Assembly (NCBI RefSeq): GCF_002156965.1 | Contig: NZ_CP021324.1 | Coordinates: 220,988 to 284,987 of the forward strand | Origin: Candidatus Nitrosomarinus catalina | GTDB taxonomy: Archaea > Thermoproteota > Nitrososphaeria > Nitrososphaerales > Nitrosopumilaceae | Direction: 5' to 3' | Length of the DNA: 64,000 bases | In this document: positions 1 to 64,000 of the stretch, piece by piece | How the letters are laid out: the number at the start of each line of letters is the position of its first letter | Numbering within the stretch: the stretch's first letter is position 1 | The notes under the pieces: model-generated | Database searches by the model: none | Told to the model about the DNA's origin: nothing | What the model saw: only the letters and a program-made list of their open reading frames with translations | Made by a program: the position numbers and the translations under genes

Positions 1-1470
1 TGCAATAGTTGTGGCTCTTACAGTATTTGGACCTAATCCTAAAGCTACCATAGTGATTCCTATTCCTTTAAGTGATTTTGTCATTTTTCTAACTGCATTA
101 GAATCTGATGGCTCCCCATCTGTTAATGTCAAAAAAATATTTGGCTGTTTTGCTTGAAGTGTTGAAAACATCTTGTCATAAACTTCTGCTAATGGTGTAG
201 AACCATTTGCAACAATTTGTGCCAATCTTTTAGCAGTAATGTTATTCCATTTCATGTTCTCTTCTTTAACAGACCAACAAACTACTGATCTATTTTCAGT
301 ACTAAATGCATATACTGCAAATTTTACTCTAAGAAATGCTAAAACTTCACATAATGCAATTGTTGCTTTCTTATATTCAACTGCATCAGATGAAATGCTT
401 GATGAATGATCTAATAAAATTATAATTTTTGTTTTAATTGATTTTTTAATATCTGTAAAAAATGGTTCATTTCCCTCAATAAAATTTTCATCATCAAATT
501 CATCTCCTGATCTTAGATGCTGTTCCTTCCAGCCTGTTTTCCATTCTTTAAATTTCATTTTTAATCCATTTATCAAACTCATATCATAGATTATTGTTTC
601 ATCAATATTTTTTGTTGATGGAATTTGTATTCCTACTGATTCTGTCGTTAGTCCTTTGTTTTCATTTTTTTCATTTTCTTCAATCAACACTTTGTATTCG
701 TCATAAACATTATCTCCTTTTACGACTGAAGAGGTATCTATTGCACCAAAATCACCTTCTTTGTTTTTTGCAATAATTTTTAAAACTTTTTTTAATTCTT
801 CTTCCGATAATGCCATACCTGCTTTCATAAATGCCACTGATATTGGAATCGTTAACAACGAATCAATATCTAAAATTTTGATTATTTCAGCTACATTTTT
901 TTCAATCCAACTAGTCTTTTGATTATTTTCAATTGACTCAATTACAATTTTTTTTGCAAATGTTGTTGCTTTTTTGATTTTTTCAAAATGACTTTCTTGT
1001 AACTCTCCTTTAATTGCACCAAACATGAAATATTGATAAAATGCTTCTACCATTCTGGCTTTTCCATAAACTGTGTGCAGTTGTGGTCTTGAAACAAGCA
1101 TATATGAATAATTGAAAATTATTTCTTCATCCATTCCCCTCCAAATTTTTCTTCCTAGCTGTTCTACTCTTTTTGTTTCCATTGTATTTAGTATAAATCC
1201 AAAAGCATGATCATCACTCAAAATTTTTTCAGAATATTTTATCTTCATTGCTTCATACCATGATGATGTTCTAAATTGCCTGTATTTCTGAAAATTATTT
1301 CCTATTCGTTTTTCTAATGGTGTCAAAATGACTTTTTTTTCTTTTAATCTTGTTTTTGTTTGTATGTTGTCTGAAATTTCAATTATGACATTTTCTTTTT
1401 CAGACCATCGTCGAATTAGAAAAGTTGCTATTTCTAATAAAGAATCATTTTGTAATTGAATTGATTGCAT
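1..1470 (-). CDS. VWA-domain protein, partner of MoxR ATPase (3' end cut by window)
   Basis: Open frame read on the minus strand from ATG at 1470, running off the window edge (about 490 residues visible). A von Willebrand factor A domain lies near the C-terminus: a MIDAS-type DHSSSIS motif at about residue 352 and a later TLTDGEPSD segment. The N-terminal two thirds is helical and charged. Its ATG directly follows the stop of the upstream MoxR-type ATPase at 1471. That pairing is typical of MoxR/CoxD AAA+ with CoxE-like VWA proteins, which act as a chaperone or metal-cofactor insertion module. The client is unknown. Start and VWA domain are well supported; the biological role is inferred. Confidence 0.82.
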   Translation of the reverse strand, partial: MQSIQLQNDSLLEIATFLIRRWSEKENVIIEISDNIQTKTRLKEKKVILTPLEKRIGNNFQKYRQFRTSSWYEAMKIKYSEKILSDDHAFGFILNTMETKRVEQLGRKIWRGMDEEIIFNYSYMLVSRPQLHTVYGKARMVEAFYQYFMFGAIKGELQESHFEKIKKATTFAKKIVIESIENNQKTSWIEKNVAEIIKILDIDSLLTIPISVAFMKAGMALSEEELKKVLKIIAKNKEGDFGAIDTSSVVKGDNVYDEYKVLIEENEKNENKGLTTESVGIQIPSTKNIDETIIYDMSLINGLKMKFKEWKTGWKEQHLRSGDEFDDENFIEGNEPFFTDIKKSIKTKIIILLDHSSSISSDAVEYKKATIALCEVLAFLRVKFAVYAFSTENRSVVCWSVKEENMKWNNITAKRLAQIVANGSTPLAEVYDKMFSTLQAKQPNIFLTLTDGEPSDSNAVRKMTKSLKGIGITMVALGLGPNTVRATTIA

Positions 1471-2265
1471 TTAATTTCCAAACATTGAGGTAATGATGTC
1501 GCTTACTTTTTGATATTCAATATTTCCCCATTGTGTATACACATTTCCAAAAACAATGTTTGCAGCTTCTTTAGGTGACATTTGTTTATCTAATAATTTT
1601 GCAAATGCAATAGTTTCTCTCAAACTTGGTGAGTAAAACAATTCTTCAACTGCTGCAGCTTGTCTTAATGTATTTGCCAATTTAATGGCCTGGATGATTT
1701 CTGAATCATGATTTCCTGAAATATGTTCTTTAACAATTTCTAATTCTACTTCTTCAGGTGGATATTCTAATCTTATTCGAACTGGAAATCTACTTAGAAT
1801 TTGCGGCGGAAGTTCTTTTGTTCCACTATGTGTTAATGGATTAATGGTTGCAATCACAAACCAATTTTCTTTTGCTTTGATAACTTCTCCAGCTGCTTCT
1901 TTTAATACAATTTGTCTTCTGTCATCTAATGCTTCATCTAATCTAAGTAAAACATCTGCTTCAGCAGCATTAATTTCATCCAAATATAATACATCTCCAT
2001 TTCTCATTGATTTAATCAATATACCTTCATCAAAACTGACTGTTCCATCTGTTAGTGTTTTTGTACCAATCAAATGACTTTCTCTAGTTCTTAAACTAAA
2101 ATTAATTGATTCAGAATTAATATTATTTTTTTCTGTAAAATTTCTAACTAGTGAAGTTTTTCCTGTACCTTTTGGTCCAATAACTAGAACAAATAGCCCA
2201 GCCTCATACGCTTTTTTGATTATATCACTAGATTTGTTCCAATCAAGATATTGAATTTCTTCCAA
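1471..2265 (-). CDS. MoxR-family AAA+ ATPase
   Basis: A 264-residue AAA+ ATPase. Walker A is GPKGTGKTS at residues 30-38 and Walker B is VLYLDEINA at about 92-100, followed by a sensor-1-like segment (WFVIATINPLTHSG) and an arginine-rich ILSRFPVRI stretch. Length and motif order match MoxR/CoxD ATPases, which remodel or help activate metalloenzymes together with a VWA protein. The VWA gene begins immediately after this stop codon, so the two are almost certainly co-transcribed and translationally coupled. The geranylgeranyl-reductase-like gene lies 40 bases upstream on the same strand. Substrate not identifiable here. Confidence 0.88.
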   Translation of the reverse strand: MEEIQYLDWNKSSDIIKKAYEAGLFVLVIGPKGTGKTSLVRNFTEKNNINSESINFSLRTRESHLIGTKTLTDGTVSFDEGILIKSMRNGDVLYLDEINAAEADVLLRLDEALDDRRQIVLKEAAGEVIKAKENWFVIATINPLTHSGTKELPPQILSRFPVRIRLEYPPEEVELEIVKEHISGNHDSEIIQAIKLANTLRQAAAVEELFYSPSLRETIAFAKLLDKQMSPKEAANIVFGNVYTQWGNIEYQKVSDIITSMFGN

Positions 2266-2305
2266 GGCTTTTTTTCCTTAATTCTAACAATATTTAATGT
2301 TGGAT

Positions 2306-3769
2306 CTATTTTCCAAATGCTTCAATTTTAGCAAATGATGCATCCAATCTTTGATGTAATGACTTGTTCCATTCATCAAATCCTGATGGATCTTTTGGAT
2401 AATTATTGTAATGTTCAACTAACCATTGATTTTCTGAAGATGTGTACTTTAGTCCCTTTGCAACTGTTTGATTTAGTGCTCCTCTAATTATCATTCCAAC
2501 TTTCCCTAATCCTGAAAAGTCTGGATGCTCTCCTTTACTAATTGCTTCAACATCCAAATTTCCCAAAAAGTGTTTCATACCATAGCTGATTTGTTCATTA
2601 TTCATTTGTTGCACTAATCTTCTAAAAAGTTCTAGACCTGCTGTTTTGTATCCGTACTCTTTAATGAAATCTAAATTATATTGCCATAGTGATGCTTCAG
2701 ATGTATCATTTGCTTGTAATGCTTCAGCTACATTTTTCCCAAGAATTGTTCCTGCAATTAATGCTGGTCCAATTCCTCCTGCATCAATTGGTTTTGGCAT
2801 CCATGCAGCATCTCCAACCATCATGTATCCTCCTGATACCATACATTCGTTTTGTCTTCTAACTGAAACTTGGAAAATTCCAGAGTGATTATTTCCTAAA
2901 GTATCTGTAGGATCTTCTGAAAGCTTTGCATTTGTAATTGCTGTATTTCTTTGAAGATATTCTTTCATTAATGATTCGACATTATCTTTTTTGCCTAATC
3001 TTTTGTTTCTTTTATCTAAAAATGCTTTTTCAACACCTAAACCAATGTTGACTTTAGTTTCTGATTTTGGAAATACCCATCCATATCCACCTGGTGCAAT
3101 ATCTTGATCTAAATGAATAATACAATAATCTGGATCAAATTCTGTAAGATCTTTTTGGCCTGGCTCGAAATCCATTATGTATCTTCCAGTTATTTCTAAA
3201 TCTTCAATGTTGATTTTCTTTTCAACTTTGGTTGAGTTCTTTAGTCCATTTCTTAGAATAGATGTTACACCTGTTGCATCAATAACTAGTTTTGATGTTT
3301 TTTTGTAAGGCTGTTTTGTTTTGTTATCTATTCCTTCAATTCCAATAACTTGTTGACCATCATAAATTAAACCTGTTAAACCAATTTCAAATTCAAATTC
3401 AATTCCCATTTTTTTACATCTTTCATTTTGAATTCTTGGTAATTCTGTACGATTCAACATGAATCCATCTCCGTCAAATGGAATTGCTGTTTCTCTGTCT
3501 GGTGAAAATGCCATTACCCCTTTAACATCATGTTCAATCTCAGGATTTGTCCATTGAACTTTGATTCTTTCTGACATGAAATCTACTGCCTCTTTTGAAC
3601 ATGCATCTCCACACACCCATCCTGCTAGTCCTTTTCTACCTGGTAGAGTTTCTGGATTTCGGTCAACTACAAGAATTTTTAGATTTTGATTAGAATAATG
3701 TGAAATGGACTGTGCTGTAATTGTGCCTGCTAGTCCTCCTCCTGCTATAATTACGTCGTAATCTGCCAT
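2306..3769 (-). CDS. FAD-dependent geranylgeranyl reductase family protein
   Basis: A 487-residue flavoprotein. The N-terminal Rossmann FAD-binding motif GGGLAG sits at residues 10-15, and the second FAD motif (MVGDAAW followed by a glycine-rich GGIGPALIAG) is near residue 320. This is the layout of the geranylgeranyl reductase/FixC family. In archaea these enzymes saturate the isoprenoid chains of membrane lipids or of quinone tails. The protein is somewhat longer than the usual 390-450 residues, with an extra C-terminal helical tail. Several paralogues normally occur in thaumarchaeal genomes, so the exact lipid or quinone substrate cannot be assigned. Confidence 0.82.
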   Translation of the reverse strand: MADYDVIIAGGGLAGTITAQSISHYSNQNLKILVVDRNPETLPGRKGLAGWVCGDACSKEAVDFMSERIKVQWTNPEIEHDVKGVMAFSPDRETAIPFDGDGFMLNRTELPRIQNERCKKMGIEFEFEIGLTGLIYDGQQVIGIEGIDNKTKQPYKKTSKLVIDATGVTSILRNGLKNSTKVEKKINIEDLEITGRYIMDFEPGQKDLTEFDPDYCIIHLDQDIAPGGYGWVFPKSETKVNIGLGVEKAFLDKRNKRLGKKDNVESLMKEYLQRNTAITNAKLSEDPTDTLGNNHSGIFQVSVRRQNECMVSGGYMMVGDAAWMPKPIDAGGIGPALIAGTILGKNVAEALQANDTSEASLWQYNLDFIKEYGYKTAGLELFRRLVQQMNNEQISYGMKHFLGNLDVEAISKGEHPDFSGLGKVGMIIRGALNQTVAKGLKYTSSENQWLVEHYNNYPKDPSGFDEWNKSLHQRLDASFAKIEAFGK

Positions 3770-3847
3770 GATATCATGACTTGTTCATCCGTATTTATAA
3801 TAAACCATGTTATACAAATGAAATTTCTTTTATGATTATTTGATTAA

Positions 3848-3922
3848 TTTGGGGTCGGTTCGTCGCGGCGTCTTCAAGGCGTTAGCTCAGACTGGAGCGG
3901 CTGTTATTTCCTCATTCCCAAA
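3848..3922 (-). ncRNA. Box C/D guide RNA, D' guide complementary to 23S P-loop
   Basis: A GC-richer island between two genes. On the minus strand it has all box C/D elements in order: terminal stem TTTGGG/CCCAAA (3917-3922 with 3848-3853), C box ATGAGGA (3909-3915), D' CTGA (3887-3890), C' TTGAAGA (3871-3877), D CCGA (3855-3858). The guide before D' (3891-3904) is complementary to ACTGGAGCGGCT. That matches the universally conserved ACUGGGGCGG of the 23S P-loop with one G-U pair, so the fifth base from D' would direct 2'-O-methylation at G2251 (E. coli numbering). The D-guide target (3859-3870) was not identified. No such RNA is annotated by homology here; the call is by motif. Confidence 0.72.
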
Positions 3923-3945
3923 TTGGATAATCGATCTATTCCTAT

Positions 3946-4377
3946 TTAATTTAGATGACTCTGAAATAATTCTGAAAAAACATCACGAGTATTTTTTTTG
4001 TTATATACTGGAGTATGAATTTTAATTTTTATTGTATCTTTTTGGCTGAAAACTAATTTACCTTGAACCAATTCTTGCTTATCTAATCTCAAATGAAATT
4101 TTGAATCTTCAGTTCTTTCTTCAATCTCTTCAATTAATTGACTTATTTGACTAATTGATAGTATCTCCAAAAATTTTTTCATAAATGCTTTGGATTGTTT
4201 TTTTACAAGTTTTGTATTTACCATTGTGATGGGATTTTCAAAATAGCCAGTAGTTTCTGTCTTGTTGAAAATTTCTTCTTCGATATCAAATATTTCATTA
4301 AAAGGTTGTAATATTTTTGTCATATCTTCTGTTGCATGAACAATGACATCAATTGTAATTTCTAACTTATTACTCAT
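3946..4377 (-). CDS. Predicted exosome-type RNA-binding protein (COG1325 family)
   Basis: A 143-residue protein whose N-terminus (ITIDVIVHATEDMTKI...FDIEEE) and central GYFENPITMVNTKL segment match the archaeal COG1325 family. This is an RNA-binding, L5-like fold often encoded next to exosome or translation genes. It lies 26 bases downstream of the ribosomal protein eS1 gene on the same strand, consistent with an RNA-processing role. The C/D guide RNA is immediately downstream on the same strand. Family assignment rests on sequence pattern and context; no catalytic residues are expected. Confidence 0.62.
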   Translation of the reverse strand: MSNKLEITIDVIVHATEDMTKILQPFNEIFDIEEEIFNKTETTGYFENPITMVNTKLVKKQSKAFMKKFLEILSISQISQLIEEIEERTEDSKFHLRLDKQELVQGKLVFSQKDTIKIKIHTPVYNKKNTRDVFSELFQSHLN

Positions 4378-4403
4378 AATTGTAAATAGATAATTCTAAT
4401 TAC

Positions 4404-5015
4404 TTATGCTTCTAGTAATTTAGTTTCTTTATCTGCAGTTCTGATTAATTTGACTTTTTCAAGACCTACATGTCTAACTTTGATAACTCGTTTGAATGCA
4501 GCCATGAGATCTGAATTGATTTTACTGTAAACTGTGGCTTGTACAAATTGATCAATTGTCATTTCTGGAACTGTATTGTTAATAATGTCTCTAGCAATAA
4601 TTCTTAGTGCATGTTTTCTAGATGTATTTAATGCTCTGTAAGTTAAAGCAATTATCTTAATTCTGAAAACATATCCGTCTTTTGTTTTAATGTCAATAAT
4701 GAAATTAATTTTTGATGAACCTCTTCTAACTAAACTTCGCAAAAACTCTTTTGAATATTCAAATCTCTTGAAAATTGTTGAAGCTTTCTCTCCATCTACT
4801 TTATCAATTTGGAAATAGATTTTGTATTGATGTTGAGAAGGATCCCCCTTAAGAATATCAAATAATGTGACTTCGATTACTCTACCTGAAGCATTTTCAT
4901 CATCTGTAATTGGAACATATGCTAGTGGGACATTGTTAAATGAATCTGGAGCATTAACATTTACCCAACGTTTTTCTCTCCACTTGTCCTTAATTCGACC
5001 TTTTCTACGTGCCAA
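4404..5015 (-). CDS. rps3ae: 30S ribosomal protein S3Ae (eS1)
   Basis: A 203-residue basic protein beginning MARRKGRIKDKWREK. It contains the family core VIEVTLFDIL...GDPSQHQYKIYFQI and the conserved LVRRGSSKIN segment of archaeal/eukaryotic eS1. It sits on the platform of the small ribosomal subunit near the mRNA exit. Length matches archaeal homologues. It is located 40 bases downstream of serS in a minus-strand run of translation genes, which further supports the call. Confidence 0.95.
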   Translation of the reverse strand: MARRKGRIKDKWREKRWVNVNAPDSFNNVPLAYVPITDDENASGRVIEVTLFDILKGDPSQHQYKIYFQIDKVDGEKASTIFKRFEYSKEFLRSLVRRGSSKINFIIDIKTKDGYVFRIKIIALTYRALNTSRKHALRIIARDIINNTVPEMTIDQFVQATVYSKINSDLMAAFKRVIKVRHVGLEKVKLIRTADKETKLLEA

Positions 5016-5055
5016 TTCTTAACGAGCCTTGAATCCAAAATATAAGGGTATGTCA

Positions 5056-6321
5056 CTAGATCTCTTTCTGATTGCCCATATATCCTTGTAATACTTCAGG
5101 GATCCGAATATGACCATCTTTTGTTTGAAAATTTTCCATTATAGCTACGAGCACTCTAGTTGTAGCAATTAATGTACTATTGAGAGTATGGATGTATTGT
5201 GTATCCTCATTTGTTTTATCTCTAAATCTAATTTTTAATCTCCTTGCTTGATATTCTAAACAATTTGAACATGAAACAATTTCTCTGTATGCATTTTGTC
5301 CTGCCATCCATGCTTCAATATCATAAGTTTTTGCTGAAATGTTGCCTGTATCTCCAGTAGACAATAACATGACTCTATATGGAATTTCTAATTTTTGATA
5401 AAATTCCTCTGCAATTGATAATAATTTTTCATGCTCCTTCCAGGAATCTTCTGGTTTTGAAAAAACAAATTGTTCAATTTTATCAAATTGATGTACTCGG
5501 AAAATTCCTTTTTGATCTCTACCATGTGCTCCTGCTTCTTTTCTAAAACAAGGACTTATTCCTGCATATTTTTTTGGAATGTCTTTGCCTTCGATAATTT
5601 CTTTTGAATGCATTGCTGCCATTGCATGTTCAGAAGTTCCAATCATGTACAAATCTTGATTATCAATTTTGTAAATTACTTCTTCAAAATCGTCTGCAAT
5701 TACTGCTCCTTCCATTGACTCTCGATTAATCATATATGGAGGTTGAACAATAGAATATCCTTTTTCTCTAAGAAAATCTAATCCAAAATTAATTAATGCT
5801 TGATTCAATCTAACTAAATCATTTTTTAAATAATAAAATCTTGCACCCGCTACTTTTGCAGCTCTTTCTAAATCCACTAAGTCTAAACCTTCAGAAATAT
5901 CTATGTGATCCTTTATTTTAAAATCAAATTTTGGAATATTGCCCCATTTCTTTATTTCTTTATTTGACTCTTCATCTTTTCCTACTGGAACTGACTCATG
6001 GATGAGGTTTGGAATTGATGCTGCTAATTTTAAATATTTTTTTTCAATATCATTTTGGTCAACTTCTAATTTACTGAGTTCTTCTGAAATATTTTTCATC
6101 TCTGCTAAAATTGAAGAAATATCTTCCCCTCTCTTCTTTTTTTCTGAAATATTTAATGCAACTTGGTTTTTCTTTTTTCTCAATTCATCAGTTTTAATGA
6201 TAAATTCTCGTCTTTTTTGATCTGAATCAATTAATCCTTCCAGATCAAAATCTACTGATCTTACTTTTAGCATATCTTTGATAACTTGAGATTTTTCTTT
6301 GATTAGTTTGGGATCTAACAT
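5056..6321 (-). CDS. serS: Seryl-tRNA synthetase
   Basis: A 421-residue class II synthetase of the common (bacterial-type) SerRS, not the rare methanogen type. The N-terminal long antiparallel coiled coil spans about residues 30-105. Motif 2 is SPCFRKEAGAHGRD at about 257-270. The serine-site region (EAWMAGQNAYREI) is at about 339, and motif 3 includes TLNSTLIATTR. It charges tRNA-Ser with serine. The ATG overlaps the last base of the upstream Pcc1 gene, showing tight coupling in the operon uS15-RecJ-Pcc1-SerRS-eS1. Confidence 0.96.
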   Translation of the reverse strand: MLDPKLIKEKSQVIKDMLKVRSVDFDLEGLIDSDQKRREFIIKTDELRKKKNQVALNISEKKKRGEDISSILAEMKNISEELSKLEVDQNDIEKKYLKLAASIPNLIHESVPVGKDEESNKEIKKWGNIPKFDFKIKDHIDISEGLDLVDLERAAKVAGARFYYLKNDLVRLNQALINFGLDFLREKGYSIVQPPYMINRESMEGAVIADDFEEVIYKIDNQDLYMIGTSEHAMAAMHSKEIIEGKDIPKKYAGISPCFRKEAGAHGRDQKGIFRVHQFDKIEQFVFSKPEDSWKEHEKLLSIAEEFYQKLEIPYRVMLLSTGDTGNISAKTYDIEAWMAGQNAYREIVSCSNCLEYQARRLKIRFRDKTNEDTQYIHTLNSTLIATTRVLVAIMENFQTKDGHIRIPEVLQGYMGNQKEI

Positions 6322-6563
6322 TATTCAATCACCTTTAATGCAACTTGGATATGTTCTAATACTTCATCTACTGTGCCTACTAATTGTTTCATGTTTTCTT
6401 TACTCTTAAAATTAAAAATTAGTTTACTATCAACATTTTCAACATAAAGACTCAATCCTTTTGGAAAATTTACATTATCTGGCTCTAAGGCCTTTTTGAC
6501 TGCACCAGCCTTTTTTTTTGATATGTTATTCAGAATTACTTGTACTTGACACGTTAACGACAT
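6321..6563 (-). CDS. pcc1: KEOPS complex subunit Pcc1
   Basis: An 80-residue protein with the Pcc1 pattern: an early hydrophobic strand, a helix ending in KALEPDN, a strand pair (LSLYVENVDSKLIFNFKS) and a C-terminal helix (LVGTVDEVLEHIQVAL). Pcc1 is the dimerising subunit of KEOPS, which installs t6A on ANN-decoding tRNAs. The start overlaps the RecJ-like gene by 38 bases and the end overlaps serS by one, so it is read as part of one operon. Small size limits certainty, but length and context fit archaeal Pcc1. Confidence 0.72.
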   Translation of the reverse strand: MSLTCQVQVILNNISKKKAGAVKKALEPDNVNFPKGLSLYVENVDSKLIFNFKSKENMKQLVGTVDEVLEHIQVALKVIE

Positions 6564-7947
6564 TTACATCTAAATATTTCAAAAATTCGTCCAATTTGTC
6601 TTTAGTTATTTTTGCACCTGCTGCACTATCGTGGCCTCCCCCAATACCATCAAATTTCTTAGCTCCATTTTTCATCAAATCACTAAGATTAATGTTTGAT
6701 TTACATCCAAATGATTTTCTTGATGAAAATTTTATTGTATTTTCTTCTGCTCTAGTTCTGAGAATGATTACTTTTCCAGCATTTTTTGGTGATCCTGCAA
6801 TTAATGATGATATGCTACCTGTCATCGTTTCTGGAACAATATCTTCGCCATTAACCATCACACAATTTTCACTTTCAGAAATTCGCCATCGCTCATTTGA
6901 TAAAACATTCATGTATTCTTTAATCATTTTTCTATAATCTGTTAGAATTTTTTCTCCTTCTGTTAGAATCTTATTTCTATCTCCCATACAAATTGCCATT
7001 CCGACTCCTGAGCGATTAATCCTTCCACATGAATTTAGCATTGTTGAATATTCTCTACCGTCTCTAAGAAAACTTCTTTTGTCTTCTCTTGGAAATGTGT
7101 ATGTATACCCAATTAATTCAGATTTTAATTCTATTGTGTTTTTTTCTGAAGAGAAATTTGCAATAGTTTCTATTAATTTTTTTTTCTCATCATCATCAAG
7201 TTCTGATGGAACCCTCCATCTCCCTTCTTCTTTTAATTCAATACCCGATGATTTTAGAAGTGAAAAACATGCTTCTTTATTCCATGTTAATCCTTCGATA
7301 AATGGCTGTGATGTAAATGCTAAGGCTTCTGCCAAAGGTCTAGTTTCTCTTCCAACCAGTAACAAATCTAGATCTATTTCAACTAGACCTAATTCTTTAG
7401 CAATATTGGCAATTTCAAAATTTTTTCCTGTAAATGATTTATTTTCACCCTGATCTTGTCTGTCTCCTAAGGCTGAAACTACTGCAATTTCTGATAAATC
7501 TGAATTCTTTTCATTTAGTGCCATTGCAGCAAAATATGCCATTCCGCCAGCACAAATTTCTGAACCTCCGTCAATTCCATACTTCCAGGAATTAATGATA
7601 TTTTCATTTTCTTTTTCTTCATCTGAAATTTGATGATGATCTAAAATCATCCAATTCTCTCCTATTGTTTGATTCAATTCATTTCCAAAACCTCCTCCTA
7701 AATCTGTTATAATGTGAAAATCTCTTGAATCTGTTTTAAATGACTGAACCACATTTTTACTAAATTCTTTGGATGTTCTAATTGTACATTTTGCTCCTTC
7801 TCTGATTAACGCTTTTGTGATTATACTTCCAGATGTTAATCCATCACAATCGTTGTGTGTTGTTATTGAAATTGATTTATTGGATTTAATACAATCTGAA
7901 ACTTTGTCTTTGAATAATGATAATGATTCTTCAAACACTTTTGTCAT
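6526..7947 (-). CDS. DHH-family phosphoesterase, archaeal RecJ-like
   Basis: A 473-residue DHH phosphoesterase. Metal-binding motifs are HNDCDGLTSG (residues 31-40), DLGGG, LDHHQ (the DHH motif, around residue 108) and ALGDRQDQG. The C-terminal DHHA1 signature GIGGGHDSAAGAKI lies near residue 440. Archaeal RecJ-like proteins (GAN-type exonucleases) work with the replisome or in RNA processing. The gene's ATG overlaps the uS15 stop by one base, the standard archaeal uS15-RecJ neighbourhood. Whether it acts on DNA or RNA cannot be decided from sequence. Confidence 0.88.
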   Translation of the reverse strand: MTKVFEESLSLFKDKVSDCIKSNKSISITTHNDCDGLTSGSIITKALIREGAKCTIRTSKEFSKNVVQSFKTDSRDFHIITDLGGGFGNELNQTIGENWMILDHHQISDEEKENENIINSWKYGIDGGSEICAGGMAYFAAMALNEKNSDLSEIAVVSALGDRQDQGENKSFTGKNFEIANIAKELGLVEIDLDLLLVGRETRPLAEALAFTSQPFIEGLTWNKEACFSLLKSSGIELKEEGRWRVPSELDDDEKKKLIETIANFSSEKNTIELKSELIGYTYTFPREDKRSFLRDGREYSTMLNSCGRINRSGVGMAICMGDRNKILTEGEKILTDYRKMIKEYMNVLSNERWRISESENCVMVNGEDIVPETMTGSISSLIAGSPKNAGKVIILRTRAEENTIKFSSRKSFGCKSNINLSDLMKNGAKKFDGIGGGHDSAAGAKITKDKLDEFLKYLDVNVVNVSSTSNSE

Positions 7948-8396
7948 TACTCTAATTGAGCAACCACTGATTTATACTTCCATGTTTTTGGAATTCTTTC
8001 GATTCTTTTGTAATATACCGACAATCTGTGAACCTTGGCTTCAATTAATTCTAAGGATCTAACATTTCTATTATCTCCTTTGTTTTCTTTAAGGTGTTTT
8101 TGAAGTCCTACAGCTTTGTTAACGATATTTTCCAAGTCTTCAGGCATTTCTGGTTTCAAATCATTCTCTTCAAGAATTTGACCAATACTCTTTTTTGTAA
8201 TTGGTTTGATTAATGGAATTGAATGTTGATCTCTTAATTTAATTCCAATTTGACTAGGAGTTAAACCATCTTTAGCATATTTTACGACTAAGGCTTCAAT
8301 TTCAGCAGGTGTTAAAGTGATCCATGATGGTGCACGTAACGTTGCTGGTCTGATTGAATGTGACTTTCCATGTCTATGAGTATGCATTCGTCCCAT
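7947..8396 (-). CDS. rps15: 30S ribosomal protein S15 (uS15)
   Basis: A 149-residue protein starting MGRMHTHRHGKSHS, the archaeal uS15 N-terminal extension. It contains the conserved region LTPSQIGIKLRDQHSIPLIK and a C-terminal YYKRIERIPKTWKY segment. Length is normal for the archaeal/eukaryotic form. It is the first gene of the minus-strand translation operon, and its start faces the divergent small membrane-protein gene at 8520. Confidence 0.95.
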   Translation of the reverse strand: MGRMHTHRHGKSHSIRPATLRAPSWITLTPAEIEALVVKYAKDGLTPSQIGIKLRDQHSIPLIKPITKKSIGQILEENDLKPEMPEDLENIVNKAVGLQKHLKENKGDNRNVRSLELIEAKVHRLSVYYKRIERIPKTWKYKSVVAQLE

Positions 8397-8519
8397 GGCT
8401 TGGCTCTATTAAGAGTAGAATTAAACGTTACTTTTGCTGATCTCGCAATATAGTAGCAAAAATGACTCTTAGAATAAAAGTTAAATAAGTCTCTGGCTGG
8501 AAAACGACAGGTAAAAGGT

Positions 8520-8852
8520 ATGAATACAAAAATACTATTAGCAGCATCCTTAATCGCTGTCTTCACTATCGGACTCTCTGCACAAAGTTCTGTTGCATTT
8601 GCACAGTACATGGGCAATGTCGGTAGCGAAGGACAAACCGGATCATATACTTTAGAAGAAGCACTTGAGATTCAAACTCGAAGAGTTGCTTCTGCTGATG
8701 CAAATCCAGCAGCTGGATCAGGAACCCCATACATTAGTGCAGATGGTGTTGTTGGTGCAGCAGTAATTGCAGGTGCAGTATTCGGTGGTATTGCAGGAGC
8801 TTTCTTCTTGAAAGGAAGATCTGGCAAATACGCAGCAATGGGCAGAGGATAA
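8520..8852 (+). CDS. Small exported membrane protein near AMO locus
   Basis: A 110-residue protein with a signal peptide (about residues 1-28, ending AQSSVAFAQ) and one C-terminal membrane helix (about 78-98, rich in Gly/Ala, followed by KGRSGK). The middle is a short polar extracellular segment. An AT-rich TTAAATAAG stretch about 35 bases upstream could be its promoter. It belongs to a block of small membrane proteins adjacent to the amo genes. Small helical subunits beyond AmoABC (AmoX, AmoY, AmoZ) have been described in archaeal AMO, and this is a candidate for one of the latter two. That assignment is inference; no enzymatic motif is present. Confidence 0.75.
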   Translation: MNTKILLAASLIAVFTIGLSAQSSVAFAQYMGNVGSEGQTGSYTLEEALEIQTRRVASADANPAAGSGTPYISADGVVGAAVIAGAVFGGIAGAFFLKGRSGKYAAMGRG

Positions 8853-8933
8853 AACAAACCTCACTTTTCCTTTTCATTTTATTATTCTCTCTTAGTGATA
8901 CTGATCTCGTACTTTGTAACAATAAAAGAAATG

Positions 8934-8940
8934 TATATAT
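8934..8940 (+). promoter_or_regulatory. TATA box of the 8964 gene
   Basis: TATATAT about 25 bases before the ATG at 8964, the spacing expected for an archaeal TATA element driving a nearly leaderless transcript. No Shine-Dalgarno-like sequence lies between. Confidence 0.65.
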
Positions 8941-8963
8941 CGCAGAAATAGTGCAAAAATGTT

Positions 8964-9233
8964 ATGATTCCTATCGTAGGTACTTTCCTAAGTATCCTGT
9001 CAACACTTACAGGACAATTAGGACCAAACTATGATCCATTATTCTATGATGTAATGATTTACATCTTCGGAACCATCATGTTCACAGTATTCCTTCTTGG
9101 AGTAATCTCATTTTGGTTGCGTGTACACGGATGGGCTTACAAAGACAACCGTGAGAGATGGGTTGATGAATTAGACAGACACTTTGAAAGAGAAGGTATC
9201 GGTCTTATTCCAGACAACGGTAAATATTGGTAA
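8964..9233 (+). CDS. Small membrane protein, candidate accessory AMO subunit
   Basis: An 89-residue protein with a hydrophobic N-terminus and one clear membrane helix (about residues 28-50, MIYIFGTIMFTVFLLGVISF), then a conserved-looking polar tail rich in Trp, Arg and Asp (WAYKDNRERWVDEL). It has its own TATA box. It is encoded in tandem with the exported protein at 8520 and lies about 1.1 kb from amoB. Size, topology and location make it a candidate AmoY/AmoZ-type subunit. No known motif decides this. Confidence 0.75.
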   Translation: MIPIVGTFLSILSTLTGQLGPNYDPLFYDVMIYIFGTIMFTVFLLGVISFWLRVHGWAYKDNRERWVDELDRHFEREGIGLIPDNGKYW

Positions 9234-9368
9234 AATTACCACCTTTCATCTTTTCATTATTTTTAATATCTTCAAGTTAGTTCATCCAATTAATTTCAGC
9301 TTTAGAAATTAGTTGTATTGACGTCTAAAATTATTTTGAATATTTTACTAAGTCTAAATTCAATAGAT

Positions 9369-9902
9369 TCAGTTTTCTGGTAGTGGTGGCAAGAAGTCTT
9401 TATCTTTTGATGTATCATAATTCTTTGAAGTAAATACTGCTTTGTAATGATACTTGTCTTGTAATGGTGTTTTAAGACCGTTTTCGGCTAATCTATCATT
9501 TACATAAATTTCAGTTTTTGACTCTTCCATATCTCTGATTTGAAATTTGGAAATATATAGGAAATGACCTAATTCAAAATTAGGGTTTTCTACCCATTCA
9601 GCATAAACTGTTCCGTCATTAGATAATGTGTAAATTGCCCTTTGACACTCATCTGTAATTCCTATATTTGGTTGAACTTCTGCTTTTTGACCATCCATAA
9701 TCATTTCAAAAGTAAATGATATTTTCCAATCAGTATCCATATCTTGTATACATGCATTATGTGCTTGTTGGGCTATCATTGGATTTACTCCTACAGTTGT
9801 AAGTAATACTGCAATACCCCCTACTGCAGCACTAATCAGAAGAAATTTGATTGCTTTTTTCCTTTTGTATGGATCTCCAGTACCTGGCCAAATCATTGTC
9901 AA
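9369..9902 (-). CDS. Hypothetical membrane-anchored protein
   Basis: A 177-residue protein with a short basic cytoplasmic head (GDPYKRKKAIK), one membrane helix at about residues 20-42, and a roughly 130-residue exported domain. The domain is rich in strands and acidic residues and has two cysteines (in NACIQD and DECQRA) that could form a disulfide. No family recognised. It is downstream of the 105-residue gene on the same strand, in the island around amoB, so a role at the outer face of the membrane is plausible. Confidence 0.75.
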   Translation of the reverse strand: MTMIWPGTGDPYKRKKAIKFLLISAAVGGIAVLLTTVGVNPMIAQQAHNACIQDMDTDWKISFTFEMIMDGQKAEVQPNIGITDECQRAIYTLSNDGTVYAEWVENPNFELGHFLYISKFQIRDMEESKTEIYVNDRLAENGLKTPLQDKYHYKAVFTSKNYDTSKDKDFLPPLPEN

Positions 9903-9934
9903 TATTTTACTTGGATTCCTTAAAGTCCTTTCTT

Positions 9935-10252
9935 TTACTCATACATTACTTCAATTGTATCTAATTGGTCTTGATGATCTGCAAGAAAAAATGCAATCTC
10001 ATTTGAGTCTATTTCTAACCATTCTGATTCTCCTTTGTATGGAAGAAAATCTTCTACAAATAGAACTCCTTCAGGTCCTGAAACTCTGACAATGATTCTA
10101 TCTTTTTTTGATTCTATTGGAAATGGTAGTTTTAGGACTTTGCCTCTTCTTTCATTTTGAATATTTATTTTGTAAATATCTGAACGAAATTCAACTTCAC
10201 CAAAAAAATAACTTTGATTGAGATTTAATTTGATGATTTTAAAATCTAACAT
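9935..10252 (-). CDS. Hypothetical protein, 105 residues
   Basis: A soluble, strand-rich, acidic protein with no signal peptide or membrane helix and no motif I recognise. It shares strand with amoB (91 bases upstream) and the membrane-anchored gene 32 bases downstream. Base composition is like its neighbours. The gene is likely real because the frame is complete, ordinary in composition and closely spaced with same-strand genes. Confidence 0.65.
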   Translation of the reverse strand: MLDFKIIKLNLNQSYFFGEVEFRSDIYKINIQNERRGKVLKLPFPIESKKDRIIVRVSGPEGVLFVEDFLPYKGESEWLEIDSNEIAFFLADHQDQLDTIEVMYE

Positions 10253-10343
10253 TTTTTTTCTATTGGTTTATTGTAAATAAAAAGTTCATGATGGTTTAAC
10301 GCAAAGCGTAAGGAGTATCTATAAAATGAAAAAGTGGGTTATT

Positions 10344-10913
10344 TTAGATAACTTGCCAAGGTCTAGTTGCAAACGTAATAACATATCCGACACCAATTAT
10401 GATTGATTGGTATGCGATGTTGGTATATGGAATTGGTTTGATAATTGGTTCACCTTCTACGACAACAGTTTGACCTGGACCAAGTCCTGGACCAACTTTA
10501 GCTACGTTGAGTTGGGTGTGTACGTGGTATACACCTGCTTCAAGTGCTTTTGCAGACAATGAGTATTCGATAACTGAGTTACCTGGAATGTCAAAGACGT
10601 TTCCTGGTGGGTCTCTTGCTAACATTTCCCATCTGTTACCTGCGTTGGTTGACTCTGAGAAAATGGATAACCATCCTCTAAGGTCTCTTTCTACGAGACT
10701 GACTAATGTTCCTTGAAGTGTCAAGGTTTCGCCAGTTTGTAGGGATTGTCTATTGAAGGTTTCATCTTCTATTCTGATGAAACGACTTTGGAGTTGTGCT
10801 TGGACACCGTGTGCATCTGCAGTTGGCATTATAGACTCAACCCAGTTGAATCCTAATGTTCCTAGTGCAAGTACTACAGCTAGTCCTAATACGATAATCT
10901 TTTGTTCGACCAT
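10344..10913 (-). CDS. amoB: Ammonia monooxygenase subunit B
   Basis: A 189-residue AmoB of the short archaeal type (about half the bacterial length: one cupredoxin domain and one full membrane helix at the C-terminus). After an N-terminal hydrophobic segment, His35 (in TADAHGV) and the HVH pair at His130/His132 match the copper ligands known in PmoB/AmoB. The protein is part of the membrane enzyme that oxidises ammonia to hydroxylamine. It is transcribed away from amoC-amoX-amoA, with a 255-base divergent promoter region between. A TATATG element lies about 40 bases before its ATG. Confidence 0.97.
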   Translation of the reverse strand: MVEQKIIVLGLAVVLALGTLGFNWVESIMPTADAHGVQAQLQSRFIRIEDETFNRQSLQTGETLTLQGTLVSLVERDLRGWLSIFSESTNAGNRWEMLARDPPGNVFDIPGNSVIEYSLSAKALEAGVYHVHTQLNVAKVGPGLGPGQTVVVEGEPIIKPIPYTNIAYQSIIIGVGYVITFATRPWQVI

Positions 10914-10950
10914 ATTATATCCCTATTATTGGAGAGGTAGATTTCATCGT

Positions 10951-10956
10951 TATATG
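10951..10956 (-). promoter_or_regulatory. amoB: amoB TATA-like element
   Basis: On the minus strand the sequence ACATATAACG lies about 40 bases upstream of the amoB ATG, giving a predicted leader of roughly 12-15 bases. Placement is by spacing only. Confidence 0.5.
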
Positions 10957-10988
10957 TTTTACCTTCTTGACGAGGATCGACATTATTT

Positions 10989-11003
10989 CAATGATAATCA
11001 TTG
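10989..11003. promoter_or_regulatory. Palindrome resembling a Fur-box core between amoB and amoC
   Basis: CAATGATAATCATTG: two perfect 7-base arms around one central base, in the divergent amoB/amoC intergenic region. Its inner 13 bases equal the centre of the bacterial Fur consensus (GATAATGATAATCATTATC). It lies upstream of both promoters, where a regulator could control both. Function is inferred, and the AT-rich setting raises the chance of coincidence. Confidence 0.4.
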
Positions 11004-11138
11004 ATGTTATACAATGAATTTAATGAATAAACGATAAAATTTCTAGTAAAAATAACCTATCAAAAATAATTTATTTCAAATTAATCAATAAAAAATTATA
11101 TTTATTTGAAGAAAAATCTTGAATTTGTAAACTCTTGC

Positions 11139-11145
11139 TTTATAT
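11139..11145 (+). promoter_or_regulatory. amoC: amoC TATA box
   Basis: TTTATAT about 27 bases before the amoC ATG at 11169. It predicts a leaderless mRNA and supports the ATG at 11169 over any upstream start. Confidence 0.65.
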
Positions 11146-11168
11146 CTCGAATTTACCCTTATGTACAC

Positions 11169-11732
11169 ATGGCACAGATGCCCGCATTAATTCCAAAAGA
11201 AGTTGAGATCCAGAGACTAAAGAAAATCTGGCTCATCGTCATAGCTATGGGATCCACTGCAGCATCAGTCGAAGTTGATAACTTCGTTGATGGTTCACTC
11301 CATCAAACCTCTATCAGAGATAGTGCATTTACACCAGCACACTGGTGGCTATACTCCCACTTCATCACATTACCACTTGGATGGGGAGCAGCAGCAATCT
11401 ATGATAGAAAAATACCTGTTCTTAGAGGTCCTAACAATTCAATGAACACTGGTTTAAAGATGACCATTCTTGGTTACTTAGCAACAATGTTTACAATTGG
11501 GGTCAATGAGATGTGGCATTTCTGGTTTGTAGAGGAGATCTTTGCAGTTCCAAATCACTGGATGTTTAACATGGGAGTTGTAGTAGCTTTCATGGGTGCA
11601 CTAGCATACGTAGTCAGAGTATATGCTCGACTTGTAGAACTAGGTGCAGAAACTCCTGGTGAGAATCCATATGTTGCAGAAATGTACAAGATGGCCTTAG
11701 AAGGTAAATTGTACAGTAGAAGCATTCCATAG
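11169..11732 (+). CDS. amoC: Ammonia monooxygenase subunit C
   Basis: A 187-residue multi-helix membrane protein. The region around FTPAHWWLYSHFITLPLGW corresponds to the PmoC/AmoC segment carrying metal ligands, and MWHFWFVEE is a further conserved signature. The frame stays open upstream to 11106. The ATG at 11169 (MAQMPALIPKE) is chosen because a TATA box sits 27 bases before it and the upstream residues are not membrane-protein-like. It assembles with AmoA, AmoB and AmoX, and is followed by amoX in the same direction. Confidence 0.97.
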   Translation: MAQMPALIPKEVEIQRLKKIWLIVIAMGSTAASVEVDNFVDGSLHQTSIRDSAFTPAHWWLYSHFITLPLGWGAAAIYDRKIPVLRGPNNSMNTGLKMTILGYLATMFTIGVNEMWHFWFVEEIFAVPNHWMFNMGVVVAFMGALAYVVRVYARLVELGAETPGENPYVAEMYKMALEGKLYSRSIP

Positions 11733-11818
11733 ACACAACGTGCAAACGCACACTTTTTTCTATTTTTATTATTTCACTAAGTATACCTGATCGTGATGGA
11801 ATCAGCACTTTAAGAAAG

Positions 11819-11827
11819 ATTTAAAAG
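11819..11827 (+). promoter_or_regulatory. amoX: amoX TATA-like box
   Basis: ATTTAAAAG about 28 bases before the amoX ATG. It suggests amoX can be transcribed independently of amoC. Confidence 0.55.
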
Positions 11828-11852
11828 GATTCTGAATCCCATTAATTCCATA

Positions 11853-12215
11853 ATGACTCTTCCTAAAGGATTCGGTTCTGGCGGTGCTGGTGGATCATCA
11901 AGCGCCGACGTTGAACGAATGATTGGACGACGCGTTGAAAACATGACTGGAATGATTACCATTTCATTTATCGCAGCATGGTTAGCAACTTTTGGTGGAA
12001 CTGCAGCAGGATACTTCTATTATCCTTGGGCATATCCAACTCCAAGTGGCCACTTTGCATTCATCGTACTCACAATCATTGAGGCAATTGGTTACATCTT
12101 CTGTGTTAAAGTAATGGAAGAAGGTTCCAACAAAAACAGTAACGGTATTGTTGCTGGAGTTGTAGGTGCTGTTACAGTCGGTACAATAATGATTTCATTA
12201 TTCGTCGGAAAATAA
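11853..12215 (+). CDS. amoX: AmoX, small AMO-associated membrane subunit
   Basis: A 120-residue protein with a Gly/Ser-rich N-terminus, then three predicted membrane helices (about residues 32-55, 65-85 and 98-117). It lies between amoC and amoA in the order typical of group I.1a ammonia oxidisers. AmoX is a thaumarchaeal-specific subunit that co-purifies with AMO. It has no known catalytic residues. Identification rests on size, topology and synteny. Confidence 0.93.
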   Translation: MTLPKGFGSGGAGGSSSADVERMIGRRVENMTGMITISFIAAWLATFGGTAAGYFYYPWAYPTPSGHFAFIVLTIIEAIGYIFCVKVMEEGSNKNSNGIVAGVVGAVTVGTIMISLFVGK

Positions 12216-12290
12216 ACAGAAACCAACTCAAGACACTTCTTTTTAATTTTAATTTAGGTCAAAAGTGCCGATCTTCATCAAACTCTAAAA

Positions 12291-12300
12291 TTTTATATAC
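12291..12300 (+). promoter_or_regulatory. amoA: amoA TATA box
   Basis: TTTTATATAC about 25 bases before the amoA ATG at 12322, indicating a strong, leaderless promoter specific to amoA. Confidence 0.7.
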
Positions 12301-12321
12301 AGACCTTTTCCTCAATTCCGT

Positions 12322-12972
12322 ATGGTCTGGTTAAGACGATGTACACACTACTTATTCATAGTAGTAGTTGCAGTTAACTCTACACTGTTAACAATTAATG
12401 CAGGAGATTACATCTTCTACACTGACTGGGCTTGGACATCGTACACGGTATTTTCAATATCGCAAACTTTGATGCTTATTGTAGGAGCTACATATTATCT
12501 TACATTTACGGGCGTTCCAGGCACAGCAACGTACTACGCTCTAATTATGACAGTATACACATGGATTGCAAAAGGTGCATGGTTTGCACTCGGATATCCA
12601 TATGACTTCATTGTGACTCCAGTTTGGTTACCATCAGCAATGCTTTTGGACTTAGTCTACTGGGCAACAAAGAAGAACAAGCACTCCTTGATACTGTTTG
12701 GCGGCGTACTAGTAGGAATGTCTTTACCATTATTCAATATGGTAAACCTCATTACAGTTGCAGACCCGCTTGAAACGGCATTCAAATATCCAAGACCAAC
12801 ATTGCCACCATATATGACACCAATAGAACCCCAAGTAGGTAAGTTCTATAACAGTCCAGTCGCATTGGGCGCAGGTGCAGGTGCAGTTTTGGCATGTACA
12901 TTTGCAGCGTTAGGTTGTAAATTGAACACTTGGACATACAGATGGATGGCCGCATGGTCAAAGTGGGACTAA
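12322..12972 (+). CDS. amoA: Ammonia monooxygenase subunit A
   Basis: A 216-residue integral membrane protein, the length of archaeal AmoA. Start MVWLRRCTHYLFIVVVAVNS and the DWAWTSYTVFSISQTLML segment are the well-known archaeal amoA signature used for environmental surveys. The C-terminus ends TYRWMAAWSKWD. It is the third gene of the amoC-amoX-amoA set and has its own TATA box. A pyrimidine-rich stretch follows the stop and may act as terminator. Confidence 0.98.
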   Translation: MVWLRRCTHYLFIVVVAVNSTLLTINAGDYIFYTDWAWTSYTVFSISQTLMLIVGATYYLTFTGVPGTATYYALIMTVYTWIAKGAWFALGYPYDFIVTPVWLPSAMLLDLVYWATKKNKHSLILFGGVLVGMSLPLFNMVNLITVADPLETAFKYPRPTLPPYMTPIEPQVGKFYNSPVALGAGAGAVLACTFAALGCKLNTWTYRWMAAWSKWD

Positions 12973-13101
12973 AACCCAACCTTTTTCATTTTATTATTTA
13001 CTAGTAGGGGACCCTCTACACAAATTTGATTAAAAAATACTGCACAGCTTGTGATCTTTTATTGTCTATTTTGACAATATGCAATTTTGTGATTATATTA
13101 T

Positions 13102-13962
13102 ATGAAGCAGCAATATGGTCAGATTTTAGTCACACCAAAACCTTTTGTAAAATGGGCTGGCGGAAAACGACAATTAATTTCAACTCTAAATGAAAATCTA
13201 CCTGAGTCATTTGGTACTTATTTTGAACCTTTTCTAGGTGGCGGTGCGTTATTGTTCAATATGCTAACTGAAAATAATAAACAAAAATGTATTATTTCAG
13301 ATCTAAATTCTGATCTTGTTTTAGCATATGCAACCATTCGTGACAATGTTGATAATTTAATATCTTCATTAAAACAACATGAAAAATATTATCAAAAAGA
13401 TTCAAAATCATATTATTATTCTGTTCGCGAAAGTACTCCAAAAAAAGAAATTGAAAAAACCTCTAGATTACTATTCTTGAATAGAACATGTTTCAATGGA
13501 TTGTATAGAGTAAATAGTAAAGGTAAATTCAATGTTCCTTTAGGAAAATATACTAATCCAAATATTGTAAATGAGGATAATTTACGCTCAGTTAGTCATA
13601 TTCTAAGTTCTAGCAAAGTTAAGATTCAATGCCGCGATTTTGAAGCAGTTTTACGTGATGCAAAAAAAGGGGATTTAGTATACTTTGATCCACCTTATCA
13701 ACCTGTAACTGAAACTGCTAATTTTACTAGTTATACTAACAAGAATTTCACATATGATGATCTAAATCGACTATTTGTTCTTTGTACGAAATTAGATGAA
13801 AAAGGATGTAATGTTCTTTTATCTAATTCAAACTCTAAAGAGGTTGTAAACATGTTTTCCAAAAAACCTTGGAAAATCAATAAAATTAAGGCGAATCGCT
13901 CGATTAATTCAAATTCAACAAAAAGAACGGGACATTTTGAATTATTAATTAAAAATTATTAG
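13102..13962 (+). CDS. DNA adenine methylase (Dam/D12 class)
   Basis: A 286-residue class D12 N6-adenine methyltransferase. The N-terminal SAM-binding motif is PFVKWAGGKRQL with FEPFLGGGALLF, and the catalytic DPPY motif is at residues 196-199. D12 enzymes of this length usually methylate GATC. No endonuclease gene is adjacent, so it looks like an orphan methylase for marking DNA rather than a restriction system. The gene ends one base before the 3' end of tRNA-Thr, a position favoured by integrating DNA. Lateral origin is possible but unproven. Confidence 0.92.
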   Translation: MKQQYGQILVTPKPFVKWAGGKRQLISTLNENLPESFGTYFEPFLGGGALLFNMLTENNKQKCIISDLNSDLVLAYATIRDNVDNLISSLKQHEKYYQKDSKSYYYSVRESTPKKEIEKTSRLLFLNRTCFNGLYRVNSKGKFNVPLGKYTNPNIVNEDNLRSVSHILSSSKVKIQCRDFEAVLRDAKKGDLVYFDPPYQPVTETANFTSYTNKNFTYDDLNRLFVLCTKLDEKGCNVLLSNSNSKEVVNMFSKKPWKINKIKANRSINSNSTKRTGHFELLIKNY

Positions 13963-13963
13963 A

Positions 13964-14037
13964 AGCTTCGAACGGGATCTGAACCCGCGACCTTTACATT
14001 ACCAATGTAACGCTCTACCAGACTGAGCTATCGAAGC
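13964..14037 (-). tRNA. tRNA-Thr (GGT anticodon)
   Basis: Full cloverleaf on the minus strand: acceptor GCTTCGA/TCGAAGC with U73 as in archaeal tRNA-Thr, anticodon stem TTACA/TGTAA with loop TTGGTAA (anticodon GGT), T arm GCGGG-TTCAGAT-CCCGT. No intron. The CCA end is not encoded. Confidence 0.96.
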
Positions 14038-14128
14038 ACATGATTTGTCTGTAGAAAATCCTTATAATTCTTCATTCTGGGCAAAATTTTTCTAAACTGT
14101 TAAATTTCACAGATATTTGTAATCTTTT

Positions 14129-14250
14129 GGAGGAGTAATCAAGCCTGGCCAAAGTAAGCACTATGTGCTTTTGGACATGCAGGACTTAAGATCAAATAAT
14201 GGGTGATCCTGTCTCTCAGGAGTTCGTGGGTTCAAATCCCACCTCCTCCA
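14129..14250 (+). tRNA. tRNA-Leu (TAA anticodon) with two introns
   Basis: Acceptor GGAGGAG pairs with CTCCTCC; the T arm is GTGGG-TTCAAAT-CCCAC, with a long variable arm as in tRNA-Leu. The anticodon stem CAGGA/TCCTG closes only if 14191-14205 (15 bases, canonical position 37/38) is removed, giving loop CTTAAGA and anticodon TAA. The D stem ATC/GAT closes only if 14155-14176 (22 bases, between G23 and A24) is also removed. That segment contains the perfect hairpin AAGCAC-TAT-GTGCTT. Exact splice points may shift by a base. Confidence 0.9.
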
Positions 14251-14253
14251 CCT

Positions 14254-14640
14254 TTATTTTGGACTTTTAATTCCTCTGGCGTTTAATACTTCGTAAACAT
14301 CTGGTAATGAGAAAACATATCCAACATGGACACAGTCTTTTTCATCACATAATTGACAAAATAATTCTCCTTTTTGAACTGCAACTTCTGCAATTCTATT
14401 TTTCATATTGTCTTTTAGAATTACTCTGTCATCATCAATGGAAATTTTTTCTATCTTTGGAGCATATCTTGCAAAAGTTTTGTCCTTTTGCATCATCTCT
14501 TCTAACATGTAAGTTACATAGCCTGAAAAACTATTGACTCCTTTCATTGTAAGGTCGTCTTTGCTATTTTGATAAACTTCATGGAATTTATCATATACTG
14601 TTTCTGAAACTGTGATTGATTTGAATCCGGCTTTTGGCAA
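14254..14640 (-). CDS. Hypothetical protein with ribbon-helix-like N-terminus and CxxC pair
   Basis: A 128-residue protein. The N-terminus (FKSITVSETVYDKFHEVYQ) resembles a ribbon-helix-helix strand followed by helices. A C-terminal segment has cysteines at FCQLCDEKDC, which could bind zinc. A DNA-binding role is a guess. It converges on tRNA-Leu, ending three bases past it. No named family recognised. Confidence 0.68.
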   Translation of the reverse strand: MPKAGFKSITVSETVYDKFHEVYQNSKDDLTMKGVNSFSGYVTYMLEEMMQKDKTFARYAPKIEKISIDDDRVILKDNMKNRIAEVAVQKGELFCQLCDEKDCVHVGYVFSLPDVYEVLNARGIKSPK

Positions 14641-14755
14641 TTTACTTTTCCTTACCGTAATTTAAGGTACCCAAGTATATAATGTTTTATTTTTTTAAAA
14701 TTTTCTTTTTCAATTGAAAATTAGTCTTTATACCATACTTTGATTGAAGATAATT

Positions 14756-15649
14756 ATGGCTAAGGGTTACCGTGTTGAAGAAATCAGAGAAAAATTAATT
14801 TCTGTTTTGAAAGATTCTGATAGTGGAATATCTGGAATTGAAATTTCTAAAAAAATTAATGTTAGTAGAATAACCATGACAAAATATCTTAAAGTTTTTG
14901 CAGCAGAAGGATTACTTCGTCAAAAAAATATTGGTAATGTGACATTATGGTTTTTAGAACCTGGTCAAGAATCATTTGCTTTTCCTGATGACTATTTTAA
15001 AATCACTTCACGTTATCTTGAATTACTAGTTAAAGGTAAAGAAGAAGAAATTTATTCTTTAATTCGAAATTGTCTTAATTCTGGTGCTCTAATTAACCGG
15101 ATAATAATTGAGGTGATCTACCCTGCTATTGATAATATACGTGAATTATTTGATTCTGGAAAAATTGGCACTGCAGAACAAAATCTTTTAAGAAATATTG
15201 TATCTAAATCTCTTAGTATTTTCAATCAAATTCCTGTAGTTTTAGATTCCAAAAAAAATGTAGTTGTTATTGCAGCTGATCCTGAAAGTATCTTGATTGC
15301 TGAATCTGCCTCATCTTCATATCATTCTGATGGTTGGAATGTTTCTCATTTAGGTGACATGTCTTATGCAATTGATGTATTGTTTGACTTGGATTTTCAA
15401 AAATTAGTAGGTAAGATTTGGAAGCAAAAACCTGGAATTTTATTAGTAGTGATTTTTTCTCAGACTTCTGAAGGACTAACATTTTTTGCTGATTCGATTA
15501 ATCCAAACAAAGGAAAATCTGGTAAACAAATTAAATTGGCATTATGTGGTAAAATCTCCAAAAAAACTAAAATTAATTCTGATTTATTATCCGATAATCT
15601 TAGTGATATTTTACAATGGTCAAATACCATATCCCAAAATATTAAATAA
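14756..15649 (+). CDS. Winged-helix regulator with CarH-like cap and degenerate B12-binding fold
   Basis: A 297-residue protein from ATG 14756 (chosen over TTG 14744). Residues 1-65 form a winged helix (ISGIEISKKINVSRITMTKYLKV). Residues about 80-155 look like the four-helix cap of cobalamin proteins (E..L...I..PA.D..R.LF..GKI.T.EQ). Residues about 170-280 look like the Rossmann fold that binds B12. The histidine of the usual DxHxxG motif is missing: VIAADPESILIA stands in its place. It resembles the light-sensing CarH layout but with an N-terminal winged helix. A ligand other than B12 is possible. Family assignment is by pattern. Confidence 0.6.
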   Translation: MAKGYRVEEIREKLISVLKDSDSGISGIEISKKINVSRITMTKYLKVFAAEGLLRQKNIGNVTLWFLEPGQESFAFPDDYFKITSRYLELLVKGKEEEIYSLIRNCLNSGALINRIIIEVIYPAIDNIRELFDSGKIGTAEQNLLRNIVSKSLSIFNQIPVVLDSKKNVVVIAADPESILIAESASSSYHSDGWNVSHLGDMSYAIDVLFDLDFQKLVGKIWKQKPGILLVVIFSQTSEGLTFFADSINPNKGKSGKQIKLALCGKISKKTKINSDLLSDNLSDILQWSNTISQNIK

Positions 15650-15654
15650 TTAAG

Positions 15655-15729
15655 TGGGCCCGATGAGATTCGAACTCATGGCCTTTCGATTATCAGTCGA
15701 ACGCTCTAGCCAAGCTGAGCTACGAGCCC
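15655..15729 (-). tRNA. tRNA-Ile (GAT anticodon)
   Basis: Minus-strand cloverleaf: acceptor GGGCTCG/CGGGCCC (with G-U pairs), anticodon stem TTCGA/TCGAA with loop CTGATAA (anticodon GAT), T arm ATGAG-TTCGAAT-CTCAT. No intron; discriminator A. Confidence 0.96.
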
Positions 15730-15792
15730 AATAATGACAATTCATCAGAGTTTCAATATAATTCAACACTCCCAAGTATGAAATTACTGGAT

Positions 15793-16347
15793 TTATTCTT
15801 CTTTCCACTTTATAGAACAGCCAATTGATGGGTCAAAATCTTTCTCGATTTTTTCTCCAGAAATCAATTTTTTCATATTTAGAATCATTGTCTTTTCTGT
15901 GGCTGTATCATCTGGTTTCATAGCATTATCAATTCTACCGTGAAAAACTAATTCCTTTTGACTGTTAAACAAGAATGGGTCTGGTGTACACATTGCTCCA
16001 TATTTTTTTGCAATTTCTTGTGTTTCATCTACTAGATAGTCAAATTGAAAGTTCTTTTCTTTTGCAGTTTGTTTCATTGCATCAAAACTATCTTCTGGAA
16101 CGTTTGTAGGATCATTGCTGTTAATTCCTATAATTGCTATGTCTTTTCCACATTCTTCAAATAATTCGTTTAATGCATCCACTTTTGCTTTGACATATGG
16201 ACAGTGATTACACATGAAAATAACTAAGATTCCTTTATAATTTTCATAGTCTTTGAGTGTATGTCTTTTATCATCAATTCCTAATAATTCAAAGTCTGGA
16301 GCAATATCTCCTTTTTTTAATTTAATTTGTGATTCTAAAAGTACCAT
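15793..16347 (-). CDS. Thioredoxin-fold redox protein (AhpC/TSA-like)
   Basis: A 184-residue protein with GDIAPDFELLG near the N-terminus (peroxiredoxin/TlpA-like entry) and a CNHC motif in IFMCNHCPYVKAK, a CxxC active site at the usual place of the thioredoxin fold. No signal peptide, so it acts in the cytoplasm. Homologues are often labelled thioredoxin family protein or redoxin-domain protein. The substrate is unknown. It lies alone between tRNA-Ile and tRNA-Ala. Confidence 0.85.
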   Translation of the reverse strand: MVLLESQIKLKKGDIAPDFELLGIDDKRHTLKDYENYKGILVIFMCNHCPYVKAKVDALNELFEECGKDIAIIGINSNDPTNVPEDSFDAMKQTAKEKNFQFDYLVDETQEIAKKYGAMCTPDPFLFNSQKELVFHGRIDNAMKPDDTATEKTMILNMKKLISGEKIEKDFDPSIGCSIKWKEE

Positions 16348-16427
16348 GACGTAAAAATTCTCTATTCAAATAAAATCTTATCCTAGAGGACAACAATTAA
16401 AGTCCACTTTGATAGTCTTTTTCATGT

Positions 16428-16501
16428 GGGCCGGTAGTATAGCCTGGTAGTATACCCGCCTTGCACGCGGGGGGTCACGGATTCAAATTCCGTCCGGTCC
16501 A
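16428..16501 (+). tRNA. tRNA-Ala (TGC anticodon)
   Basis: Acceptor GGGCCGG/CCGGTCC, anticodon stem CCCGC/GCGGG with loop CTTGCAC (anticodon TGC), T arm ACGGA-TTCAAAT-TCCGT, discriminator A. The third acceptor pair is G-U, the identity element of alanine tRNA. No intron. Confidence 0.96.
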
Positions 16502-16549
16502 CTTTCAATTCTCCGATCAATGATGAATTTCAGACAGCTGGGTGGATTT

Positions 16550-16557
16550 AAATAGGA
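16550..16557 (+). promoter_or_regulatory. TATA box of the 33-residue peptide gene
   Basis: TTTAAATA centred about 24-27 bases upstream of ATG 16577, the same spacing as at amoA and amoC. Confidence 0.6.
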
Positions 16558-16576
16558 TAGGTTTGACTTTTCATTC

Positions 16577-16678
16577 ATGGCAAGCGCAGTAGACGGATGG
16601 CCCGTATGGATTCCTCTTATCGTTGGTTTAGCTCCAGGTTTAGTATACTGGTTAGCAATTACCGCTAAGAGAAAATAA
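16577..16678 (+). CDS. 33-residue single-helix membrane peptide
   Basis: A tiny frame starting MASAVDGWPVWIP and ending ITAKRK, with one hydrophobic helix (about residues 10-29) containing two prolines, and a basic C-terminus, so the N-terminus is probably outside. A TTTAAATA box about 27 bases before the ATG and a pyrimidine-rich stretch after the stop give it a complete, leaderless transcription unit. Such peptides are often small subunits of respiratory or membrane enzyme complexes. Its partner is unknown. Confidence 0.68.
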   Translation: MASAVDGWPVWIPLIVGLAPGLVYWLAITAKRK

Positions 16679-16807
16679 AATTTATATCCATTTTTAATTT
16701 CTTTTTCTTCTTTTTAATCAGTGTAAACTAGGTTTAACGTTGTTGCCTTTTTTGTACGTTAATCTAAGTAGTAATGCTTGATTAATGGTTTTTACAGACA
16801 TAATTTA

Positions 16808-17944
16808 ATGCAGAAATTAATTTTTGGGTTTATTTTTATTTTGATCTTATTTCCAATATCTCAATCTTTTTCACAAGAATATACTGATACTAATCCTACA
16901 TTGACTGTTTCAACAAATTCTAATTCAAATTATGTCTATCAAGACTCTGAAGGACATACAGTTGTAATTGGAGTAATTGAAAACAATGATCCTCTGTCTT
17001 TTGTAACTAATGTCAAAGTTCAAGCATATTTCTATGATGAATTTAGTTCTGATCCTTTAGAAGTTAAAGAAGGAAGTACCATACTCAATGTAATTCCTCC
17101 CTCTAGCACTTCTCCATTTGTAATACGTTCAGAAACCTCTAATTCTGATATTGTTGATGTCTATACAAAAATTTTAACATTTGAAACTTCCAAAATCATG
17201 GACGATTCATTAAAAATTTCTATAAGTGATGTCTCAATTGAACCTATCACTAATCCAAATGATTCTTCCTACACTTTTTCTTTTTCAGGAATTTTGAGAA
17301 ATGGAAATTCCCAAACTTCTGAAACTTCTGTATATCTTGCTTTTTACGATGTTTTTGATAGAATTATTCAAATTTCTACAATTGAGATTGGTGATATGAA
17401 TATCAATGAATTAGCCCCCGTAAAACTAAATGAAGAAATTTCTTCTTCTTCTATAGGATTTGTTTTATTCTCAGAATCTGATAAATTCTACGCTGATTTC
17501 CTGGATGTAGAAATTCCTGTACCTCAATTACGCACAAATTTAGTTACTACTTGTGGTTCAGGTGAAGTAAGCATTGGAGGTAATTGTACTTCTTATGATA
17601 TTTCAGGTGGACAAGTAACAAGTGCAACAGTAAACACAGATGATAATTCAGTCATCATCAACATTAATGCAATTGATGATGGTGTATTGACAATCAGTCC
17701 TTCAGAATCAACACAAAAAGGTATCTTTATGGTATTAGTTGATGGCGAGGAATCAGATGATGCAGAAATTAACGGTAACACAGTTATCGTTCCATTTGGT
17801 GCAGAAACTGAACAAATTGAAATTATCGGTACCTTTGTAATTCCAGAGTTTGGTACAATTGCAGCCATGATTCTAGCAGTCGCAATTATCTCAATAGTTG
17901 CAATCTCTGCAAAATCAAGACTTAGCATCGTTCCAAGATACTAA
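16808..17944 (+). CDS. PEFG-CTERM surface protein
   Basis: A 378-residue exported protein from ATG 16808 (MQKLIFGFIFILILFPISQS is a clear signal peptide; an upstream TTG at 16778 is less likely). The body is strand-rich and Ser/Thr/Asn-rich with repeated immunoglobulin-like segments. The C-terminus has the thaumarchaeal sorting signal: PEFG in FVIPEFGTIAAMI, then a membrane helix and a short basic tail. PEFG-CTERM proteins are thought to be processed and anchored at the cell surface by an archaeosortase-type enzyme. Specific function unknown. Confidence 0.88.
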   Translation: MQKLIFGFIFILILFPISQSFSQEYTDTNPTLTVSTNSNSNYVYQDSEGHTVVIGVIENNDPLSFVTNVKVQAYFYDEFSSDPLEVKEGSTILNVIPPSSTSPFVIRSETSNSDIVDVYTKILTFETSKIMDDSLKISISDVSIEPITNPNDSSYTFSFSGILRNGNSQTSETSVYLAFYDVFDRIIQISTIEIGDMNINELAPVKLNEEISSSSIGFVLFSESDKFYADFLDVEIPVPQLRTNLVTTCGSGEVSIGGNCTSYDISGGQVTSATVNTDDNSVIININAIDDGVLTISPSESTQKGIFMVLVDGEESDDAEINGNTVIVPFGAETEQIEIIGTFVIPEFGTIAAMILAVAIISIVAISAKSRLSIVPRY

Positions 17945-18111
17945 AATTACAAAACTCTTAATCTATAGATTGGACTCCTGAACAAAAAGATTAATTTTTC
18001 ATTGAAACATTTGTTTGAAATGAAGAAAATATCTATCTTGGAGCCTAAGGATAATTAGCACAAATTTTGGTAAACTAGTAGATTTATTTTCAAAGAATTT
18101 TATATCAATAC

Positions 18112-18588
18112 ATGTCAAAATTTTCTTTAATTGCCATGGGTGGAACTTTTGATATCATTCATCATGGACATATCACTTTACTTTCTACTGCATTTGATAT
18201 TTCTGAAAAAGTCATTATTGGGTTAACTAGTGATGAGTTTGTACAAAAAAAGGGAAAAAATCCTATTCACAAATATGATGAACGTCTCAAAAATTTGACT
18301 TCAATTATTTTTAAAAAATTTCCTAATTCTTATTTTGAAATTAGTCAATTAAACAATGATTTTGGACCTGCAGTTTTTGAAAAAGAAGTTCAGGCACTTG
18401 TTGTAAGTGATGAAACCAAAAACCAAGGAAATATTTTGAACAAGTTGAGAACTGAACGTAATCTTTCTCCTGTTGAAATAATTGTAGTTCCAATGACTTT
18501 GGCAAAAGATGGGAAAAGAATTTCTACAACTAGAATAAAAAATTCTGAAATTGATTCTGATGGAAACTTGCTACCAATTGACAAGTAG
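18112..18588 (+). CDS. coaD: Phosphopantetheine adenylyltransferase (archaeal type)
   Basis: A 158-residue nucleotidyltransferase. The GGTFDIIHHGHI segment carries the HxGH motif (His18-Gly-His20), and ISTTRIK near the C-terminus is the second nucleotide-binding motif (ISSTxxR-like). It transfers AMP to 4'-phosphopantetheine to make dephospho-CoA, in the archaeal family COG1019. Length matches. It stands alone with its own upstream region. Confidence 0.9.
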   Translation: MSKFSLIAMGGTFDIIHHGHITLLSTAFDISEKVIIGLTSDEFVQKKGKNPIHKYDERLKNLTSIIFKKFPNSYFEISQLNNDFGPAVFEKEVQALVVSDETKNQGNILNKLRTERNLSPVEIIVVPMTLAKDGKRISTTRIKNSEIDSDGNLLPIDK

Positions 18589-18640
18589 CTTACAGTATTT
18601 TGAGTAATCTGAATAAAACAAAATTATTGCATGAAAATTA

Positions 18641-18970
18641 ATGACCATAATCAATCATATGATGAAAAAAATTGATACTGACGTATCAAATCTAAAACAA
18701 GGTCTCCAACCTCAAAATCTTTCATTTTGGTATGATAAAATTATCAAAGAAACAATTGAAATGGCACCACCATGGCTTCAAGACAAAATCAAGGTTAACC
18801 AGGATCCTATTCTTCCAATGAAATTTAATTTAGATATTTCAAAGAGGGCAGTTAGATATTTCATGATTGTAGTTGATAATAATTTAGATGATATGCCATA
18901 TTCTACAAAACTATATTTTCTTAAAGTTCAAGAATTGATGTCTACAGAAATGGATAAATCTCTAGTTTGA
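18641..18970 (+). CDS. Hypothetical protein, 109 residues
   Basis: A soluble helical protein with no recognised domain. It includes a Trp/Pro-rich AMEMAPPWLQDK-like region (EMAPPWLQDKIKV) and a YFMIVVDNN strand. ATGs at 18641, 18659 and 18662 are all possible starts. Probably a lineage protein. The frame is complete and ordinary in composition. Confidence 0.62.
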   Translation: MTIINHMMKKIDTDVSNLKQGLQPQNLSFWYDKIIKETIEMAPPWLQDKIKVNQDPILPMKFNLDISKRAVRYFMIVVDNNLDDMPYSTKLYFLKVQELMSTEMDKSLV

Positions 18971-19043
18971 TATTTTTTTAAATTCTAGGCACAACTTAGA
19001 GATCTAAGTATCTATATCCAACAACTCTCAACTTTATTATAAA

Positions 19044-20554
19044 ATGGACCTATACAGATCAAAACATTCTGATAAAAAATACCCTAATCGTAATTCTTCC
19101 TTTAACGATAGACCTTCTCGTTCTTTTAGAAATTCCAGAGACAATGACAGAGAAGACACAACTGTAACTTGTGCTGATTGTGGTGATCAATGCACAATTC
19201 CATTTGTTCCAAAAACTGATAGGCCAGTTTACTGCCGTGATTGCTTTAGACAAAACAAACCAGATGATTCTGGTAGAGATAGACCATCTCGAGACGATAG
19301 AGGTTCAAGATATTCCAGAGACGATAGAGGTTCAAGATATTCCAGAGACGATAGAGGTTCAGAGACGATAGAGGTTCAAGATATTCCAGAGACGATAGAG
19401 GTTCAAGATATTCCAGAGACGATAGAGGTTCAAGATATTCCAGAGACGATAGAGGTTCAAGATATTCCAGAGACGATAGAGGTTCACGAAATTCCAGAGA
19501 CAATGACAGAGAGGAAACAACTGTAACTTGTGCTGATTGTGGTGATCAATGCACCGTTCCATTTGTTCCAAGAAGCAACAAACCAGTTTACTGTAGTGAT
19601 TGCTTTAGACAAAACAAACCAGATGATTCTGGTAGAGATAGACCATCTCGAGACGATAGAGGTTCAAGATATTCCAGAGACGATAGAGGTTCAAGATATT
19701 CCAGAGACGATAGAGGTTCACGAAATTCCAGAGACAATGACAGAGAGGAAACAACTGTAACTTGTGCTGATTGTGGTGATCAATGCACCGTTCCATTTGT
19801 TCCAAGAAGCAACAAACCAGTTTACTGTAGTGATTGCTTTAGACAAAACAAACCAGATGATTCTGGTAGAGATAGACCATCTCGAGACGATAGAGGTTCA
19901 AGATATTCCAGAGACGATAGAGGTTCACGAAATTCCAGAGACAATGACAGAGAGGAAACAACTGTAACTTGTGCTGATTGTGGTGATCAATGCACCGTTC
20001 CATTTGTTCCAAAAACTGATAGGCCAGTTTACTGTAGTGATTGCTTTAGACAAAACAAACCAGATGATTCTGGTAGAGATAGACCATCTCGAGACGATAG
20101 AGGTTCAAGATATTCCAGAGACGATAGAGGTTCAAGATATTCCAGAGACGATAGAGGTTCACGAAATTTCAGAGACAATTCTAGATCAAACAGGAGGAGT
20201 GAGAAAGTTTTGAGAAAACAAGAAAGTTTCTATTCTGGCGGCTCTGCAAAATTCAATGAATCGTTACAGAAAAAATTATATGAAATTTTAGGAGGAAAAA
20301 CCTGTTCTAGTTGTGGTTCTACTGATGAACGATCTTTAGGTATTTGTGATGAAAACAATAATCAATTATCTACTGAAACTAGACGTGGTAGTAAAGCCGC
20401 ATCCTGGGGAAAATATATCTCTGCACCTGATATTGCTAAAAAAGAACTCAAAGTCTTTTGTTCAAATTGTAACGATGTTGTTGTACCTGCTTCTAAACCC
20501 CAGGAAGAACGTCCAAGAAATAAATCTAAAAGAAGTAAATATTTCCCTAGATAA
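19044..20554 (+). CDS. Repetitive zinc-ribbon protein with RG/RS linkers, frameshifted by a 10-base deletion
   Basis: One gene read in two frames. It contains four near-identical zinc ribbons (VTCADCGDQC...KPVYCxDCF, starting at 19161, 19520, 19754, 19961), joined by 27-base repeats coding DDRGSRYSR (7, 2, 1 and 2 copies). A distinct C-terminal zinc domain (CSSC...CSNC) follows. At about 19358-19366 one 27-base repeat lacks 10 bases, so the first frame runs on to a false end at 19526. The second frame is open, without start codons, from there to 20554. Adding 10 bases gives 1521 bases, exactly 507 codons. The ribbon resembles the CxxC-x17-CxxC family; the RG/RS linkers suggest RNA binding. 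Confidence 0.8.
19293..20170 (+). repeat. 27-base tandem repeats in linkers plus four zinc-ribbon blocks
   Basis: The unit GACGATAGAGGTTCAAGATA + TTCCAGA repeats between zinc-ribbon blocks. Spacings between blocks are 359, 234 and 207 bases: 234 is 207+27, and 359 is 207+6x27-10. Repeat count alone therefore explains the differences apart from one 10-base loss. Confidence 0.9.
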
Positions 20555-20566
20555 TTTTTAAATCAT

Positions 20567-20848
20567 TTATTCTTTAATAATTTCAATTATTGATTTATTC
20601 ATTTTAGTTGAAACCAAATCATGTTCTTGATCAAATACTGATTGTATGAAATCTGCAAATTTTTCAACATTTTCTTCATCTTTAAGTAAAATACTATGTG
20701 CTGATTTATCCTTCAATGAAATTATAATTTCATTTTTTATTATATTTAAAATCCCTGAAATGTATGTCTCTTTGTCCTCTTTTATGAAAATTAAACTCAT
20801 TAATTTTTGAGCTTCATATTCGTCGTCACATACAATCTCAGTTTTCAT
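20567..20848 (-). CDS. Small hypothetical protein coupled to trpS, possibly Pcc1-like
   Basis: A 93-residue alpha/beta protein. The start ATG overlaps the trpS stop by four bases, so it is translationally coupled. The layout (short strand, helix DEYEAQKLMSLIFIKED, strand pair, SLKDKSAHSILL, then a C-terminal helix) loosely resembles Pcc1/CTAG-fold proteins. The similarity is weak and a separate Pcc1 is present at 6321. Function open. Confidence 0.6.
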   Translation of the reverse strand: MKTEIVCDDEYEAQKLMSLIFIKEDKETYISGILNIIKNEIIISLKDKSAHSILLKDEENVEKFADFIQSVFDQEHDLVSTKMNKSIIEIIKE

Positions 20849-21957
20849 TTATTTTGTAAAAGAAATTGTTCTATTTGCTGTTTTGCTTTTTCACGTTTTT
20901 CTTGATGTGTTTTAAGGAATTCATTAATTTTTTCAATCAGAATTGATTTCAATTCACCTGAAAGTAATTTTCCTGATTTATAATCATCATAAATTTTCTT
21001 TAATTTCTCATCATTAGGCTCGAAAAATATTCTCAAATATTGATATGATACATCGATATCCGGATTTCCACCTAGTTTTCTATGTTGTTCAATATCTGGC
21101 TGTCCTCCTGAAAATGCAAATTTGTTAATTTTCTTTTTAACCACATCTGGAGAATCTGTGGTGTATATTGTTCCTTTTTCTTCAGATGCTGACATTTTTC
21201 CTCCCGGTCCTGTTAATGCTGGAATCATAATATTGTGAATTAAAGCTGGTTTTTGTTTTCCAATTTTTTGTGCAATATCTCTTGTTAATCTAAAATGTGG
21301 ATCTTGATCAACTCCTAATGGTATCAAAACTGGTTTATCTTCAATGAAACATGGAGCTGATTGTAATGATGTATAGAAAATCATTCCAATATTTGTTTCA
21401 TTAGTGAATCCAAAAGTTGCTTTTGTATTTGAAAAATTAATTTTCTTTGCTACTTGAGCTGCAATTGGATACAATGTTTGAATGTTCTTTGTATTGATAA
21501 TTATTTTTGTTTTTTCTGGATTGAAACCTAATGCTATGAAATCCAGTGCATTTTCATATGCAAATTTGTTTGTCTCCTCTAAAGTCAAATTTGTTTTTGA
21601 ATAAAATTTCTCATCATCAGTTAATTGAAAATACAAATTTACATCAAATTTTTCTTGTAACCACTTTGCAAATACCCATGGAACTAAATGTCCAATGTGA
21701 GTATGTCCTGATGGCCCTCTTCCAGTATAAAGAAAAAATCCCTTACCTTTTTGATGATCCTCTATGATTCTGTTCATTTCCCTATGTGAGAAGAAAATCC
21801 CTCTTCTTAGCATAAAGTGGTCTTCATTTGTAATATTCTTGATTTTATCGAGTAGTTCTGATGATATTTTTTCAGTACCAAATTTTTTAATTAATTTATC
21901 ATAGTCGATATCACCCTCAACGTGCCAAGGGGTTACAATGAAATCATCAGCTGACAT
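20845..21957 (-). CDS. trpS: Tryptophanyl-tRNA synthetase
   Basis: A 370-residue class I synthetase of the archaeal/eukaryotic type. The HIGH-type motif is GPSGHTHIGHLVPW (about residues 83-96). PLGVDQDPHFRLTRDIA is in the middle, and the KMSKS-type loop is KMSAS (in GPGGKMSASEEKGTI). It charges tRNA-Trp. The gene is followed by a four-base-overlapping small gene and faces pheS divergently. Confidence 0.96.
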   Translation of the reverse strand: MSADDFIVTPWHVEGDIDYDKLIKKFGTEKISSELLDKIKNITNEDHFMLRRGIFFSHREMNRIIEDHQKGKGFFLYTGRGPSGHTHIGHLVPWVFAKWLQEKFDVNLYFQLTDDEKFYSKTNLTLEETNKFAYENALDFIALGFNPEKTKIIINTKNIQTLYPIAAQVAKKINFSNTKATFGFTNETNIGMIFYTSLQSAPCFIEDKPVLIPLGVDQDPHFRLTRDIAQKIGKQKPALIHNIMIPALTGPGGKMSASEEKGTIYTTDSPDVVKKKINKFAFSGGQPDIEQHRKLGGNPDIDVSYQYLRIFFEPNDEKLKKIYDDYKSGKLLSGELKSILIEKINEFLKTHQEKREKAKQQIEQFLLQNK

Positions 21958-22008
21958 TCAACTTGACTTAGGTTAAGGTTTAAAAAGTCTTTTTCGATCT
22001 TTGAACTA

Positions 22009-23397
22009 TTGTCACAAGTATTTCATGATATTGAAAAAAAAATCATTAATTCATTAAAAGAAAATCCAATTCAGACTCCTGAAATACTTCAAAATTCAAC
22101 TCGACTTTCACCTGATCAAATAAGACGTGGTATTGAATGGCTAAAATTAAAGGATTTAGCTATTGTGAATGAATCAAAATCAAGTGTAATAAGTTTAGGA
22201 AAAAATGGTTTAGACTCATTTGAAAAAGGATTACCTGAACGAAGATTATTAAATTTAATTAAAAGTGGTCCTAAAAAATTATCTGAAATTCAAAAAGAAT
22301 TGGGATTTGTTTTTGGCCCTGCAATTGGTTTATGCAGAAAAAATAATTGGATTGAAACTTCTTCTGATCAAATTATTCTTAAAACAATGCCATCTGAATT
22401 ATCTGGTGAAAAGTCTCTCCAACTAATTGGGACTAACAAATTACCAAAAGAACAAATTGATAAAGTTGATTTATCTGAACTTTTGAAACGACCTGATTTT
22501 GTTATTGAGGATGTAATTAAAAATAAAAAAATTAGCTTAACACAGTCTGCTAAATCTTTAGATGTTTCAAATATTTCTGGAGCAATAGATGTTGAAGCTG
22601 AAGTCCCTGAAGTTTTTGTTGCAAGAACACATCCGTTAAAAGATACTATTGATGAAATTCGTGAGATCTTTGTTACTTTGGGCTTTTCTGAAATTCTTGG
22701 AAATATGACTCAATCTAGTTTTTGGAATTTTGATGCTTTATTCACTCCTCAAGATCATCCTGCAAGGGAATTACAAGATACTTTCTTTTTAGATGGAATC
22801 TCTGCAAAACAAATTGCAAATCCAGAACAAATTAGAAAAGTTTCTGATTCTCATAAGAAAAATTGGAGGTACCAATGGGATGTTAATGAAGCTCGAAAAA
22901 TGGTTTTAAGGACTCACACTACTTGCGTAACAATAAAACATTTAGCTGAAAATAAACCCGATGAAGCTAGGATTTTTTCTTTAGGCAGAGTATTTAGAAA
23001 TGAGAAAGTTAGTTACAAACATCTTGTTGAATTTAATCAAATAGAAGGCATTGTTGTCGGAAAAGATGCTAATCTAAGAAATTTGATGGGAATTCAAAGA
23101 GAATTCTATAAGCGAATAGGCATAACTAAAATCAAGTTTTGGCCAACATTCTTTCCATATACTGAACCATCTCTTCAAACAATGGTTTACAATGAAAAAT
23201 TAGGAAAATGGATAGAATTATTTGGAATGGGAATTTTTAGACCAGAAGTTACAAAACCCCTTGGAATTACTAAACCTGTTTTAGCTTGGGGTGGTGGCAT
23301 TGAAAGAATTGCTATGTTGAAATATGATTTAGATGATGTAAGAGAATTTTATAATAATAATTTAGGATGGTTAAGGAGTAACACAAAATGCCAGTAA
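22009..23397 (+). CDS. pheS: Phenylalanyl-tRNA synthetase alpha subunit
   Basis: A 462-residue archaeal-type PheRS alpha. The N-terminal winged-helix repeats (residues 1-150) are followed by a class II catalytic core: motif 2 around RIFSLGRVFRNEKVSYKH, and the conserved WPTFFPYTEPS and GMGIFRPEV segments. The start is TTG at 22009; no ATG gives the full winged-helix domain. It overlaps pheT by 10 bases, so the alpha2-beta2 enzyme is made from one operon. Confidence 0.95.
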   Translation: MSQVFHDIEKKIINSLKENPIQTPEILQNSTRLSPDQIRRGIEWLKLKDLAIVNESKSSVISLGKNGLDSFEKGLPERRLLNLIKSGPKKLSEIQKELGFVFGPAIGLCRKNNWIETSSDQIILKTMPSELSGEKSLQLIGTNKLPKEQIDKVDLSELLKRPDFVIEDVIKNKKISLTQSAKSLDVSNISGAIDVEAEVPEVFVARTHPLKDTIDEIREIFVTLGFSEILGNMTQSSFWNFDALFTPQDHPARELQDTFFLDGISAKQIANPEQIRKVSDSHKKNWRYQWDVNEARKMVLRTHTTCVTIKHLAENKPDEARIFSLGRVFRNEKVSYKHLVEFNQIEGIVVGKDANLRNLMGIQREFYKRIGITKIKFWPTFFPYTEPSLQTMVYNEKLGKWIELFGMGIFRPEVTKPLGITKPVLAWGGGIERIAMLKYDLDDVREFYNNNLGWLRSNTKCQ

Positions 23398-25031
23398 TTG
23401 AATTATCTTATTCTCGCCTTCAAAAACTAATTGGTAAGGTCTCAAAAAAACAAATTTCTGATTCGTTACCTTTTTTGGGATTAGACATTGAATCAGAGGA
23501 TAGAGATTTAGTTCGAATTGAATACAGTCCAAATCGCCCAGATTATTCTACTGATTATGGAATTGCACTTGGTTTGCAAGGCTTACTTGGAATCAAAACC
23601 GGTTCAGTAAAACTAACTATCAAAAAATCAAAAAATTATGCAATAACTGTTAAACCAACTGTTTCAAAAATTCGTCCATTTGTGACTGGAATTATTGCTA
23701 AAAATGGCAAAATTGATGATAAAACAATTAAACAATTAATGACTATGCAAGAGGATCTTCATTTTGGAATTGGAAGAAAAAGAAAAAAATCTTCTATCGG
23801 AATACATGATTTAGATAAGATTTCTTTTCCTTTGACATACACTGCAGTAGATAAAAATCATAAATTCATTCCGTTAAACTCTGAAAAAGAACTAACAATA
23901 TCTAAAATACTTTCTAACACTGAAACAGGTAAAGATTATGGTCATTTACTAGGACAATCATCAAAAGTCCCAATAATTATTGATTCTAATGACAATACCG
24001 TATCTTTTCCTCCTATAATTAATGCTGGAATTACTACTGTAACCACTAAGACAAAGAATCTGTTTGTGGAGGTTACTGGAATCAATAAAGCTGATGCTGA
24101 AGATATGCTTTCAGTTGTTGCAACCATTTTACAAAGTGCAGGATTTATCTTAGAAAATATACAAATTTCTGGTGCAAAAAATTCTTCACCTAAACTTGAA
24201 GAAAAGAAATTATCTGTTGATTCCTCTTTAATTAATCAGACCCTTGGTTTAGAACTTTCAACTCCAAAAATTATTTCCTCATTAAAAAAATCCAGATTGA
24301 ATGCAATTTCACAAGGAAAAAAAATTGTTTGTACTATTCCTGCATATAGATTTGATATATTTGGTCCAATGGATTTAGTTGAAGAGGTTGCTTTAGGTTA
24401 TGGAATTCAAAATTTTGAGCCTACTGTGTCACCTTCTCAAACTATTGGACAAACTAACCCTGTATCACTTCATCTGAAATCTCTTAATCAAACTATGATT
24501 GGGCTAGGATTTCTTGAGGCATTAAATTCTAGTTTGAGTAGTAAACGTGTATTATATGAAATGACAAATAGGGATTCTAAAAATATAATTTCTGTCCTTG
24601 ATTCAAAGAGCCAAGAACATACTATTCTACGTGATTCAATACTTCCTGGATTAATTGAAAATCTTTCAAGAAATATTCATGAATCCTATCCTCAAAAAAT
24701 GTTTGAAACTGGAAATATTTTTAATCTTGAAAAACCCATCTCTGAAAAAATTAATCTTGCTGTAATTAGTGCTCACAAAGATGCAAATTTCACTGAAATA
24801 AAATCTATATTGCAAACTTTACTAAAAATTGGTTTCAGAATAGAAATCCAAACTAAAACTGTCACTAATCCTAGTTTTAAAGATGGCCACTGTGCAAATA
24901 TAATTTTTAATGGAAATGTAGTTGGAATTATTGGGGAAATTGATTCTGCTATAATTGAAAATTATAAAATTCGTGTACCTGTTGTTGGATTTGAAATTTC
25001 ATTATCTGAATCCATTCTCAAATCTCTTTAG
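23388..25031 (+). CDS. pheT: Phenylalanyl-tRNA synthetase beta subunit
   Basis: A 547-residue archaeal PheRS beta: an N-terminal B1-like domain (SEDRDLVRIEYSPNRPDYST), a B3/B4-type domain with the FHFGIGRKR-like segment (LHFGIGRKRKKSSIG), the B5 DNA-binding-like domain (around AYRFDIFGPMDLVEEVALGYG) and a degenerate class II core. As in archaea it lacks the C-terminal anticodon-binding domain of bacterial PheT. Its 3' end overlaps a convergent small membrane gene by 30 bases. Confidence 0.94.
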   Translation: MPVIELSYSRLQKLIGKVSKKQISDSLPFLGLDIESEDRDLVRIEYSPNRPDYSTDYGIALGLQGLLGIKTGSVKLTIKKSKNYAITVKPTVSKIRPFVTGIIAKNGKIDDKTIKQLMTMQEDLHFGIGRKRKKSSIGIHDLDKISFPLTYTAVDKNHKFIPLNSEKELTISKILSNTETGKDYGHLLGQSSKVPIIIDSNDNTVSFPPIINAGITTVTTKTKNLFVEVTGINKADAEDMLSVVATILQSAGFILENIQISGAKNSSPKLEEKKLSVDSSLINQTLGLELSTPKIISSLKKSRLNAISQGKKIVCTIPAYRFDIFGPMDLVEEVALGYGIQNFEPTVSPSQTIGQTNPVSLHLKSLNQTMIGLGFLEALNSSLSSKRVLYEMTNRDSKNIISVLDSKSQEHTILRDSILPGLIENLSRNIHESYPQKMFETGNIFNLEKPISEKINLAVISAHKDANFTEIKSILQTLLKIGFRIEIQTKTVTNPSFKDGHCANIIFNGNVVGIIGEIDSAIIENYKIRVPVVGFEISLSESILKSL

Positions 25032-25262
25032 TGTTGAAATAATGATTAGTGATATGCCAAATACAAAAAGAATAATTCCAATTATAAATTCAACTAGGAT
25101 TTTTTGAAAAATTTCTTTTTGTTCTGTTTCTAGTGTCACGTAATTTTCATTTTCTAAATTATTAAAATATTGAATTTGAGGATAATCAAAAACTATTACA
25201 AATGAACCTAAAATCAAAATTATTAACCCCAGTAAAAATTTTCTTTGATTTCTTATTTCCAA
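25002..25262 (-). CDS. Two-helix membrane protein
   Basis: An 86-residue protein with two membrane helices (about residues 9-27 and 55-78) separated by an acidic loop. The basic N-terminus suggests both ends are in the cytoplasm. No family recognised. It overlaps the pheT end tail to tail, which is somewhat unusual, but the two-helix hydrophobic profile supports a real gene. Confidence 0.58.
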   Translation of the reverse strand: MEIRNQRKFLLGLIILILGSFVIVFDYPQIQYFNNLENENYVTLETEQKEIFQKILVEFIIGIILFVFGISLIIISTLKRFENGFR

Positions 25263-25332
25263 AAATCCTTCATAAAAACATGATTTCTTTTTAATAAATT
25301 TCTAATAGTTTTTAGTAGGTTCATCTAATGAC

Positions 25333-25503
25333 TAATCGCCCAAGAGCAGGCACACAGACGGATTGGGATGACGCTGATCGTAACGATACCAATGATTTCT
25401 AATTCACCCAGGTGTGCTACATTATGGGCAACCCCGGTTTCAGAACGTGATGAGGCGTATGGCTATGTCCAATGAAATTTTGCGAGTCAGAACCGGGGAA
25501 CAC
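25333..25503 (+). ncRNA. Structured RNA candidate, two hairpins each followed by ACA (H/ACA-like)
   Basis: A GC-rich island without a reading frame. Hairpin 1: outer helix GCACAC/GTGTGC (25350-25355 with 25412-25417), inner ATTGG/CCAAT (25362-25366 with 25389-25393), tip ATCG-TAA-CGAT, then TACA at 25418-25421. Hairpin 2: CCCCGGTT/AACCGGGG (25432-25439 with 25491-25498), then AACA. Two hairpins each closed by ACA is the archaeal H/ACA guide layout. The pockets and kink-turn could not be fitted cleanly, so the class is tentative but the structure is strong. Confidence 0.5.
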
Positions 25504-25548
25504 TAAATTTCTCAAAAACCATTAAACGTTAGTAATTTGCAAAATACA

Positions 25549-25971
25549 ATGATGGTGAATTATTGGTTAGCAAAACAGGAACCAAGTGGACCTAGGGGAT
25601 ATAATTTTGAACAATTGAAAAAAGATAAAACTACTGTTTGGGATGGAGTTCATAATAATTTAGCATTAAAGCATATGAGAGAAATGAAATCTGGTGATTT
25701 AATTTTATTTTATCATACTGGTGTTGAAAGACAAGCAGTTGGAATAATGCAAGTTACTTCAAAACCCTATTCTAATCCAAAAGAGGATGTTGAACGTTTT
25801 ATTGTGGTTGATGTAAAATATAAAAAAACATTGAAACGACCAGTAACATTAACTGAAATAAAAAATAATAAAAAATTCAAAGATTGGGAATTAGTCAGAA
25901 TCTCTAGATTATCTGTAATGCCTGTTCCAAAACTCATTTGGGATGAGATTATTAAAATTTCGCAAGGCTAG
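25549..25971 (+). CDS. EVE-domain protein
   Basis: A 140-residue protein made entirely of one EVE domain (YWLAKQEPSGPRGYNFEQL at the start, WDGVHNNLALKHMREM and GDLILFYHTG next). EVE domains belong to the PUA-like fold and bind modified bases in RNA or DNA. ATG at 25549 or 25552 is preferred over the TTG at 25537 because the domain begins right there. It is downstream of the structured RNA; a functional link is only a guess. Confidence 0.9.
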   Translation: MMVNYWLAKQEPSGPRGYNFEQLKKDKTTVWDGVHNNLALKHMREMKSGDLILFYHTGVERQAVGIMQVTSKPYSNPKEDVERFIVVDVKYKKTLKRPVTLTEIKNNKKFKDWELVRISRLSVMPVPKLIWDEIIKISQG

Positions 25972-26013
25972 TGTAATAGATTTATTGATATAGTAGAATT
26001 ATCTAATTGAAAT

Positions 26014-26253
26014 ATGGCAACAGCTTATGTTTTAATAAACTGTGAACTAGGTTCTGAAGAAGCTATTATTGGGCAACTAAAGGGCTTAGAAGGTGTAAAA
26101 GAAGTTCATGGAACTTTTGGTGCATACGATATTTTGGCCAAGATTGAATCAGACACTGTTGAAAAACTGAGAGAAACAATTACCTGGAAAATCAGAAAAA
26201 TTGAAAAGATTCGTTCTACACTTACCCTGATGGGTATCGAAGGCCAAACATAA
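26014..26253 (+). CDS. Stand-alone Lrp/AsnC ligand-binding (RAM) domain protein
   Basis: A 79-residue protein matching the AsnC/Lrp effector-binding domain (AYVLINCELGSEEAIIGQL, KEVHGTFGAYDILAKI, STLTLMGIEG) without a DNA-binding domain. Such small RAM proteins form oligomers, bind amino acids and may modulate full-length Lrp regulators. A single-gene unit. Confidence 0.88.
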   Translation: MATAYVLINCELGSEEAIIGQLKGLEGVKEVHGTFGAYDILAKIESDTVEKLRETITWKIRKIEKIRSTLTLMGIEGQT

Positions 26254-26271
26254 ACACCCTTTTTTCTAATC

Positions 26272-26838
26272 ATGCTTCTACATTTTATTTTTGTAATAAA
26301 AGAAGAGGATATTCAGAAACGTAAATCTGAATTTGAATATATCAAAAAAATGGCACAATTTTATAAAAAATGGATTGGTGATAATTTTGGAATCAACTAT
26401 GAAATTCAATGTGATGAATTAATTACAAAACCTAGAAGTATTTTTCAAAAACTAGATACACATACACTTGTTCGTGATCATGAACAACGTGGAAAAGACA
26501 TATACCATTTTTACTTGACTCATTTTAAACCTCTGTGGACTGACTGCACTTGTGAAGGTTATCATGCTGAAAATTTTGGAATGATTTTTTGGCAAAAACC
26601 AAATCAATCTGATGATGTTTTATTTTTAGCTGAAAAAAATTGCACTACAGTTTCACATGAAATAATTCATGAAATGTTAAGAATTAAAGGAAATAAAAAA
26701 TATATTCATGAAGTTCATGATGTTTGGACAAAGCATTTCTATGAACAATTGGAATTCCAACAGTACGGGGAAGATTTTGAAAGTACAGAAGAAAAACCTA
26801 TGTTTTTGACAATGGATATTAGTAAATTCAAAAATTAA
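26272..26838 (+). CDS. Hypothetical protein with HExxH motif
   Basis: A 188-residue soluble protein. HEIIH at about residues 129-133 (in TVSHEIIHEMLR) is a zinc-metalloprotease-type HExxH. Further His and Glu residues follow in YIHEVHDVWTKHF and could supply the third ligand. An upstream CTCEGYHAENFGM segment adds two cysteines. No named peptidase family recognised. It follows the RAM protein by 18 bases on the same strand. Confidence 0.66.
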   Translation: MLLHFIFVIKEEDIQKRKSEFEYIKKMAQFYKKWIGDNFGINYEIQCDELITKPRSIFQKLDTHTLVRDHEQRGKDIYHFYLTHFKPLWTDCTCEGYHAENFGMIFWQKPNQSDDVLFLAEKNCTTVSHEIIHEMLRIKGNKKYIHEVHDVWTKHFYEQLEFQQYGEDFESTEEKPMFLTMDISKFKN

Positions 26839-26850
26839 TTTTTTTAAATT

Positions 26851-27483
26851 CTAACATTTTGTAACTGAATAAATATTATTTTCAAAATTTGCAGTTTTAA
26901 AATCTAATTTATTCTCAGGATCGTTGTCTCTTGATTTACTTAATTCTTTTAGTTCTAACAATGCATCTGATCTAAAACCTACTGATGATCCATAAACTGC
27001 ATCAGTTAGCATTGTTCCATGGTCTCCTTTTTTAATGTCGTCTACCATTTCATAAAATCTATTTGTCTCTTTTTTATTTACAGGGTTTCCTGTGGCTTTA
27101 TTTTGAGCTACTGAAATATACATTCCATTATTTTTTACAGCAACAAGAATTTTGTGATTTTTTCCTGATTTACCTGGAATTGTTTCATTGACAAGTACTT
27201 CGCATTTATGATACATGCTTGATACATATGCAAAAAATCTGTATTGTGCAAATTTTCCTGCGTCATCTTCTTCACAATCTACAAAAATTTTGTGTAACAG
27301 ATGTAATGCATCATCATTCATACTTTGTAGTCTGTCATCAATTCTACCTCTCTCAAGTAATTCTGATTTGCATTCTTTTGCAATTAATACTAAAATAAAA
27401 TCTGGTAAATTATAATTTTTTAATGCTGCAACAAATGAACCTGCTTGTGACATGCCGAACTTTGGAAATCCTTTATTGACCAA
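26851..27483 (-). CDS. Hypothetical protein, 210 residues
   Basis: A soluble mixed alpha/beta protein with no motif I can name. The N-terminal half is helical and the C-terminal half strand-rich (KILVAVKNNGMYISVAQ). It converges on the HExxH gene and is divergent from aconitase. Composition is ordinary for the window. Confidence 0.68.
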   Translation of the reverse strand: MVNKGFPKFGMSQAGSFVAALKNYNLPDFILVLIAKECKSELLERGRIDDRLQSMNDDALHLLHKIFVDCEEDDAGKFAQYRFFAYVSSMYHKCEVLVNETIPGKSGKNHKILVAVKNNGMYISVAQNKATGNPVNKKETNRFYEMVDDIKKGDHGTMLTDAVYGSSVGFRSDALLELKELSKSRDNDPENKLDFKTANFENNIYSVTKC

Positions 27484-27637
27484 TTATGGCATCTCCTTAG
27501 AAAATTTTGAATTTATTGACAACGTATTGTTAAGCTGGTTTTGGCTTATAATTGTTGAGAATTAATATGCCTATTTTGATATTTTTTTTAATTTTTAAAT
27601 TGTAAATATTAAATTCGGGGAGAATTTTCTGTATATT

Positions 27638-29905
27638 ATGCAAATTGATACCACTCCAGAACTTGTTTCTAATGTATATCAAAAATTAAAAGAAAATATT
27701 GTAAAATTTCGTGATGTTGTAGATAGGCCATTAACACTTACAGAAAAAATTCTAGCTGGACATTTTAATGAAATTTCTGAAAAAAATCCTTCTGGAGGAA
27801 AAGATTATGTTTTTCTAAAACCAGATCGAGTGGCACTACAAGATGTTACTGGCCAAATGGTTATGCTTCAATTTATGCAAGCCGAATTAAATGAAACAGC
27901 TTTACCAACTACTGTCCACTGTGATCACCTAATTCGTGCTGAAGTTCAGGGTGATGTTGATATGAAAGTTTCATTAGATGAAAATAGTGAAGTTTTCAAA
28001 TTTTTACAATCTGCATGTGCAAAATATGGTTGTGGATTTTGGAAACCAGGTGCTGGAATTATACATCAAGTAGTTTTAGAAAATTATGCATTTCCTGGTG
28101 GATTAATGATTGGAACTGATTCGCATACACCAAATGCAGGTGGTCTTGGAATGATTGCTATTGGTGTTGGAGGCTTAGATGCTGCAGAAACTATGGCTGG
28201 AATGCCTTGGGAATTACTTTATCCAAAAAGAGTTGGTGTAAAATTAACTGGTAAATTAACTGGTTGGACAGCACCTAAAGATATTATTTTAAAAGTTGCA
28301 GAAGAATTAACTGTTTCAGGAGGAACAAATGCAATTGTAGAGTATTTTGGTTCTGGTACTTCATCAATCAGTTGTACTGGAAAAGCTACAATAACAAACA
28401 TGGGTGCAGAAATTGGTGCAACTTGTTCTATATTTCCTTATGATGAAAGAATGGAAACTTATCTAAAGTATACTAATAGAAAAGAAATTGCAGAACTAGC
28501 TAATAAAAATAAAGAACTGTTAGTTGCTGATCCTGAAATAGAATCCGAACCTGAAAAATATTTTGATAAAATAATTGAAATTGATTTGTCTACTTTAGAA
28601 CCTCATATTGTTGGGCCACATACCCCTGACTTGGCAAGATCTATTTCTGAACTTGCTGACGATGTAACTTCTAATGATTATGTAGATCCAATTTCTGTAG
28701 CACTTATTGGAAGCTGTACTAATTCTTCGTATGAAGATATGTCTAGAGCAGCTAGTTTAGCTGAACAAGCCAAATCTAAAGGAATTAAATCAAAAATCCC
28801 ACTACTTGTAACTCCTGGCTCTGAACAAATTAGAGGCACAATTGAGAGAGATGGTCAAATGGATTCTCTAAAAGAAATTGGTGCAACTGTTTTGGCAAAT
28901 GCATGTGGGCCATGTATTGGACAATGGAACAGACCTGAACTAGAAAAAAATGAAAAAAATTCTATTGTAACTACATTTAACAGAAATTTTCCTGGACGAA
29001 ATGATGGACAAAGATCTACTCTTAATTTCATCGGTAGTCCTGAAATGATTATTGCATTAGCATTGGGTGGAAAATTATCTTTCAATCCATTGAAGGATGA
29101 TCTTATTGCAGCAGATGGAACAAAATTCAAATTAGAACCACCAACAATTGCACCTGAAGTACCTGAAGAAGGATTTAAGATACCTGATGGGATTTTTGTC
29201 GCTCCTCCTTCTAATTCTACTAATGTTGATGTCGTAATTGATCCAAATAGTAAACGTCTTCAACGTTTAGCACCTTTTGAAAAATGGAATGGTGATGATT
29301 TTGTTGAACTTCCAATTATGGTTAAAGCAAAAGGAAAATGTACCACTGACCATATTTCTCCTGCAGGTGCATGGTTGTCTCTTAGAGGACATCTTGATAA
29401 TCTAAGTGATAATATGTTGTTGGGAGCTGTTAATGCTTTTAATGATCAAGTTGGAAGTGGTAAAAATATTTTAAATAATGAGATGGAGCCTTTTTCTAAA
29501 ATTGCTAGACAATACAAACAACAAGGTCTCAATTGGATAATTATTGGAGACAACAATTATGGTGAAGGTAGTAGTAGAGAACATGCTGCAATGACTCCTC
29601 GTTATTTGGGATGTGTTGCAGTAATTACAAAAAGTTTAGCAAGAATCCATGAGACTAATTTGAAAAAACAAGGTGTTTTGGCATTAACTTTCAATGATCC
29701 AAACGACTATGAAAAAATTCTTGAAGATGATAAAATTAGTCTAATTAATTTAGATAGTTTAGAACCTCAAAAACAAGTAACTTGTGTAATAACTCACAGT
29801 GATGGAAATAAGGAAGAAATTGCATTAAATCACTCCTATAATGAATCTCAAATTCAGTGGTTCAAACACGGTTCTGCATTGAATGTTTTAAGAAATAAAA
29901 AATAA
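27638..29905 (+). CDS. acn: Aconitate hydratase
   Basis: A 755-residue aconitase of the mitochondrial type. Iron-sulfur ligands appear in GSCTNSS (around residue 366) and ACGPCIG (around residue 426). Substrate-site segments include TDSHTPNAGGLG and the C-terminal swivelling domain GDNNYGEGSSREHAA. It interconverts citrate and isocitrate in the TCA cycle. Monocistronic, with tRNA-Trp right behind it on the other strand. Confidence 0.96.
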   Translation: MQIDTTPELVSNVYQKLKENIVKFRDVVDRPLTLTEKILAGHFNEISEKNPSGGKDYVFLKPDRVALQDVTGQMVMLQFMQAELNETALPTTVHCDHLIRAEVQGDVDMKVSLDENSEVFKFLQSACAKYGCGFWKPGAGIIHQVVLENYAFPGGLMIGTDSHTPNAGGLGMIAIGVGGLDAAETMAGMPWELLYPKRVGVKLTGKLTGWTAPKDIILKVAEELTVSGGTNAIVEYFGSGTSSISCTGKATITNMGAEIGATCSIFPYDERMETYLKYTNRKEIAELANKNKELLVADPEIESEPEKYFDKIIEIDLSTLEPHIVGPHTPDLARSISELADDVTSNDYVDPISVALIGSCTNSSYEDMSRAASLAEQAKSKGIKSKIPLLVTPGSEQIRGTIERDGQMDSLKEIGATVLANACGPCIGQWNRPELEKNEKNSIVTTFNRNFPGRNDGQRSTLNFIGSPEMIIALALGGKLSFNPLKDDLIAADGTKFKLEPPTIAPEVPEEGFKIPDGIFVAPPSNSTNVDVVIDPNSKRLQRLAPFEKWNGDDFVELPIMVKAKGKCTTDHISPAGAWLSLRGHLDNLSDNMLLGAVNAFNDQVGSGKNILNNEMEPFSKIARQYKQQGLNWIIIGDNNYGEGSSREHAAMTPRYLGCVAVITKSLARIHETNLKKQGVLALTFNDPNDYEKILEDDKISLINLDSLEPQKQVTCVITHSDGNKEEIALNHSYNESQIQWFKHGSALNVLRNKK

Positions 29906-29909
29906 AAAA

Positions 29910-29983
29910 TGGGCCCGATCGGATTTGAACCGACGATCGATGGTTTTGGAGACCATCGCCCTACCAGGCTAGGCTACGAACCC
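29910..29983 (-). tRNA. tRNA-Trp (CCA anticodon), intronless
   Basis: Acceptor GGGTTCG/CGGGCCC with two G-U pairs, anticodon stem ATGGT/ACCAT with loop CTCCAAA (anticodon CCA), T arm GTCGG-TTCAAAT-CCGAT, discriminator A. It lacks the long intron with embedded C/D guide seen in many euryarchaea. Confidence 0.96.
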
Positions 29984-30069
29984 ACAAGAATCGGAACTAT
30001 TTGCTTGAATTTTAACTTATTTTTAACCAAGATTTATTTGCAATAATCATGTCTGTGTTGTAGGAAGCA

Positions 30070-30603
30070 ATGGTTAAACCAGTTTATTTTGTATTAGGGG
30101 CAATTCCTGTGATTGTTGCAATCTTACTTGCTGTTCCGTTAGTAACAAAAAATGAAATTCCTGTTTCAGCTACAAATTCTTTTGATAAAGTTGAAATTGA
30201 ATATACAAAACATCAATTAAAAAAAATAACTAATGGAATTGCTGAAAGAACTGGTGCTGAAAAAACAGAAATTCTAATAATTAAAAATGATGGGGAAACT
30301 AAATACACTATTACTGAACAGGGATACCCTCAACCTACAATTAAATCAAAAATTGATGAAAAAACATTAAACAAAATTAAGGCTTTGATTAAAGAAACTG
30401 GTTTCATTTCAATTGATCCTAATTCTTTTGAAGTTTTTCAAAATGTTACTGACTTTCAAAAATCTTCAGTTAAAGTAACTCTTAATGGACGTGTTAATCA
30501 AATTCACTGGCCAGAATCATCTGCAACACCAGACTTTGTTCCACCCATAATTTCTATGGTTGAAACTGAATTAGATAAAATAATGTCTGAATTTAGTGAA
30601 TAG
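30070..30603 (+). CDS. Membrane-anchored hypothetical protein
   Basis: A 177-residue protein with one N-terminal membrane helix (about residues 5-25) and an exported domain of about 145 residues with alternating strands and helices. No cysteines or motif known to me. It precedes pdxS by 30 bases, but a PdxS link is unlikely. Confidence 0.7.
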   Translation: MVKPVYFVLGAIPVIVAILLAVPLVTKNEIPVSATNSFDKVEIEYTKHQLKKITNGIAERTGAEKTEILIIKNDGETKYTITEQGYPQPTIKSKIDEKTLNKIKALIKETGFISIDPNSFEVFQNVTDFQKSSVKVTLNGRVNQIHWPESSATPDFVPPIISMVETELDKIMSEFSE

Positions 30604-30633
30604 GTACAAATAGTCTCTAGCAAAAATTAGGGT

Positions 30634-31602
30634 ATGTTACCTCTATCTGGTGAACGAACTAATGCCAAAGGAATAATTTCTGAAAAATTAGATTCTGTTG
30701 ATACAATTCGTGGCTCAAGTACACTAAAGAGAGGTTTTGCACATATGCAAAAAAATGGTGTTGTTATGGATGTTACAAATGTGGAACAAGCATTAATTGC
30801 TCAAGAAGCTGGTGCTGTTTCAGTAATGGTTTTAGATAAACTTCCATCAGAAGTTAGAAAAGCTGGTGGAGTTGCAAGAACCGCCAGTATTAAAATTATT
30901 GAAGAAATTATGGATTCAGTTACTATTCCTGTAATGGCAAAATGTAGAATTGGACATGTTAACGAAGCATTAGTTTTACAAGAAACTGATGTAGATATGA
31001 TAGATGAATCTGAAGTTTTAACACCTGCAGATGAATTACGACATATTTGGAAATGGGATCTTACAACACCCGTTGTTAACGGTGCACGATCTTTGGCTGA
31101 AGCTTTAAGAAGAATTGAAGAAGGTGCATCAATGATTAGAACTAAAGGCGAACCTGGTACTGGAAATGTTGCAGAAGCTATCACACATATCAAAAAAGTT
31201 AATGATGAATTAAGAACAATAAAATCAATTTATGATTCTGGTGATAATCAAGATTTAGTTCGGATGGCAAGAGAGTTCAAAGTTTCTTATGATATTGTTG
31301 AACAAACTGCTAAACTTGGACGATTACCTGTTGTCAATTTTGCAGCTGGGGGAATTGCAACACCTGCAGATGCAGCATATTTGATGTCATTAGGTTGTGA
31401 TGGTATTTTTGTTGGGTCTGGAATTTTTAGTGCAGATGATGCACAAGAAAGAGCAAACGCAATTGTTTTGGCAACTACTTTTTGGAATGAATCTGATAAA
31501 GTAAAAGAAGCACAAAAAATGATTGATGAAAGACAATCTATACCTGGCTTGGATGTAAAAACATTAGATTTACGTATGCAAGATCGTGGAGGTTCAGCAT
31601 GA
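30634..31602 (+). CDS. pdxS: Pyridoxal 5'-phosphate synthase subunit PdxS
   Basis: A 322-residue TIM-barrel synthase with signatures [28 protein letters not shown] (catalytic lysine region) and [15 protein letters not shown]-like [15 protein letters not shown]. It makes PLP from ribose 5-phosphate, glyceraldehyde 3-phosphate and ammonia supplied by PdxT. It overlaps pdxT by four bases, so the two subunits are translated together. Confidence 0.97.
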
Positions 31603-32216
31603 GTCTAACTCTAGGTGTTTTATCAATTCAAGGAGATGTTCTTGAAAATGTTCTTGCTGTAAAAGCTGCTATTGATGCATTAGATATTGATGGAACTGTT
31701 ACTAGTGTTAGAACCCCTGATGAAATTTCAAATGTTGATGGCCTAATTATTCCAGGTGGTGAAAGTACTACTATGGGTAGACTATCTGTTGCCAATGGTG
31801 CTTTGAAAATTCTAAAAGAAAAAATTGAACAAGGAATGCCTGTTTTAGGAATATGTGCTGGAATGATTATGTTGTCTAAAACTGCCCAAGATAAAGTGGT
31901 AGGAAAAATTGATCAACCTTTACTAGATATCTTAGACATTAAACTAGAAAGAAATTCTTTTGGACGTCAAAGAGAATCCTTTGAGTCTGATATTTCTCTA
32001 AACTCTATTGGAATTCCTTCATTTAATGGAGTTTTCATTAGAGCACCCTCAATTTCAGATGTGGGAAATGATATTGAAGTTTTATCAAAATTTAATGAAA
32101 AAATTGTTGCAGTTAAAAAAAATAATATTATTGGTGTTGCATTCCATCCTGAATTGACAAGTGATATTTCATTACACAAATATTTTGTAAATCTTACAAA
32201 TACTCTAAAAAATTAA
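31599..32216 (+). CDS. pdxT: Pyridoxal 5'-phosphate synthase glutaminase PdxT
   Basis: A 205-residue class I glutaminase. Motifs: [14 protein letters not shown], nucleophile cysteine in [11 protein letters not shown], and the His/Glu pair in GVAFHPELT. It releases ammonia from glutamine for PdxS. The start ATG overlaps the pdxS stop. Confidence 0.97.
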
Positions 32217-32313
32217 TTTAAACCACGTGGTAAAATTACCTCTATTTGACCTAATTTTGGCACTAGATTACTAGTTTCTTACCAATTAAATATAATAAAA
32301 TTCAACAACATTC

Positions 32314-32682
32314 ATGACAGAACAAACTACAAGTGGTTCAATAGCACCATATTTTGACCAGTTCTTTAACCAGATTAAGAACGTTCACCCAAAAATAGAC
32401 CCTGAACTCTTAATTAGAATAATGCTATTTGAAATCAATTTGAAGAAATTTGTTGGTCCTGATATTCCACATGTTCACCTTGATGTACAATATGAACAAG
32501 GAGTGGATCTTAAACAAAAACAAGAAGAAGCCAGAGATAAATTCCCAATTGAGGTAACCACTAACAAATGGGGTGACGGTGTAATCTTTTCAGGTTTAAT
32601 GGGAATCAGACACATCGAAAAAGTTTGCGCAGATCCTCAAATTACCAAAGTAACCGGAACCGCAACACCTAGACATAACTAA
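32314..32682 (+). CDS. Hypothetical protein, 122 residues
   Basis: A soluble protein with a helical N-terminal half (FDQFFNQIKN) and a strand-rich C-terminal half ending TKVTGTATPRHN. No motif recognised. It has its own upstream AT-rich region. Codon use is cleaner than that of many neighbours, suggesting good expression. Confidence 0.68.
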   Translation: MTEQTTSGSIAPYFDQFFNQIKNVHPKIDPELLIRIMLFEINLKKFVGPDIPHVHLDVQYEQGVDLKQKQEEARDKFPIEVTTNKWGDGVIFSGLMGIRHIEKVCADPQITKVTGTATPRHN

Positions 32683-32737
32683 AATTTAGTTTTTTTAATC
32701 TTAAAATAATTTTTTATTTAACAAATTTAATTCAAAA

Positions 32738-33304
32738 TTAATCTTTTGAAAAATTTATTTCAATACGCATTGTATTGTTGATGATCTGAATTACTTTCTC
32801 GATAATTTTTGGATCCATGCTGAAGAACCCTCTGAATTTATCTCCTCCTAGATCTTCTGCAACTAAACCAAATGGTCCATTTGGTCCTTTAGTAACAACA
32901 ATCCACATTTTTTCAATATTGGTATCTAAACAACTAAGAATTTCTGCAGTTGGTGGAACTGAATCAGGCGGAATTAAAAATGGATCATCAAATCCTCCAA
33001 TTACCCAAGCATGGGGAATTTTTTTCAAAATTTCTGTATATCTTTTTTGAACATATTTGTAAAGAGCTTCAGTTTCAAATGTAGCTAATAATGGATCATA
33101 ATTTTTTACTGCGTATGCTTCAATATCCATACTTAATCTATAGAGATCTTCTCTTTTTGCCTCAAAATTAACGAAGTTTGCTTTTGTGAATTCATCTAAT
33201 GTGGATAATCCTGAATCCTCTGTAATATTTTTTACATCACCCTGAGGTAATTCAGGACATTGAATTTTTAATTCATCTAAGAAACTTTCGTATTCTTTTG
33301 CCAA
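32738..33304 (-). CDS. Hypothetical protein, 188 residues
   Basis: A soluble acidic protein with an N-terminal helical region and a central AWVIGGFDDPFLIPPDS segment followed by strands. No family recognised. It lies downstream of valS on the same strand, 77 bases away, and converges on the 122-residue gene. Confidence 0.66.
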   Translation of the reverse strand: MAKEYESFLDELKIQCPELPQGDVKNITEDSGLSTLDEFTKANFVNFEAKREDLYRLSMDIEAYAVKNYDPLLATFETEALYKYVQKRYTEILKKIPHAWVIGGFDDPFLIPPDSVPPTAEILSCLDTNIEKMWIVVTKGPNGPFGLVAEDLGGDKFRGFFSMDPKIIEKVIQIINNTMRIEINFSKD

Positions 33305-33381
33305 TACCCAAAAAACTTTTTTGGTATATTTAAAACTAATATTTTATTCTTCTAGTGCTAATTTTATCCAGATTTTTCCTT

Positions 33382-35700
33382 TTAATCTAATAAATTATGC
33401 ATTGATTTCAAATCTTTTTTGAATGGCTGTAATATTTCTGGAATGTCTATTTTGATTGAATCTTTTAGTGACAAATTTTGAGATTTCTTTTCATTCCAAA
33501 CTTTGGAATTAAATTCTGATATTGCTTTAGTTATTTCTGTCTGTTCTTCAATATTTTCAAAATCAACTTGTTTTTGTTGATGAATACTCTCATTTGAATA
33601 CAATGTTTTCCAAAGATGTTCTGTAATGAATGGTGTAATTGGTGCTAATAATTTTAGAATTGTTGATAATGTTTTGTGAAGTGTAAATATCGCACCATCT
33701 CTTTCCTCATCTGAAAAATCAATTCCATATGCTCTTGCTTTTACCATTTCAATATAATGTGCAGCAAATACATTCCATGTAAATTCCCTAATTGCAACTG
33801 CTGGAATAAAGAAATTATATTCTTCATATCCTTTTTTACATTCTTTTACTAGTTTGTCCAATTCTGATAAAATCCATTTATCTGAATCCGTTGGCACTCC
33901 TGAATTGATAACTGGAAAACTTGATAAAAATCTGGACACATTCCATAATTTGCTTAAAAATTTCTTGGTTGAATCAATTTTTTGTTCATTACATCTAAAA
34001 TCATATCCGTGATTAATCTCACTGGCACTCCAAAATCTGAAAGTATCTGCACCTTGTTTTTCAATAACTGGTAATGGATCTATTGCATTGCCTTTGCTTT
34101 TACTCATTTTCATTCCTTTTTCATCTAATCCATACCCCATTACCCAAGCTTCAGACCATGGTTTTTCTCCTGTTAATTCTTCACATCTCAATAGTGTGTA
34201 ATACAACCAAGTTCTCACAATGTCTTTTGCTTGGGGTCTAATTGTAGCAGGATAAACTTTCTTGAAAAATTCATCATCTCGACCAAATTTACTAATGAAT
34301 AATGGTGATACACTAGAATCCATCCATGTATCAAATGTCCTTTCTTCACCAATAAATTCGCTAGAATTACATTTTGTACAGTTTGTAATTGGACATTTTT
34401 CATTCCATGGTCTATAGTATTTTCCAGGTTCTGGTACATGTGGTTCGGAGCATTCTTTACAGTACCAGATTGGAATTTCTGTCCCATAAAATCTTCTTCT
34501 TGAGATTGGCCAATCAATATTGATTGATTCTAACCAATTCATCAAAATTTGTTTGTGCATTGTAGGATGGAAAGTAATTTCCTTTCCCACTTCTTTCATT
34601 TTTTCAATTTTATCTTTTTGTTTAAGATAATATTCTTCCATAGGAATTATTTCAATTGGAGTTTTACTTCTTTCTGAAATTGGAGTTCTATGAGTAATTT
34701 CTTCAATTTTTTCAACAAATCCTCCTTTTTCTAAATCTTCTATGATTTTTGTTCTTGCTTGTTTTGGTTTTAATCCTGCATACTCACCCGCAACATCAGT
34801 CATTCTTCCATTTAGTCCAATAGCAACTATTTCATCTAATTGTAATTCTCTAAATAATGCAACATCATTTTGATCACCATAACTACAAACCATTACTGCA
34901 CCTGAACCAAATTCTTGCTTTGCTGAATGATGTGTTGTTAATTCTACTTCTGCATTGGTAATTGGCACAATAATTTTTTTGCCAATGAATCCAGAATATC
35001 TTTCATCCTCTGGATTAACAATAATTGTTTTACATGCACAAAGTAATTCTGGTCTTGTACTTGCGATAATAATTTCTTTATCTGTATCTTTAATTTTGAA
35101 TTTCATATAAACAAGCTTTGTTTGTAAATCGTCATAAATTATTTCAGCATCGGCAATTGTAGTTCCAGAAACCCAATCGTAATTGTTAGGCCTATTTGCA
35201 AGGTAAACTTCCCCTTTTTTCCACAAGTCAATGAAAGTTGATTGTGTTAATGATCTGTATTCTTCTGAATCGGTTCTGTAGTAATTAGTAAAATCTCCGC
35301 TTATTCCCAAATTCTTCATAATTAGAATCATTTCTGCCTCTAAATCGTCTAAAGCATCTTTACACAAATTCAGAAATTCCCCTCTTTCTGTTTCTCTCAT
35401 TCTTATCTTGTGCTTCTTTTCAGTATAGAGTTCAACTGGTAACCCGTTTCTATCAATACCTATTGGAAAATACACATTTTTTCCAGCCATTCTTGCTGTA
35501 CGTGCAATCATATCTATTTGTGAATAATGTGCGGCTGCACCAATATGCCATGGTCTACCTGATGGATATGGTGGTGGTGTATCTATTGTAAAATTATCTT
35601 CATTAGGTTTGAATTCATAAATTTTTTCTTCTTCCCATTTTTTTAGAATATTTTTTTCTAATTCTGGATTCCATGCTTTTTCTGAAATTTTAGGTTCCAT
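33382..35700 (-). CDS. valS: Valyl-tRNA synthetase
   Basis: A 772-residue class I synthetase. The HIGH-type motif is PPPYPSGRPWHIGAA (around residue 42), the KMSKS motif is MKMSKSKGNAIDP (around residue 525), with an editing domain between (around residues 185-350) and an anticodon-binding helical domain after. Zinc-type cysteines occur in YCKECSEPH and CTKCNS. Length fits the archaeal ValRS. The QueD fusion gene is three bases upstream. Confidence 0.93.
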   Translation of the reverse strand: MEPKISEKAWNPELEKNILKKWEEEKIYEFKPNEDNFTIDTPPPYPSGRPWHIGAAAHYSQIDMIARTARMAGKNVYFPIGIDRNGLPVELYTEKKHKIRMRETERGEFLNLCKDALDDLEAEMILIMKNLGISGDFTNYYRTDSEEYRSLTQSTFIDLWKKGEVYLANRPNNYDWVSGTTIADAEIIYDDLQTKLVYMKFKIKDTDKEIIIASTRPELLCACKTIIVNPEDERYSGFIGKKIIVPITNAEVELTTHHSAKQEFGSGAVMVCSYGDQNDVALFRELQLDEIVAIGLNGRMTDVAGEYAGLKPKQARTKIIEDLEKGGFVEKIEEITHRTPISERSKTPIEIIPMEEYYLKQKDKIEKMKEVGKEITFHPTMHKQILMNWLESINIDWPISRRRFYGTEIPIWYCKECSEPHVPEPGKYYRPWNEKCPITNCTKCNSSEFIGEERTFDTWMDSSVSPLFISKFGRDDEFFKKVYPATIRPQAKDIVRTWLYYTLLRCEELTGEKPWSEAWVMGYGLDEKGMKMSKSKGNAIDPLPVIEKQGADTFRFWSASEINHGYDFRCNEQKIDSTKKFLSKLWNVSRFLSSFPVINSGVPTDSDKWILSELDKLVKECKKGYEEYNFFIPAVAIREFTWNVFAAHYIEMVKARAYGIDFSDEERDGAIFTLHKTLSTILKLLAPITPFITEHLWKTLYSNESIHQQKQVDFENIEEQTEITKAISEFNSKVWNEKKSQNLSLKDSIKIDIPEILQPFKKDLKSMHNLLD

Positions 35701-35703
35701 TTT

Positions 35704-36519
35704 CTATCTTTGAATATTAGAAATTATGTGGGATCCTTTGTTGTATCCTTCATAAATGTAAACTCCTACTGCCTCTACATTTTCAGGCATTTTTGGAGCT
35801 AATAGTTTAATTATTTCACTTGAGAGATTTTCAACTGTAGCTTCTCCTTCAAGTAGATATGTTGTATGTTTTGGAACTTGTAAATCAAACATTCCTTTTG
35901 GTCCTTCAAAACTAATTTCATAATGTGTTTCATCTTCTTTTTTAAGATATTTTTTATTAATGAAAAATTTATGATCAAATTCATTAACAACTTCCTTTAT
36001 GATTTTTTTTGCTATTCCAAAATCAACTAACAAATTATTTTTCATTTGACCTACTAACTCTACCATCACTGAAGATGTATGTCCATGTAGTATGGAGCAT
36101 TTTTCAACTAGTGGAAGTATGTGTGCATAATCAAATGAAAACGATGCATCTTCTAAAAATATTGAACCAGTTTGTGGTGTTTTATCATAAAATACTATAT
36201 CTTGTAATTCTTTAATTTGTGCAACATATTTTGCATGACCTATTGCCATTATTTTTTCTTCAGGAAGGTCTTCTTTGATTTGTCTATATTTTTCAATATC
36301 TTCATCATTATCAATCACTTCGATTAATCCTTTTTCTGTTTTAAAATCAACTTTGACTTTAGTTCCATTTTTTAAACTAATTTCATAATTGTATTGGTAT
36401 TCATTTTCTAAAAATGTGAGCATTTGTGCTACTGTTAATTCTGTTCTTGTTTTAAGTAAATTTCCTTTTTTATCTATATACTTGAAATCTGAATCCAAAA
36501 TTGTAGGGCTTGTAGTCAT
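35704..36519 (-). CDS. Fusion of an N-terminal domain with QueD/6-pyruvoyl-tetrahydropterin synthase
   Basis: A 271-residue protein. The C-terminal half (from about residue 125) is a PTPS/QueD domain: FSFDYAHIL (first zinc His), CSILHGHT (CxxxHGH with catalytic Cys and two zinc His) and a C-terminal YIYEGYNKG. QueD makes 6-carboxytetrahydropterin for archaeosine. The N-terminal ~120 residues carry KVDFKTEKGLIEVIDNDEDI, which looks like a nuclease-type core (D...E.ID). That is only a resemblance. It is tightly coupled to valS. Confidence 0.82.
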   Translation of the reverse strand: MTTSPTILDSDFKYIDKKGNLLKTRTELTVAQMLTFLENEYQYNYEISLKNGTKVKVDFKTEKGLIEVIDNDEDIEKYRQIKEDLPEEKIMAIGHAKYVAQIKELQDIVFYDKTPQTGSIFLEDASFSFDYAHILPLVEKCSILHGHTSSVMVELVGQMKNNLLVDFGIAKKIIKEVVNEFDHKFFINKKYLKKEDETHYEISFEGPKGMFDLQVPKHTTYLLEGEATVENLSSEIIKLLAPKMPENVEAVGVYIYEGYNKGSHIISNIQR

Positions 36520-36589
36520 GTAAAATTTTTTGGCTATGGATATAATATAAATTCTGTAACAATGTGCCTGAAAAATTATTTTTCTATAA

Positions 36590-36868
36590 TTAGACTAGGG
36601 AATTTAAAATTCTAGCAAGATTAAGATCGTTATTTGTAATGCCGCCTGCATCATGAGTCGTTAAATCTATTGTAATTCTATTGTACACATTAAACCATTC
36701 TGGATGATGATTCATTTTTTCAATTTCCATGGCAGCTCTAGTCATAAATCCAAATGCTTGATTGAAACTATCAAATTGAAATTCTTTATGCAATTTATTA
36801 TCTTTAATATTCCATCCTTCTAATTTCTTCAATTCTTCTATAATTTCTGCTTCTGATACTCTCATCAT
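36590..36868 (-). CDS. Pterin-4a-carbinolamine dehydratase
   Basis: A 92-residue protein with the PCD motif [EKH]xHHPEW: here [14 protein letters not shown], plus a later [19 protein letters not shown] recycles carbinolamine pterins; in prokaryotes it may also serve molybdopterin-related or unknown pterin roles. It is one gene upstream of the QueD fusion, so two pterin-related genes sit together. Confidence 0.93.
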
Positions 36869-36913
36869 ACCAACTTTGAGAACTTGTTAAATTAAAAGAT
36901 TGATAAATGATTC

Positions 36914-37411
36914 TTACCAGAGATTTCCTTGCATTTTTAAAATTGATCTAATGTCTTTTGAAATTGTATCTAATGTTTTTACATCATAATTAGCATTTGT
37001 GAAATCTATTGACGTAAATGTAGCCCCATCAAAATTTGTATGTCTTAAATTTACATTACTTAGATTAGTATTTGCTAAATCTGCATTTCTTAAATCTGCA
37101 TAAAATAAATCAGCTCCACTGATATTCGCATTTGTTAGATCAACACCATACATGTCTGTATCCCAAAGTTTTGCATTACTTAGATTCACATTTTGTAAAT
37201 TTGCTCCTCTTAATTTTACATTAAATAATATTGTATCACTCAAATTAGAGCCGGTTAAATCAGCTCCACTAAAATTAGCATTGTGAATGTCTCTGTTTTT
37301 CAGATCAACATTTTTTAAATTTGTATTGGAAAAATTTCTTCCAATTAATTCTTCATATTCAAAATCTACTTTTGAAAAATTTCTTTTTTTAAAAATATCT
37401 TCAGGCTCCAT
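36914..37411 (-). CDS. Pentapeptide-repeat protein
   Basis: A 165-residue protein with about 20 pentapeptide repeats of the A(D/N)LxN type across residues about 25-145 (for example NANFSGADLTGSNLSD). It would fold as a right-handed quadrilateral beta helix. Some such proteins mimic DNA, but the role here is unknown. It is the first gene of the minus-strand run toward valS. Confidence 0.92.
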   Translation of the reverse strand: MEPEDIFKKRNFSKVDFEYEELIGRNFSNTNLKNVDLKNRDIHNANFSGADLTGSNLSDTILFNVKLRGANLQNVNLSNAKLWDTDMYGVDLTNANISGADLFYADLRNADLANTNLSNVNLRHTNFDGATFTSIDFTNANYDVKTLDTISKDIRSILKMQGNLW

Positions 37412-37521
37412 TTTTTATTCAGTAAAAATCTTAATTATTACCGTGCTTATGACTATTTTCTTTAAGCATTCCTAGTTTATGGAAATATATGTAAAATTAA
37501 TTTTAATACTTTAGACGATAA

Positions 37522-38277
37522 ATGGAATCAATTAATCAAATTTTATTAGAAAATATTAAAAATTCTATTTCCGAAGTAGTTCCTAAAAAGAAAATAGGTA
37601 TTGCTTTTTCTGGTGGTGTTGATAGTACATTAGTTTCAAAAATATGTACTGATATGGGATTTGATGTTGTTTTACTAACTATTGGTTTTTCTGAATCTCA
37701 TGATATCCTATTTTCTAAAGAAGTTAATCAACAACTGAATTATTCTCATCATATTTTAGAAATTGATCCTGAAACCTTTCCAGAAATTACTTCAAATATA
37801 CATAAAGTAATTGCTACTGATAATTTATCTTGGAATGAAAATTGTATTGCTTTTCATTATGTTTCAAAACTTGCAAAAAGTTTGAATCTTGATGTTGTAA
37901 TTACAGGTAACGGTATTGATGAATTATTTTGTGGATATAATGCCTATCGTGAAGCTTTTGCTGGTGGTCAAACTAAAATCAATGAAGTCATGGATTTAAA
38001 ATTAGAAAATGAATTAAAAATGATGAAAGCTGTGAATGTTATTTCTTCAGAGTTTGATGTAAAAATCCTACAACCGTTGCTTTCTGCCAAATTCATTGAA
38101 TATGCCAAAACCATTCCTGTTACTGAAAAAATTCATAGTTCTGATGATCTATATCGCAAGCATGTCATACGCAAATTAGCTAGTGATGTTGGCGTTCCTG
38201 AAATTTCTTGCAGTAAAAGAAAAAAAGCATTACAATATGGTTCTAAAATTCATAAATCGTTACTGAAAACTAGATAA
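37522..38277 (+). CDS. Stand-alone asparagine-synthase-like ATP pyrophosphatase
   Basis: A 251-residue protein with the PP-loop SGGVDSTL (around residues 30-37) and a second ATP-site segment GNGIDELFCGYNAY, which match the synthetase domain of AsnB. The N-terminal glutaminase domain is absent. It may use free ammonia, plentiful in an ammonia oxidiser, or amidate or adenylate another substrate. The last eight bases overlap purB convergently. Confidence 0.85.
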   Translation: MESINQILLENIKNSISEVVPKKKIGIAFSGGVDSTLVSKICTDMGFDVVLLTIGFSESHDILFSKEVNQQLNYSHHILEIDPETFPEITSNIHKVIATDNLSWNENCIAFHYVSKLAKSLNLDVVITGNGIDELFCGYNAYREAFAGGQTKINEVMDLKLENELKMMKAVNVISSEFDVKILQPLLSAKFIEYAKTIPVTEKIHSSDDLYRKHVIRKLASDVGVPEISCSKRKKALQYGSKIHKSLLKTR

Positions 38278-39634
38278 ATTTTTTTACAGTTTTATGAACT
38301 GATTTTTCTACATTACTGATGATCTTTGGTGATGCCCCAAGATGTTTTTCCGGTGAAAAAATTGAATCGATTTCATTATTTGTTAATTTTGAAGTGAATG
38401 CTTTATCGTTTTTAATTGCATCCTTGTACAGCATTCCTTTGTCATTTGCCTCAAATGCAACTCTTTGTACATCTCTATATGCTACAAATCTTGGAATTCC
38501 TTTTTTGATGAGTGCCTCTAAAACAAATTCTGCAAAAATTTGTCCTTTTGTAATGTATAAGTTATCTACAATTCTCTTTTCATTTACCATCAAATTTGAA
38601 ACAATTCTGGTCATTGTTTCTAACATTTCGTCAACTAAGATTGAGACAGTTGGTATAACAAATCTTTCATTAGCTGAATTTGAAAGATCACGTTCATGCC
38701 ATAATGGAATATTTTCAAAAGATAATGCAACTTGACTTCTTACTAATTTTGACAATGATGATACACGTTCACTTTTTATTGGATTTCTTTTAACGGGAAC
38801 TGCGCTACTTCCCATTTGACCTTTTTTGAATTGTTCTGCAACTTCCCCTATTTCAGTTCTTTGCAAATTTCTAATTTCTATTGCAATTTTTTCTAATGTT
38901 GCTCCAATCAACGCTAATTCAAATACATATTCAGCATATCTTTCTCTAGGAACAACTTGTGTTGTAACTTCTGCTGGGAATAATTTTAATCTCTTTGCAG
39001 CTCTTCGTTGTACTTCTAGTGATTTTGCACCCATTAGGGAACCTGTTCCGACAACTCCTAATGTTTTACAAATTAAAATTCTTTTTTTAATTTCTTCAAT
39101 GCGTTCTACATGTTTTGCCATTTCTGCTGCCCAATTAGCAAATTTTAATCCAAATGAAATAATACTTGCATGTTGTCCATGAGTTCTACCTACTGCTGGT
39201 ATTTTTGAATATTTGATAGATTTTTTTGCAAGAATTGATGCCATTTTTGCAACTTTAGGTTCAATAATTTGTAATGCATCTCTCATTTGCATAGAATTAC
39301 TTGTATCTACTAAATCATTACTTGTTAGGCCATAGTGAATCCATGGTCTTGCATTTTTAGAACATTTCTCGCTTAATGATTCTACTAATGCAGCTGTATC
39401 GTGATCACTTTTTGCTTCTAATTGTTTAATTCTTTTTGCAGTAATTTTACCTGACATTGCAGCTCTGTGAATTTCTTTACCAATTGTTTTTGAAATCATT
39501 CCTATTTCACTCTGAGAAATTGCAGCAGCACCTTCAATTTCTAATTGATAATCAACTTTTTTTTGTTCACTGAAAATTTCCATCATTTCTTTGGTCCCAT
39601 AACGACCATTATCAATAGGTAAAATTGCCAACAT
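38270..39634 (-). CDS. purB: Adenylosuccinate lyase
   Basis: A 454-residue fumarase/aspartase-superfamily enzyme: TSNDLVDTSNSMQ, VGRTHGQHA (catalytic His) and the signature GSSAVPVKRNP near residue 270. It acts in two steps of purine synthesis, and the partner purA is at 55448. Two tandem copies of a CTACTTGTTTTT-type element lie just upstream of its start. Confidence 0.96.
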   Translation of the reverse strand: MLAILPIDNGRYGTKEMMEIFSEQKKVDYQLEIEGAAAISQSEIGMISKTIGKEIHRAAMSGKITAKRIKQLEAKSDHDTAALVESLSEKCSKNARPWIHYGLTSNDLVDTSNSMQMRDALQIIEPKVAKMASILAKKSIKYSKIPAVGRTHGQHASIISFGLKFANWAAEMAKHVERIEEIKKRILICKTLGVVGTGSLMGAKSLEVQRRAAKRLKLFPAEVTTQVVPRERYAEYVFELALIGATLEKIAIEIRNLQRTEIGEVAEQFKKGQMGSSAVPVKRNPIKSERVSSLSKLVRSQVALSFENIPLWHERDLSNSANERFVIPTVSILVDEMLETMTRIVSNLMVNEKRIVDNLYITKGQIFAEFVLEALIKKGIPRFVAYRDVQRVAFEANDKGMLYKDAIKNDKAFTSKLTNNEIDSIFSPEKHLGASPKIISNVEKSVHKTVKKFI

Positions 39635-39727
39635 CTTGGTAATTGTATATTAGAAAATAAATCTACTTGTTTTTCTACTTGTTTTTGCGATCATTATGGG
39701 ATTAATTCTATCGGTAGCGCTTTTTGC

Positions 39728-39883
39728 TTATTTTTGTTTAATTCCTGTATCTGATAATACCCATTCTAGTGCTTTCAAATAACCTTGTTTGAAATTTTTT
39801 TCATCAATTGCCCAATCAGGATTTGCTCTTAACTCGGCAAGTAATTGATTTGCTTTTTGTGTAATTATTGATTTTTCTAACAT
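39728..39883 (-). CDS. Small conserved-looking protein, 51 residues
   Basis: A short frame from ATG 39883 to TAA 39728: starts MLEKSIITQKANQLLAEL, with NPDWAIDEKNFKQGYLKALEW in the second half. Amphipathic helices with a central Trp; soluble. It fills an otherwise unexplained gap between purB and rtcB. No family recognised; codon pattern supports coding. Confidence 0.6.
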   Translation of the reverse strand: MLEKSIITQKANQLLAELRANPDWAIDEKNFKQGYLKALEWVLSDTGIKQK

Positions 39884-39972
39884 AATCTGATTTGATTCTG
39901 ATTGATTTAAAATTATTCTTAGAATACTTATGATGATTTAAATTGGATTGAAAGAAAATTCTACCGATACTA

Positions 39973-41421
39973 ATGTCTTCAGCAAATCCAAAGAAAATTG
40001 GAGAAAATCATTATCAAATTGATGCTGATTCAAATCTTGGAATGAAAGTTCCTGTTAGGATTTATGCAAATGAGGCATTGCTCCAAAAAATGTTATCTGA
40101 TAGGACTATAATGCAGGCTCGAAACGTTGCTTCAATTCCCGGAATTGTTAGTCATAGTGTTGTTTTACCTGATGGACACGAGGGATATGGATTTCCGGTA
40201 GGTGGAGTTGCAGCTATGGATGCTGAAGAAGGCATGATCAGTCCAGGTGGTGTAGGATATGATATTAATTGTGGGGTAAGATTACTCCGTTCAAATTTAA
40301 ATGAACAAACTGTTCGTTCAAAATTAAAAGATTTAGTTAATGATTTGTTTAGTTCTATTCCTTCTGGTGTTGGTTCAAAAGGTGCAGTCCGTTTAACAAA
40401 TTCAGAATTAGATGAAGTTTTAGTTAATGGTGTAAACTGGGCTATTGAACACGGATATGGTTCATCAAATGACTCTGATGTTTGTGAAGAAAATGGCAAA
40501 ATTCCAAATGCAGATCCAAACAAAGTTTCTGATAAGGCAAGAAAACGGGGAGCTCCTCAACTTGGAAGTCTTGGTTCTGGAAATCACTTTCTTGAAATTC
40601 AAAAAGTTGAAGAAATACATGATGAAGAAGCTGCAAATAGAATGGGCATTAAAGAAGGAACAATCACTGTTTTAATTCACTGTGGTTCTAGAGGATTTGG
40701 CCATCAAGTATGTAGTGATTACCTTCGTGTTGCTGAACAAGCTATGGAAAAATATAACATCAATTTGCCTGACAGAGAACTTGCTTGTGTTCCAAATAAT
40801 TCTGAAGAAGGTGAATCGTATAGAAAAGCAATGTTTACTGCATTAAATTTTGCATGGAGTAATAGACAAATGATTACTCATTGGACTAGAAAATCATTTG
40901 AACGTGTATTTTCTCAAACAGAATCTGATTTGGATATGAAATTAGTTTATGATGTAGCACACAATATTGCAAAAGTTGAAAAACATAATGTTAATGGTGA
41001 AGAAAGAAAATTAGTTGTTCATAGAAAAGGTGCAACACGTGCTTTCCCTTCTAATCGTAATGAAATCCCTTCCAAATATCGCGATTTAGGTCAACCTGTT
41101 TTGGTACCTGGTTCCATGGGCACCTCGAGCTGGATTTTATTGGGTAAATCCAATTCCATGGATCTCAGTTTTGGTTCTACTGCTCATGGCGCAGGAAGAA
41201 CAATGTCTAGATCAAAGGCTCGACGTAATTTTACTGAAGATAGTGTAAAGAAATCTCTTAATGATAAAGGGATATTTATCAAAGCACTTACTCGTGATGG
41301 AGTTGTGGAAGAAACTCCTCAAGCTTACAAAGATGTTGATTCTGTAGTTAATGTATCGCATAATTTGGGAATTGCAACTAAAGTTGCAAAATTAGTGCCT
41401 ATAGGAGTGATAAAAGGATGA
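39973..41421 (+). CDS. rtcB: RNA ligase RtcB (tRNA splicing)
   Basis: A 482-residue RtcB with its metal/GMP-binding motifs: GVGYDINCGVRLL (Cys ligand), GSGNHFLEI, HCGSRGFGHQ, and the guanylylated-His segment in TAHGAGR. It joins tRNA exons after intron removal, and the two-intron tRNA-Leu in this window is a natural substrate. Overlaps the PDCD5 gene by four bases. Confidence 0.97.
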   Translation: MSSANPKKIGENHYQIDADSNLGMKVPVRIYANEALLQKMLSDRTIMQARNVASIPGIVSHSVVLPDGHEGYGFPVGGVAAMDAEEGMISPGGVGYDINCGVRLLRSNLNEQTVRSKLKDLVNDLFSSIPSGVGSKGAVRLTNSELDEVLVNGVNWAIEHGYGSSNDSDVCEENGKIPNADPNKVSDKARKRGAPQLGSLGSGNHFLEIQKVEEIHDEEAANRMGIKEGTITVLIHCGSRGFGHQVCSDYLRVAEQAMEKYNINLPDRELACVPNNSEEGESYRKAMFTALNFAWSNRQMITHWTRKSFERVFSQTESDLDMKLVYDVAHNIAKVEKHNVNGEERKLVVHRKGATRAFPSNRNEIPSKYRDLGQPVLVPGSMGTSSWILLGKSNSMDLSFGSTAHGAGRTMSRSKARRNFTEDSVKKSLNDKGIFIKALTRDGVVEETPQAYKDVDSVVNVSHNLGIATKVAKLVPIGVIKG

Positions 41422-41828
41422 GCGACGAAGATTCTGAACTAAAGAGATTACAGGCTAAACGTTTAGCTGAAATGCAAAAAAATATTTCCACACGAGATGA
41501 GACTATTGAAACTCCAGAATCATCTGAAGAAAAAACTGCTAATCCCAGAGATGTGTTAGTTAAACAACTGGGATTTAGGGGATTGGAAGTTTTAACAAAT
41601 GCTGAATCTCAGTTTCCAAATGAGACTAAAATGATCATTGATAAATTATATGAATTAATTAAAAATGGAGAAATTACTGAGAATCTTGACGGTGGAAAAT
41701 TATTGGGATTGTTTCGTTCAATTGGATTAAGTGTAAGGATGGATACTAAAATTAACATTCAACAAGATGGAAAGTTTGTTTCTTTAACAGATAAACTTAG
41801 TAACAAATCTAATGATGATGTAGAATGA
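41418..41828 (+). CDS. PDCD5-family DNA-binding protein
   Basis: A 136-residue protein with the TFAR19/PDCD5 pattern: N-terminal charged helix (ELKRLQAKRLAEMQ), then a three-helix core (RDVLVKQLGFRGLEVL...MIIDKLYELIKNGEI) and a basic strand-like tail. In archaea PDCD5 binds nucleic acid and is often near translation genes. Coupled to rtcB upstream and to a small unknown gene downstream by four-base overlaps. Confidence 0.75.
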   Translation: MSDEDSELKRLQAKRLAEMQKNISTRDETIETPESSEEKTANPRDVLVKQLGFRGLEVLTNAESQFPNETKMIIDKLYELIKNGEITENLDGGKLLGLFRSIGLSVRMDTKINIQQDGKFVSLTDKLSNKSNDDVE

Positions 41829-42136
41829 GTATTACTCTAGAAATTGGAACGCAAAATTATTTGGATGATCTACTTTGTATAAAAAAACATCTTTCTCATA
41901 TGGAAAGTCTTTTGAATTGTTATGCTAGCTATAATCTTAGTGAACCTTCATCAAAATTTGGTTGGACATTTTTTAAATTAGAATTCAAGTCAAATTTTCA
42001 AATTAGTATATCTGAAAAATTTTCTGATATCCTTGCAAAATATCAATACAATGATGATGCAGGAAAATTTACTAAATTTATGAGTGATTATTTTGCTGCT
42101 AGAGGTTGTAATGTTAAAGTAAATTCTATTACTTAG
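41825..42136 (+). CDS. Hypothetical protein, 103 residues
   Basis: A soluble protein translationally coupled to the PDCD5 gene (four-base overlap). Strand-helix mix with an aromatic central segment ([12 protein letters not shown]). No family recognised. Its end overlaps the convergent uS11 gene by four bases. Confidence 0.65.
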
Positions 42137-42636
42137 ACTCTTCTTCCTCTTTTACCACCTTTCTTTCTGGTAGTATCGTGAGGAATTGGTGTTACATCAT
42201 CAATTCTTCCAATTTTAAATCCACCTCTTGCAAGTGCTCTGATTGCTGCTTGTGCACCTGGACCTGGAACTCTTGAACCAACTCCTCCTACTGCACGAAC
42301 TCTGATATGAAATCCTGTGAATCCTTTTGTTCTTGTTGATTCAACTACTGCATTTGCAGCTTTCATTGCAGCAAATGGTGATGATTCGTATCTGTCTGCA
42401 TTAACATGGTTTCCGCCAGAACTGATGGCCACTGTTTCGCCACCTGTAAGATCTGTCATATGAATAATTGTATTATTGTAACTGCTGTAAATGTGAGCAA
42501 TACCCCATTTTTCTGGACCTTCCTTTTTAGCCTCAGGTTGATTTTGTGTTTCAACTACTGCCTCAGTTTCTTGTGTTTCAACTACTGCCTCAGTTGTTTC
42601 AACTGGTGCTTCTACTTCGGCTTCTATTTCTGACAA
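42133..42636 (-). CDS. rps11: 30S ribosomal protein S11 (uS11) with acidic N-terminal extension
   Basis: A 167-residue protein. Residues about 42-167 are a typical uS11 ([34 protein letters not shown]-terminal basic [10 protein letters not shown]). Residues 1-40 form an unusual acidic, Glu/Val/Thr repeat tail with a duplicated TEAVVETQ-type unit. It stands apart from other ribosomal genes here. The 30S platform role is certain; the extension's role is unknown. Confidence 0.95.
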
Positions 42637-42751
42637 TGTTTACCAGATCTTAAAGGGTTTAAAAAACATTGATTTCAGAAAATCATTTGATTTTGGTCAC
42701 TTGGGTTAAAATGATTCATTATTCATATACTGTAATTTATGAATATTTTTG

Positions 42752-43072
42752 ATGGCTTCTATTGTTTTACTACTAATTATTGTTGCAGTATCTGTTGCAT
42801 TATTGGGTTCTGTTTTAATCCAAAATCTAACATCGATCAATGATGTACTTTTATCTCCAATAGAAAAAAAATGTCAAGAAATTGCAAATGAAGGATACAG
42901 GATGCATGCCTTATACCCCAATTCAAACCCCGACGACCTTCTAGAAAATGATAGGAAACGATTGTTATATCTTGATGATTTGTGGATGAAAGAATGTGTT
43001 TCGGTTTTACCAACTGAGTCAATTTTTAAAATTGTAAATAATGTTGAGAGAGATTTTTCTTTTGGTCAATAA
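42752..43072 (+). CDS. Small membrane-anchored protein, 106 residues
   Basis: Starts at ATG 42752 (MASIVLLLIIVAVSVALLGS) with one N-terminal membrane helix and an exported or cytoplasmic domain containing two cysteines (KKCQEI and KECVSV) that may form a disulfide. No family recognised. Its 3' end abuts the convergent thiL. Confidence 0.68.
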   Translation: MASIVLLLIIVAVSVALLGSVLIQNLTSINDVLLSPIEKKCQEIANEGYRMHALYPNSNPDDLLENDRKRLLYLDDLWMKECVSVLPTESIFKIVNNVERDFSFGQ

Positions 43073-44023
43073 TTACTTAAAATGTTTCCACCCTAAATCT
43101 TTTAATTTGAATTCCTCATTTTGATTTTGTATAAACACCCCTTTTCCTAATTCTACGTAACCAATTTCAATAATTGGTGTTTTTAATAATATTGAATTTT
43201 TTATTATAATTTTTCTATATTTTGAAGGAATTGTAAATACAAATTCATACTCCTCACCTCCATGAAATATTGCTGAATTAAAATCTCTATTGTGCTTTTT
43301 AAAATAATTTTCTAAATCTCTGTTAATTGGTATTTTATTAATAACAAATTTTTTTTTACTTTGTTTTGACATTTCATTTAATGTTGTTGATAAACCATCA
43401 CTAGAATCCATAGATGATGAAAAATATCTTTTATTTTTTAGTCCATAATCCAGTCTTGGTTTTGGATTTATAACTGATTTAACAGATTTTTTTATCAAAT
43501 TGTTTATTTTTTTATTATTTCCCAAAAGAATCTCTAATCCTAATGATGTGTATCCAAATGGACCTGTTGTAAATATCAAATCCCCTTTATTGGAACCTTT
43601 TCTAGTAACAATCCTATCTGATTTTCCAAAAATACAAACGTTAAAGACAATTTCTTTTCCTTCATTTGTATCTCCTCCAACTATTGAAATTTCATATTCT
43701 TTGCATGCTTTTTTAAATCCATTTGCAATATTGTTAATTTCTTTTGTTGAAATAGATTTAGGTATGTTTATTGAAATTATTCCATATTCTGGCTTAACTC
43801 CTTTAGATGCAAAATCACTCACACATGCAATTACGCTTTTTCGTGCTGCATCTAATAATCCCATTTTTTGTGGAATGTCTGTGCTCTGAACCATTGTATC
43901 TGTTTTTGCTATGATTTTTGTTTTTCCTAAGGTAAATTTTTCAACATCCTCAGAAATAAATTTTTTATTCCCTAATTTTCTTTGAAAAATATCAATTATT
44001 TTTTTTTCATCTAATTTTTTCAT
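43073..44023 (-). CDS. thiL: Thiamine-monophosphate kinase
   Basis: A 316-residue ThiL: KTDTMVQSTDIP near residue 40, GGDTNEG and SSMDSSDGLSTTL in the AIR-synthase-like fold, FHGGEEYEFVFT near the C-terminus. It phosphorylates thiamine phosphate to the diphosphate cofactor. The N-terminus overlaps the phosphohexomutase stop by 17 bases, so they share an operon. Confidence 0.93.
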   Translation of the reverse strand: MKKLDEKKIIDIFQRKLGNKKFISEDVEKFTLGKTKIIAKTDTMVQSTDIPQKMGLLDAARKSVIACVSDFASKGVKPEYGIISINIPKSISTKEINNIANGFKKACKEYEISIVGGDTNEGKEIVFNVCIFGKSDRIVTRKGSNKGDLIFTTGPFGYTSLGLEILLGNNKKINNLIKKSVKSVINPKPRLDYGLKNKRYFSSSMDSSDGLSTTLNEMSKQSKKKFVINKIPINRDLENYFKKHNRDFNSAIFHGGEEYEFVFTIPSKYRKIIIKNSILLKTPIIEIGYVELGKGVFIQNQNEEFKLKDLGWKHFK

Positions 44024-45305
44024 AATTCTCTTTTACCAATTGTATAGTGTCATTGACAATCATTTTACATTTTTCTTTATCATTTGATTCCCCTGAAATT
44101 CTAATTATGTCTTCTGTGTTTGATTTTCTAATTAAAATCCATGTGTCTTCATCAATAATCGCTTTAATTCCATCACGTGTATCTATCTCTGAATATTTTT
44201 TCATGAAACTATTTTTTACATTTTCAATTATTCTTTCATGATGATTCGAATCAACTTTTATTTTCTCTCTTATTTGAAAATAATTTTCCATATAATTTAT
44301 TATTTCAGTAAATTTTGAATTTTTTAACATTGATGCTATTAAACCACTTGTAAGAATACCTTCTCTACAATAATTAAATTCCGGTAAAATAAATCCCGCA
44401 CTACTTCCTTCTCCACCAGCTTGCGAATTATTCTTTATCATATCTTCTATTACATTTGCTTCTCCTACTTTTGATCTTACAACTATTCCACCTTTTTCTT
44501 TGATGAATTTTTCAATTGAAACACTAGTGTCTAAACTCAAAACAAACTTTTTGTATCCTAATTCCAATGATTTTGCAACACCTAAACCAAGTGTTATGTC
44601 TGGAGTCTGTTTTTTTCCTTTTCTTACAACCACTAAGCGATCTCCGTCTAAATCAAATGCAAATCCAATCTCTTTATCGTTTGTAATCTTACTTAATTCA
44701 ATTAATTCCTCTGATGTAGGATCTGGGCCTCTAGAACAGCCTAAAAGTTCTTGATTAATTATTTCTACATCACATCCAATTTTTCTTAGTAAATTTTCTG
44801 CAAAATCTTTTGCTGCTCCTCCTCCATTATCTATTACAATTTTAGGTGAATTTTTTACATTACCAATGATTTTGCTTGCATCTTCAACATATGTTGATTT
44901 AATTTGCTTAATTTTACCAATTTTTGATTTTAAAATTTTTTGATGATTAATTATGTTGGGGAGTTCTTTTTCATTAATGCCTCTTCCATCCAAAATGAAT
45001 TTCATTCCATTCCATTCTATTGGATTGTGTGATGAAGAAATAATTATTCCTGCCCCATATTTTCTTGATTCTCTAAATACTACTGGAGTGGGTACCATTC
45101 CTAAATCAAAAACATCAATTCCATTTTTCATTAGAACTGCACTGATTGTTTCTTGAATCATTTTTCCAGAAGGTCGTGTATCTCTTCCAATTACACATTT
45201 TTCAGATTTAATTAATGATGAAAAATTATTAGTAAATTCAATTATGTCTTTTAGATTAAGATCCTCTCCAAATATTCCTCTGATACCTGAAATTGTTTTT
45301 TTCAA
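44007..45305 (-). CDS. Phosphoglucosamine mutase/phosphomannomutase
   Basis: A 432-residue alpha-D-phosphohexomutase: phosphoserine loop ISSSHNPIEWNG (around residue 92), metal loop DLDGDRL (around residue 218), sugar loop GEGSSAGFI and phosphate-binding RISGES near the C-terminus. It interconverts hexosamine or mannose 1- and 6-phosphates for surface glycans. Substrate preference is not decided by sequence. tRNA-Thr lies divergently 53 bases away. Confidence 0.9.
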   Translation of the reverse strand: MKKTISGIRGIFGEDLNLKDIIEFTNNFSSLIKSEKCVIGRDTRPSGKMIQETISAVLMKNGIDVFDLGMVPTPVVFRESRKYGAGIIISSSHNPIEWNGMKFILDGRGINEKELPNIINHQKILKSKIGKIKQIKSTYVEDASKIIGNVKNSPKIVIDNGGGAAKDFAENLLRKIGCDVEIINQELLGCSRGPDPTSEELIELSKITNDKEIGFAFDLDGDRLVVVRKGKKQTPDITLGLGVAKSLELGYKKFVLSLDTSVSIEKFIKEKGGIVVRSKVGEANVIEDMIKNNSQAGGEGSSAGFILPEFNYCREGILTSGLIASMLKNSKFTEIINYMENYFQIREKIKVDSNHHERIIENVKNSFMKKYSEIDTRDGIKAIIDEDTWILIRKSNTEDIIRISGESNDKEKCKMIVNDTIQLVKENYEKIR

Positions 45306-45358
45306 TTACCCAAAGTCGGAAAGGCTTTTTATTAACTCTGATGGATTTATTCATTCGT

Positions 45359-45432
45359 GCCTTGGTAGCTCAGCCTGGTAGAGCACCTGATTCGTAATCA
45401 GTAGGTCGCGGGTTCAGATCCCGTTCAAGGCT
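45359..45432 (+). tRNA. tRNA-Thr (CGT anticodon)
   Basis: Acceptor GCCTTGG/TCAAGGC with U73 as in the other tRNA-Thr, anticodon loop TTCGTAA (anticodon CGT) on a stem with four strong pairs, T arm GCGGG-TTCAGAT-CCCGT identical to the GGT isoacceptor at 13964. No intron. Confidence 0.95.
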
Positions 45433-45471
45433 CTTTTAAAATTTTTAAAATCATTTGGAAAAATCGTTGTA

Positions 45472-45612
45472 TTATTCGTCTAGAGTTTCAATATCTATTT
45501 CTAATTCTTTGCCTAAACCTATCCACCATTGTTTTGTTTGTTCTGTCATGATCCCTTCTACTTTCTTAAAATGCTCCTTAATAGATCTGTCGGTTGATAA
45601 ATAATTGATCAA
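45472..45612 (-). CDS. Possible small protein, 25-46 residues
   Basis: A short frame ending at TAA 45472. ATG at 45549 gives 25 residues (MTEQTKQWWIGLGKELEIDI...); TTG at 45612 gives 46, including a charged amphipathic helix. It fills the gap after tRNA-Thr. Evidence is only the open frame and protein-like composition. Confidence 0.35.
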   Translation of the reverse strand: MINYLSTDRSIKEHFKKVEGIMTEQTKQWWIGLGKELEIDIETLDE

Positions 45613-45637
45613 TTAATAATTTTTTGTAAAATTATTT

Positions 45638-45832
45638 CTATTCTAATCCTGCTTGTTTTCTTTTTCTTTTTCTATACAAGATGATAATTAGAGTTGCACC
45701 TGCACATCCCCAAAATAATGGTGTTAATCCATTTCCAATACCAAGTGGTATCAGTGTATCTAATGCTCCAACAAATCCTAAAATCATAATTGATACAAGT
45801 ACTAATCCTATCATTTCTAGTATTTTTGACAT
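45638..45832 (-). CDS. Two-helix membrane protein, 64 residues
   Basis: Starts at ATG 45832 (MSKILEMIGLVLVSIMIL), preferred to TTG 45859. Two membrane helices flank a short LIPLGIGNGLTPLF loop and end in a basic RKRKRK tail. The second helix region PLFWG..G resembles PLFYG..G in the divergent neighbour at 45892, so the pair may be paralogues. Function unknown. Confidence 0.65.
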   Translation of the reverse strand: MSKILEMIGLVLVSIMILGFVGALDTLIPLGIGNGLTPLFWGCAGATLIIILYRKRKRKQAGLE

Positions 45833-45891
45833 ATTTTCTACTCTATTCTCTGGAATCAAAAAGATATATGGTTTTGTAAAATAGGTAAGGC

Positions 45892-46110
45892 ATGGACAAG
45901 TATCTTACAGTCATCTTAATTTTCATGGTTGTAGGAATTCCTATTGCTTGGGTTTCACCAATGAGTGGAGAAATACGCGAACAACCACTACTTCCACTAT
46001 TTTATGGCTCCATTGGAGGAATAATTTTCATTCTTTTCTACGGTGGATACAAAGATAAAAAAGCACGAGAGAAACTTAATGCTAAAAGAAAAAGATCTAA
46101 AAAGAAATAG
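45892..46110 (+). CDS. Two-helix membrane protein, 72 residues
   Basis: Two membrane helices (about residues 5-23 and 34-51) with a short acidic outer loop and a strongly basic C-terminus (KRKRSKKK). Divergent from the similar 64-residue gene. No family recognised. Its end lies two bases from the convergent winged-helix gene. Confidence 0.7.
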   Translation: MDKYLTVILIFMVVGIPIAWVSPMSGEIREQPLLPLFYGSIGGIIFILFYGGYKDKKAREKLNAKRKRSKKK

Positions 46111-46112
46111 AA

Positions 46113-46394
46113 TTAAAGTTCTAAACCAAATGATTCTGCAATACTTGAAAAATTGACATATGATTCTAAGTATTGTCTGCCTTTAGATGTAATGACAAAT
46201 GTGTTTTTTCCATCATATTCAATTTTGTTAATTAGGCCAGCACCTGTCAAATTATTCAAAAATTTTGATAATCTAGAATGTGATAAGTTTGCTTTAGTTA
46301 GAAGTGATGTGGTTTTGATACCTTCTTGACCTGATAATTGGGTGACTGTCAACAGATCTGCAACAATTTGCATACTAGTTCTGTAAGCTACCAT
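46113..46394 (-). CDS. Winged-helix transcription regulator
   Basis: A 93-residue protein from ATG 46394 (MVAYRTSMQIVADLL), chosen because the paralogue at 53235 starts at the same point. Single winged helix: SLLTKANLSHSRLSKFLNNL is the recognition region, with a wing KIEYDGKNTFVIT and a C-terminal dimer helix. Thaumarchaea carry several such one-domain regulators. Target unknown. Confidence 0.82.
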   Translation of the reverse strand: MVAYRTSMQIVADLLTVTQLSGQEGIKTTSLLTKANLSHSRLSKFLNNLTGAGLINKIEYDGKNTFVITSKGRQYLESYVNFSSIAESFGLEL

Positions 46395-46479
46395 GTGGGG
46401 TATAATGAAAAACTCAGATATAAGGGTATTACAATTCATTCAGATCAGATAAATAAGCTCTTCATGCATTTTTTTAATA

Positions 46480-47064
46480 ATGTCTTCTCAATCACCAATA
46501 CCTTGGTATGACGATTTTGTGGGTGTTGCATATAGATACTATGATCTTAGAATGAATGTAGTTCCTTTAATTGCTGATAGAAAACAATCTGCTTCCCTTT
46601 GGCATGATACTATTCATTGGTGGGTAGATCCATCAATTAAAATCAGATTTGTTGAAATGGAAAATGATTATTGGTTTATCATGGGATCTGATTCTCAAAA
46701 ACCTGATACAAATTTAGCTTTTTTCAAAATATTAGCAAAATCTGAACATTATGAACGATTCAAAAAGGGTCATGGTGGTGAAGCCTATCTTAGATTAGGA
46801 GTCTATACACAAAAATCTCTAAACGATGCCAAAAAAAATGATTCGTGTAGTTGTGGTCATGAAGCACAAGATCATGATGAGGGCGATGATGATGTTTGTT
46901 TATACAATGATTGTAGTTGTAAAGCATTTTCTACTTTTCAAGTGAATTTATTGAAAAGAAAAAAAACTATAACTGATATCAAATTTTTAGAGGAAAATGA
47001 TGTTAAAGATGATCCTCTTGCATGGAACTGTTTTAATGTGAATAAATATTCAAAGACAGAATAA
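46480..47064 (+). CDS. Hypothetical protein with cysteine/acidic cluster
   Basis: A 194-residue soluble protein. An N-terminal alpha/beta region (residues 1-120) is followed by a dense cluster SCSCGHEAQDHDEGDDDVC then NDCSCKAF. That is six cysteines and several His/Asp that could bind zinc or another metal as in calcium- or zinc-loop domains. No family recognised. Confidence 0.68.
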   Translation: MSSQSPIPWYDDFVGVAYRYYDLRMNVVPLIADRKQSASLWHDTIHWWVDPSIKIRFVEMENDYWFIMGSDSQKPDTNLAFFKILAKSEHYERFKKGHGGEAYLRLGVYTQKSLNDAKKNDSCSCGHEAQDHDEGDDDVCLYNDCSCKAFSTFQVNLLKRKKTITDIKFLEENDVKDDPLAWNCFNVNKYSKTE

Positions 47065-47065
47065 A

Positions 47066-47233
47066 TTAATCTAAATCCTTGTTAACTCTGATGTGATCCC
47101 CTGGATAATGTTCGTGAACTTTTTTTGAATAACATTTTCCACACATTATTCCTTCAATTCCCCATTCATCCATTGGATTGTAGCGTTGTTTTACTTTCTC
47201 ATTACAAATGGTACATTTTTCTTTTAAACCCAA
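47066..47233 (-). CDS. Small zinc-ribbon protein, 55 residues
   Basis: Frame from TTG 47233 to TAA 47066. Two CxxC pairs (CTIC at residues 7-10 and CGKC at 31-34) with a conserved-looking YNPMDEWGIEGIM between, and HEHYPGD after. One zinc is expected. TTG is the only start that keeps the first CxxC. Missed by a length cutoff but convincing by its motifs. Confidence 0.66.
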   Translation of the reverse strand: MGLKEKCTICNEKVKQRYNPMDEWGIEGIMCGKCYSKKVHEHYPGDHIRVNKDLD

Positions 47234-47340
47234 TTCGATTTTTTCTATTTTTCATCAATATAAAAAACATGCTAGATTCTTCATATTTGAGAAAATTATG
47301 TTAAATATTACGTATTTCTCATTAAATCAGGTAGCTAGTT

Positions 47341-47379
47341 TAACCAATGTAAACCTCCTGCAAGATTTTTACTTGGTTA
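47341..47379. terminator. Hairpin after the AIPR gene
   Basis: TAACCAA-t-GTAAA pairs with TTTAC-TTGGTTA around a 14-base loop, and outer GTAGC (47331-47335) pairs with GCTAC (47381-47385). It is 18 bases past the AIPR stop (minus strand). Either a transcription end or a small structured RNA. Confidence 0.4.
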
Positions 47380-47396
47380 GGCTACTGCCTTTCTTA

Positions 47397-49148
47397 TCAA
47401 AATAAATTATTTGCAATTTTTCTAAGTGCCATTATTTCATCTTCTTCTTGTCTGATTTTCTTATCTATGACTCTAAGCATTGTGTCATTCCAAACATGTT
47501 GTGAGAAGAAATTATGTTTTGTATTTGCCAGCTCAATTTCATCATCTACTACTGTATCTTCTAGAAATTTTGTCACAATTGTATCAGTTATTTTTAAAAT
47601 TCTATTATTTAGCTTAAAACTATGAAAAATTGGTTCTAATTTTCTAATGTCTGATTTAAAATCTCCTTTAGATTCTAAAATTTTTTTATGTAATATTCTA
47701 AAATAAACAGCTACAAAGAATAGTGTTGCATATCTTTTTGTTTTATGACCTCCTTGTTTGCCGTATTTCAAAGATTTTTTTGCAAATTCTTTTACAAGAT
47801 ATGGATATAGTATAATTCTATAATCATCTTTTAGATTATCATTAAAAATTTGATCATATTTGCTACCTCTTGGAAGAAACTGAGATGGAGAACTATATGA
47901 CTCGGTTGGTCTTTGTTCGATACCTGCAACTAGTGATTGAATTGCATCTTTGGCAACAATGACTTTTTTATGATTATCTGGTAAATAATTATTGTAAGCC
48001 CCGTCTCCATTGTATTCTGATTGTTTAGATTTTGATTTTGTATCAAATGAGCCTGCTTGAATTTCATAAAAATACCCACAATTTTTCAATTGTGATTTAA
48101 TTGATTTATGAAAATCCATTAATGAAACTAAATCTTTTCCTCTAACTGAATTTTGTGAATTTCTATATTTTGTAATATTGTTTTGTTCTTGTTCATCATC
48201 TGCTTTGATTATAGTTACTGTCATTGATCCATCCATATTTTTTGTTCTCTTTGAATGATCTAAAATTGAATTTGATGTTTGTGCACCATTAACAATTTGT
48301 GGAGCAAAAAGCTCAATCATATTTTCTCCTAGTTCTGTGAAATCACTAACTACTATTGTAATTCCATTATTATAAAAAAAGAATTTCCCTGGATTTGTTT
48401 GTAAAGTATCTCTTAGTCCTTTGTTTACTGTAGTTTTAAATTGCATCCATTGTCTGATGTTTGATTCAAAGACATAGTCTCTATTTTTACTTACAAAATC
48501 TGTTAATTCACGCAGTTTTAAAATTCCTAAAATAGTATTTTCATGTCTAAGCATTCTTTCAAGTTTAATGGATGATTTTTTCCCTGCTGCTGGTTTTTTA
48601 ATTCTGTCCCATAATCTTTGAATTATTTTCTCTTCATCAATTATTTCTACTATTTCATCTTGATAATCGACTTTTTGATCCGTAACATAACAACATTTTA
48701 TTTTTAGATTTTTTTCTTTGATTTTTGTAACAAGTTGAGCTAATTCTGGTCTCATTTTTGTTATATCTTTTGTAAGTAATCTTTTTGCATCTTCTTTGAA
48801 TTTTGCAATTGCTTCAAGAGAATGTGAAGTTCCATATTTTGATTGGAATAATCTAACAGTGTTGTCTGAAAAATCTACTGGTAAATATGCATCAATCCCT
48901 AGATCGTTTGCCCCATCTACAATTGCATCTGCTGCATCATCCTCTGTAGCCTCAAAAACTCTTGTTAAAATCCATTGAAGAAAATTATTACCTTTTTCTA
49001 CTTCACTTTTTGAATCTTCGGCGTATTCCTGAATGTTTTCTCTAATGTTTTCTGCAAATCCTTCTAGAGGTGGACTAGAATTTTTTTGTACTAATAGAGC
49101 CTGTGATCCTGGTATGTATTCTAATAGACCATTTGGATTTTGTGACAT
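47397..49148 (-). CDS. AIPR-family (abortive infection/phage resistance) protein
   Basis: A 583-residue protein matching the AIPR family: the core FFYNNGITIVVSDF...PQIVNGAQTSNSI and IIKADDEQEQNNITKYRNSQN are its signatures. The N-terminus contains FLQWILTRVFEATEDDAADAI and IDAYLPVDFSDNTVRLFQSK, reminiscent of a nuclease-like D...Q.K core. AIPR proteins are linked to phage defence. No other defence gene is adjacent, so it may act alone. A structured hairpin follows the gene. Confidence 0.85.
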   Translation of the reverse strand: MSQNPNGLLEYIPGSQALLVQKNSSPPLEGFAENIRENIQEYAEDSKSEVEKGNNFLQWILTRVFEATEDDAADAIVDGANDLGIDAYLPVDFSDNTVRLFQSKYGTSHSLEAIAKFKEDAKRLLTKDITKMRPELAQLVTKIKEKNLKIKCCYVTDQKVDYQDEIVEIIDEEKIIQRLWDRIKKPAAGKKSSIKLERMLRHENTILGILKLRELTDFVSKNRDYVFESNIRQWMQFKTTVNKGLRDTLQTNPGKFFFYNNGITIVVSDFTELGENMIELFAPQIVNGAQTSNSILDHSKRTKNMDGSMTVTIIKADDEQEQNNITKYRNSQNSVRGKDLVSLMDFHKSIKSQLKNCGYFYEIQAGSFDTKSKSKQSEYNGDGAYNNYLPDNHKKVIVAKDAIQSLVAGIEQRPTESYSSPSQFLPRGSKYDQIFNDNLKDDYRIILYPYLVKEFAKKSLKYGKQGGHKTKRYATLFFVAVYFRILHKKILESKGDFKSDIRKLEPIFHSFKLNNRILKITDTIVTKFLEDTVVDDEIELANTKHNFFSQHVWNDTMLRVIDKKIRQEEDEIMALRKIANNLF

Positions 49149-49222
49149 TAATTTTTGTAATGTATTATATATTTAGAGAATTAGGTAATTGTGTAATAAC
49201 TCTCAAACGGAAATGAAATGAA

Positions 49223-49663
49223 ATGATAAAAAAAATAATCTCTTTGGCAATATTATTGGGAATATCTGCAACTGTTATTGGTTTGTCATTATCTGGATTA
49301 AATTCTGAAGAAATTACTCCTGAAGAAATTATTTCTGAAGAGACTAGTTTAGAAACTGAAGAAATGATGAAAGCAGATGTTGTAATACCAACAAAGGTTT
49401 CACGTCCTGGATGTGATATCGAAGATATTTGTTACATCCCATCGAAAATTATTGTAGAAAAAGGAGGTTCTGTAACATGGTTGAATGAAGATTCTGCTTT
49501 TCATACTGTGACATCTGGATTTTATGGGGAGCCTACTGAACTTTTTGATAGCGGTTATTTGGATCCCTATCAGTATTACACATTATCTTTTGATGAAATT
49601 GGTACATTCGATTACTTTTGCGAATTACATCCTTGGATGTTTGCTCAGGTAATTGTAGAATAA
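49223..49663 (+). CDS. Exported cupredoxin (blue copper protein)
   Basis: A 146-residue protein with an N-terminal signal/anchor helix (about residues 4-26), an acidic linker, then a plastocyanin-like domain. Copper ligands are visible: His in SAFHTVTSG, Cys and His in FDYFCELHPWMF, and the axial Met right after. Such plastocyanins carry electrons in ammonia oxidisers in place of cytochromes c. It ends one base before tRNA-Cys. Confidence 0.92.
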   Translation: MIKKIISLAILLGISATVIGLSLSGLNSEEITPEEIISEETSLETEEMMKADVVIPTKVSRPGCDIEDICYIPSKIIVEKGGSVTWLNEDSAFHTVTSGFYGEPTELFDSGYLDPYQYYTLSFDEIGTFDYFCELHPWMFAQVIVE

Positions 49664-49735
49664 AGGTACCCGAGGGAGTCGAACCCCCTTGTATAAGCTT
49701 TGCAGGCTCACGCATAACCGTTCTGCCAGAGTACC
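49664..49735 (-). tRNA. tRNA-Cys (GCA anticodon)
   Basis: Acceptor GGTACTC/GGGTACC, anticodon stem TGAGC/GCTTA with loop CTGCAAA (anticodon GCA), T arm GGGGG-TTCGACT-CCCTC, U73 discriminator typical of tRNA-Cys. No intron. Confidence 0.95.
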
Positions 49736-49777
49736 GTTTTGAAAAACACGAAATGAACAATTAAACTCTTTAGATTA

Positions 49778-49996
49778 TTATTTACTAAATGATTTTGAAG
49801 CTAATTTTACATCTTCAGCTTTGATTGTTTTTCTACCTGCATGTGATGCCATATCAACAGCATTTTTTGCAATATCTTCAGCAATATCTTCTATGATTCG
49901 TCTTAATTCATCTGCTGATTCATCACTAACTCTTTCAGCACCAGATTTTTTTAATATTCTATACATTGCTGATAATCCCAATTCTGAAGATTTCAT
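49778..49996 (-). CDS. Archaeal histone
   Basis: A 72-residue single histone fold: LGLSAMYRILKKSGAERVSDESADEL (first helix and loop), long central helix, then SHAGRKTIKAEDVKLASKSF. It packages DNA as dimers or extended multimers. It lacks an N-terminal tail, as usual in archaea. A single-gene unit divergent from tatD. Confidence 0.95.
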   Translation of the reverse strand: MKSSELGLSAMYRILKKSGAERVSDESADELRRIIEDIAEDIAKNAVDMASHAGRKTIKAEDVKLASKSFSK

Positions 49997-50092
49997 AATT
50001 TTTGTTTCTCTTTTTTGTGAAAAAACTTAATGAGTGAAAAAATATCACTAAGGAATCGATTTATACAGACAACATTCAAAATTTATTAGATT

Positions 50093-50851
50093 ATGACATG
50101 GTTATTTGATTCTCACATACATCTGTCTGATTCTGCATATTTGCCTGAAATTGATTTTATTTTAACTCAAATGGATTCGCTCAAAATTAAGGCATGTTGT
50201 GTTTCTATGAATTATGAAAATTCGCTCTCAACATTATCTTTATCAAAAAAAAATGATCTTGTTTTACCTTTTATTGGAATTCATCCTGAATGTTCAAATG
50301 ATAATGATCTTGAAAAAATAAATAATTTAATTGAATTAAATCAAAATTCTATTTCTGGTATAGGTGAGATAGGATTAGATCCTACTTATTGTAAAAATAA
50401 AGATGATACTCAGAGACAAATTCATGTCTTTGAATCTTTACTTTCCTCTGCAGAAAAATTCCATAAACCTGTTTCAATTCATTCCAGAAAAAGTCTTGAT
50501 GATATTTTTGAAATAATGACTTCATATGATACAAAACATGCTTTACTGCATTGGTTTGATGGCAGTAAAAAACAACTTCAAAAAGCCATGGATATGGATT
50601 TTTTTGTATCTTTTGGTCCTGTAATGATTTATGCAAATGATAAACAAAGTTTATTGTCAAAGGCTGATGAATCAAAAATTCTTGTTGAGACTGATGGACC
50701 TGTTAGATTTTCCAGATGTTTTGAAATGAAATCTGGACAGATCAGCTTTATTCCTAGCGTCATTTTTTGCGCCTCAAAAGTTCTTGAAAAAACATTTGAT
50801 GACATGTCATGTCTTTTGGAGCAAAATACAAAACGCTATCTTGGAATATAG
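50093..50851 (+). CDS. TatD-family metal-dependent hydrolase
   Basis: A 252-residue TIM-barrel hydrolase: metal-binding DSHIHL at the start, GIGEIGLDP in the middle, HSRKS and LHWFDGS later, ILVETDGP near the C-terminus. TatD proteins are 3'-5' DNA/RNA exonucleases or deacylase-like enzymes. It is 31 bases before eS17, in the same direction. Confidence 0.92.
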   Translation: MTWLFDSHIHLSDSAYLPEIDFILTQMDSLKIKACCVSMNYENSLSTLSLSKKNDLVLPFIGIHPECSNDNDLEKINNLIELNQNSISGIGEIGLDPTYCKNKDDTQRQIHVFESLLSSAEKFHKPVSIHSRKSLDDIFEIMTSYDTKHALLHWFDGSKKQLQKAMDMDFFVSFGPVMIYANDKQSLLSKADESKILVETDGPVRFSRCFEMKSGQISFIPSVIFCASKVLEKTFDDMSCLLEQNTKRYLGI

Positions 50852-50881
50852 GTATAAAATACCCTCTTCGTTAATTCATGC

Positions 50882-51232
50882 GTGGATAGAATAAAGCGTC
50901 TTTCATTTGAAGTATTAACGGACCATAAGACAAAATTTGGTGAAGATTTTACTGAAAACAAAAAAGCACTAAATCAAGTTTCTATTATCCGCTCAAAAGG
51001 ATTGAAAAATAAAGTTGCAGGATACATTACACGATTTAATAAAAAACAAATTCTCAACGAACAATACAAACAAGATAATGTTGATTCTTCAAATGATGAG
51101 GAACAAGATTCTTCATTAGAGATTGTAGACTCTGAAGATATTTCTGAAACAGTTGAAGAAATTACTCTTACAAACGAGGAAGTTGAAACAATTACTTCTA
51201 CCGCAGAATCTGTAGAAGAGAAATCTGAGTAA
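50882..51232 (+). CDS. rps17e: 30S ribosomal protein S17e (eS17) with acidic C-terminal extension
   Basis: A 116-residue protein starting with GTG 50882 (MDRIKRLSFEVL). Residues 1-58 are a complete eS17 (FTENKKALNQVSIIRSKGLKNKVAGYITR). Residues about 65-116 are an acidic Ser/Glu/Thr tail absent from most homologues. The tail parallels the acidic extension on uS11. Confidence 0.92.
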   Translation: MDRIKRLSFEVLTDHKTKFGEDFTENKKALNQVSIIRSKGLKNKVAGYITRFNKKQILNEQYKQDNVDSSNDEEQDSSLEIVDSEDISETVEEITLTNEEVETITSTAESVEEKSE

Positions 51233-51274
51233 TTAATCAAATATTAATCTCTAAATTGTACATAAGATATTGAT

Positions 51275-52048
51275 ATGATTGCTGTAAAATTAGTCGGTGG
51301 TGCAAAAAAATCATTTAATTCTGAACAATTTCAAATTGAAAAATCCGATATATCTGTTAATGAATTACTTGAGCATTTGTTAAAAATTAAACCTAATGAT
51401 ACTTCTGAGCTTGATATTGAAAATATTCTAATTGCAATTAATGGTTCTGATTCTTCAGCCATGAATGGAAAAGATACTATCATCTCTGATGGTGATGTTG
51501 TAAGTATAATTCCTGTCATTCATGGTGGTTCCTCAAAAAAATTAACTTTTGAAATTGAAAAAAAGCAAATTCACATTATTGAAATTTGTGGCCAAAAAAA
51601 AATTGATATTCAATTTCTTGATGATTTAAGAGAAAAATATCCTAAATTAAAATTTCAAGTTATCTCAAGTAATTTTGTTTTAAATGCTTCTCATTTAAAG
51701 AAAATCTTATCGATTTCAATGAATGCAGAAAAAAACAACATTTTACTATCAAACAAGCTTGAAACTGATATTTTAATGAGATTTGCATCGACGTTACAAA
51801 TTTCTAATGCAATTTCTTCTGTTGGTTTGAAACCTTCAGTTAATTTTATTTTAATTGTAATTGGAAATAAAAATCACTTTAATTCTGTATATTCTGAATT
51901 GTCTCCATTATGTGTAAATTTATTTTTGAAAAATCATTCTTCGTTTATTAAAAAGCATTTCAATATTTCAAAAAAACATACTGATTCTGTATATTCTAAA
52001 ACTCCTCTAGAAGATATTTTGGTCGAAAAAGCTTCTATTTTACTCTGA
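51275..52048 (+). CDS. MoaD/ThiS-like ubiquitin-fold domain fused to KEOPS Cgi121
   Basis: A 257-residue fusion. Residues 1-90 are a beta-grasp MoaD/ThiS-type domain (MIAVKLVGGAKKSF start; GDVVSIIPVIHGG end). Its GG at about residues 86-87 is where free ubiquitin-like proteins end. Residues about 95-257 match Cgi121 of KEOPS: LETDILMRFASTLQISNAIS and VGLKPSVNFILIVIG. Cgi121 helps tRNA bind the t6A-forming complex. The next genes (convergent) encode a TAN1-like and a Sua5 protein, also tRNA modification. Both domain calls are by pattern. Confidence 0.75.
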   Translation: MIAVKLVGGAKKSFNSEQFQIEKSDISVNELLEHLLKIKPNDTSELDIENILIAINGSDSSAMNGKDTIISDGDVVSIIPVIHGGSSKKLTFEIEKKQIHIIEICGQKKIDIQFLDDLREKYPKLKFQVISSNFVLNASHLKKILSISMNAEKNNILLSNKLETDILMRFASTLQISNAISSVGLKPSVNFILIVIGNKNHFNSVYSELSPLCVNLFLKNHSSFIKKHFNISKKHTDSVYSKTPLEDILVEKASILL

Positions 52049-52564
52049 CATACTTCGTTTAGTTTTTTCTAGACTAAGTATATCTGATTTTTTAATGAGT
52101 GAAATCCCTGTCACGATTCCTAGTATCTCAATTAAAATAATTTTATCTGGATAATCTAATGATACTTTGTTTTTTATTTGATTTGCAATATTTGTAATTA
52201 TTTCTTTACTTGAAATATCTGAATTTCTTTTCTCAATTAATATTCTATATGATTCATCATCCTCAATTTTGTTTGAAATGCTAGAAATACATTCTTGAAT
52301 TTTTTCAAGATTTGTTTCGACGATTTTTTGAATTGGAATTACTCTTAAGCAGTATCTGATGCTCCAAGGCTCATCCAACAAGATCTCCTTCATTTTTCTA
52401 ACTACTTCTATGGGATCCAATTTTGTTTGAATAGTAATAATTCCAGACATATTGCTAACAGAAATTTTAATGTCAGGATCCCCCAACTCGTCTAAAATAT
52501 CTATTATTTCTTCCTCTGCTTCTCCTTCTAAATTTCTTGCACAGGTAACAATCAGATTCATCAA
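52040..52564 (-). CDS. THUMP-domain protein, TAN1-like
   Basis: A 174-residue protein with a THUMP domain: N-terminal LIVTCARNLEGEAEEEIIDIL (TAN1-type opening) and C-terminal KIILIEILGIVTGISLI. In eukaryotes TAN1 assists tRNA cytidine acetylation (ac4C). Four-base overlap with the Sua5 gene upstream; end overlaps the Cgi121 fusion convergently by nine bases. Confidence 0.82.
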   Translation of the reverse strand: MMNLIVTCARNLEGEAEEEIIDILDELGDPDIKISVSNMSGIITIQTKLDPIEVVRKMKEILLDEPWSIRYCLRVIPIQKIVETNLEKIQECISSISNKIEDDESYRILIEKRNSDISSKEIITNIANQIKNKVSLDYPDKIILIEILGIVTGISLIKKSDILSLEKTKRSMSE

Positions 52565-53166
52565 ATCACAATATCCTCTTTTTTTAGTGCGCCTTCTCTG
52601 ATGATGTGAATTTTTTCATTTTCTATTTCAATAATTGTTGATTCGCCTTTACTTGTAATTGTTCCTCCATCAACAAAAACATCATAGTTTTTGACATTTT
52701 TCATGCATTCTTGAGGATTTGTAAATGACGACTCCCCCGAAATATTTGCACTTGTACCGACTAGTAAATTACATTTGTTTAATAATTTTAAAGTGCATTC
52801 TGAATTTGGAATTCTCACTGCAATTTTATCTTCTAAATTCAATGATTTTTTTAAATTTTTATCTTTTAATTTTAAAATTAATGTAAGTGGTCCTGGCCAA
52901 TATTTTTTAATAATTTTTTCAGTAAATTTGTCTATTATGCTAATTTGTTTTACTATCTGTATTGAACTTGCTAATACTGGTAGTGATTTTATTTTTTCCC
53001 TTGATTTAATTTCATAAATTTTTTTTACTGCATTTGTATCGTATGGATTGCAACCAATTCCATATACAGTATCTGTTGGAAATATTATGACTCCTCCATT
53101 TTCAATAATTTCTACTGCTTTTTTAATTCCCTTATCCTGACAATTTACTTTCATTATAACTAACAT
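52561..53166 (-). CDS. Threonylcarbamoyl-AMP synthase (Sua5/YrdC family)
   Basis: A 201-residue YrdC-domain protein: FPTDTVYGIGCNP (around residue 31), KSREKIKSLPVLAS, GPLTLILKLK and VGTSANISGESS. It makes the threonylcarbamoyl-AMP donor for t6A, which KEOPS then transfers. The short form lacks the C-terminal Sua5 domain. ATG 53154 is an alternative start. Clustered with TAN1-like and Cgi121-fusion genes. Confidence 0.92.
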   Translation of the reverse strand: MLVIMKVNCQDKGIKKAVEIIENGGVIIFPTDTVYGIGCNPYDTNAVKKIYEIKSREKIKSLPVLASSIQIVKQISIIDKFTEKIIKKYWPGPLTLILKLKDKNLKKSLNLEDKIAVRIPNSECTLKLLNKCNLLVGTSANISGESSFTNPQECMKNVKNYDVFVDGGTITSKGESTIIEIENEKIHIIREGALKKEDIVI

Positions 53167-53234
53167 TCATTATTTCTTTAATTATTATTTTCTTTTTGTT
53201 ATTGTAATTTGTATTAATTTAATAAAAGAAGAAA

Positions 53235-53522
53235 TTAAATATTTAAACCAAAATTATCTGCAAAATTTGAAAATGAATGATATGCTTGAAGAAATTCTCT
53301 TCCTGATTGACTAATTTTATATCTGTTTGAACCCTGTGTATCAGCTTGTTCTAACAAACCTTGTGAAACTAATGTTTTTAAAATTCTAGAAATTCTAGAA
53401 TGAGAAATATTTGCTTTTCTAATTAGATATGTTACTGTAGCTCCATTTTCATCTTGAAGGTCATCCCTAGTTGTTGACAATATGTCTCCAATTATTTTCA
53501 TTTGTGTTCTATATTCTGCCAT
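53235..53522 (-). CDS. Winged-helix transcription regulator, paralogue of the 46113 gene
   Basis: A 95-residue single winged helix beginning MAEYRTQMKIIGDIL and including LIRKANISHSRISRILKTLV. It is clearly related to the protein at 46113 along its whole length, including the SFSNFADNFGLNI-type C-terminal helix. Target unknown. Confidence 0.83.
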   Translation of the reverse strand: MAEYRTQMKIIGDILSTTRDDLQDENGATVTYLIRKANISHSRISRILKTLVSQGLLEQADTQGSNRYKISQSGREFLQAYHSFSNFADNFGLNI

Positions 53523-53626
53523 TTACTTGTATTTTTAGTTGATAAATCTGTATACGAAACAAATGATATTTTCGTATATACTAAAAAGATAAAAGAATTT
53601 GACAACTCTGGATTTTTGAGCCTATT

Positions 53627-54274
53627 TCAAATTTTATCCAAGTCATCATCAAATTTTATCCTCTTTAATGGAACCTTGCTTACTGGAATGAATAATGCAA
53701 CTAATCCTCCTATTTTGATTGTCATTGATATTGAATATAATATTGATTCAGGAAATACAAAAGAATACCAGCCTAAAAATTCTCCAAATGCTAAAAGTCC
53801 TAATCCTAAGGCAACTGAAACCGCACCTTTATTTTTATTGTCTCTATATGACAATATTGTTTCAATTGCACCATACACCAATAAAATAAATGAAATTGAT
53901 CTGAAAATATGTTCTAGTTGAACTGTTGACACCAAGAAAAATGGTAAAATTCCTATTGATCTAAAGTAATTTGATTTTGGAAAAAATGCTTTAATGCTGT
54001 GGGAAAATGCAATAAAAAAATATCCTACAGTTTGAATTACAATTCCTAATGTTTGAATTCCTCTATCTATACTTCCAGATTTAATTACATAATCTTCTAA
54101 CATGTATCCTGACCAAATCACAAAAAATCCGATACTAATTGAAAAAAATGCAATTGTTAATCTAAATAATGTTGGACTGCCTGTATTTCGAAATCCCACA
54201 AAAGACATAATGCCGATTGCAAGGCCGACTAAAAATCCTACAAGATTTAATATATTTTCTAATAAAAATTCCAA
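53627..54274 (-). CDS. Seven-helix membrane protein of unknown function
   Basis: A 215-residue protein with about seven membrane helices and very short loops. No catalytic motif. It resembles the seven-helix sensor-like regions seen in archaeal signalling proteins, but without a kinase part. It follows a short gap after the winged-helix gene, transcribed in the same direction. Confidence 0.7.
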   Translation of the reverse strand: MEFLLENILNLVGFLVGLAIGIMSFVGFRNTGSPTLFRLTIAFFSISIGFFVIWSGYMLEDYVIKSGSIDRGIQTLGIVIQTVGYFFIAFSHSIKAFFPKSNYFRSIGILPFFLVSTVQLEHIFRSISFILLVYGAIETILSYRDNKNKGAVSVALGLGLLAFGEFLGWYSFVFPESILYSISMTIKIGGLVALFIPVSKVPLKRIKFDDDLDKI

Positions 54275-54334
54275 TGATGTTTAGTAATTTCTTAAAGTAA
54301 TTATTTTAATCTGATGAATCATTTTACCATCTTG

Positions 54335-54550
54335 TTAATCCCATTCATCCAAGGATCCTGCTGTATGTCCTTCTGTGCTACCACCAGACGCATAATCTCC
54401 TAAAATATCTGAATATCTTGGTTGATTATGTGCTACAAATTTTACATACTCCCCGTAACTCATATCTAAATCACATGAACCACATTTGACAACTGAATAA
54501 TCCATTGCCACTTCTGCATTTTCTTTACATTTTGGACACTTGATCTTCAT
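54335..54550 (-). CDS. Small zinc-ribbon protein, 71 residues
   Basis: N-terminal zinc ribbon with CPKC (residues 4-7) and CGSC (22-25), then an acidic, Gly/Ser-rich disordered tail. No signal peptide. Divergent from the YggX-like gene, which also has a zinc ribbon. Function unknown. Confidence 0.75.
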   Translation of the reverse strand: MKIKCPKCKENAEVAMDYSVVKCGSCDLDMSYGEYVKFVAHNQPRYSDILGDYASGGSTEGHTAGSLDEWD

Positions 54551-54627
54551 GCTTTCTGATATTGTTCATTAATTATTATTACTTTACATCAAAAAAAGAT
54601 AAAAGGAGTAATTTCTTCCTGATTCTT

Positions 54628-54909
54628 ATGAGTCGTACATGTACCAAATGCAAAAATTCTATTCCTGATACTGAACAATTAGGACCAGTAAACGAAAAAT
54701 ATCCTACATGTACAAAGTGTTGGACTGAATGGAAAGAATATCAGATTATGGTCATGAATGAAATGAAATTAGATATGTCTATGGCTGATCACAGAAAATT
54801 ATTAAAAAAACATGAAAAAATCTTTGTAGGTGTATTGTCTCCTGAAGGAGAAATCATTGATTATACAAATGAAGATAATAGAAAACCTGATGAGCCTCAA
54901 GTAAACTAA
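54628..54909 (+). CDS. YggX-like protein with N-terminal zinc ribbon
   Basis: A 93-residue protein from ATG 54628 (MSRTCTKCKNSI; a longer TTG start at 54562 adds an unlikely tail). Residues 1-32 have two CxxC pairs (CTKC, CTKC). Residues 33-80 match the YggX core: WTEWKEYQIMVMNEMKLDM, ADHRKLLKKHEKIF and GEIIDYT. YggX limits oxidative damage to iron-sulfur clusters in bacteria. The added ribbon could hold zinc or iron. Confidence 0.7.
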   Translation: MSRTCTKCKNSIPDTEQLGPVNEKYPTCTKCWTEWKEYQIMVMNEMKLDMSMADHRKLLKKHEKIFVGVLSPEGEIIDYTNEDNRKPDEPQVN

Positions 54910-55367
54910 ATTTTTAAATGAATTTTTGCATTATTTGGTATGATGATTAGAATTTTTTTCCTATCACTTTCATCTAGATTTTGAATAATTTTTTTGATCG
55001 TTTTTGCTATAGTCTCTTTTTCATTTTCTTCTAATTGCAAAAACATTTCTAAAATCCCATCTAGATTAAATGCAATTAATTTTTCTGGTTCTAACAGTGA
55101 TTGGTTAATGTATGCTTGAAACATTCCTTCTCTATGATCTTCTGGAAGACTTGCTACGATTTTTAACCATGATTTAAACAATTTGGAAAAATTAAGAAAT
55201 GGGATTGTTGGACCTGCTTCTAATGCATTATAGATAATTTCTTTTTTGTCTGATTCATCTTTTGAAAAAAATTCAATCATTCTTTTTTTTAAAATTGGCA
55301 CTCGAAGAAAATCTGGTAGACTAGCTAAATTTACAATAATATTTCCAGCAAAATTATCTTCAGACAT
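54906..55367 (-). CDS. Hypothetical protein, 153 residues
   Basis: An all-helical soluble protein from ATG 55367 (MSEDNFAGNIIVNL), preferred to 55409. Helical repeats with acidic EENEKET segments. No family recognised. It overlaps the YggX-like stop convergently by four bases and is divergent from purA. Confidence 0.66.
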   Translation of the reverse strand: MSEDNFAGNIIVNLASLPDFLRVPILKKRMIEFFSKDESDKKEIIYNALEAGPTIPFLNFSKLFKSWLKIVASLPEDHREGMFQAYINQSLLEPEKLIAFNLDGILEMFLQLEENEKETIAKTIKKIIQNLDESDRKKILIIIPNNAKIHLKI

Positions 55368-55447
55368 CGATCTAATCTGATATTGCTTGAATATAAAATC
55401 ATGTGACAATACTTTAGCTTAAATAAACGAAATGGATGTTTAGAATT

Positions 55448-56449
55448 ATGACATCCACTGTTGTTGTTGGAGGATTTTTTGGTGATGAAGGCAAAGGAAA
55501 AATTATTTCTTATTTGGCAATTAAAGATGATCCTAAAATTATTGTTCGAGGAGGTGCAGGTCCAAATGCTGGCCATACTATTATGGATGGTGATAAAGTC
55601 TACAAAGTTAGAATGCTTCCAAGTGGATTTTTAAATAAAAATGCTAAGGTTATGATTGGACCTGGTGTTGTAATTAACCCTGAAGTTTTAGCCAATGAAA
55701 TTCGGGATTTTGGTGCATCTGGTCGTGTTTTTATCGATAAACACTGTGGCGTAATTGAAGATTCCCACTTACAACGAGATTCTAAAGGAGAATTAAAAGA
55801 AAAAATTGGTAGTACTGGTAGTGGAACTGGTCCAGCAAATTCTGATAGAGCAATGCGTGTCTTAAAAATGGCAAAAGATTTTGATTCATTATCTTCTTTG
55901 ATTACTGACGTTCCTGAAGAGATTAATTCAGCATTATCTGAAAATCAAAATGTTCTAGTTGAAGGTACTCAAGGAACATTCCTTTCACTATGGCACGGAA
56001 CATATCCTTTTGTTACTTCTAAAGATGTAACTGCATCTGGAATTTGTGCTGATGTTGGTTTAGGACCAACAAAAGTTGATGAAGTAATTGTTGTTTTCAA
56101 ATCATATGTTACTCGTGTTGGAACTGGTCCTTTAGCTAAAGAATTATCTCTAGAAGAAGCTGAAAAGAAAAATTGGTCTGAATTTGGAACTGTAACTGGT
56201 CGTCAAAGACGTGCAGCTGATTTTGATTTTGATTTAGCCAGGCGTGCAATTATGCTTAATGGTGCAACACAAATTTCTATCACAAAACTTGATGTTCTTT
56301 TTACTGACTGTGCTGGAAAAACATCTTTTGATGAATTATCTGAGGATGCAAAATCATTTATCAAAAATATAGAGAATGAATTAAACACGCCTGTAACAAT
56401 TATTGGAACTGGTCCTGCTATCAATGATGTTGTTGATAGAAGAAACTAG
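55448..56449 (+). CDS. purA: Adenylosuccinate synthetase
   Basis: A 333-residue enzyme of the short archaeal type from ATG 55448 (MTSTVVVGGFFGDEGKGK), with the GTP P-loop GDEGKGK, GAGPNAGHTI, IGSTGSGTGPA and VEGTQGTFL. It converts IMP to adenylosuccinate; purB at 38270 does the next step. Confidence 0.95.
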   Translation: MTSTVVVGGFFGDEGKGKIISYLAIKDDPKIIVRGGAGPNAGHTIMDGDKVYKVRMLPSGFLNKNAKVMIGPGVVINPEVLANEIRDFGASGRVFIDKHCGVIEDSHLQRDSKGELKEKIGSTGSGTGPANSDRAMRVLKMAKDFDSLSSLITDVPEEINSALSENQNVLVEGTQGTFLSLWHGTYPFVTSKDVTASGICADVGLGPTKVDEVIVVFKSYVTRVGTGPLAKELSLEEAEKKNWSEFGTVTGRQRRAADFDFDLARRAIMLNGATQISITKLDVLFTDCAGKTSFDELSEDAKSFIKNIENELNTPVTIIGTGPAINDVVDRRN

Positions 56450-56498
56450 GCTCTAGATTTTTGGATAAGTTTAATTTGATAATCTTTTACAAATCCTT

Positions 56499-57185
56499 GT
56501 GGACAAATTAGAAACTTCTTCTGTTGATAAATTACCTCGTTACATTCAAGTACATTCAACTTTAGAATTTACAAGATTAGTTTGTGCACTTGAGCGTGCA
56601 CCACGTGTATCTTTTTCACACAATCATGATGGTAGAAAAATTTTATCTGTGCAAATGGATGTTTTGAAAGAAAAACCAATTGTTTACTATACTCCTTTAG
56701 AGCGCAATGGTGATTACCTTTGTTATGGATTAAAATCTGGAAAAGAAGAATCTGACATTGTAGATTCTACTTCTGACTCTAGTAAATTATATTCACCAAT
56801 TATTAGAATTAAATCTCTTCCAAAAACATTACAACCTGGTAATGGAACACTTGATCGGTATCAGCCTATTGAATTAGAGGATTTATCTAGTCTTGCAAAA
56901 CTCACATGGGGTTTTGATGAAGTTCCTTTCCCGCTGTTTTTATTTCCTCATAATGACAAATGGCTTCTTGGAGTTTTTATGAATTTTAATGATGAAGGAA
57001 CATCATATTTTTGTCATGTTGTATTAAACAGCGAACCTGAAAATCCATTTATCAAATTTTCTACTACAAATGGAGTTGAACCTACGTTTGTCCAAAACCC
57101 CTCTGAACATGGTTATTCTTATATCAAAATAATAAAATTGAAGGATACTCATCCACTAGTTGATTATGGCCACCTTCAAAACTAG
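56499..57185 (+). CDS. Hypothetical protein, 228 residues
   Basis: Starts with GTG 56499. A soluble, strand-rich protein with no motif I recognise. WGFDEVPFPLFLFPHNDKW is a conserved-looking core. Its 3' end overlaps the start of pyrF by 20 bases, so they are co-transcribed. Nothing in it indicates a pyrimidine role. Confidence 0.68.
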   Translation: MDKLETSSVDKLPRYIQVHSTLEFTRLVCALERAPRVSFSHNHDGRKILSVQMDVLKEKPIVYYTPLERNGDYLCYGLKSGKEESDIVDSTSDSSKLYSPIIRIKSLPKTLQPGNGTLDRYQPIELEDLSSLAKLTWGFDEVPFPLFLFPHNDKWLLGVFMNFNDEGTSYFCHVVLNSEPENPFIKFSTTNGVEPTFVQNPSEHGYSYIKIIKLKDTHPLVDYGHLQN

Positions 57186-57900
57186 ACTTTCACAGATCTC
57201 AAAAAGTAATGGCAAAGTAATTCTTGCAAATGATTATGATTCTTCAGAAAAAAATTTACAGAATAAAACTATTCAAAACATCAAAAAACTAAATCCCTAT
57301 CTTTGTGCAATTAAATTAAATTTTCATTTACTACTTCCTCTAAGTTCTAAAGAAATTATTAAAATCAATAAAACAGCACATGATTATGGATTACAAACAA
57401 TTGCAGATATCAAATTAAATGACATTGGAAATACTAATCGTGTAACAACTGAACATTTGTGGAATTTGGGATTTGATGCTGTTATTGCAAATCCTATCAT
57501 GGGTTTGGATAGCTTAAAGAATTTGGTAAAATCATCTCACAAAGAAAAAAATGGCGTAATTACTTTGTGTCACATGAGTGCACCTGAGGCTAGATTATCA
57601 TATGATATGGAAATTAAAATGGGCAAAAAACAACAATTATACCAATTATTTCTAAATTGGGCATTAACTGCAAAAGTAGATGGAATTGTCGTTGGCGCAA
57701 CGTTTCCAAAAATCATACAATATTGTTCTAAACAAGCTGGAAAAAATTTAAGTATATTTTCACCTGGAGTTGGAACTCAGGGTGGAAATGCATCAGAAGT
57801 AATTTCTTCTGGTACTGATTATCTAATTGTTGGTAGAACTATTTTAAATGCAAAGAATCCTGTTAACGTTGCAAAAGAATTACAATCACAAAGTATTTGA
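57166..57900 (+). CDS. pyrF: Orotidine 5'-phosphate decarboxylase
   Basis: A 244-residue TIM-barrel enzyme from ATG 57166: AIKLNFHLLLP and the catalytic Lys/Asp array in TIADIKLNDIGNTN (DxKxxDI type), VVGATFPK, and FSPGVGTQGG for phosphate. It makes UMP. Overlaps the convergent Nudix gene by 15 bases. Confidence 0.93.
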   Translation: MATFKTRLSQISKSNGKVILANDYDSSEKNLQNKTIQNIKKLNPYLCAIKLNFHLLLPLSSKEIIKINKTAHDYGLQTIADIKLNDIGNTNRVTTEHLWNLGFDAVIANPIMGLDSLKNLVKSSHKEKNGVITLCHMSAPEARLSYDMEIKMGKKQQLYQLFLNWALTAKVDGIVVGATFPKIIQYCSKQAGKNLSIFSPGVGTQGGNASEVISSGTDYLIVGRTILNAKNPVNVAKELQSQSI

Positions 57901-58305
57901 TAACAATTTTTCAGCTTTAGTAAGAACTGTTTTTGCATTATCAAATGTTGTTTTTTCCATTGATGAATTATAATCTAACCATGTATATCCACTGTGTTCA
58001 TGTGAAATTTTTACCTCTTTAGTTTTAGTTTCTGCTAAAAAGAATACAACTTTTTTTTGAACTAATTCACCTTGATATTTGAAATTATATTGAATCCACT
58101 CTTCAAAATTTTCAACAAATACAATATCTGTAATTCCTGTTTCTTCTTTTGTTTCTCTAACAGCTGTTTGATGTGTTGATTCCTCTTGCTCCATTTTTCC
58201 TTTTACAAAATCCCAATGACCTGATGGATAATGTAGTAATAGAAATAGAATTTTTGATTCTTCTTTTCTAAATAAAACAATTCCTGCAGATGTCTCTTCA
58301 ATCAT
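57886..58305 (-). CDS. Nudix hydrolase, Ap4A-type
   Basis: A 139-residue Nudix protein: the Nudix box GKMEQEESTHQTAVRETKEETGI (G-x5-E-x7-REVxEExGx) at residues about 35-57, with SAGIVLFRKEE at the start as in diadenosine tetraphosphate hydrolases. It cleaves nucleotide polyphosphates. Four-base overlap with the prenyltransferase gene upstream. Confidence 0.9.
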   Translation of the reverse strand: MIEETSAGIVLFRKEESKILFLLLHYPSGHWDFVKGKMEQEESTHQTAVRETKEETGITDIVFVENFEEWIQYNFKYQGELVQKKVVFFLAETKTKEVKISHEHSGYTWLDYNSSMEKTTFDNAKTVLTKAEKLLSNTL

Positions 58306-59093
58306 TTTCCTAATCTCCTTTTCCTTTCCTGAAATGTTCTTATCGCTCTCATTAAATCAATCTTTCTGAATTCTGGCCAAAAAATATCCATGAAAACCAG
58401 TTCACTATAGGCACTTTGCCACATCAAAAACCCACTTAATCTTTTTTCACCTGATGTGCGTAAAATCATATCTGGTGCTGACTGTGGTAAATGTGAAGTA
58501 TATAGATTTGATTCAATCTCTTTTTTTGTAATCTCACTTATTTCCAAATTTCCGTCTTTAATTTTCTCTCCAATTTTTTTTACTGCATCAACTAATTCAT
58601 ACTGTCCTCCATAAGCTAATGCAATATTTAGAAAATGATTATCATAATTTTTTGTTGCATTATCTAATCTAGTTAAAACTTCTTTAATTGATTCTGGAAG
58701 TAATTCTATTCTTCCAATTGCTTTAACTCTCATTTCACATCTGTGTATTCTAGGATCGTTGTATAATTTTTCTAATCTCATTCTAATTAATTCATAGAGA
58801 TCATCTAATTCACTATCTTTTCTTTCTAAATTCTCTGCTGATAATGCATAAAGTGTGACAATTTTGATATTAAATTCCTCACACCAATCAAGTAAATTCT
58901 CAACTGCATCTGCACCTCTCCAATGTCCTTTTTTATTAATTTCTAAATGTCGTTTTGCCCATCGCCTATTTCCATCCAAAATTAATGCAATATGGTTGGG
59001 AATGTCTCCTGTTTTAATTTCATTTTCTAGTTTTTTTCCATATATTTTGTATAATCCTGATAATTGCAAAACAATGTCTTTTACTTTACTCAT
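58302..59093 (-). CDS. uppS: cis-prenyltransferase (polyprenyl diphosphate synthase)
   Basis: A 263-residue enzyme with the family motifs IALILDGNRRWAKR (diphosphate-binding Asp), ENLERKDSELDDL, LRTSGEKRLSGFLMWQSAYSEL. It makes the long-chain polyprenol lipid carrier for glycan transfer. Coupled to the Nudix gene. Confidence 0.94.
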   Translation of the reverse strand: MSKVKDIVLQLSGLYKIYGKKLENEIKTGDIPNHIALILDGNRRWAKRHLEINKKGHWRGADAVENLLDWCEEFNIKIVTLYALSAENLERKDSELDDLYELIRMRLEKLYNDPRIHRCEMRVKAIGRIELLPESIKEVLTRLDNATKNYDNHFLNIALAYGGQYELVDAVKKIGEKIKDGNLEISEITKKEIESNLYTSHLPQSAPDMILRTSGEKRLSGFLMWQSAYSELVFMDIFWPEFRKIDLMRAIRTFQERKRRLGK

Positions 59094-59166
59094 TTCTCTG
59101 AAAACTGATGGCTATCTGATGATATTTGTGTTTTTTAAAAAATAGAATAAAATTAATTCTTAATTC

Positions 59167-60306
59167 TCATACCATTTCTTGGTCTTTTTGTTTTCTGTAT
59201 TTTTTAAACAGAATTGTGGCTGAAACTAATGTTACTGCTAATCCTCCTAATAATGGTGGAATTAATGTGAATGAACTTTCATCAAATATCATAATATTGG
59301 TAAATTGAGCAATTATTGGATATAATGAAATCAAAACAATAATTCTTAGAATATCACTAATTTGTCTTGGAATTCCTCCAATCCAATTACTAAGTAATGT
59401 TCCAGCAAAAATTGCTCCCAATCCAATCCATAAAATTGGCAATGAGCCTGCTACAAATTGTCCAATAACAATTTGATTAGACATACTTTCAACTACTCCA
59501 CCATTTTCTTCAATTATCTGAGGATCGATTGTACTAATTCCCGCCGGTACTGATGATAAAATCAATAACACTCCCGTAACCATTGTAAACATTCTGATAA
59601 AACCTGTCGGTGTAGGTTTTGACCAGCTTGTCCAAGCTCTATCTATATCAAATGCTCTGATTAAAAATGCTCCACCTAAAATACTTACAAGTACTGCAAA
59701 AATTTCTGCAGTATATCCAAAAACGGTTCCAATTCCCCCTATCAACAAAAGAATTCCTGGAACTCCCAAAAAGAATTTTGAATATTTTGTATCATAAGCA
59801 ATCATTTTCAGATATTTTCCAAAAACTGCATAAGAATACTCTACACTTCTACTTACTTTCATCACTACTCTTTGTACTGAAACAACTGGCAGTACATTTT
59901 GGATAACTGGAATTACACTCTCATCATCTTCACCATCTGAAACAATTACTGCACCATTTGCATCAAATTTTTCTAGAATAATTCTTGCTTCTCGTAAAAT
60001 TTTCTCATCTGCTTGTACCCCTCTATCTTTAACTCCTGTAATGGTAGCCACTTCAACTTGGTATCCTTTACTTATCAAATCTTCATAAGTCTTAATTGCA
60101 GCAAAAATTGAATTAGAATCAGCATCCTCGGGATCTTCTAATGCTAATCTTTGTGCTGCTTCTATACATGCATCCCTTCCTATTACTGGAGTGCTGATTC
60201 CTGTTTTTTCACCTACATCGTCGTCTCTATCTACACAAATTACAACTAATTTATTGGCTGTTGATTTACTTACATCTTTTTGAACTTTCGAAGATCTTTG
60301 AGACAT
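59167..60306 (-). CDS. DUF373 family membrane protein
   Basis: A 379-residue protein: the N-terminal ~140 residues are a soluble Rossmann-like domain (VVICVDRDDDVGEKTG, NSIFAAIKTYEDLI), then about seven membrane helices. This is the DUF373 layout found across archaea. Function unknown. Confidence 0.88.
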   Translation of the reverse strand: MSQRSSKVQKDVSKSTANKLVVICVDRDDDVGEKTGISTPVIGRDACIEAAQRLALEDPEDADSNSIFAAIKTYEDLISKGYQVEVATITGVKDRGVQADEKILREARIILEKFDANGAVIVSDGEDDESVIPVIQNVLPVVSVQRVVMKVSRSVEYSYAVFGKYLKMIAYDTKYSKFFLGVPGILLLIGGIGTVFGYTAEIFAVLVSILGGAFLIRAFDIDRAWTSWSKPTPTGFIRMFTMVTGVLLILSSVPAGISTIDPQIIEENGGVVESMSNQIVIGQFVAGSLPILWIGLGAIFAGTLLSNWIGGIPRQISDILRIIVLISLYPIIAQFTNIMIFDESSFTLIPPLLGGLAVTLVSATILFKKYRKQKDQEMV

Positions 60307-60375
60307 GCTCTCTTTACATGGAATTAGTTTTTAATGATTTCCAACTCTTCTCATTAGTAAAATTCGGTTTTGAGC

Positions 60376-60873
60376 CTATGGTCTTAATTCATTTGATTGT
60401 TTTACATATTCCATAGATTCTGCTTTAATTGACTCAATTTTTTCTATAGTCTGTAAAATATCTTCATTTGGACTTGAATTTTGAATTTGATTTGCTAGAA
60501 TCTTGGTTTCCAGAACATATTCGTTAAACTTTTTCATTGCATTCATGTAACTAATGTAACTTTCTTGCCATTGTTCAGATGGTTTTGAAGTAATGAATTC
60601 ACTTATCTGCGTTGTGACTTGAGATGATGTTACTTCAGTGACTGTGATATAGTCCTCTGGTGAAATTTTTCCATCACGAAGATTTTGGTATTCGATATCT
60701 ATGGATTCTTGTAATACTTCATGAATGTTTTCTGCTCCATCAAGATATCCTTGATAATCTGTTACAATGAATGTTGTATCATTTTCTTGTGGGATTATCC
60801 ATAGTAAAAAACTGGCACTTGTAATTGCTGCTAAAATAATTACTGTTATTGCAATTCCTTTTTTTGATGCCAT
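60376..60873 (-). CDS. Membrane-anchored hypothetical protein, 165 residues
   Basis: One N-terminal membrane helix (about residues 7-28) and an exported, mostly helical domain rich in Glu, Gln and Ser. No cysteine. No family recognised. Upstream of DUF373 on the same strand. The next 250 bases upstream (60874-61127) are very AT-rich and hold no gene I can see. Confidence 0.68.
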   Translation of the reverse strand: MASKKGIAITVIILAAITSASFLLWIIPQENDTTFIVTDYQGYLDGAENIHEVLQESIDIEYQNLRDGKISPEDYITVTEVTSSQVTTQISEFITSKPSEQWQESYISYMNAMKKFNEYVLETKILANQIQNSSPNEDILQTIEKIESIKAESMEYVKQSNELRP

Positions 60874-61127
60874 TTTCTCTTCTTATTGTGACCTAGTTTA
60901 TATTTGATAATTTTTCTCAAATTATGACTAAATTAATTATATTTTGAAAAAACTATATTTTTAATTAATAATAATTGCTTTATTTATAATAAAATGTGCA
61001 TTTTTATAAAAATTTTATTGATTTGATATTTTTTAGTGCCTAAAAAAAACTACGTACATCTAGTTTGATAGTGAAAAATATTTCACAGCCTCTTACTAAA
61101 TACTTCCAAATTGTGTGTAATTTCATA

Positions 61128-61280
61128 ATGGTTCAAGCATATTGTGTAAAATGTAGAGCAAAAACGGATATCAAAGATCCTAAAGAAGTGAAACTAAAGA
61201 ATGGACGTCCAGCTGTAAAAGGCACATGTCCAACTTGTGGAACTAACGTATTCCGTATTGGCGCAATGCCAAAAGAATAG
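61128..61280 (+). CDS. Small zinc-ribbon protein (DUF5679-like), 50 residues
   Basis: From ATG 61128 (MVQAYCVKCRAKTDI). Two CxxC pairs (CVKC, CPTC) around KNGRPAVKGT form one zinc ribbon with NVFRIG at the end. Upstream residues in the open frame are not part of the domain. This small ribbon is common in archaea and some bacteria. Function unknown. Confidence 0.85.
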   Translation: MVQAYCVKCRAKTDIKDPKEVKLKNGRPAVKGTCPTCGTNVFRIGAMPKE

Positions 61281-61346
61281 AGAACATTAGTTTACTCGAT
61301 TCCACTTTTTCAAAAACAATATAGGGAATACCCCCCACGTTTTTTT

Positions 61347-61769
61347 ATGACTAAATCTGACTATGAGAAATTACTTAAACGAATTGAAGACAAATTAGGT
61401 GATTCGACTGAAAAATCTTCTACCCGGTTTGAACTACCTGTTGTGGATGTAATGTGGGAAGGACAAAAAACATTTTTACGTAATTTCTCTGAATTTCCAA
61501 AAGTTTTACGAAGAGAACCCGATAAGGTACTTCAATACTTGTCAAAAGAATTTGCAGTTCCCGCAGAAAGATTGGGTGATAAAGCAATGTTTGTTGGACG
61601 TAGAGCTCCAGATGATTTTACAAGATTATTTCAAATTTATGTTAAAGACTATGTTGAATGTCCAACTTGTAAAAGTCCTGATTCAAAAATTATTAAAGAA
61701 AACCGTATTTCATTTTTAATTTGTGAAGCATGTGGTGCAAAATCTACTTTGAAAGGTAAATATGCGTAA
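61347..61769 (+). CDS. eif2b: Translation initiation factor aIF2 beta subunit
   Basis: A 140-residue protein: an N-terminal helix, the core alpha/beta domain (KTFLRNFSEFPKVLRREPDKVLQYL, and FVGRRAPDDFTRLFQIYV), then a C-terminal zinc ribbon (CPTC...CEAC). It is part of the aIF2 heterotrimer that brings initiator tRNA. Overlaps the DUF424 gene by one base. Confidence 0.95.
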   Translation: MTKSDYEKLLKRIEDKLGDSTEKSSTRFELPVVDVMWEGQKTFLRNFSEFPKVLRREPDKVLQYLSKEFAVPAERLGDKAMFVGRRAPDDFTRLFQIYVKDYVECPTCKSPDSKIIKENRISFLICEACGAKSTLKGKYA

Positions 61770-62065
61770 TGCAATTTTCAGTAAGAATTTCTGATTACCA
61801 AAAAAACATCATGGTCAATATGTGTGATGCTGAATTAATAGGAAAAGATGTTTTTGATGGTAAATTAAAAATTCACATTAGTGAAAGCTATTATGGTAAA
61901 CAAATAGTAAACAAAGATGAGGCTACCTCTTTTTTAAAATCTGCTTCCATTATGAATCTAGTTGGTAAAGAAACAATTTCTTTAGCTATTGATCTTGGAA
62001 TTGGTTCTAAAGATGGTGTTAAAATTATTTCTGATATTCCATTTTTAATTATATTTAATTCGTGA
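61769..62065 (+). CDS. DUF424 family protein
   Basis: A 98-residue protein with the DUF424 pattern (MVNMCDAELIGKDVFDGKLKI, SESYYGKQIVNKDEA). It is almost always next to aIF2-beta in archaea. Its role is unknown but presumably in translation. Confidence 0.88.
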   Translation: MQFSVRISDYQKNIMVNMCDAELIGKDVFDGKLKIHISESYYGKQIVNKDEATSFLKSASIMNLVGKETISLAIDLGIGSKDGVKIISDIPFLIIFNS

Positions 62066-62146
62066 CATGAATTTTCACTATCTAACCATCTCTAATGTTT
62101 TAATTAAAAAGCAATCTCTTTTATCTAGTGTGGAAAATAATAACTA

Positions 62147-62932
62147 TTGACTGATACTATTAGTAGAAAATTAGAATCTAAAATTGATGATAAATTAATT
62201 TCAAAATCTAAACGAAGAGAACTAGATGATGGATTTAAGAAAGGTAAAGTTGTCAATGAAGTTTTAGATAAACCTACAGTTATGACATTATACAAAATGA
62301 TAACAGATCATGTAATTGCATATGTTAATGGTTCTGTAAGTGCTGGAAAAGAATCTGTTGTTTTTTGGGGTGTTGCTGATGATGATACTAGTGTTGCATT
62401 GAAAATTTATTTGGTTAGTACTTCTAATTTTAAAAAACGTGAACCATATCTTACGGGAGATCCTAGATTCCGTCATGTCAAAAAGGGGACCAAAAATTTA
62501 GTTTACTTATGGGCAAAAAAAGAATACCGTAATCTTACCCAATGCTATGAGGCTGGAATTCCTGTACCTAGACCTCTTTATGTTACAAATAATGTACTAG
62601 CTATGGATTTTGTGGGTAATGATGGTGCACCTTGTAGGGCTTTGCTAACCTCAAATGTAGAACAAAATGATTATGAACAAGCAATTTCTTTAATTAAAGA
62701 TCTATACCATAAAGCAAAATTAGTACATGGTGATTTTTCAGAATATAATATTTTTAAAACTGATGATGGATTAGTTGTATTTGATTTGGGTTCTGCTGTT
62801 GATCTTAGACATCCAAATTCTAAGGAGTTTCTTAAAAGAGACATTAATAACATTACACGATTCTTTAAGAAAAGAGGAATGACTATTGAAGATCCTGTTG
62901 ACATATTTGAGGATATTGTAAATGAGCTTTGA
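62147..62932 (+). CDS. rio1: RIO1-type serine protein kinase
   Basis: A 261-residue atypical kinase starting with TTG 62147. Its ATP-loop region is VNGSVSAGKESVVFWG, catalytic LVHGDFSEYNIF and metal-binding VVFDLGSAVDL. RIO1 acts in late small-subunit ribosome assembly. Overlaps the KH gene by 11 bases. Confidence 0.94.
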   Translation: MTDTISRKLESKIDDKLISKSKRRELDDGFKKGKVVNEVLDKPTVMTLYKMITDHVIAYVNGSVSAGKESVVFWGVADDDTSVALKIYLVSTSNFKKREPYLTGDPRFRHVKKGTKNLVYLWAKKEYRNLTQCYEAGIPVPRPLYVTNNVLAMDFVGNDGAPCRALLTSNVEQNDYEQAISLIKDLYHKAKLVHGDFSEYNIFKTDDGLVVFDLGSAVDLRHPNSKEFLKRDINNITRFFKKRGMTIEDPVDIFEDIVNEL

Positions 62933-63494
62933 AAAATTAATTCGTATACCTAATGATAGAATAGGTGCTCTAATTGGAAAATCTGGTAGCGTTAAATCTT
63001 CAATTGAAAAATCTTGTTATGTTTCAATTGATATTGACGGTGATAACGGCGAAGTTTTTATAAAATCTGTTGGTGATGTTGAAAAAATGCAACCATTCAA
63101 AGCAATGGAAATTGTTAATGCAATTGGACGAGGATTTTCTCCTGAAAATGCAATGACTTTGTTAGAAGGTGAAAATACATTACATGTAATAGACCTTAGA
63201 GAATTTGCTGGAAAATCTAATGCAAATGTTGAAAGGATAAAAGGGAGGATCATTGGAGAAGGAGGTAGAGCAAGAAAAAATATGGAAAATCTTACTAGTA
63301 CACACATTTCAGTTTATGGAAGAACGGTTTCAATTATTGGCGATGCAAGTAAATTAAGATTAGTAGTTGATGCAATTTCTGCTATTTCCAGTGGAGGTAT
63401 GCATGGTGCAGTTTATGACAAATTAGAAGCTGCAAACCGAAGAACAAAACAAGAAAAAATGCAATTGTGGGAAGATCAAGATGTCTTCTATTAA
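62922..63494 (+). CDS. KH-domain RNA-binding protein (Dim2/Pno1-like)
   Basis: A 190-residue protein with two KH domains: IGALIGKSGSVKSSIE and GRIIGEGGRARKNMENL carry the GxxG loops. This archaeal homologue of Dim2/Pno1 pairs with RIO1 in small-subunit rRNA maturation. Overlaps top6B by 14 bases. Confidence 0.93.
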   Translation: MSFEKLIRIPNDRIGALIGKSGSVKSSIEKSCYVSIDIDGDNGEVFIKSVGDVEKMQPFKAMEIVNAIGRGFSPENAMTLLEGENTLHVIDLREFAGKSNANVERIKGRIIGEGGRARKNMENLTSTHISVYGRTVSIIGDASKLRLVVDAISAISSGGMHGAVYDKLEAANRRTKQEKMQLWEDQDVFY

Positions 63495-64000
63495 AGAAAA
63501 ATTTAATCAAATTTCTCCTAGTGAGTTTTTTTATAGTAATAGGGATTTAGCTGGATTTAGTAATCCTACTCGTTCACTATACACTGCTGTTCGTGAATTT
63601 GTTGAAAATGCACTAGATGCATGTGATCAAAAAGGCATTCTTCCAGACGTTCATCTTACCATCAAGGCTGTTGATCCTGATAAACCTGACCCTAAACCTT
63701 ACATTTTGACTGTAAAAGATAATGGACCTGGAATTGATGCAGAACACATCCCACTTGCTTTTGGAACTGTACTTTATGGTTCAAAATTTGGACTTAAACA
63801 AGCAAGAGGTATGTTTGGGTTGGGTGCAACAATGGCAATTTTGTATGGACAAATTACAACAAACAAACCTGTAACTGTAAAAAGTTCTTCAGACGCCAAA
63901 ATTCAAAATCAATTTGAAATATTGTTGGATATTCAAAAAAACAAACCTGTAATAGTAAAACATACTACAAAAGAAGTTGCAAAAAAAGGATTGAGTGTCA
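63481..64000 (+). CDS. top6B: DNA topoisomerase VI subunit B (3' end cut by window)
   Basis: First 173 residues from ATG 63481. GHKL ATPase motifs: EFVENALDACD (N box), DNGPGI (G1 box), YGSKFGLKQARGMFGLGA (G2 box). It is the ATP-dependent subunit of the type IIB topoisomerase. The gene continues past the window edge. Confidence 0.95.
   Translation, partial: MSSIKEKFNQISPSEFFYSNRDLAGFSNPTRSLYTAVREFVENALDACDQKGILPDVHLTIKAVDPDKPDPKPYILTVKDNGPGIDAEHIPLAFGTVLYGSKFGLKQARGMFGLGATMAILYGQITTNKPVTVKSSSDAKIQNQFEILLDIQKNKPVIVKHTTKEVAKKGLSV

Follow-up and report, generated by a model that had tools for sequence, protein, structure and literature searches.

Candidatus Nitrosomarinus catalina carries, within the window (the whole stretch of 64,000 nucleotides analyzed here), a gene that joins a Urm1/SAMP2-like ubiquitin-like (Ubl) domain to a complete domain of the KEOPS subunit Cgi121. 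Comparison of sequences and analogy with fusions of similar build suggest that the product is probably a precursor, cut after an internal His-Gly-Gly (HGG) to give a Urm1-like sulfur carrier or modifier and a Cgi121 subunit. The preliminary description of this DNA had left the choice between a lasting tether and a cut after the diglycine; the evidence favors the cut, although what happens in cells is something that we infer. Cutting is favored over tethering because HGG is invariant and the two genes are separate neighbors in sister lineages, and also because the genome retains an E1, JAMM proteases, and a tRNA thiolase even though it has no free Ubl.

A Urm1/SAMP2-like domain fused to Cgi121

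The gene starts with ATG and is open throughout (Table 1). Pfam recognized ThiS (PF02597) at residues 8 to 85 (45.1 bits; cut-off, 22.5), with a match of the same domain to Urm1 (PF09138; 22.9 bits; cut-off, 21.8), and CGI-121 (PF08617) at residues 116 to 233 (26.2 bits; cut-off, 25); the NCBIfam model for the KEOPS complex subunit Cgi121 (NF011465) matched with an E value of 3e-42 and 144 bits (cut-off, 40). Yeast Urm1 was the top match of the N-terminal part in a sequence search of the PDB, and a profile search connected the C-terminal part to MjCgi121 (2k8y/3enh/7kjt, 4e-15) and to human and yeast Cgi121. The AlphaFold model (58 sequences in the alignment, mean pLDDT of 91.6) is confident in both domains and least so in the block from residue 81 to 90 (pLDDT of 66). 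Foldseek matched the Cgi121 side of this model to 4ww7_B (3e-9) and 8up5_C (8e-9), with tRNA-bound KEOPS among the matches, and the Ubl side to structures of Urm1, SAMP1, and MoaD (approximately 1e-4). Pfam, NCBIfam, the PDB profile, and AlphaFold with Foldseek are thus concordant with the proposal, made in the preliminary description, of a Ubl domain continuing into a Cgi121-like one, and fold search places the C-terminal part inside the Cgi121 fold. The original MoaD/ThiS label holds as far as the beta-grasp domain is of the ThiS family, but the domain resembles Urm1/SAMP2 more than MoaD or ThiS proper. Since it scores under each curated cut-off of the NCBIfam models SAMP1, Urm1_like, moaD_arch, and thiS, we call it Urm1/SAMP2-like rather than file it as a member of any of these. 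Chance or an assembly error is excluded, since the same fusion occurs in 77 open reading frames from many independent genomes.

The residues of MjCgi121 that contact the CCA of tRNA are K56, M60, Q71, I72, and G80 (PMC7718258). In an alignment mapped by hand, Q71, I72, and G80 are kept as Q175, I176, and G184 in the fusion, whereas K56 and M60 are replaced by N160 and T164, so that two of the five contacts differ. With three residues kept and two changed, this Cgi121 domain likely binds tRNA, with details that may differ from those in MjCgi121.

Table 1. Features of the Ubl-Cgi121 locus (positions in the window)
Feature	Position	Strand	Evidence or remark
TatD-family gene, upstream of eS17	50093..50851	+	PF01026, 1e-47
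Ribosomal protein eS17	50882..51232	+	PF00833, 1e-14; ~40 bp upstream of fusion
Ubl-Cgi121 fusion gene	51275..52048	+	257 aa; Pfam, NCBIfam, PDB profile, AlphaFold, Foldseek
Urm1/SAMP2-like beta-grasp (ThiS family) domain, residues 1-85	51275..51529	+	Pfam, Foldseek
HGG junction, residues 83-85	51521..51529	+	Predicted cleavage after Gly85, before Ser86
Linker, residues 86-94	51530..51556	+	Most variable stretch
Cgi121 domain, residues 89-257	51539..52045	+	R169, Q175, I176, G184 conserved
THUMP-domain (TAN1-like) gene, convergent	52040..52564	-	PF02926, 5e-7
Sua5/TsaC, L-threonylcarbamoyladenylate synthase	52561..53166	-	TIGR00057, 2e-52, above cut-off

The genes for Sua5 and the TAN1-like protein had been noticed earlier as signs of a tRNA modification locus; both are indeed found directly downstream on the opposite strand, and the THUMP gene overlaps the 3' end of the fusion gene by 9 bp. 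Sua5/TsaC catalyzes the first step of t6A formation, the synthesis of the threonylcarbamoyl-adenylate used by KEOPS, and since KEOPS consumes this product, the gene surroundings fit t6A synthesis. The order is conserved, TatD, eS17, and ubl-cgi121 (fused or not) facing THUMP and Sua5. Of the 77 fused loci, 75 have eS17 upstream and practically all have THUMP downstream, and most split loci are set in the same frame. The eS17 gene itself has a GTG start and codes for a long acidic tail rich in Ser, Thr, and Glu past the ribosomal domain, the NCBIfam match spanning only residues 3 to 56 of 116.

Fused and split forms among relatives

The fusion itself was already known. Makarova and Koonin reported it in 2010 in all Thaumarchaea then sequenced, beside ribosomal protein S17, proposed a link between the Ubl and t6A, and discussed regulation or a joint function (PMC2948915). 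As described there, it is the same protein family with the same eS17 neighbor. In the open literature (subscription journals being outside the scope), the 2010 paper is the only work on the Ubl-Cgi121 fusion that we found, and the fusion has been without an explanation since. The split form as neighboring genes, the invariance of HGG, and a cleavage model are not reported in the portion of the 2010 text at hand (PMC2948915); what is added here is comparative evidence favoring a cleavable precursor.

We searched 398 genomes of the phylum, with a search for Cgi121 in 201 genomes of the order, and then read the loci. A survey of this kind had been suggested for the fusion in the preliminary description, and the fusion proved widespread in the order, though not present throughout. 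It is present in essentially all genera of the family to which this genome belongs (f1, with Nitrosopumilus and Nitrosopelagicus among the named relatives) and in one genus (g19) of another family, f3. In most of f3 and in other families (f2, f4, f67 to f71, f73 to f76, f12, and f33), the two parts are mostly encoded by distinct neighboring genes, ubl preceding cgi121 as in the fusion, often with an overlap or without a gap, so that the fusion can no longer be said to occur in all Thaumarchaea, as the 2010 paper had it. The ubl gene lies upstream of a separate cgi121 in 53 of the 64 split loci. A different arrangement is seen in genus g15 of f3, in which cgi121 is at the THUMP-Sua5 side and ubl lies at another site of the genome, still beside eS17 and TatD. 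The two-gene operon appears to be the older state, and the pair in unfused lineages widens the connection between Ubl and KEOPS well past the fused family. Separate Cgi121 proteins vary in length, being unusually long in f2 (229 to 263 aa; L078, L082, L083, L085, L177, and L178) and short in f4 (141 to 153 aa; L157 to L160).

A tree of 80 loci, built on concatenated Ubl and Cgi121 sequences by a quick search and with some long branches, requires at least six changes between fused and split forms, four of them forced by well-supported branches; given the quick tree and the long branches, exact counts are soft, and we would say that the two forms have interchanged at least four to six times. A single origin of the fusion is not supported, a tree with the fusions and the whole of f1 as one clade being rejected (AU test, p = 0.001, with the same caution over a quick tree and long branches). 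Within the fused family, the split form recurs in two genomes. One of them (G061) has a single in-frame stop right after HGGA, followed by an intact Cgi121 frame; the other (G374) is split by a frameshift in an assembly of 90 contigs (locus L074) and may be an assembly error.

Conservation of the HGG junction

The diglycine seen at the close of the beta-grasp domain (HGGSS), running straight into the Cgi121 part, is found as HGG at residues 83 to 85. It is identical in all 77 fused proteins. After those at least 85% identical were dropped, 57 proteins covering two families were left, and in these only nine columns of the Ubl domain are invariant, H83, G84, and G85 among them. All four Gly codons are in use at both G84 and G85, so that the conservation of HGG reflects selection on the protein. 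Immediately beside it lies the least conserved stretch, with a mean entropy of 2.5 bits for residues 86 to 95 compared to 1.4 for the Ubl domain and 1.7 for the Cgi121 domain. The residue after the diglycine is Ser in 28, Ala in 17, and Thr in 4 (together 49 of the 57). In split relatives the diglycine is at or near the C terminus and not internal, the Ubl reading frame ending exactly at GG in 50 of 65 cases and no more than two residues past it in 61 of 65. Two of the f3 fusions (L130 and L133) read HGG-Met, the Met apparently being a remnant of the former start codon of Cgi121.

The diglycine matters in proteins of this type because the E1 adenylates the terminal carboxyl of the tail, and an internal diglycine is unusable. 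This bears directly on the possibility that the chain is never cut and that the Ubl serves KEOPS as an integral arm or regulator, bringing the E1, the thiolase, JAMM, or the proteasome near the tRNA held by Cgi121. Such a tether would agree with the fact that almost every member of a large family retains the fusion, with a model of two ordered domains joined by a short linker, and with the general knowledge that KEOPS and thiolation target the same tRNA anticodon loops. However, no E1 could adenylate the internal diglycine, yet HGG is invariant while the linker varies; Ubl domains of other proteins that do not conjugate usually lose the diglycine, which is kept here; and related genomes hold both parts as separate chains. 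We regard a permanent tether as unlikely.

A neutral join, in which an operon lost a stop codon by accident, the protein works uncut, and HGG is held by structural constraint, fares considerably worse and seems to us very improbable. Repeated fusion and fission on the tree do indicate that the join is tolerated, but structural constraint alone is not expected to fix both tail glycines, HGG stands out among so few invariant columns beside such a variable stretch, and presence across the genera of the family argues against an accident merely tolerated.

Partner genes and the fate of the two products

The genome (1.36 Mb, one contig) was searched for partners of either product. There is no second Cgi121 in it, a finding that would have refuted the reading of the preliminary description, so that the fusion is the only copy; the KEOPS partners are one Kae1, one Bud32, and two Pcc1-like genes. 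No stand-alone Ubl was found in the genome, the only ThiS-type domains being that of the fusion and the N-terminal domain of the one clear E1, which has an internal AGG-Ser. Likewise, nearly all ThiS domains in 61 genomes of the family are in Ubl-Cgi121 or Ubl-E1 fusions. Two JAMM proteins, both matching PF14464 above the cut-off and with the metal-binding motif intact (HSHP...S..D), are encoded away from the fusion locus, and there is one tRNA thiolation enzyme of the NcsA/TtuA type (TIGR00269, above the cut-off). Unless one of these chains is cut, the E1 and the thiolase would be left without a usable Ubl tail, a further point against a permanent tether. A role of the Ubl in molybdenum cofactor synthesis was rejected for this genome, in which MoaE was not found.

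We therefore return to the cleavable precursor. One chain would be translated and then cut after the internal HGG, and the enzyme making this cut would most likely be one of the two JAMM/desampylase-type metalloproteases. From the N-terminal part would come a Urm1/SAMP2-like protein with a free diglycine tail that the single E1 could activate, most likely to give its sulfur to the NcsA/TtuA-type enzyme for 2-thiouridine in tRNA, and possibly to modify proteins too; the C-terminal product would be an ordinary Cgi121 joining Kae1, Bud32, and Pcc1 for t6A37. The fusion, which probably arose when the older two-gene operon lost the stop codon that followed GG, would hold both products at 1:1. We are evenly divided over a fuller version, a self-balancing polyprotein in which a JAMM cut after HGG yields equal amounts of the 2-thiolation carrier and of Cgi121 as the subunit that binds tRNA for t6A, coupling two modifications of the anticodon loop through a single proteolytic event, and in which such fusions arose more than once. 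Some points count against the precursor reading: GG is mostly followed by Ser or Ala, but this position is not fixed; both JAMM genes lie apart from the fusion locus; two of the five tRNA contacts of MjCgi121 are changed; GG could be kept for recognition without a cut; and the Ubl fused to the E1 could be set free in its turn and supply the thiolase, in which case the fusion would not be strictly the sole donor. Release of Cgi121 from the uncut chain by an internal restart of translation was also considered. The gene in the window has no in-frame ATG, GTG, or TTG from 6 codons before GG to 20 after it, and since in-frame starts near GG occur in only 29 of 57 fusions and at no conserved position, this is not a general route. 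A cut after HGG is a direct prediction of the precursor reading, testable in existing proteomics of ammonia-oxidizing archaea in culture.

Cleavage might also be conditional, the uncut chain being inactive or regulated and JAMM turning on both tRNA modifications under certain conditions. Some full-length MoaX always remains, and its processing may be slow or regulated (PMC4326299); SAMP1 linkage and JAMM are reported to regulate an archaeal enzyme reversibly (PMC4443979). Nevertheless, the sequence holds no sign of regulation and the split relatives lack such a switch, so that we consider this version improbable.

Precursors of similar build

Direct parallels are MoaX of Mycobacterium tuberculosis and MoaD-MoaE of Deinococcus radiodurans, which likewise consist of an N-terminal beta-grasp carrier, an internal Gly-Gly, and then the partner. 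MoaX works only after a cut between Gly82 and Ser83, for which Gly81 is required (PMC4326299), and the MoaD-MoaE fusion is cut by the Deinococcus JAMM (PMC8832034). Both are cut after GG, whereas the fusion described here is known from sequence; it shares with them the internal GG followed by a small residue, and its genome has a JAMM with an intact motif. The partners differ: MoaE uses the sulfur of the carrier to make molybdopterin, while here the partner is a KEOPS subunit, which is not known to accept sulfur. Precursors of Ub/SAMP are also processed in archaea by Rpn11 and JAMM, as in Caldiarchaeum by CsRpn11 and CsJAMM (a cut after GG being shown for Ub), although short C-terminal tails are removed there, in contrast to the second working protein of Ubl-Cgi121 (PMC6043591).

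The thiolation systems Urm1/Uba4/Ncs6 and SAMP2/UbaA/NcsA offer a comparison for the N-terminal product: the Ubl of the fusion ends in HGG like Urm1, and the counterpart E1 and NcsA/TtuA-like thiolase are present here, one of each. In those systems the Ubl is stand-alone and not fused to Cgi121. Eukaryotic fusions of ubiquitin to ribosomal proteins, in which a modifier with a diglycine tail precedes an unrelated protein connected with translation until a protease sets it free, have a similar layout with another Ubl family, another partner, and another class of protease.

Other Ubl- and KEOPS-related genes

The weaker of the two Pcc1 matches of the genome is an 80-aa gene of the window (6321 to 6563, minus strand), located between a seryl-tRNA-synthetase-like and a DHH-phosphatase-like gene. 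Its product may be a Pcc2 paralog, which would make it a second KEOPS gene in the window. A kinase-like frame of about 262 aa (approximately 62513 to 62800, plus strand) matched the Bud32 model well under the cut-off and is possibly a RIO-type kinase.

The E1 gene of this genome (L119, 1413 to 2735, plus strand) directly follows a gene for a PLP-dependent synthase (191 to 1411). One 3.2-Mb genome of genus g11 (G549) is unlike the rest of the family in having ThiS-type domains in frames of 419 and 814 aa (C1:1706500 and C1:898634). Two relatives have a cluster of a cysteine-synthase-like gene, a JAMM, and a Ubl gene (L106, 993 to 3069; L107, 566 to 3336) that resembles the mycobacterial CysM-Mec-CysO cysteine pathway. 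The Ubl member of this cluster is a Ubl or a Ubl-E1-rhodanese fusion, and the Ubl at L106 extends approximately 15 residues past its GG.
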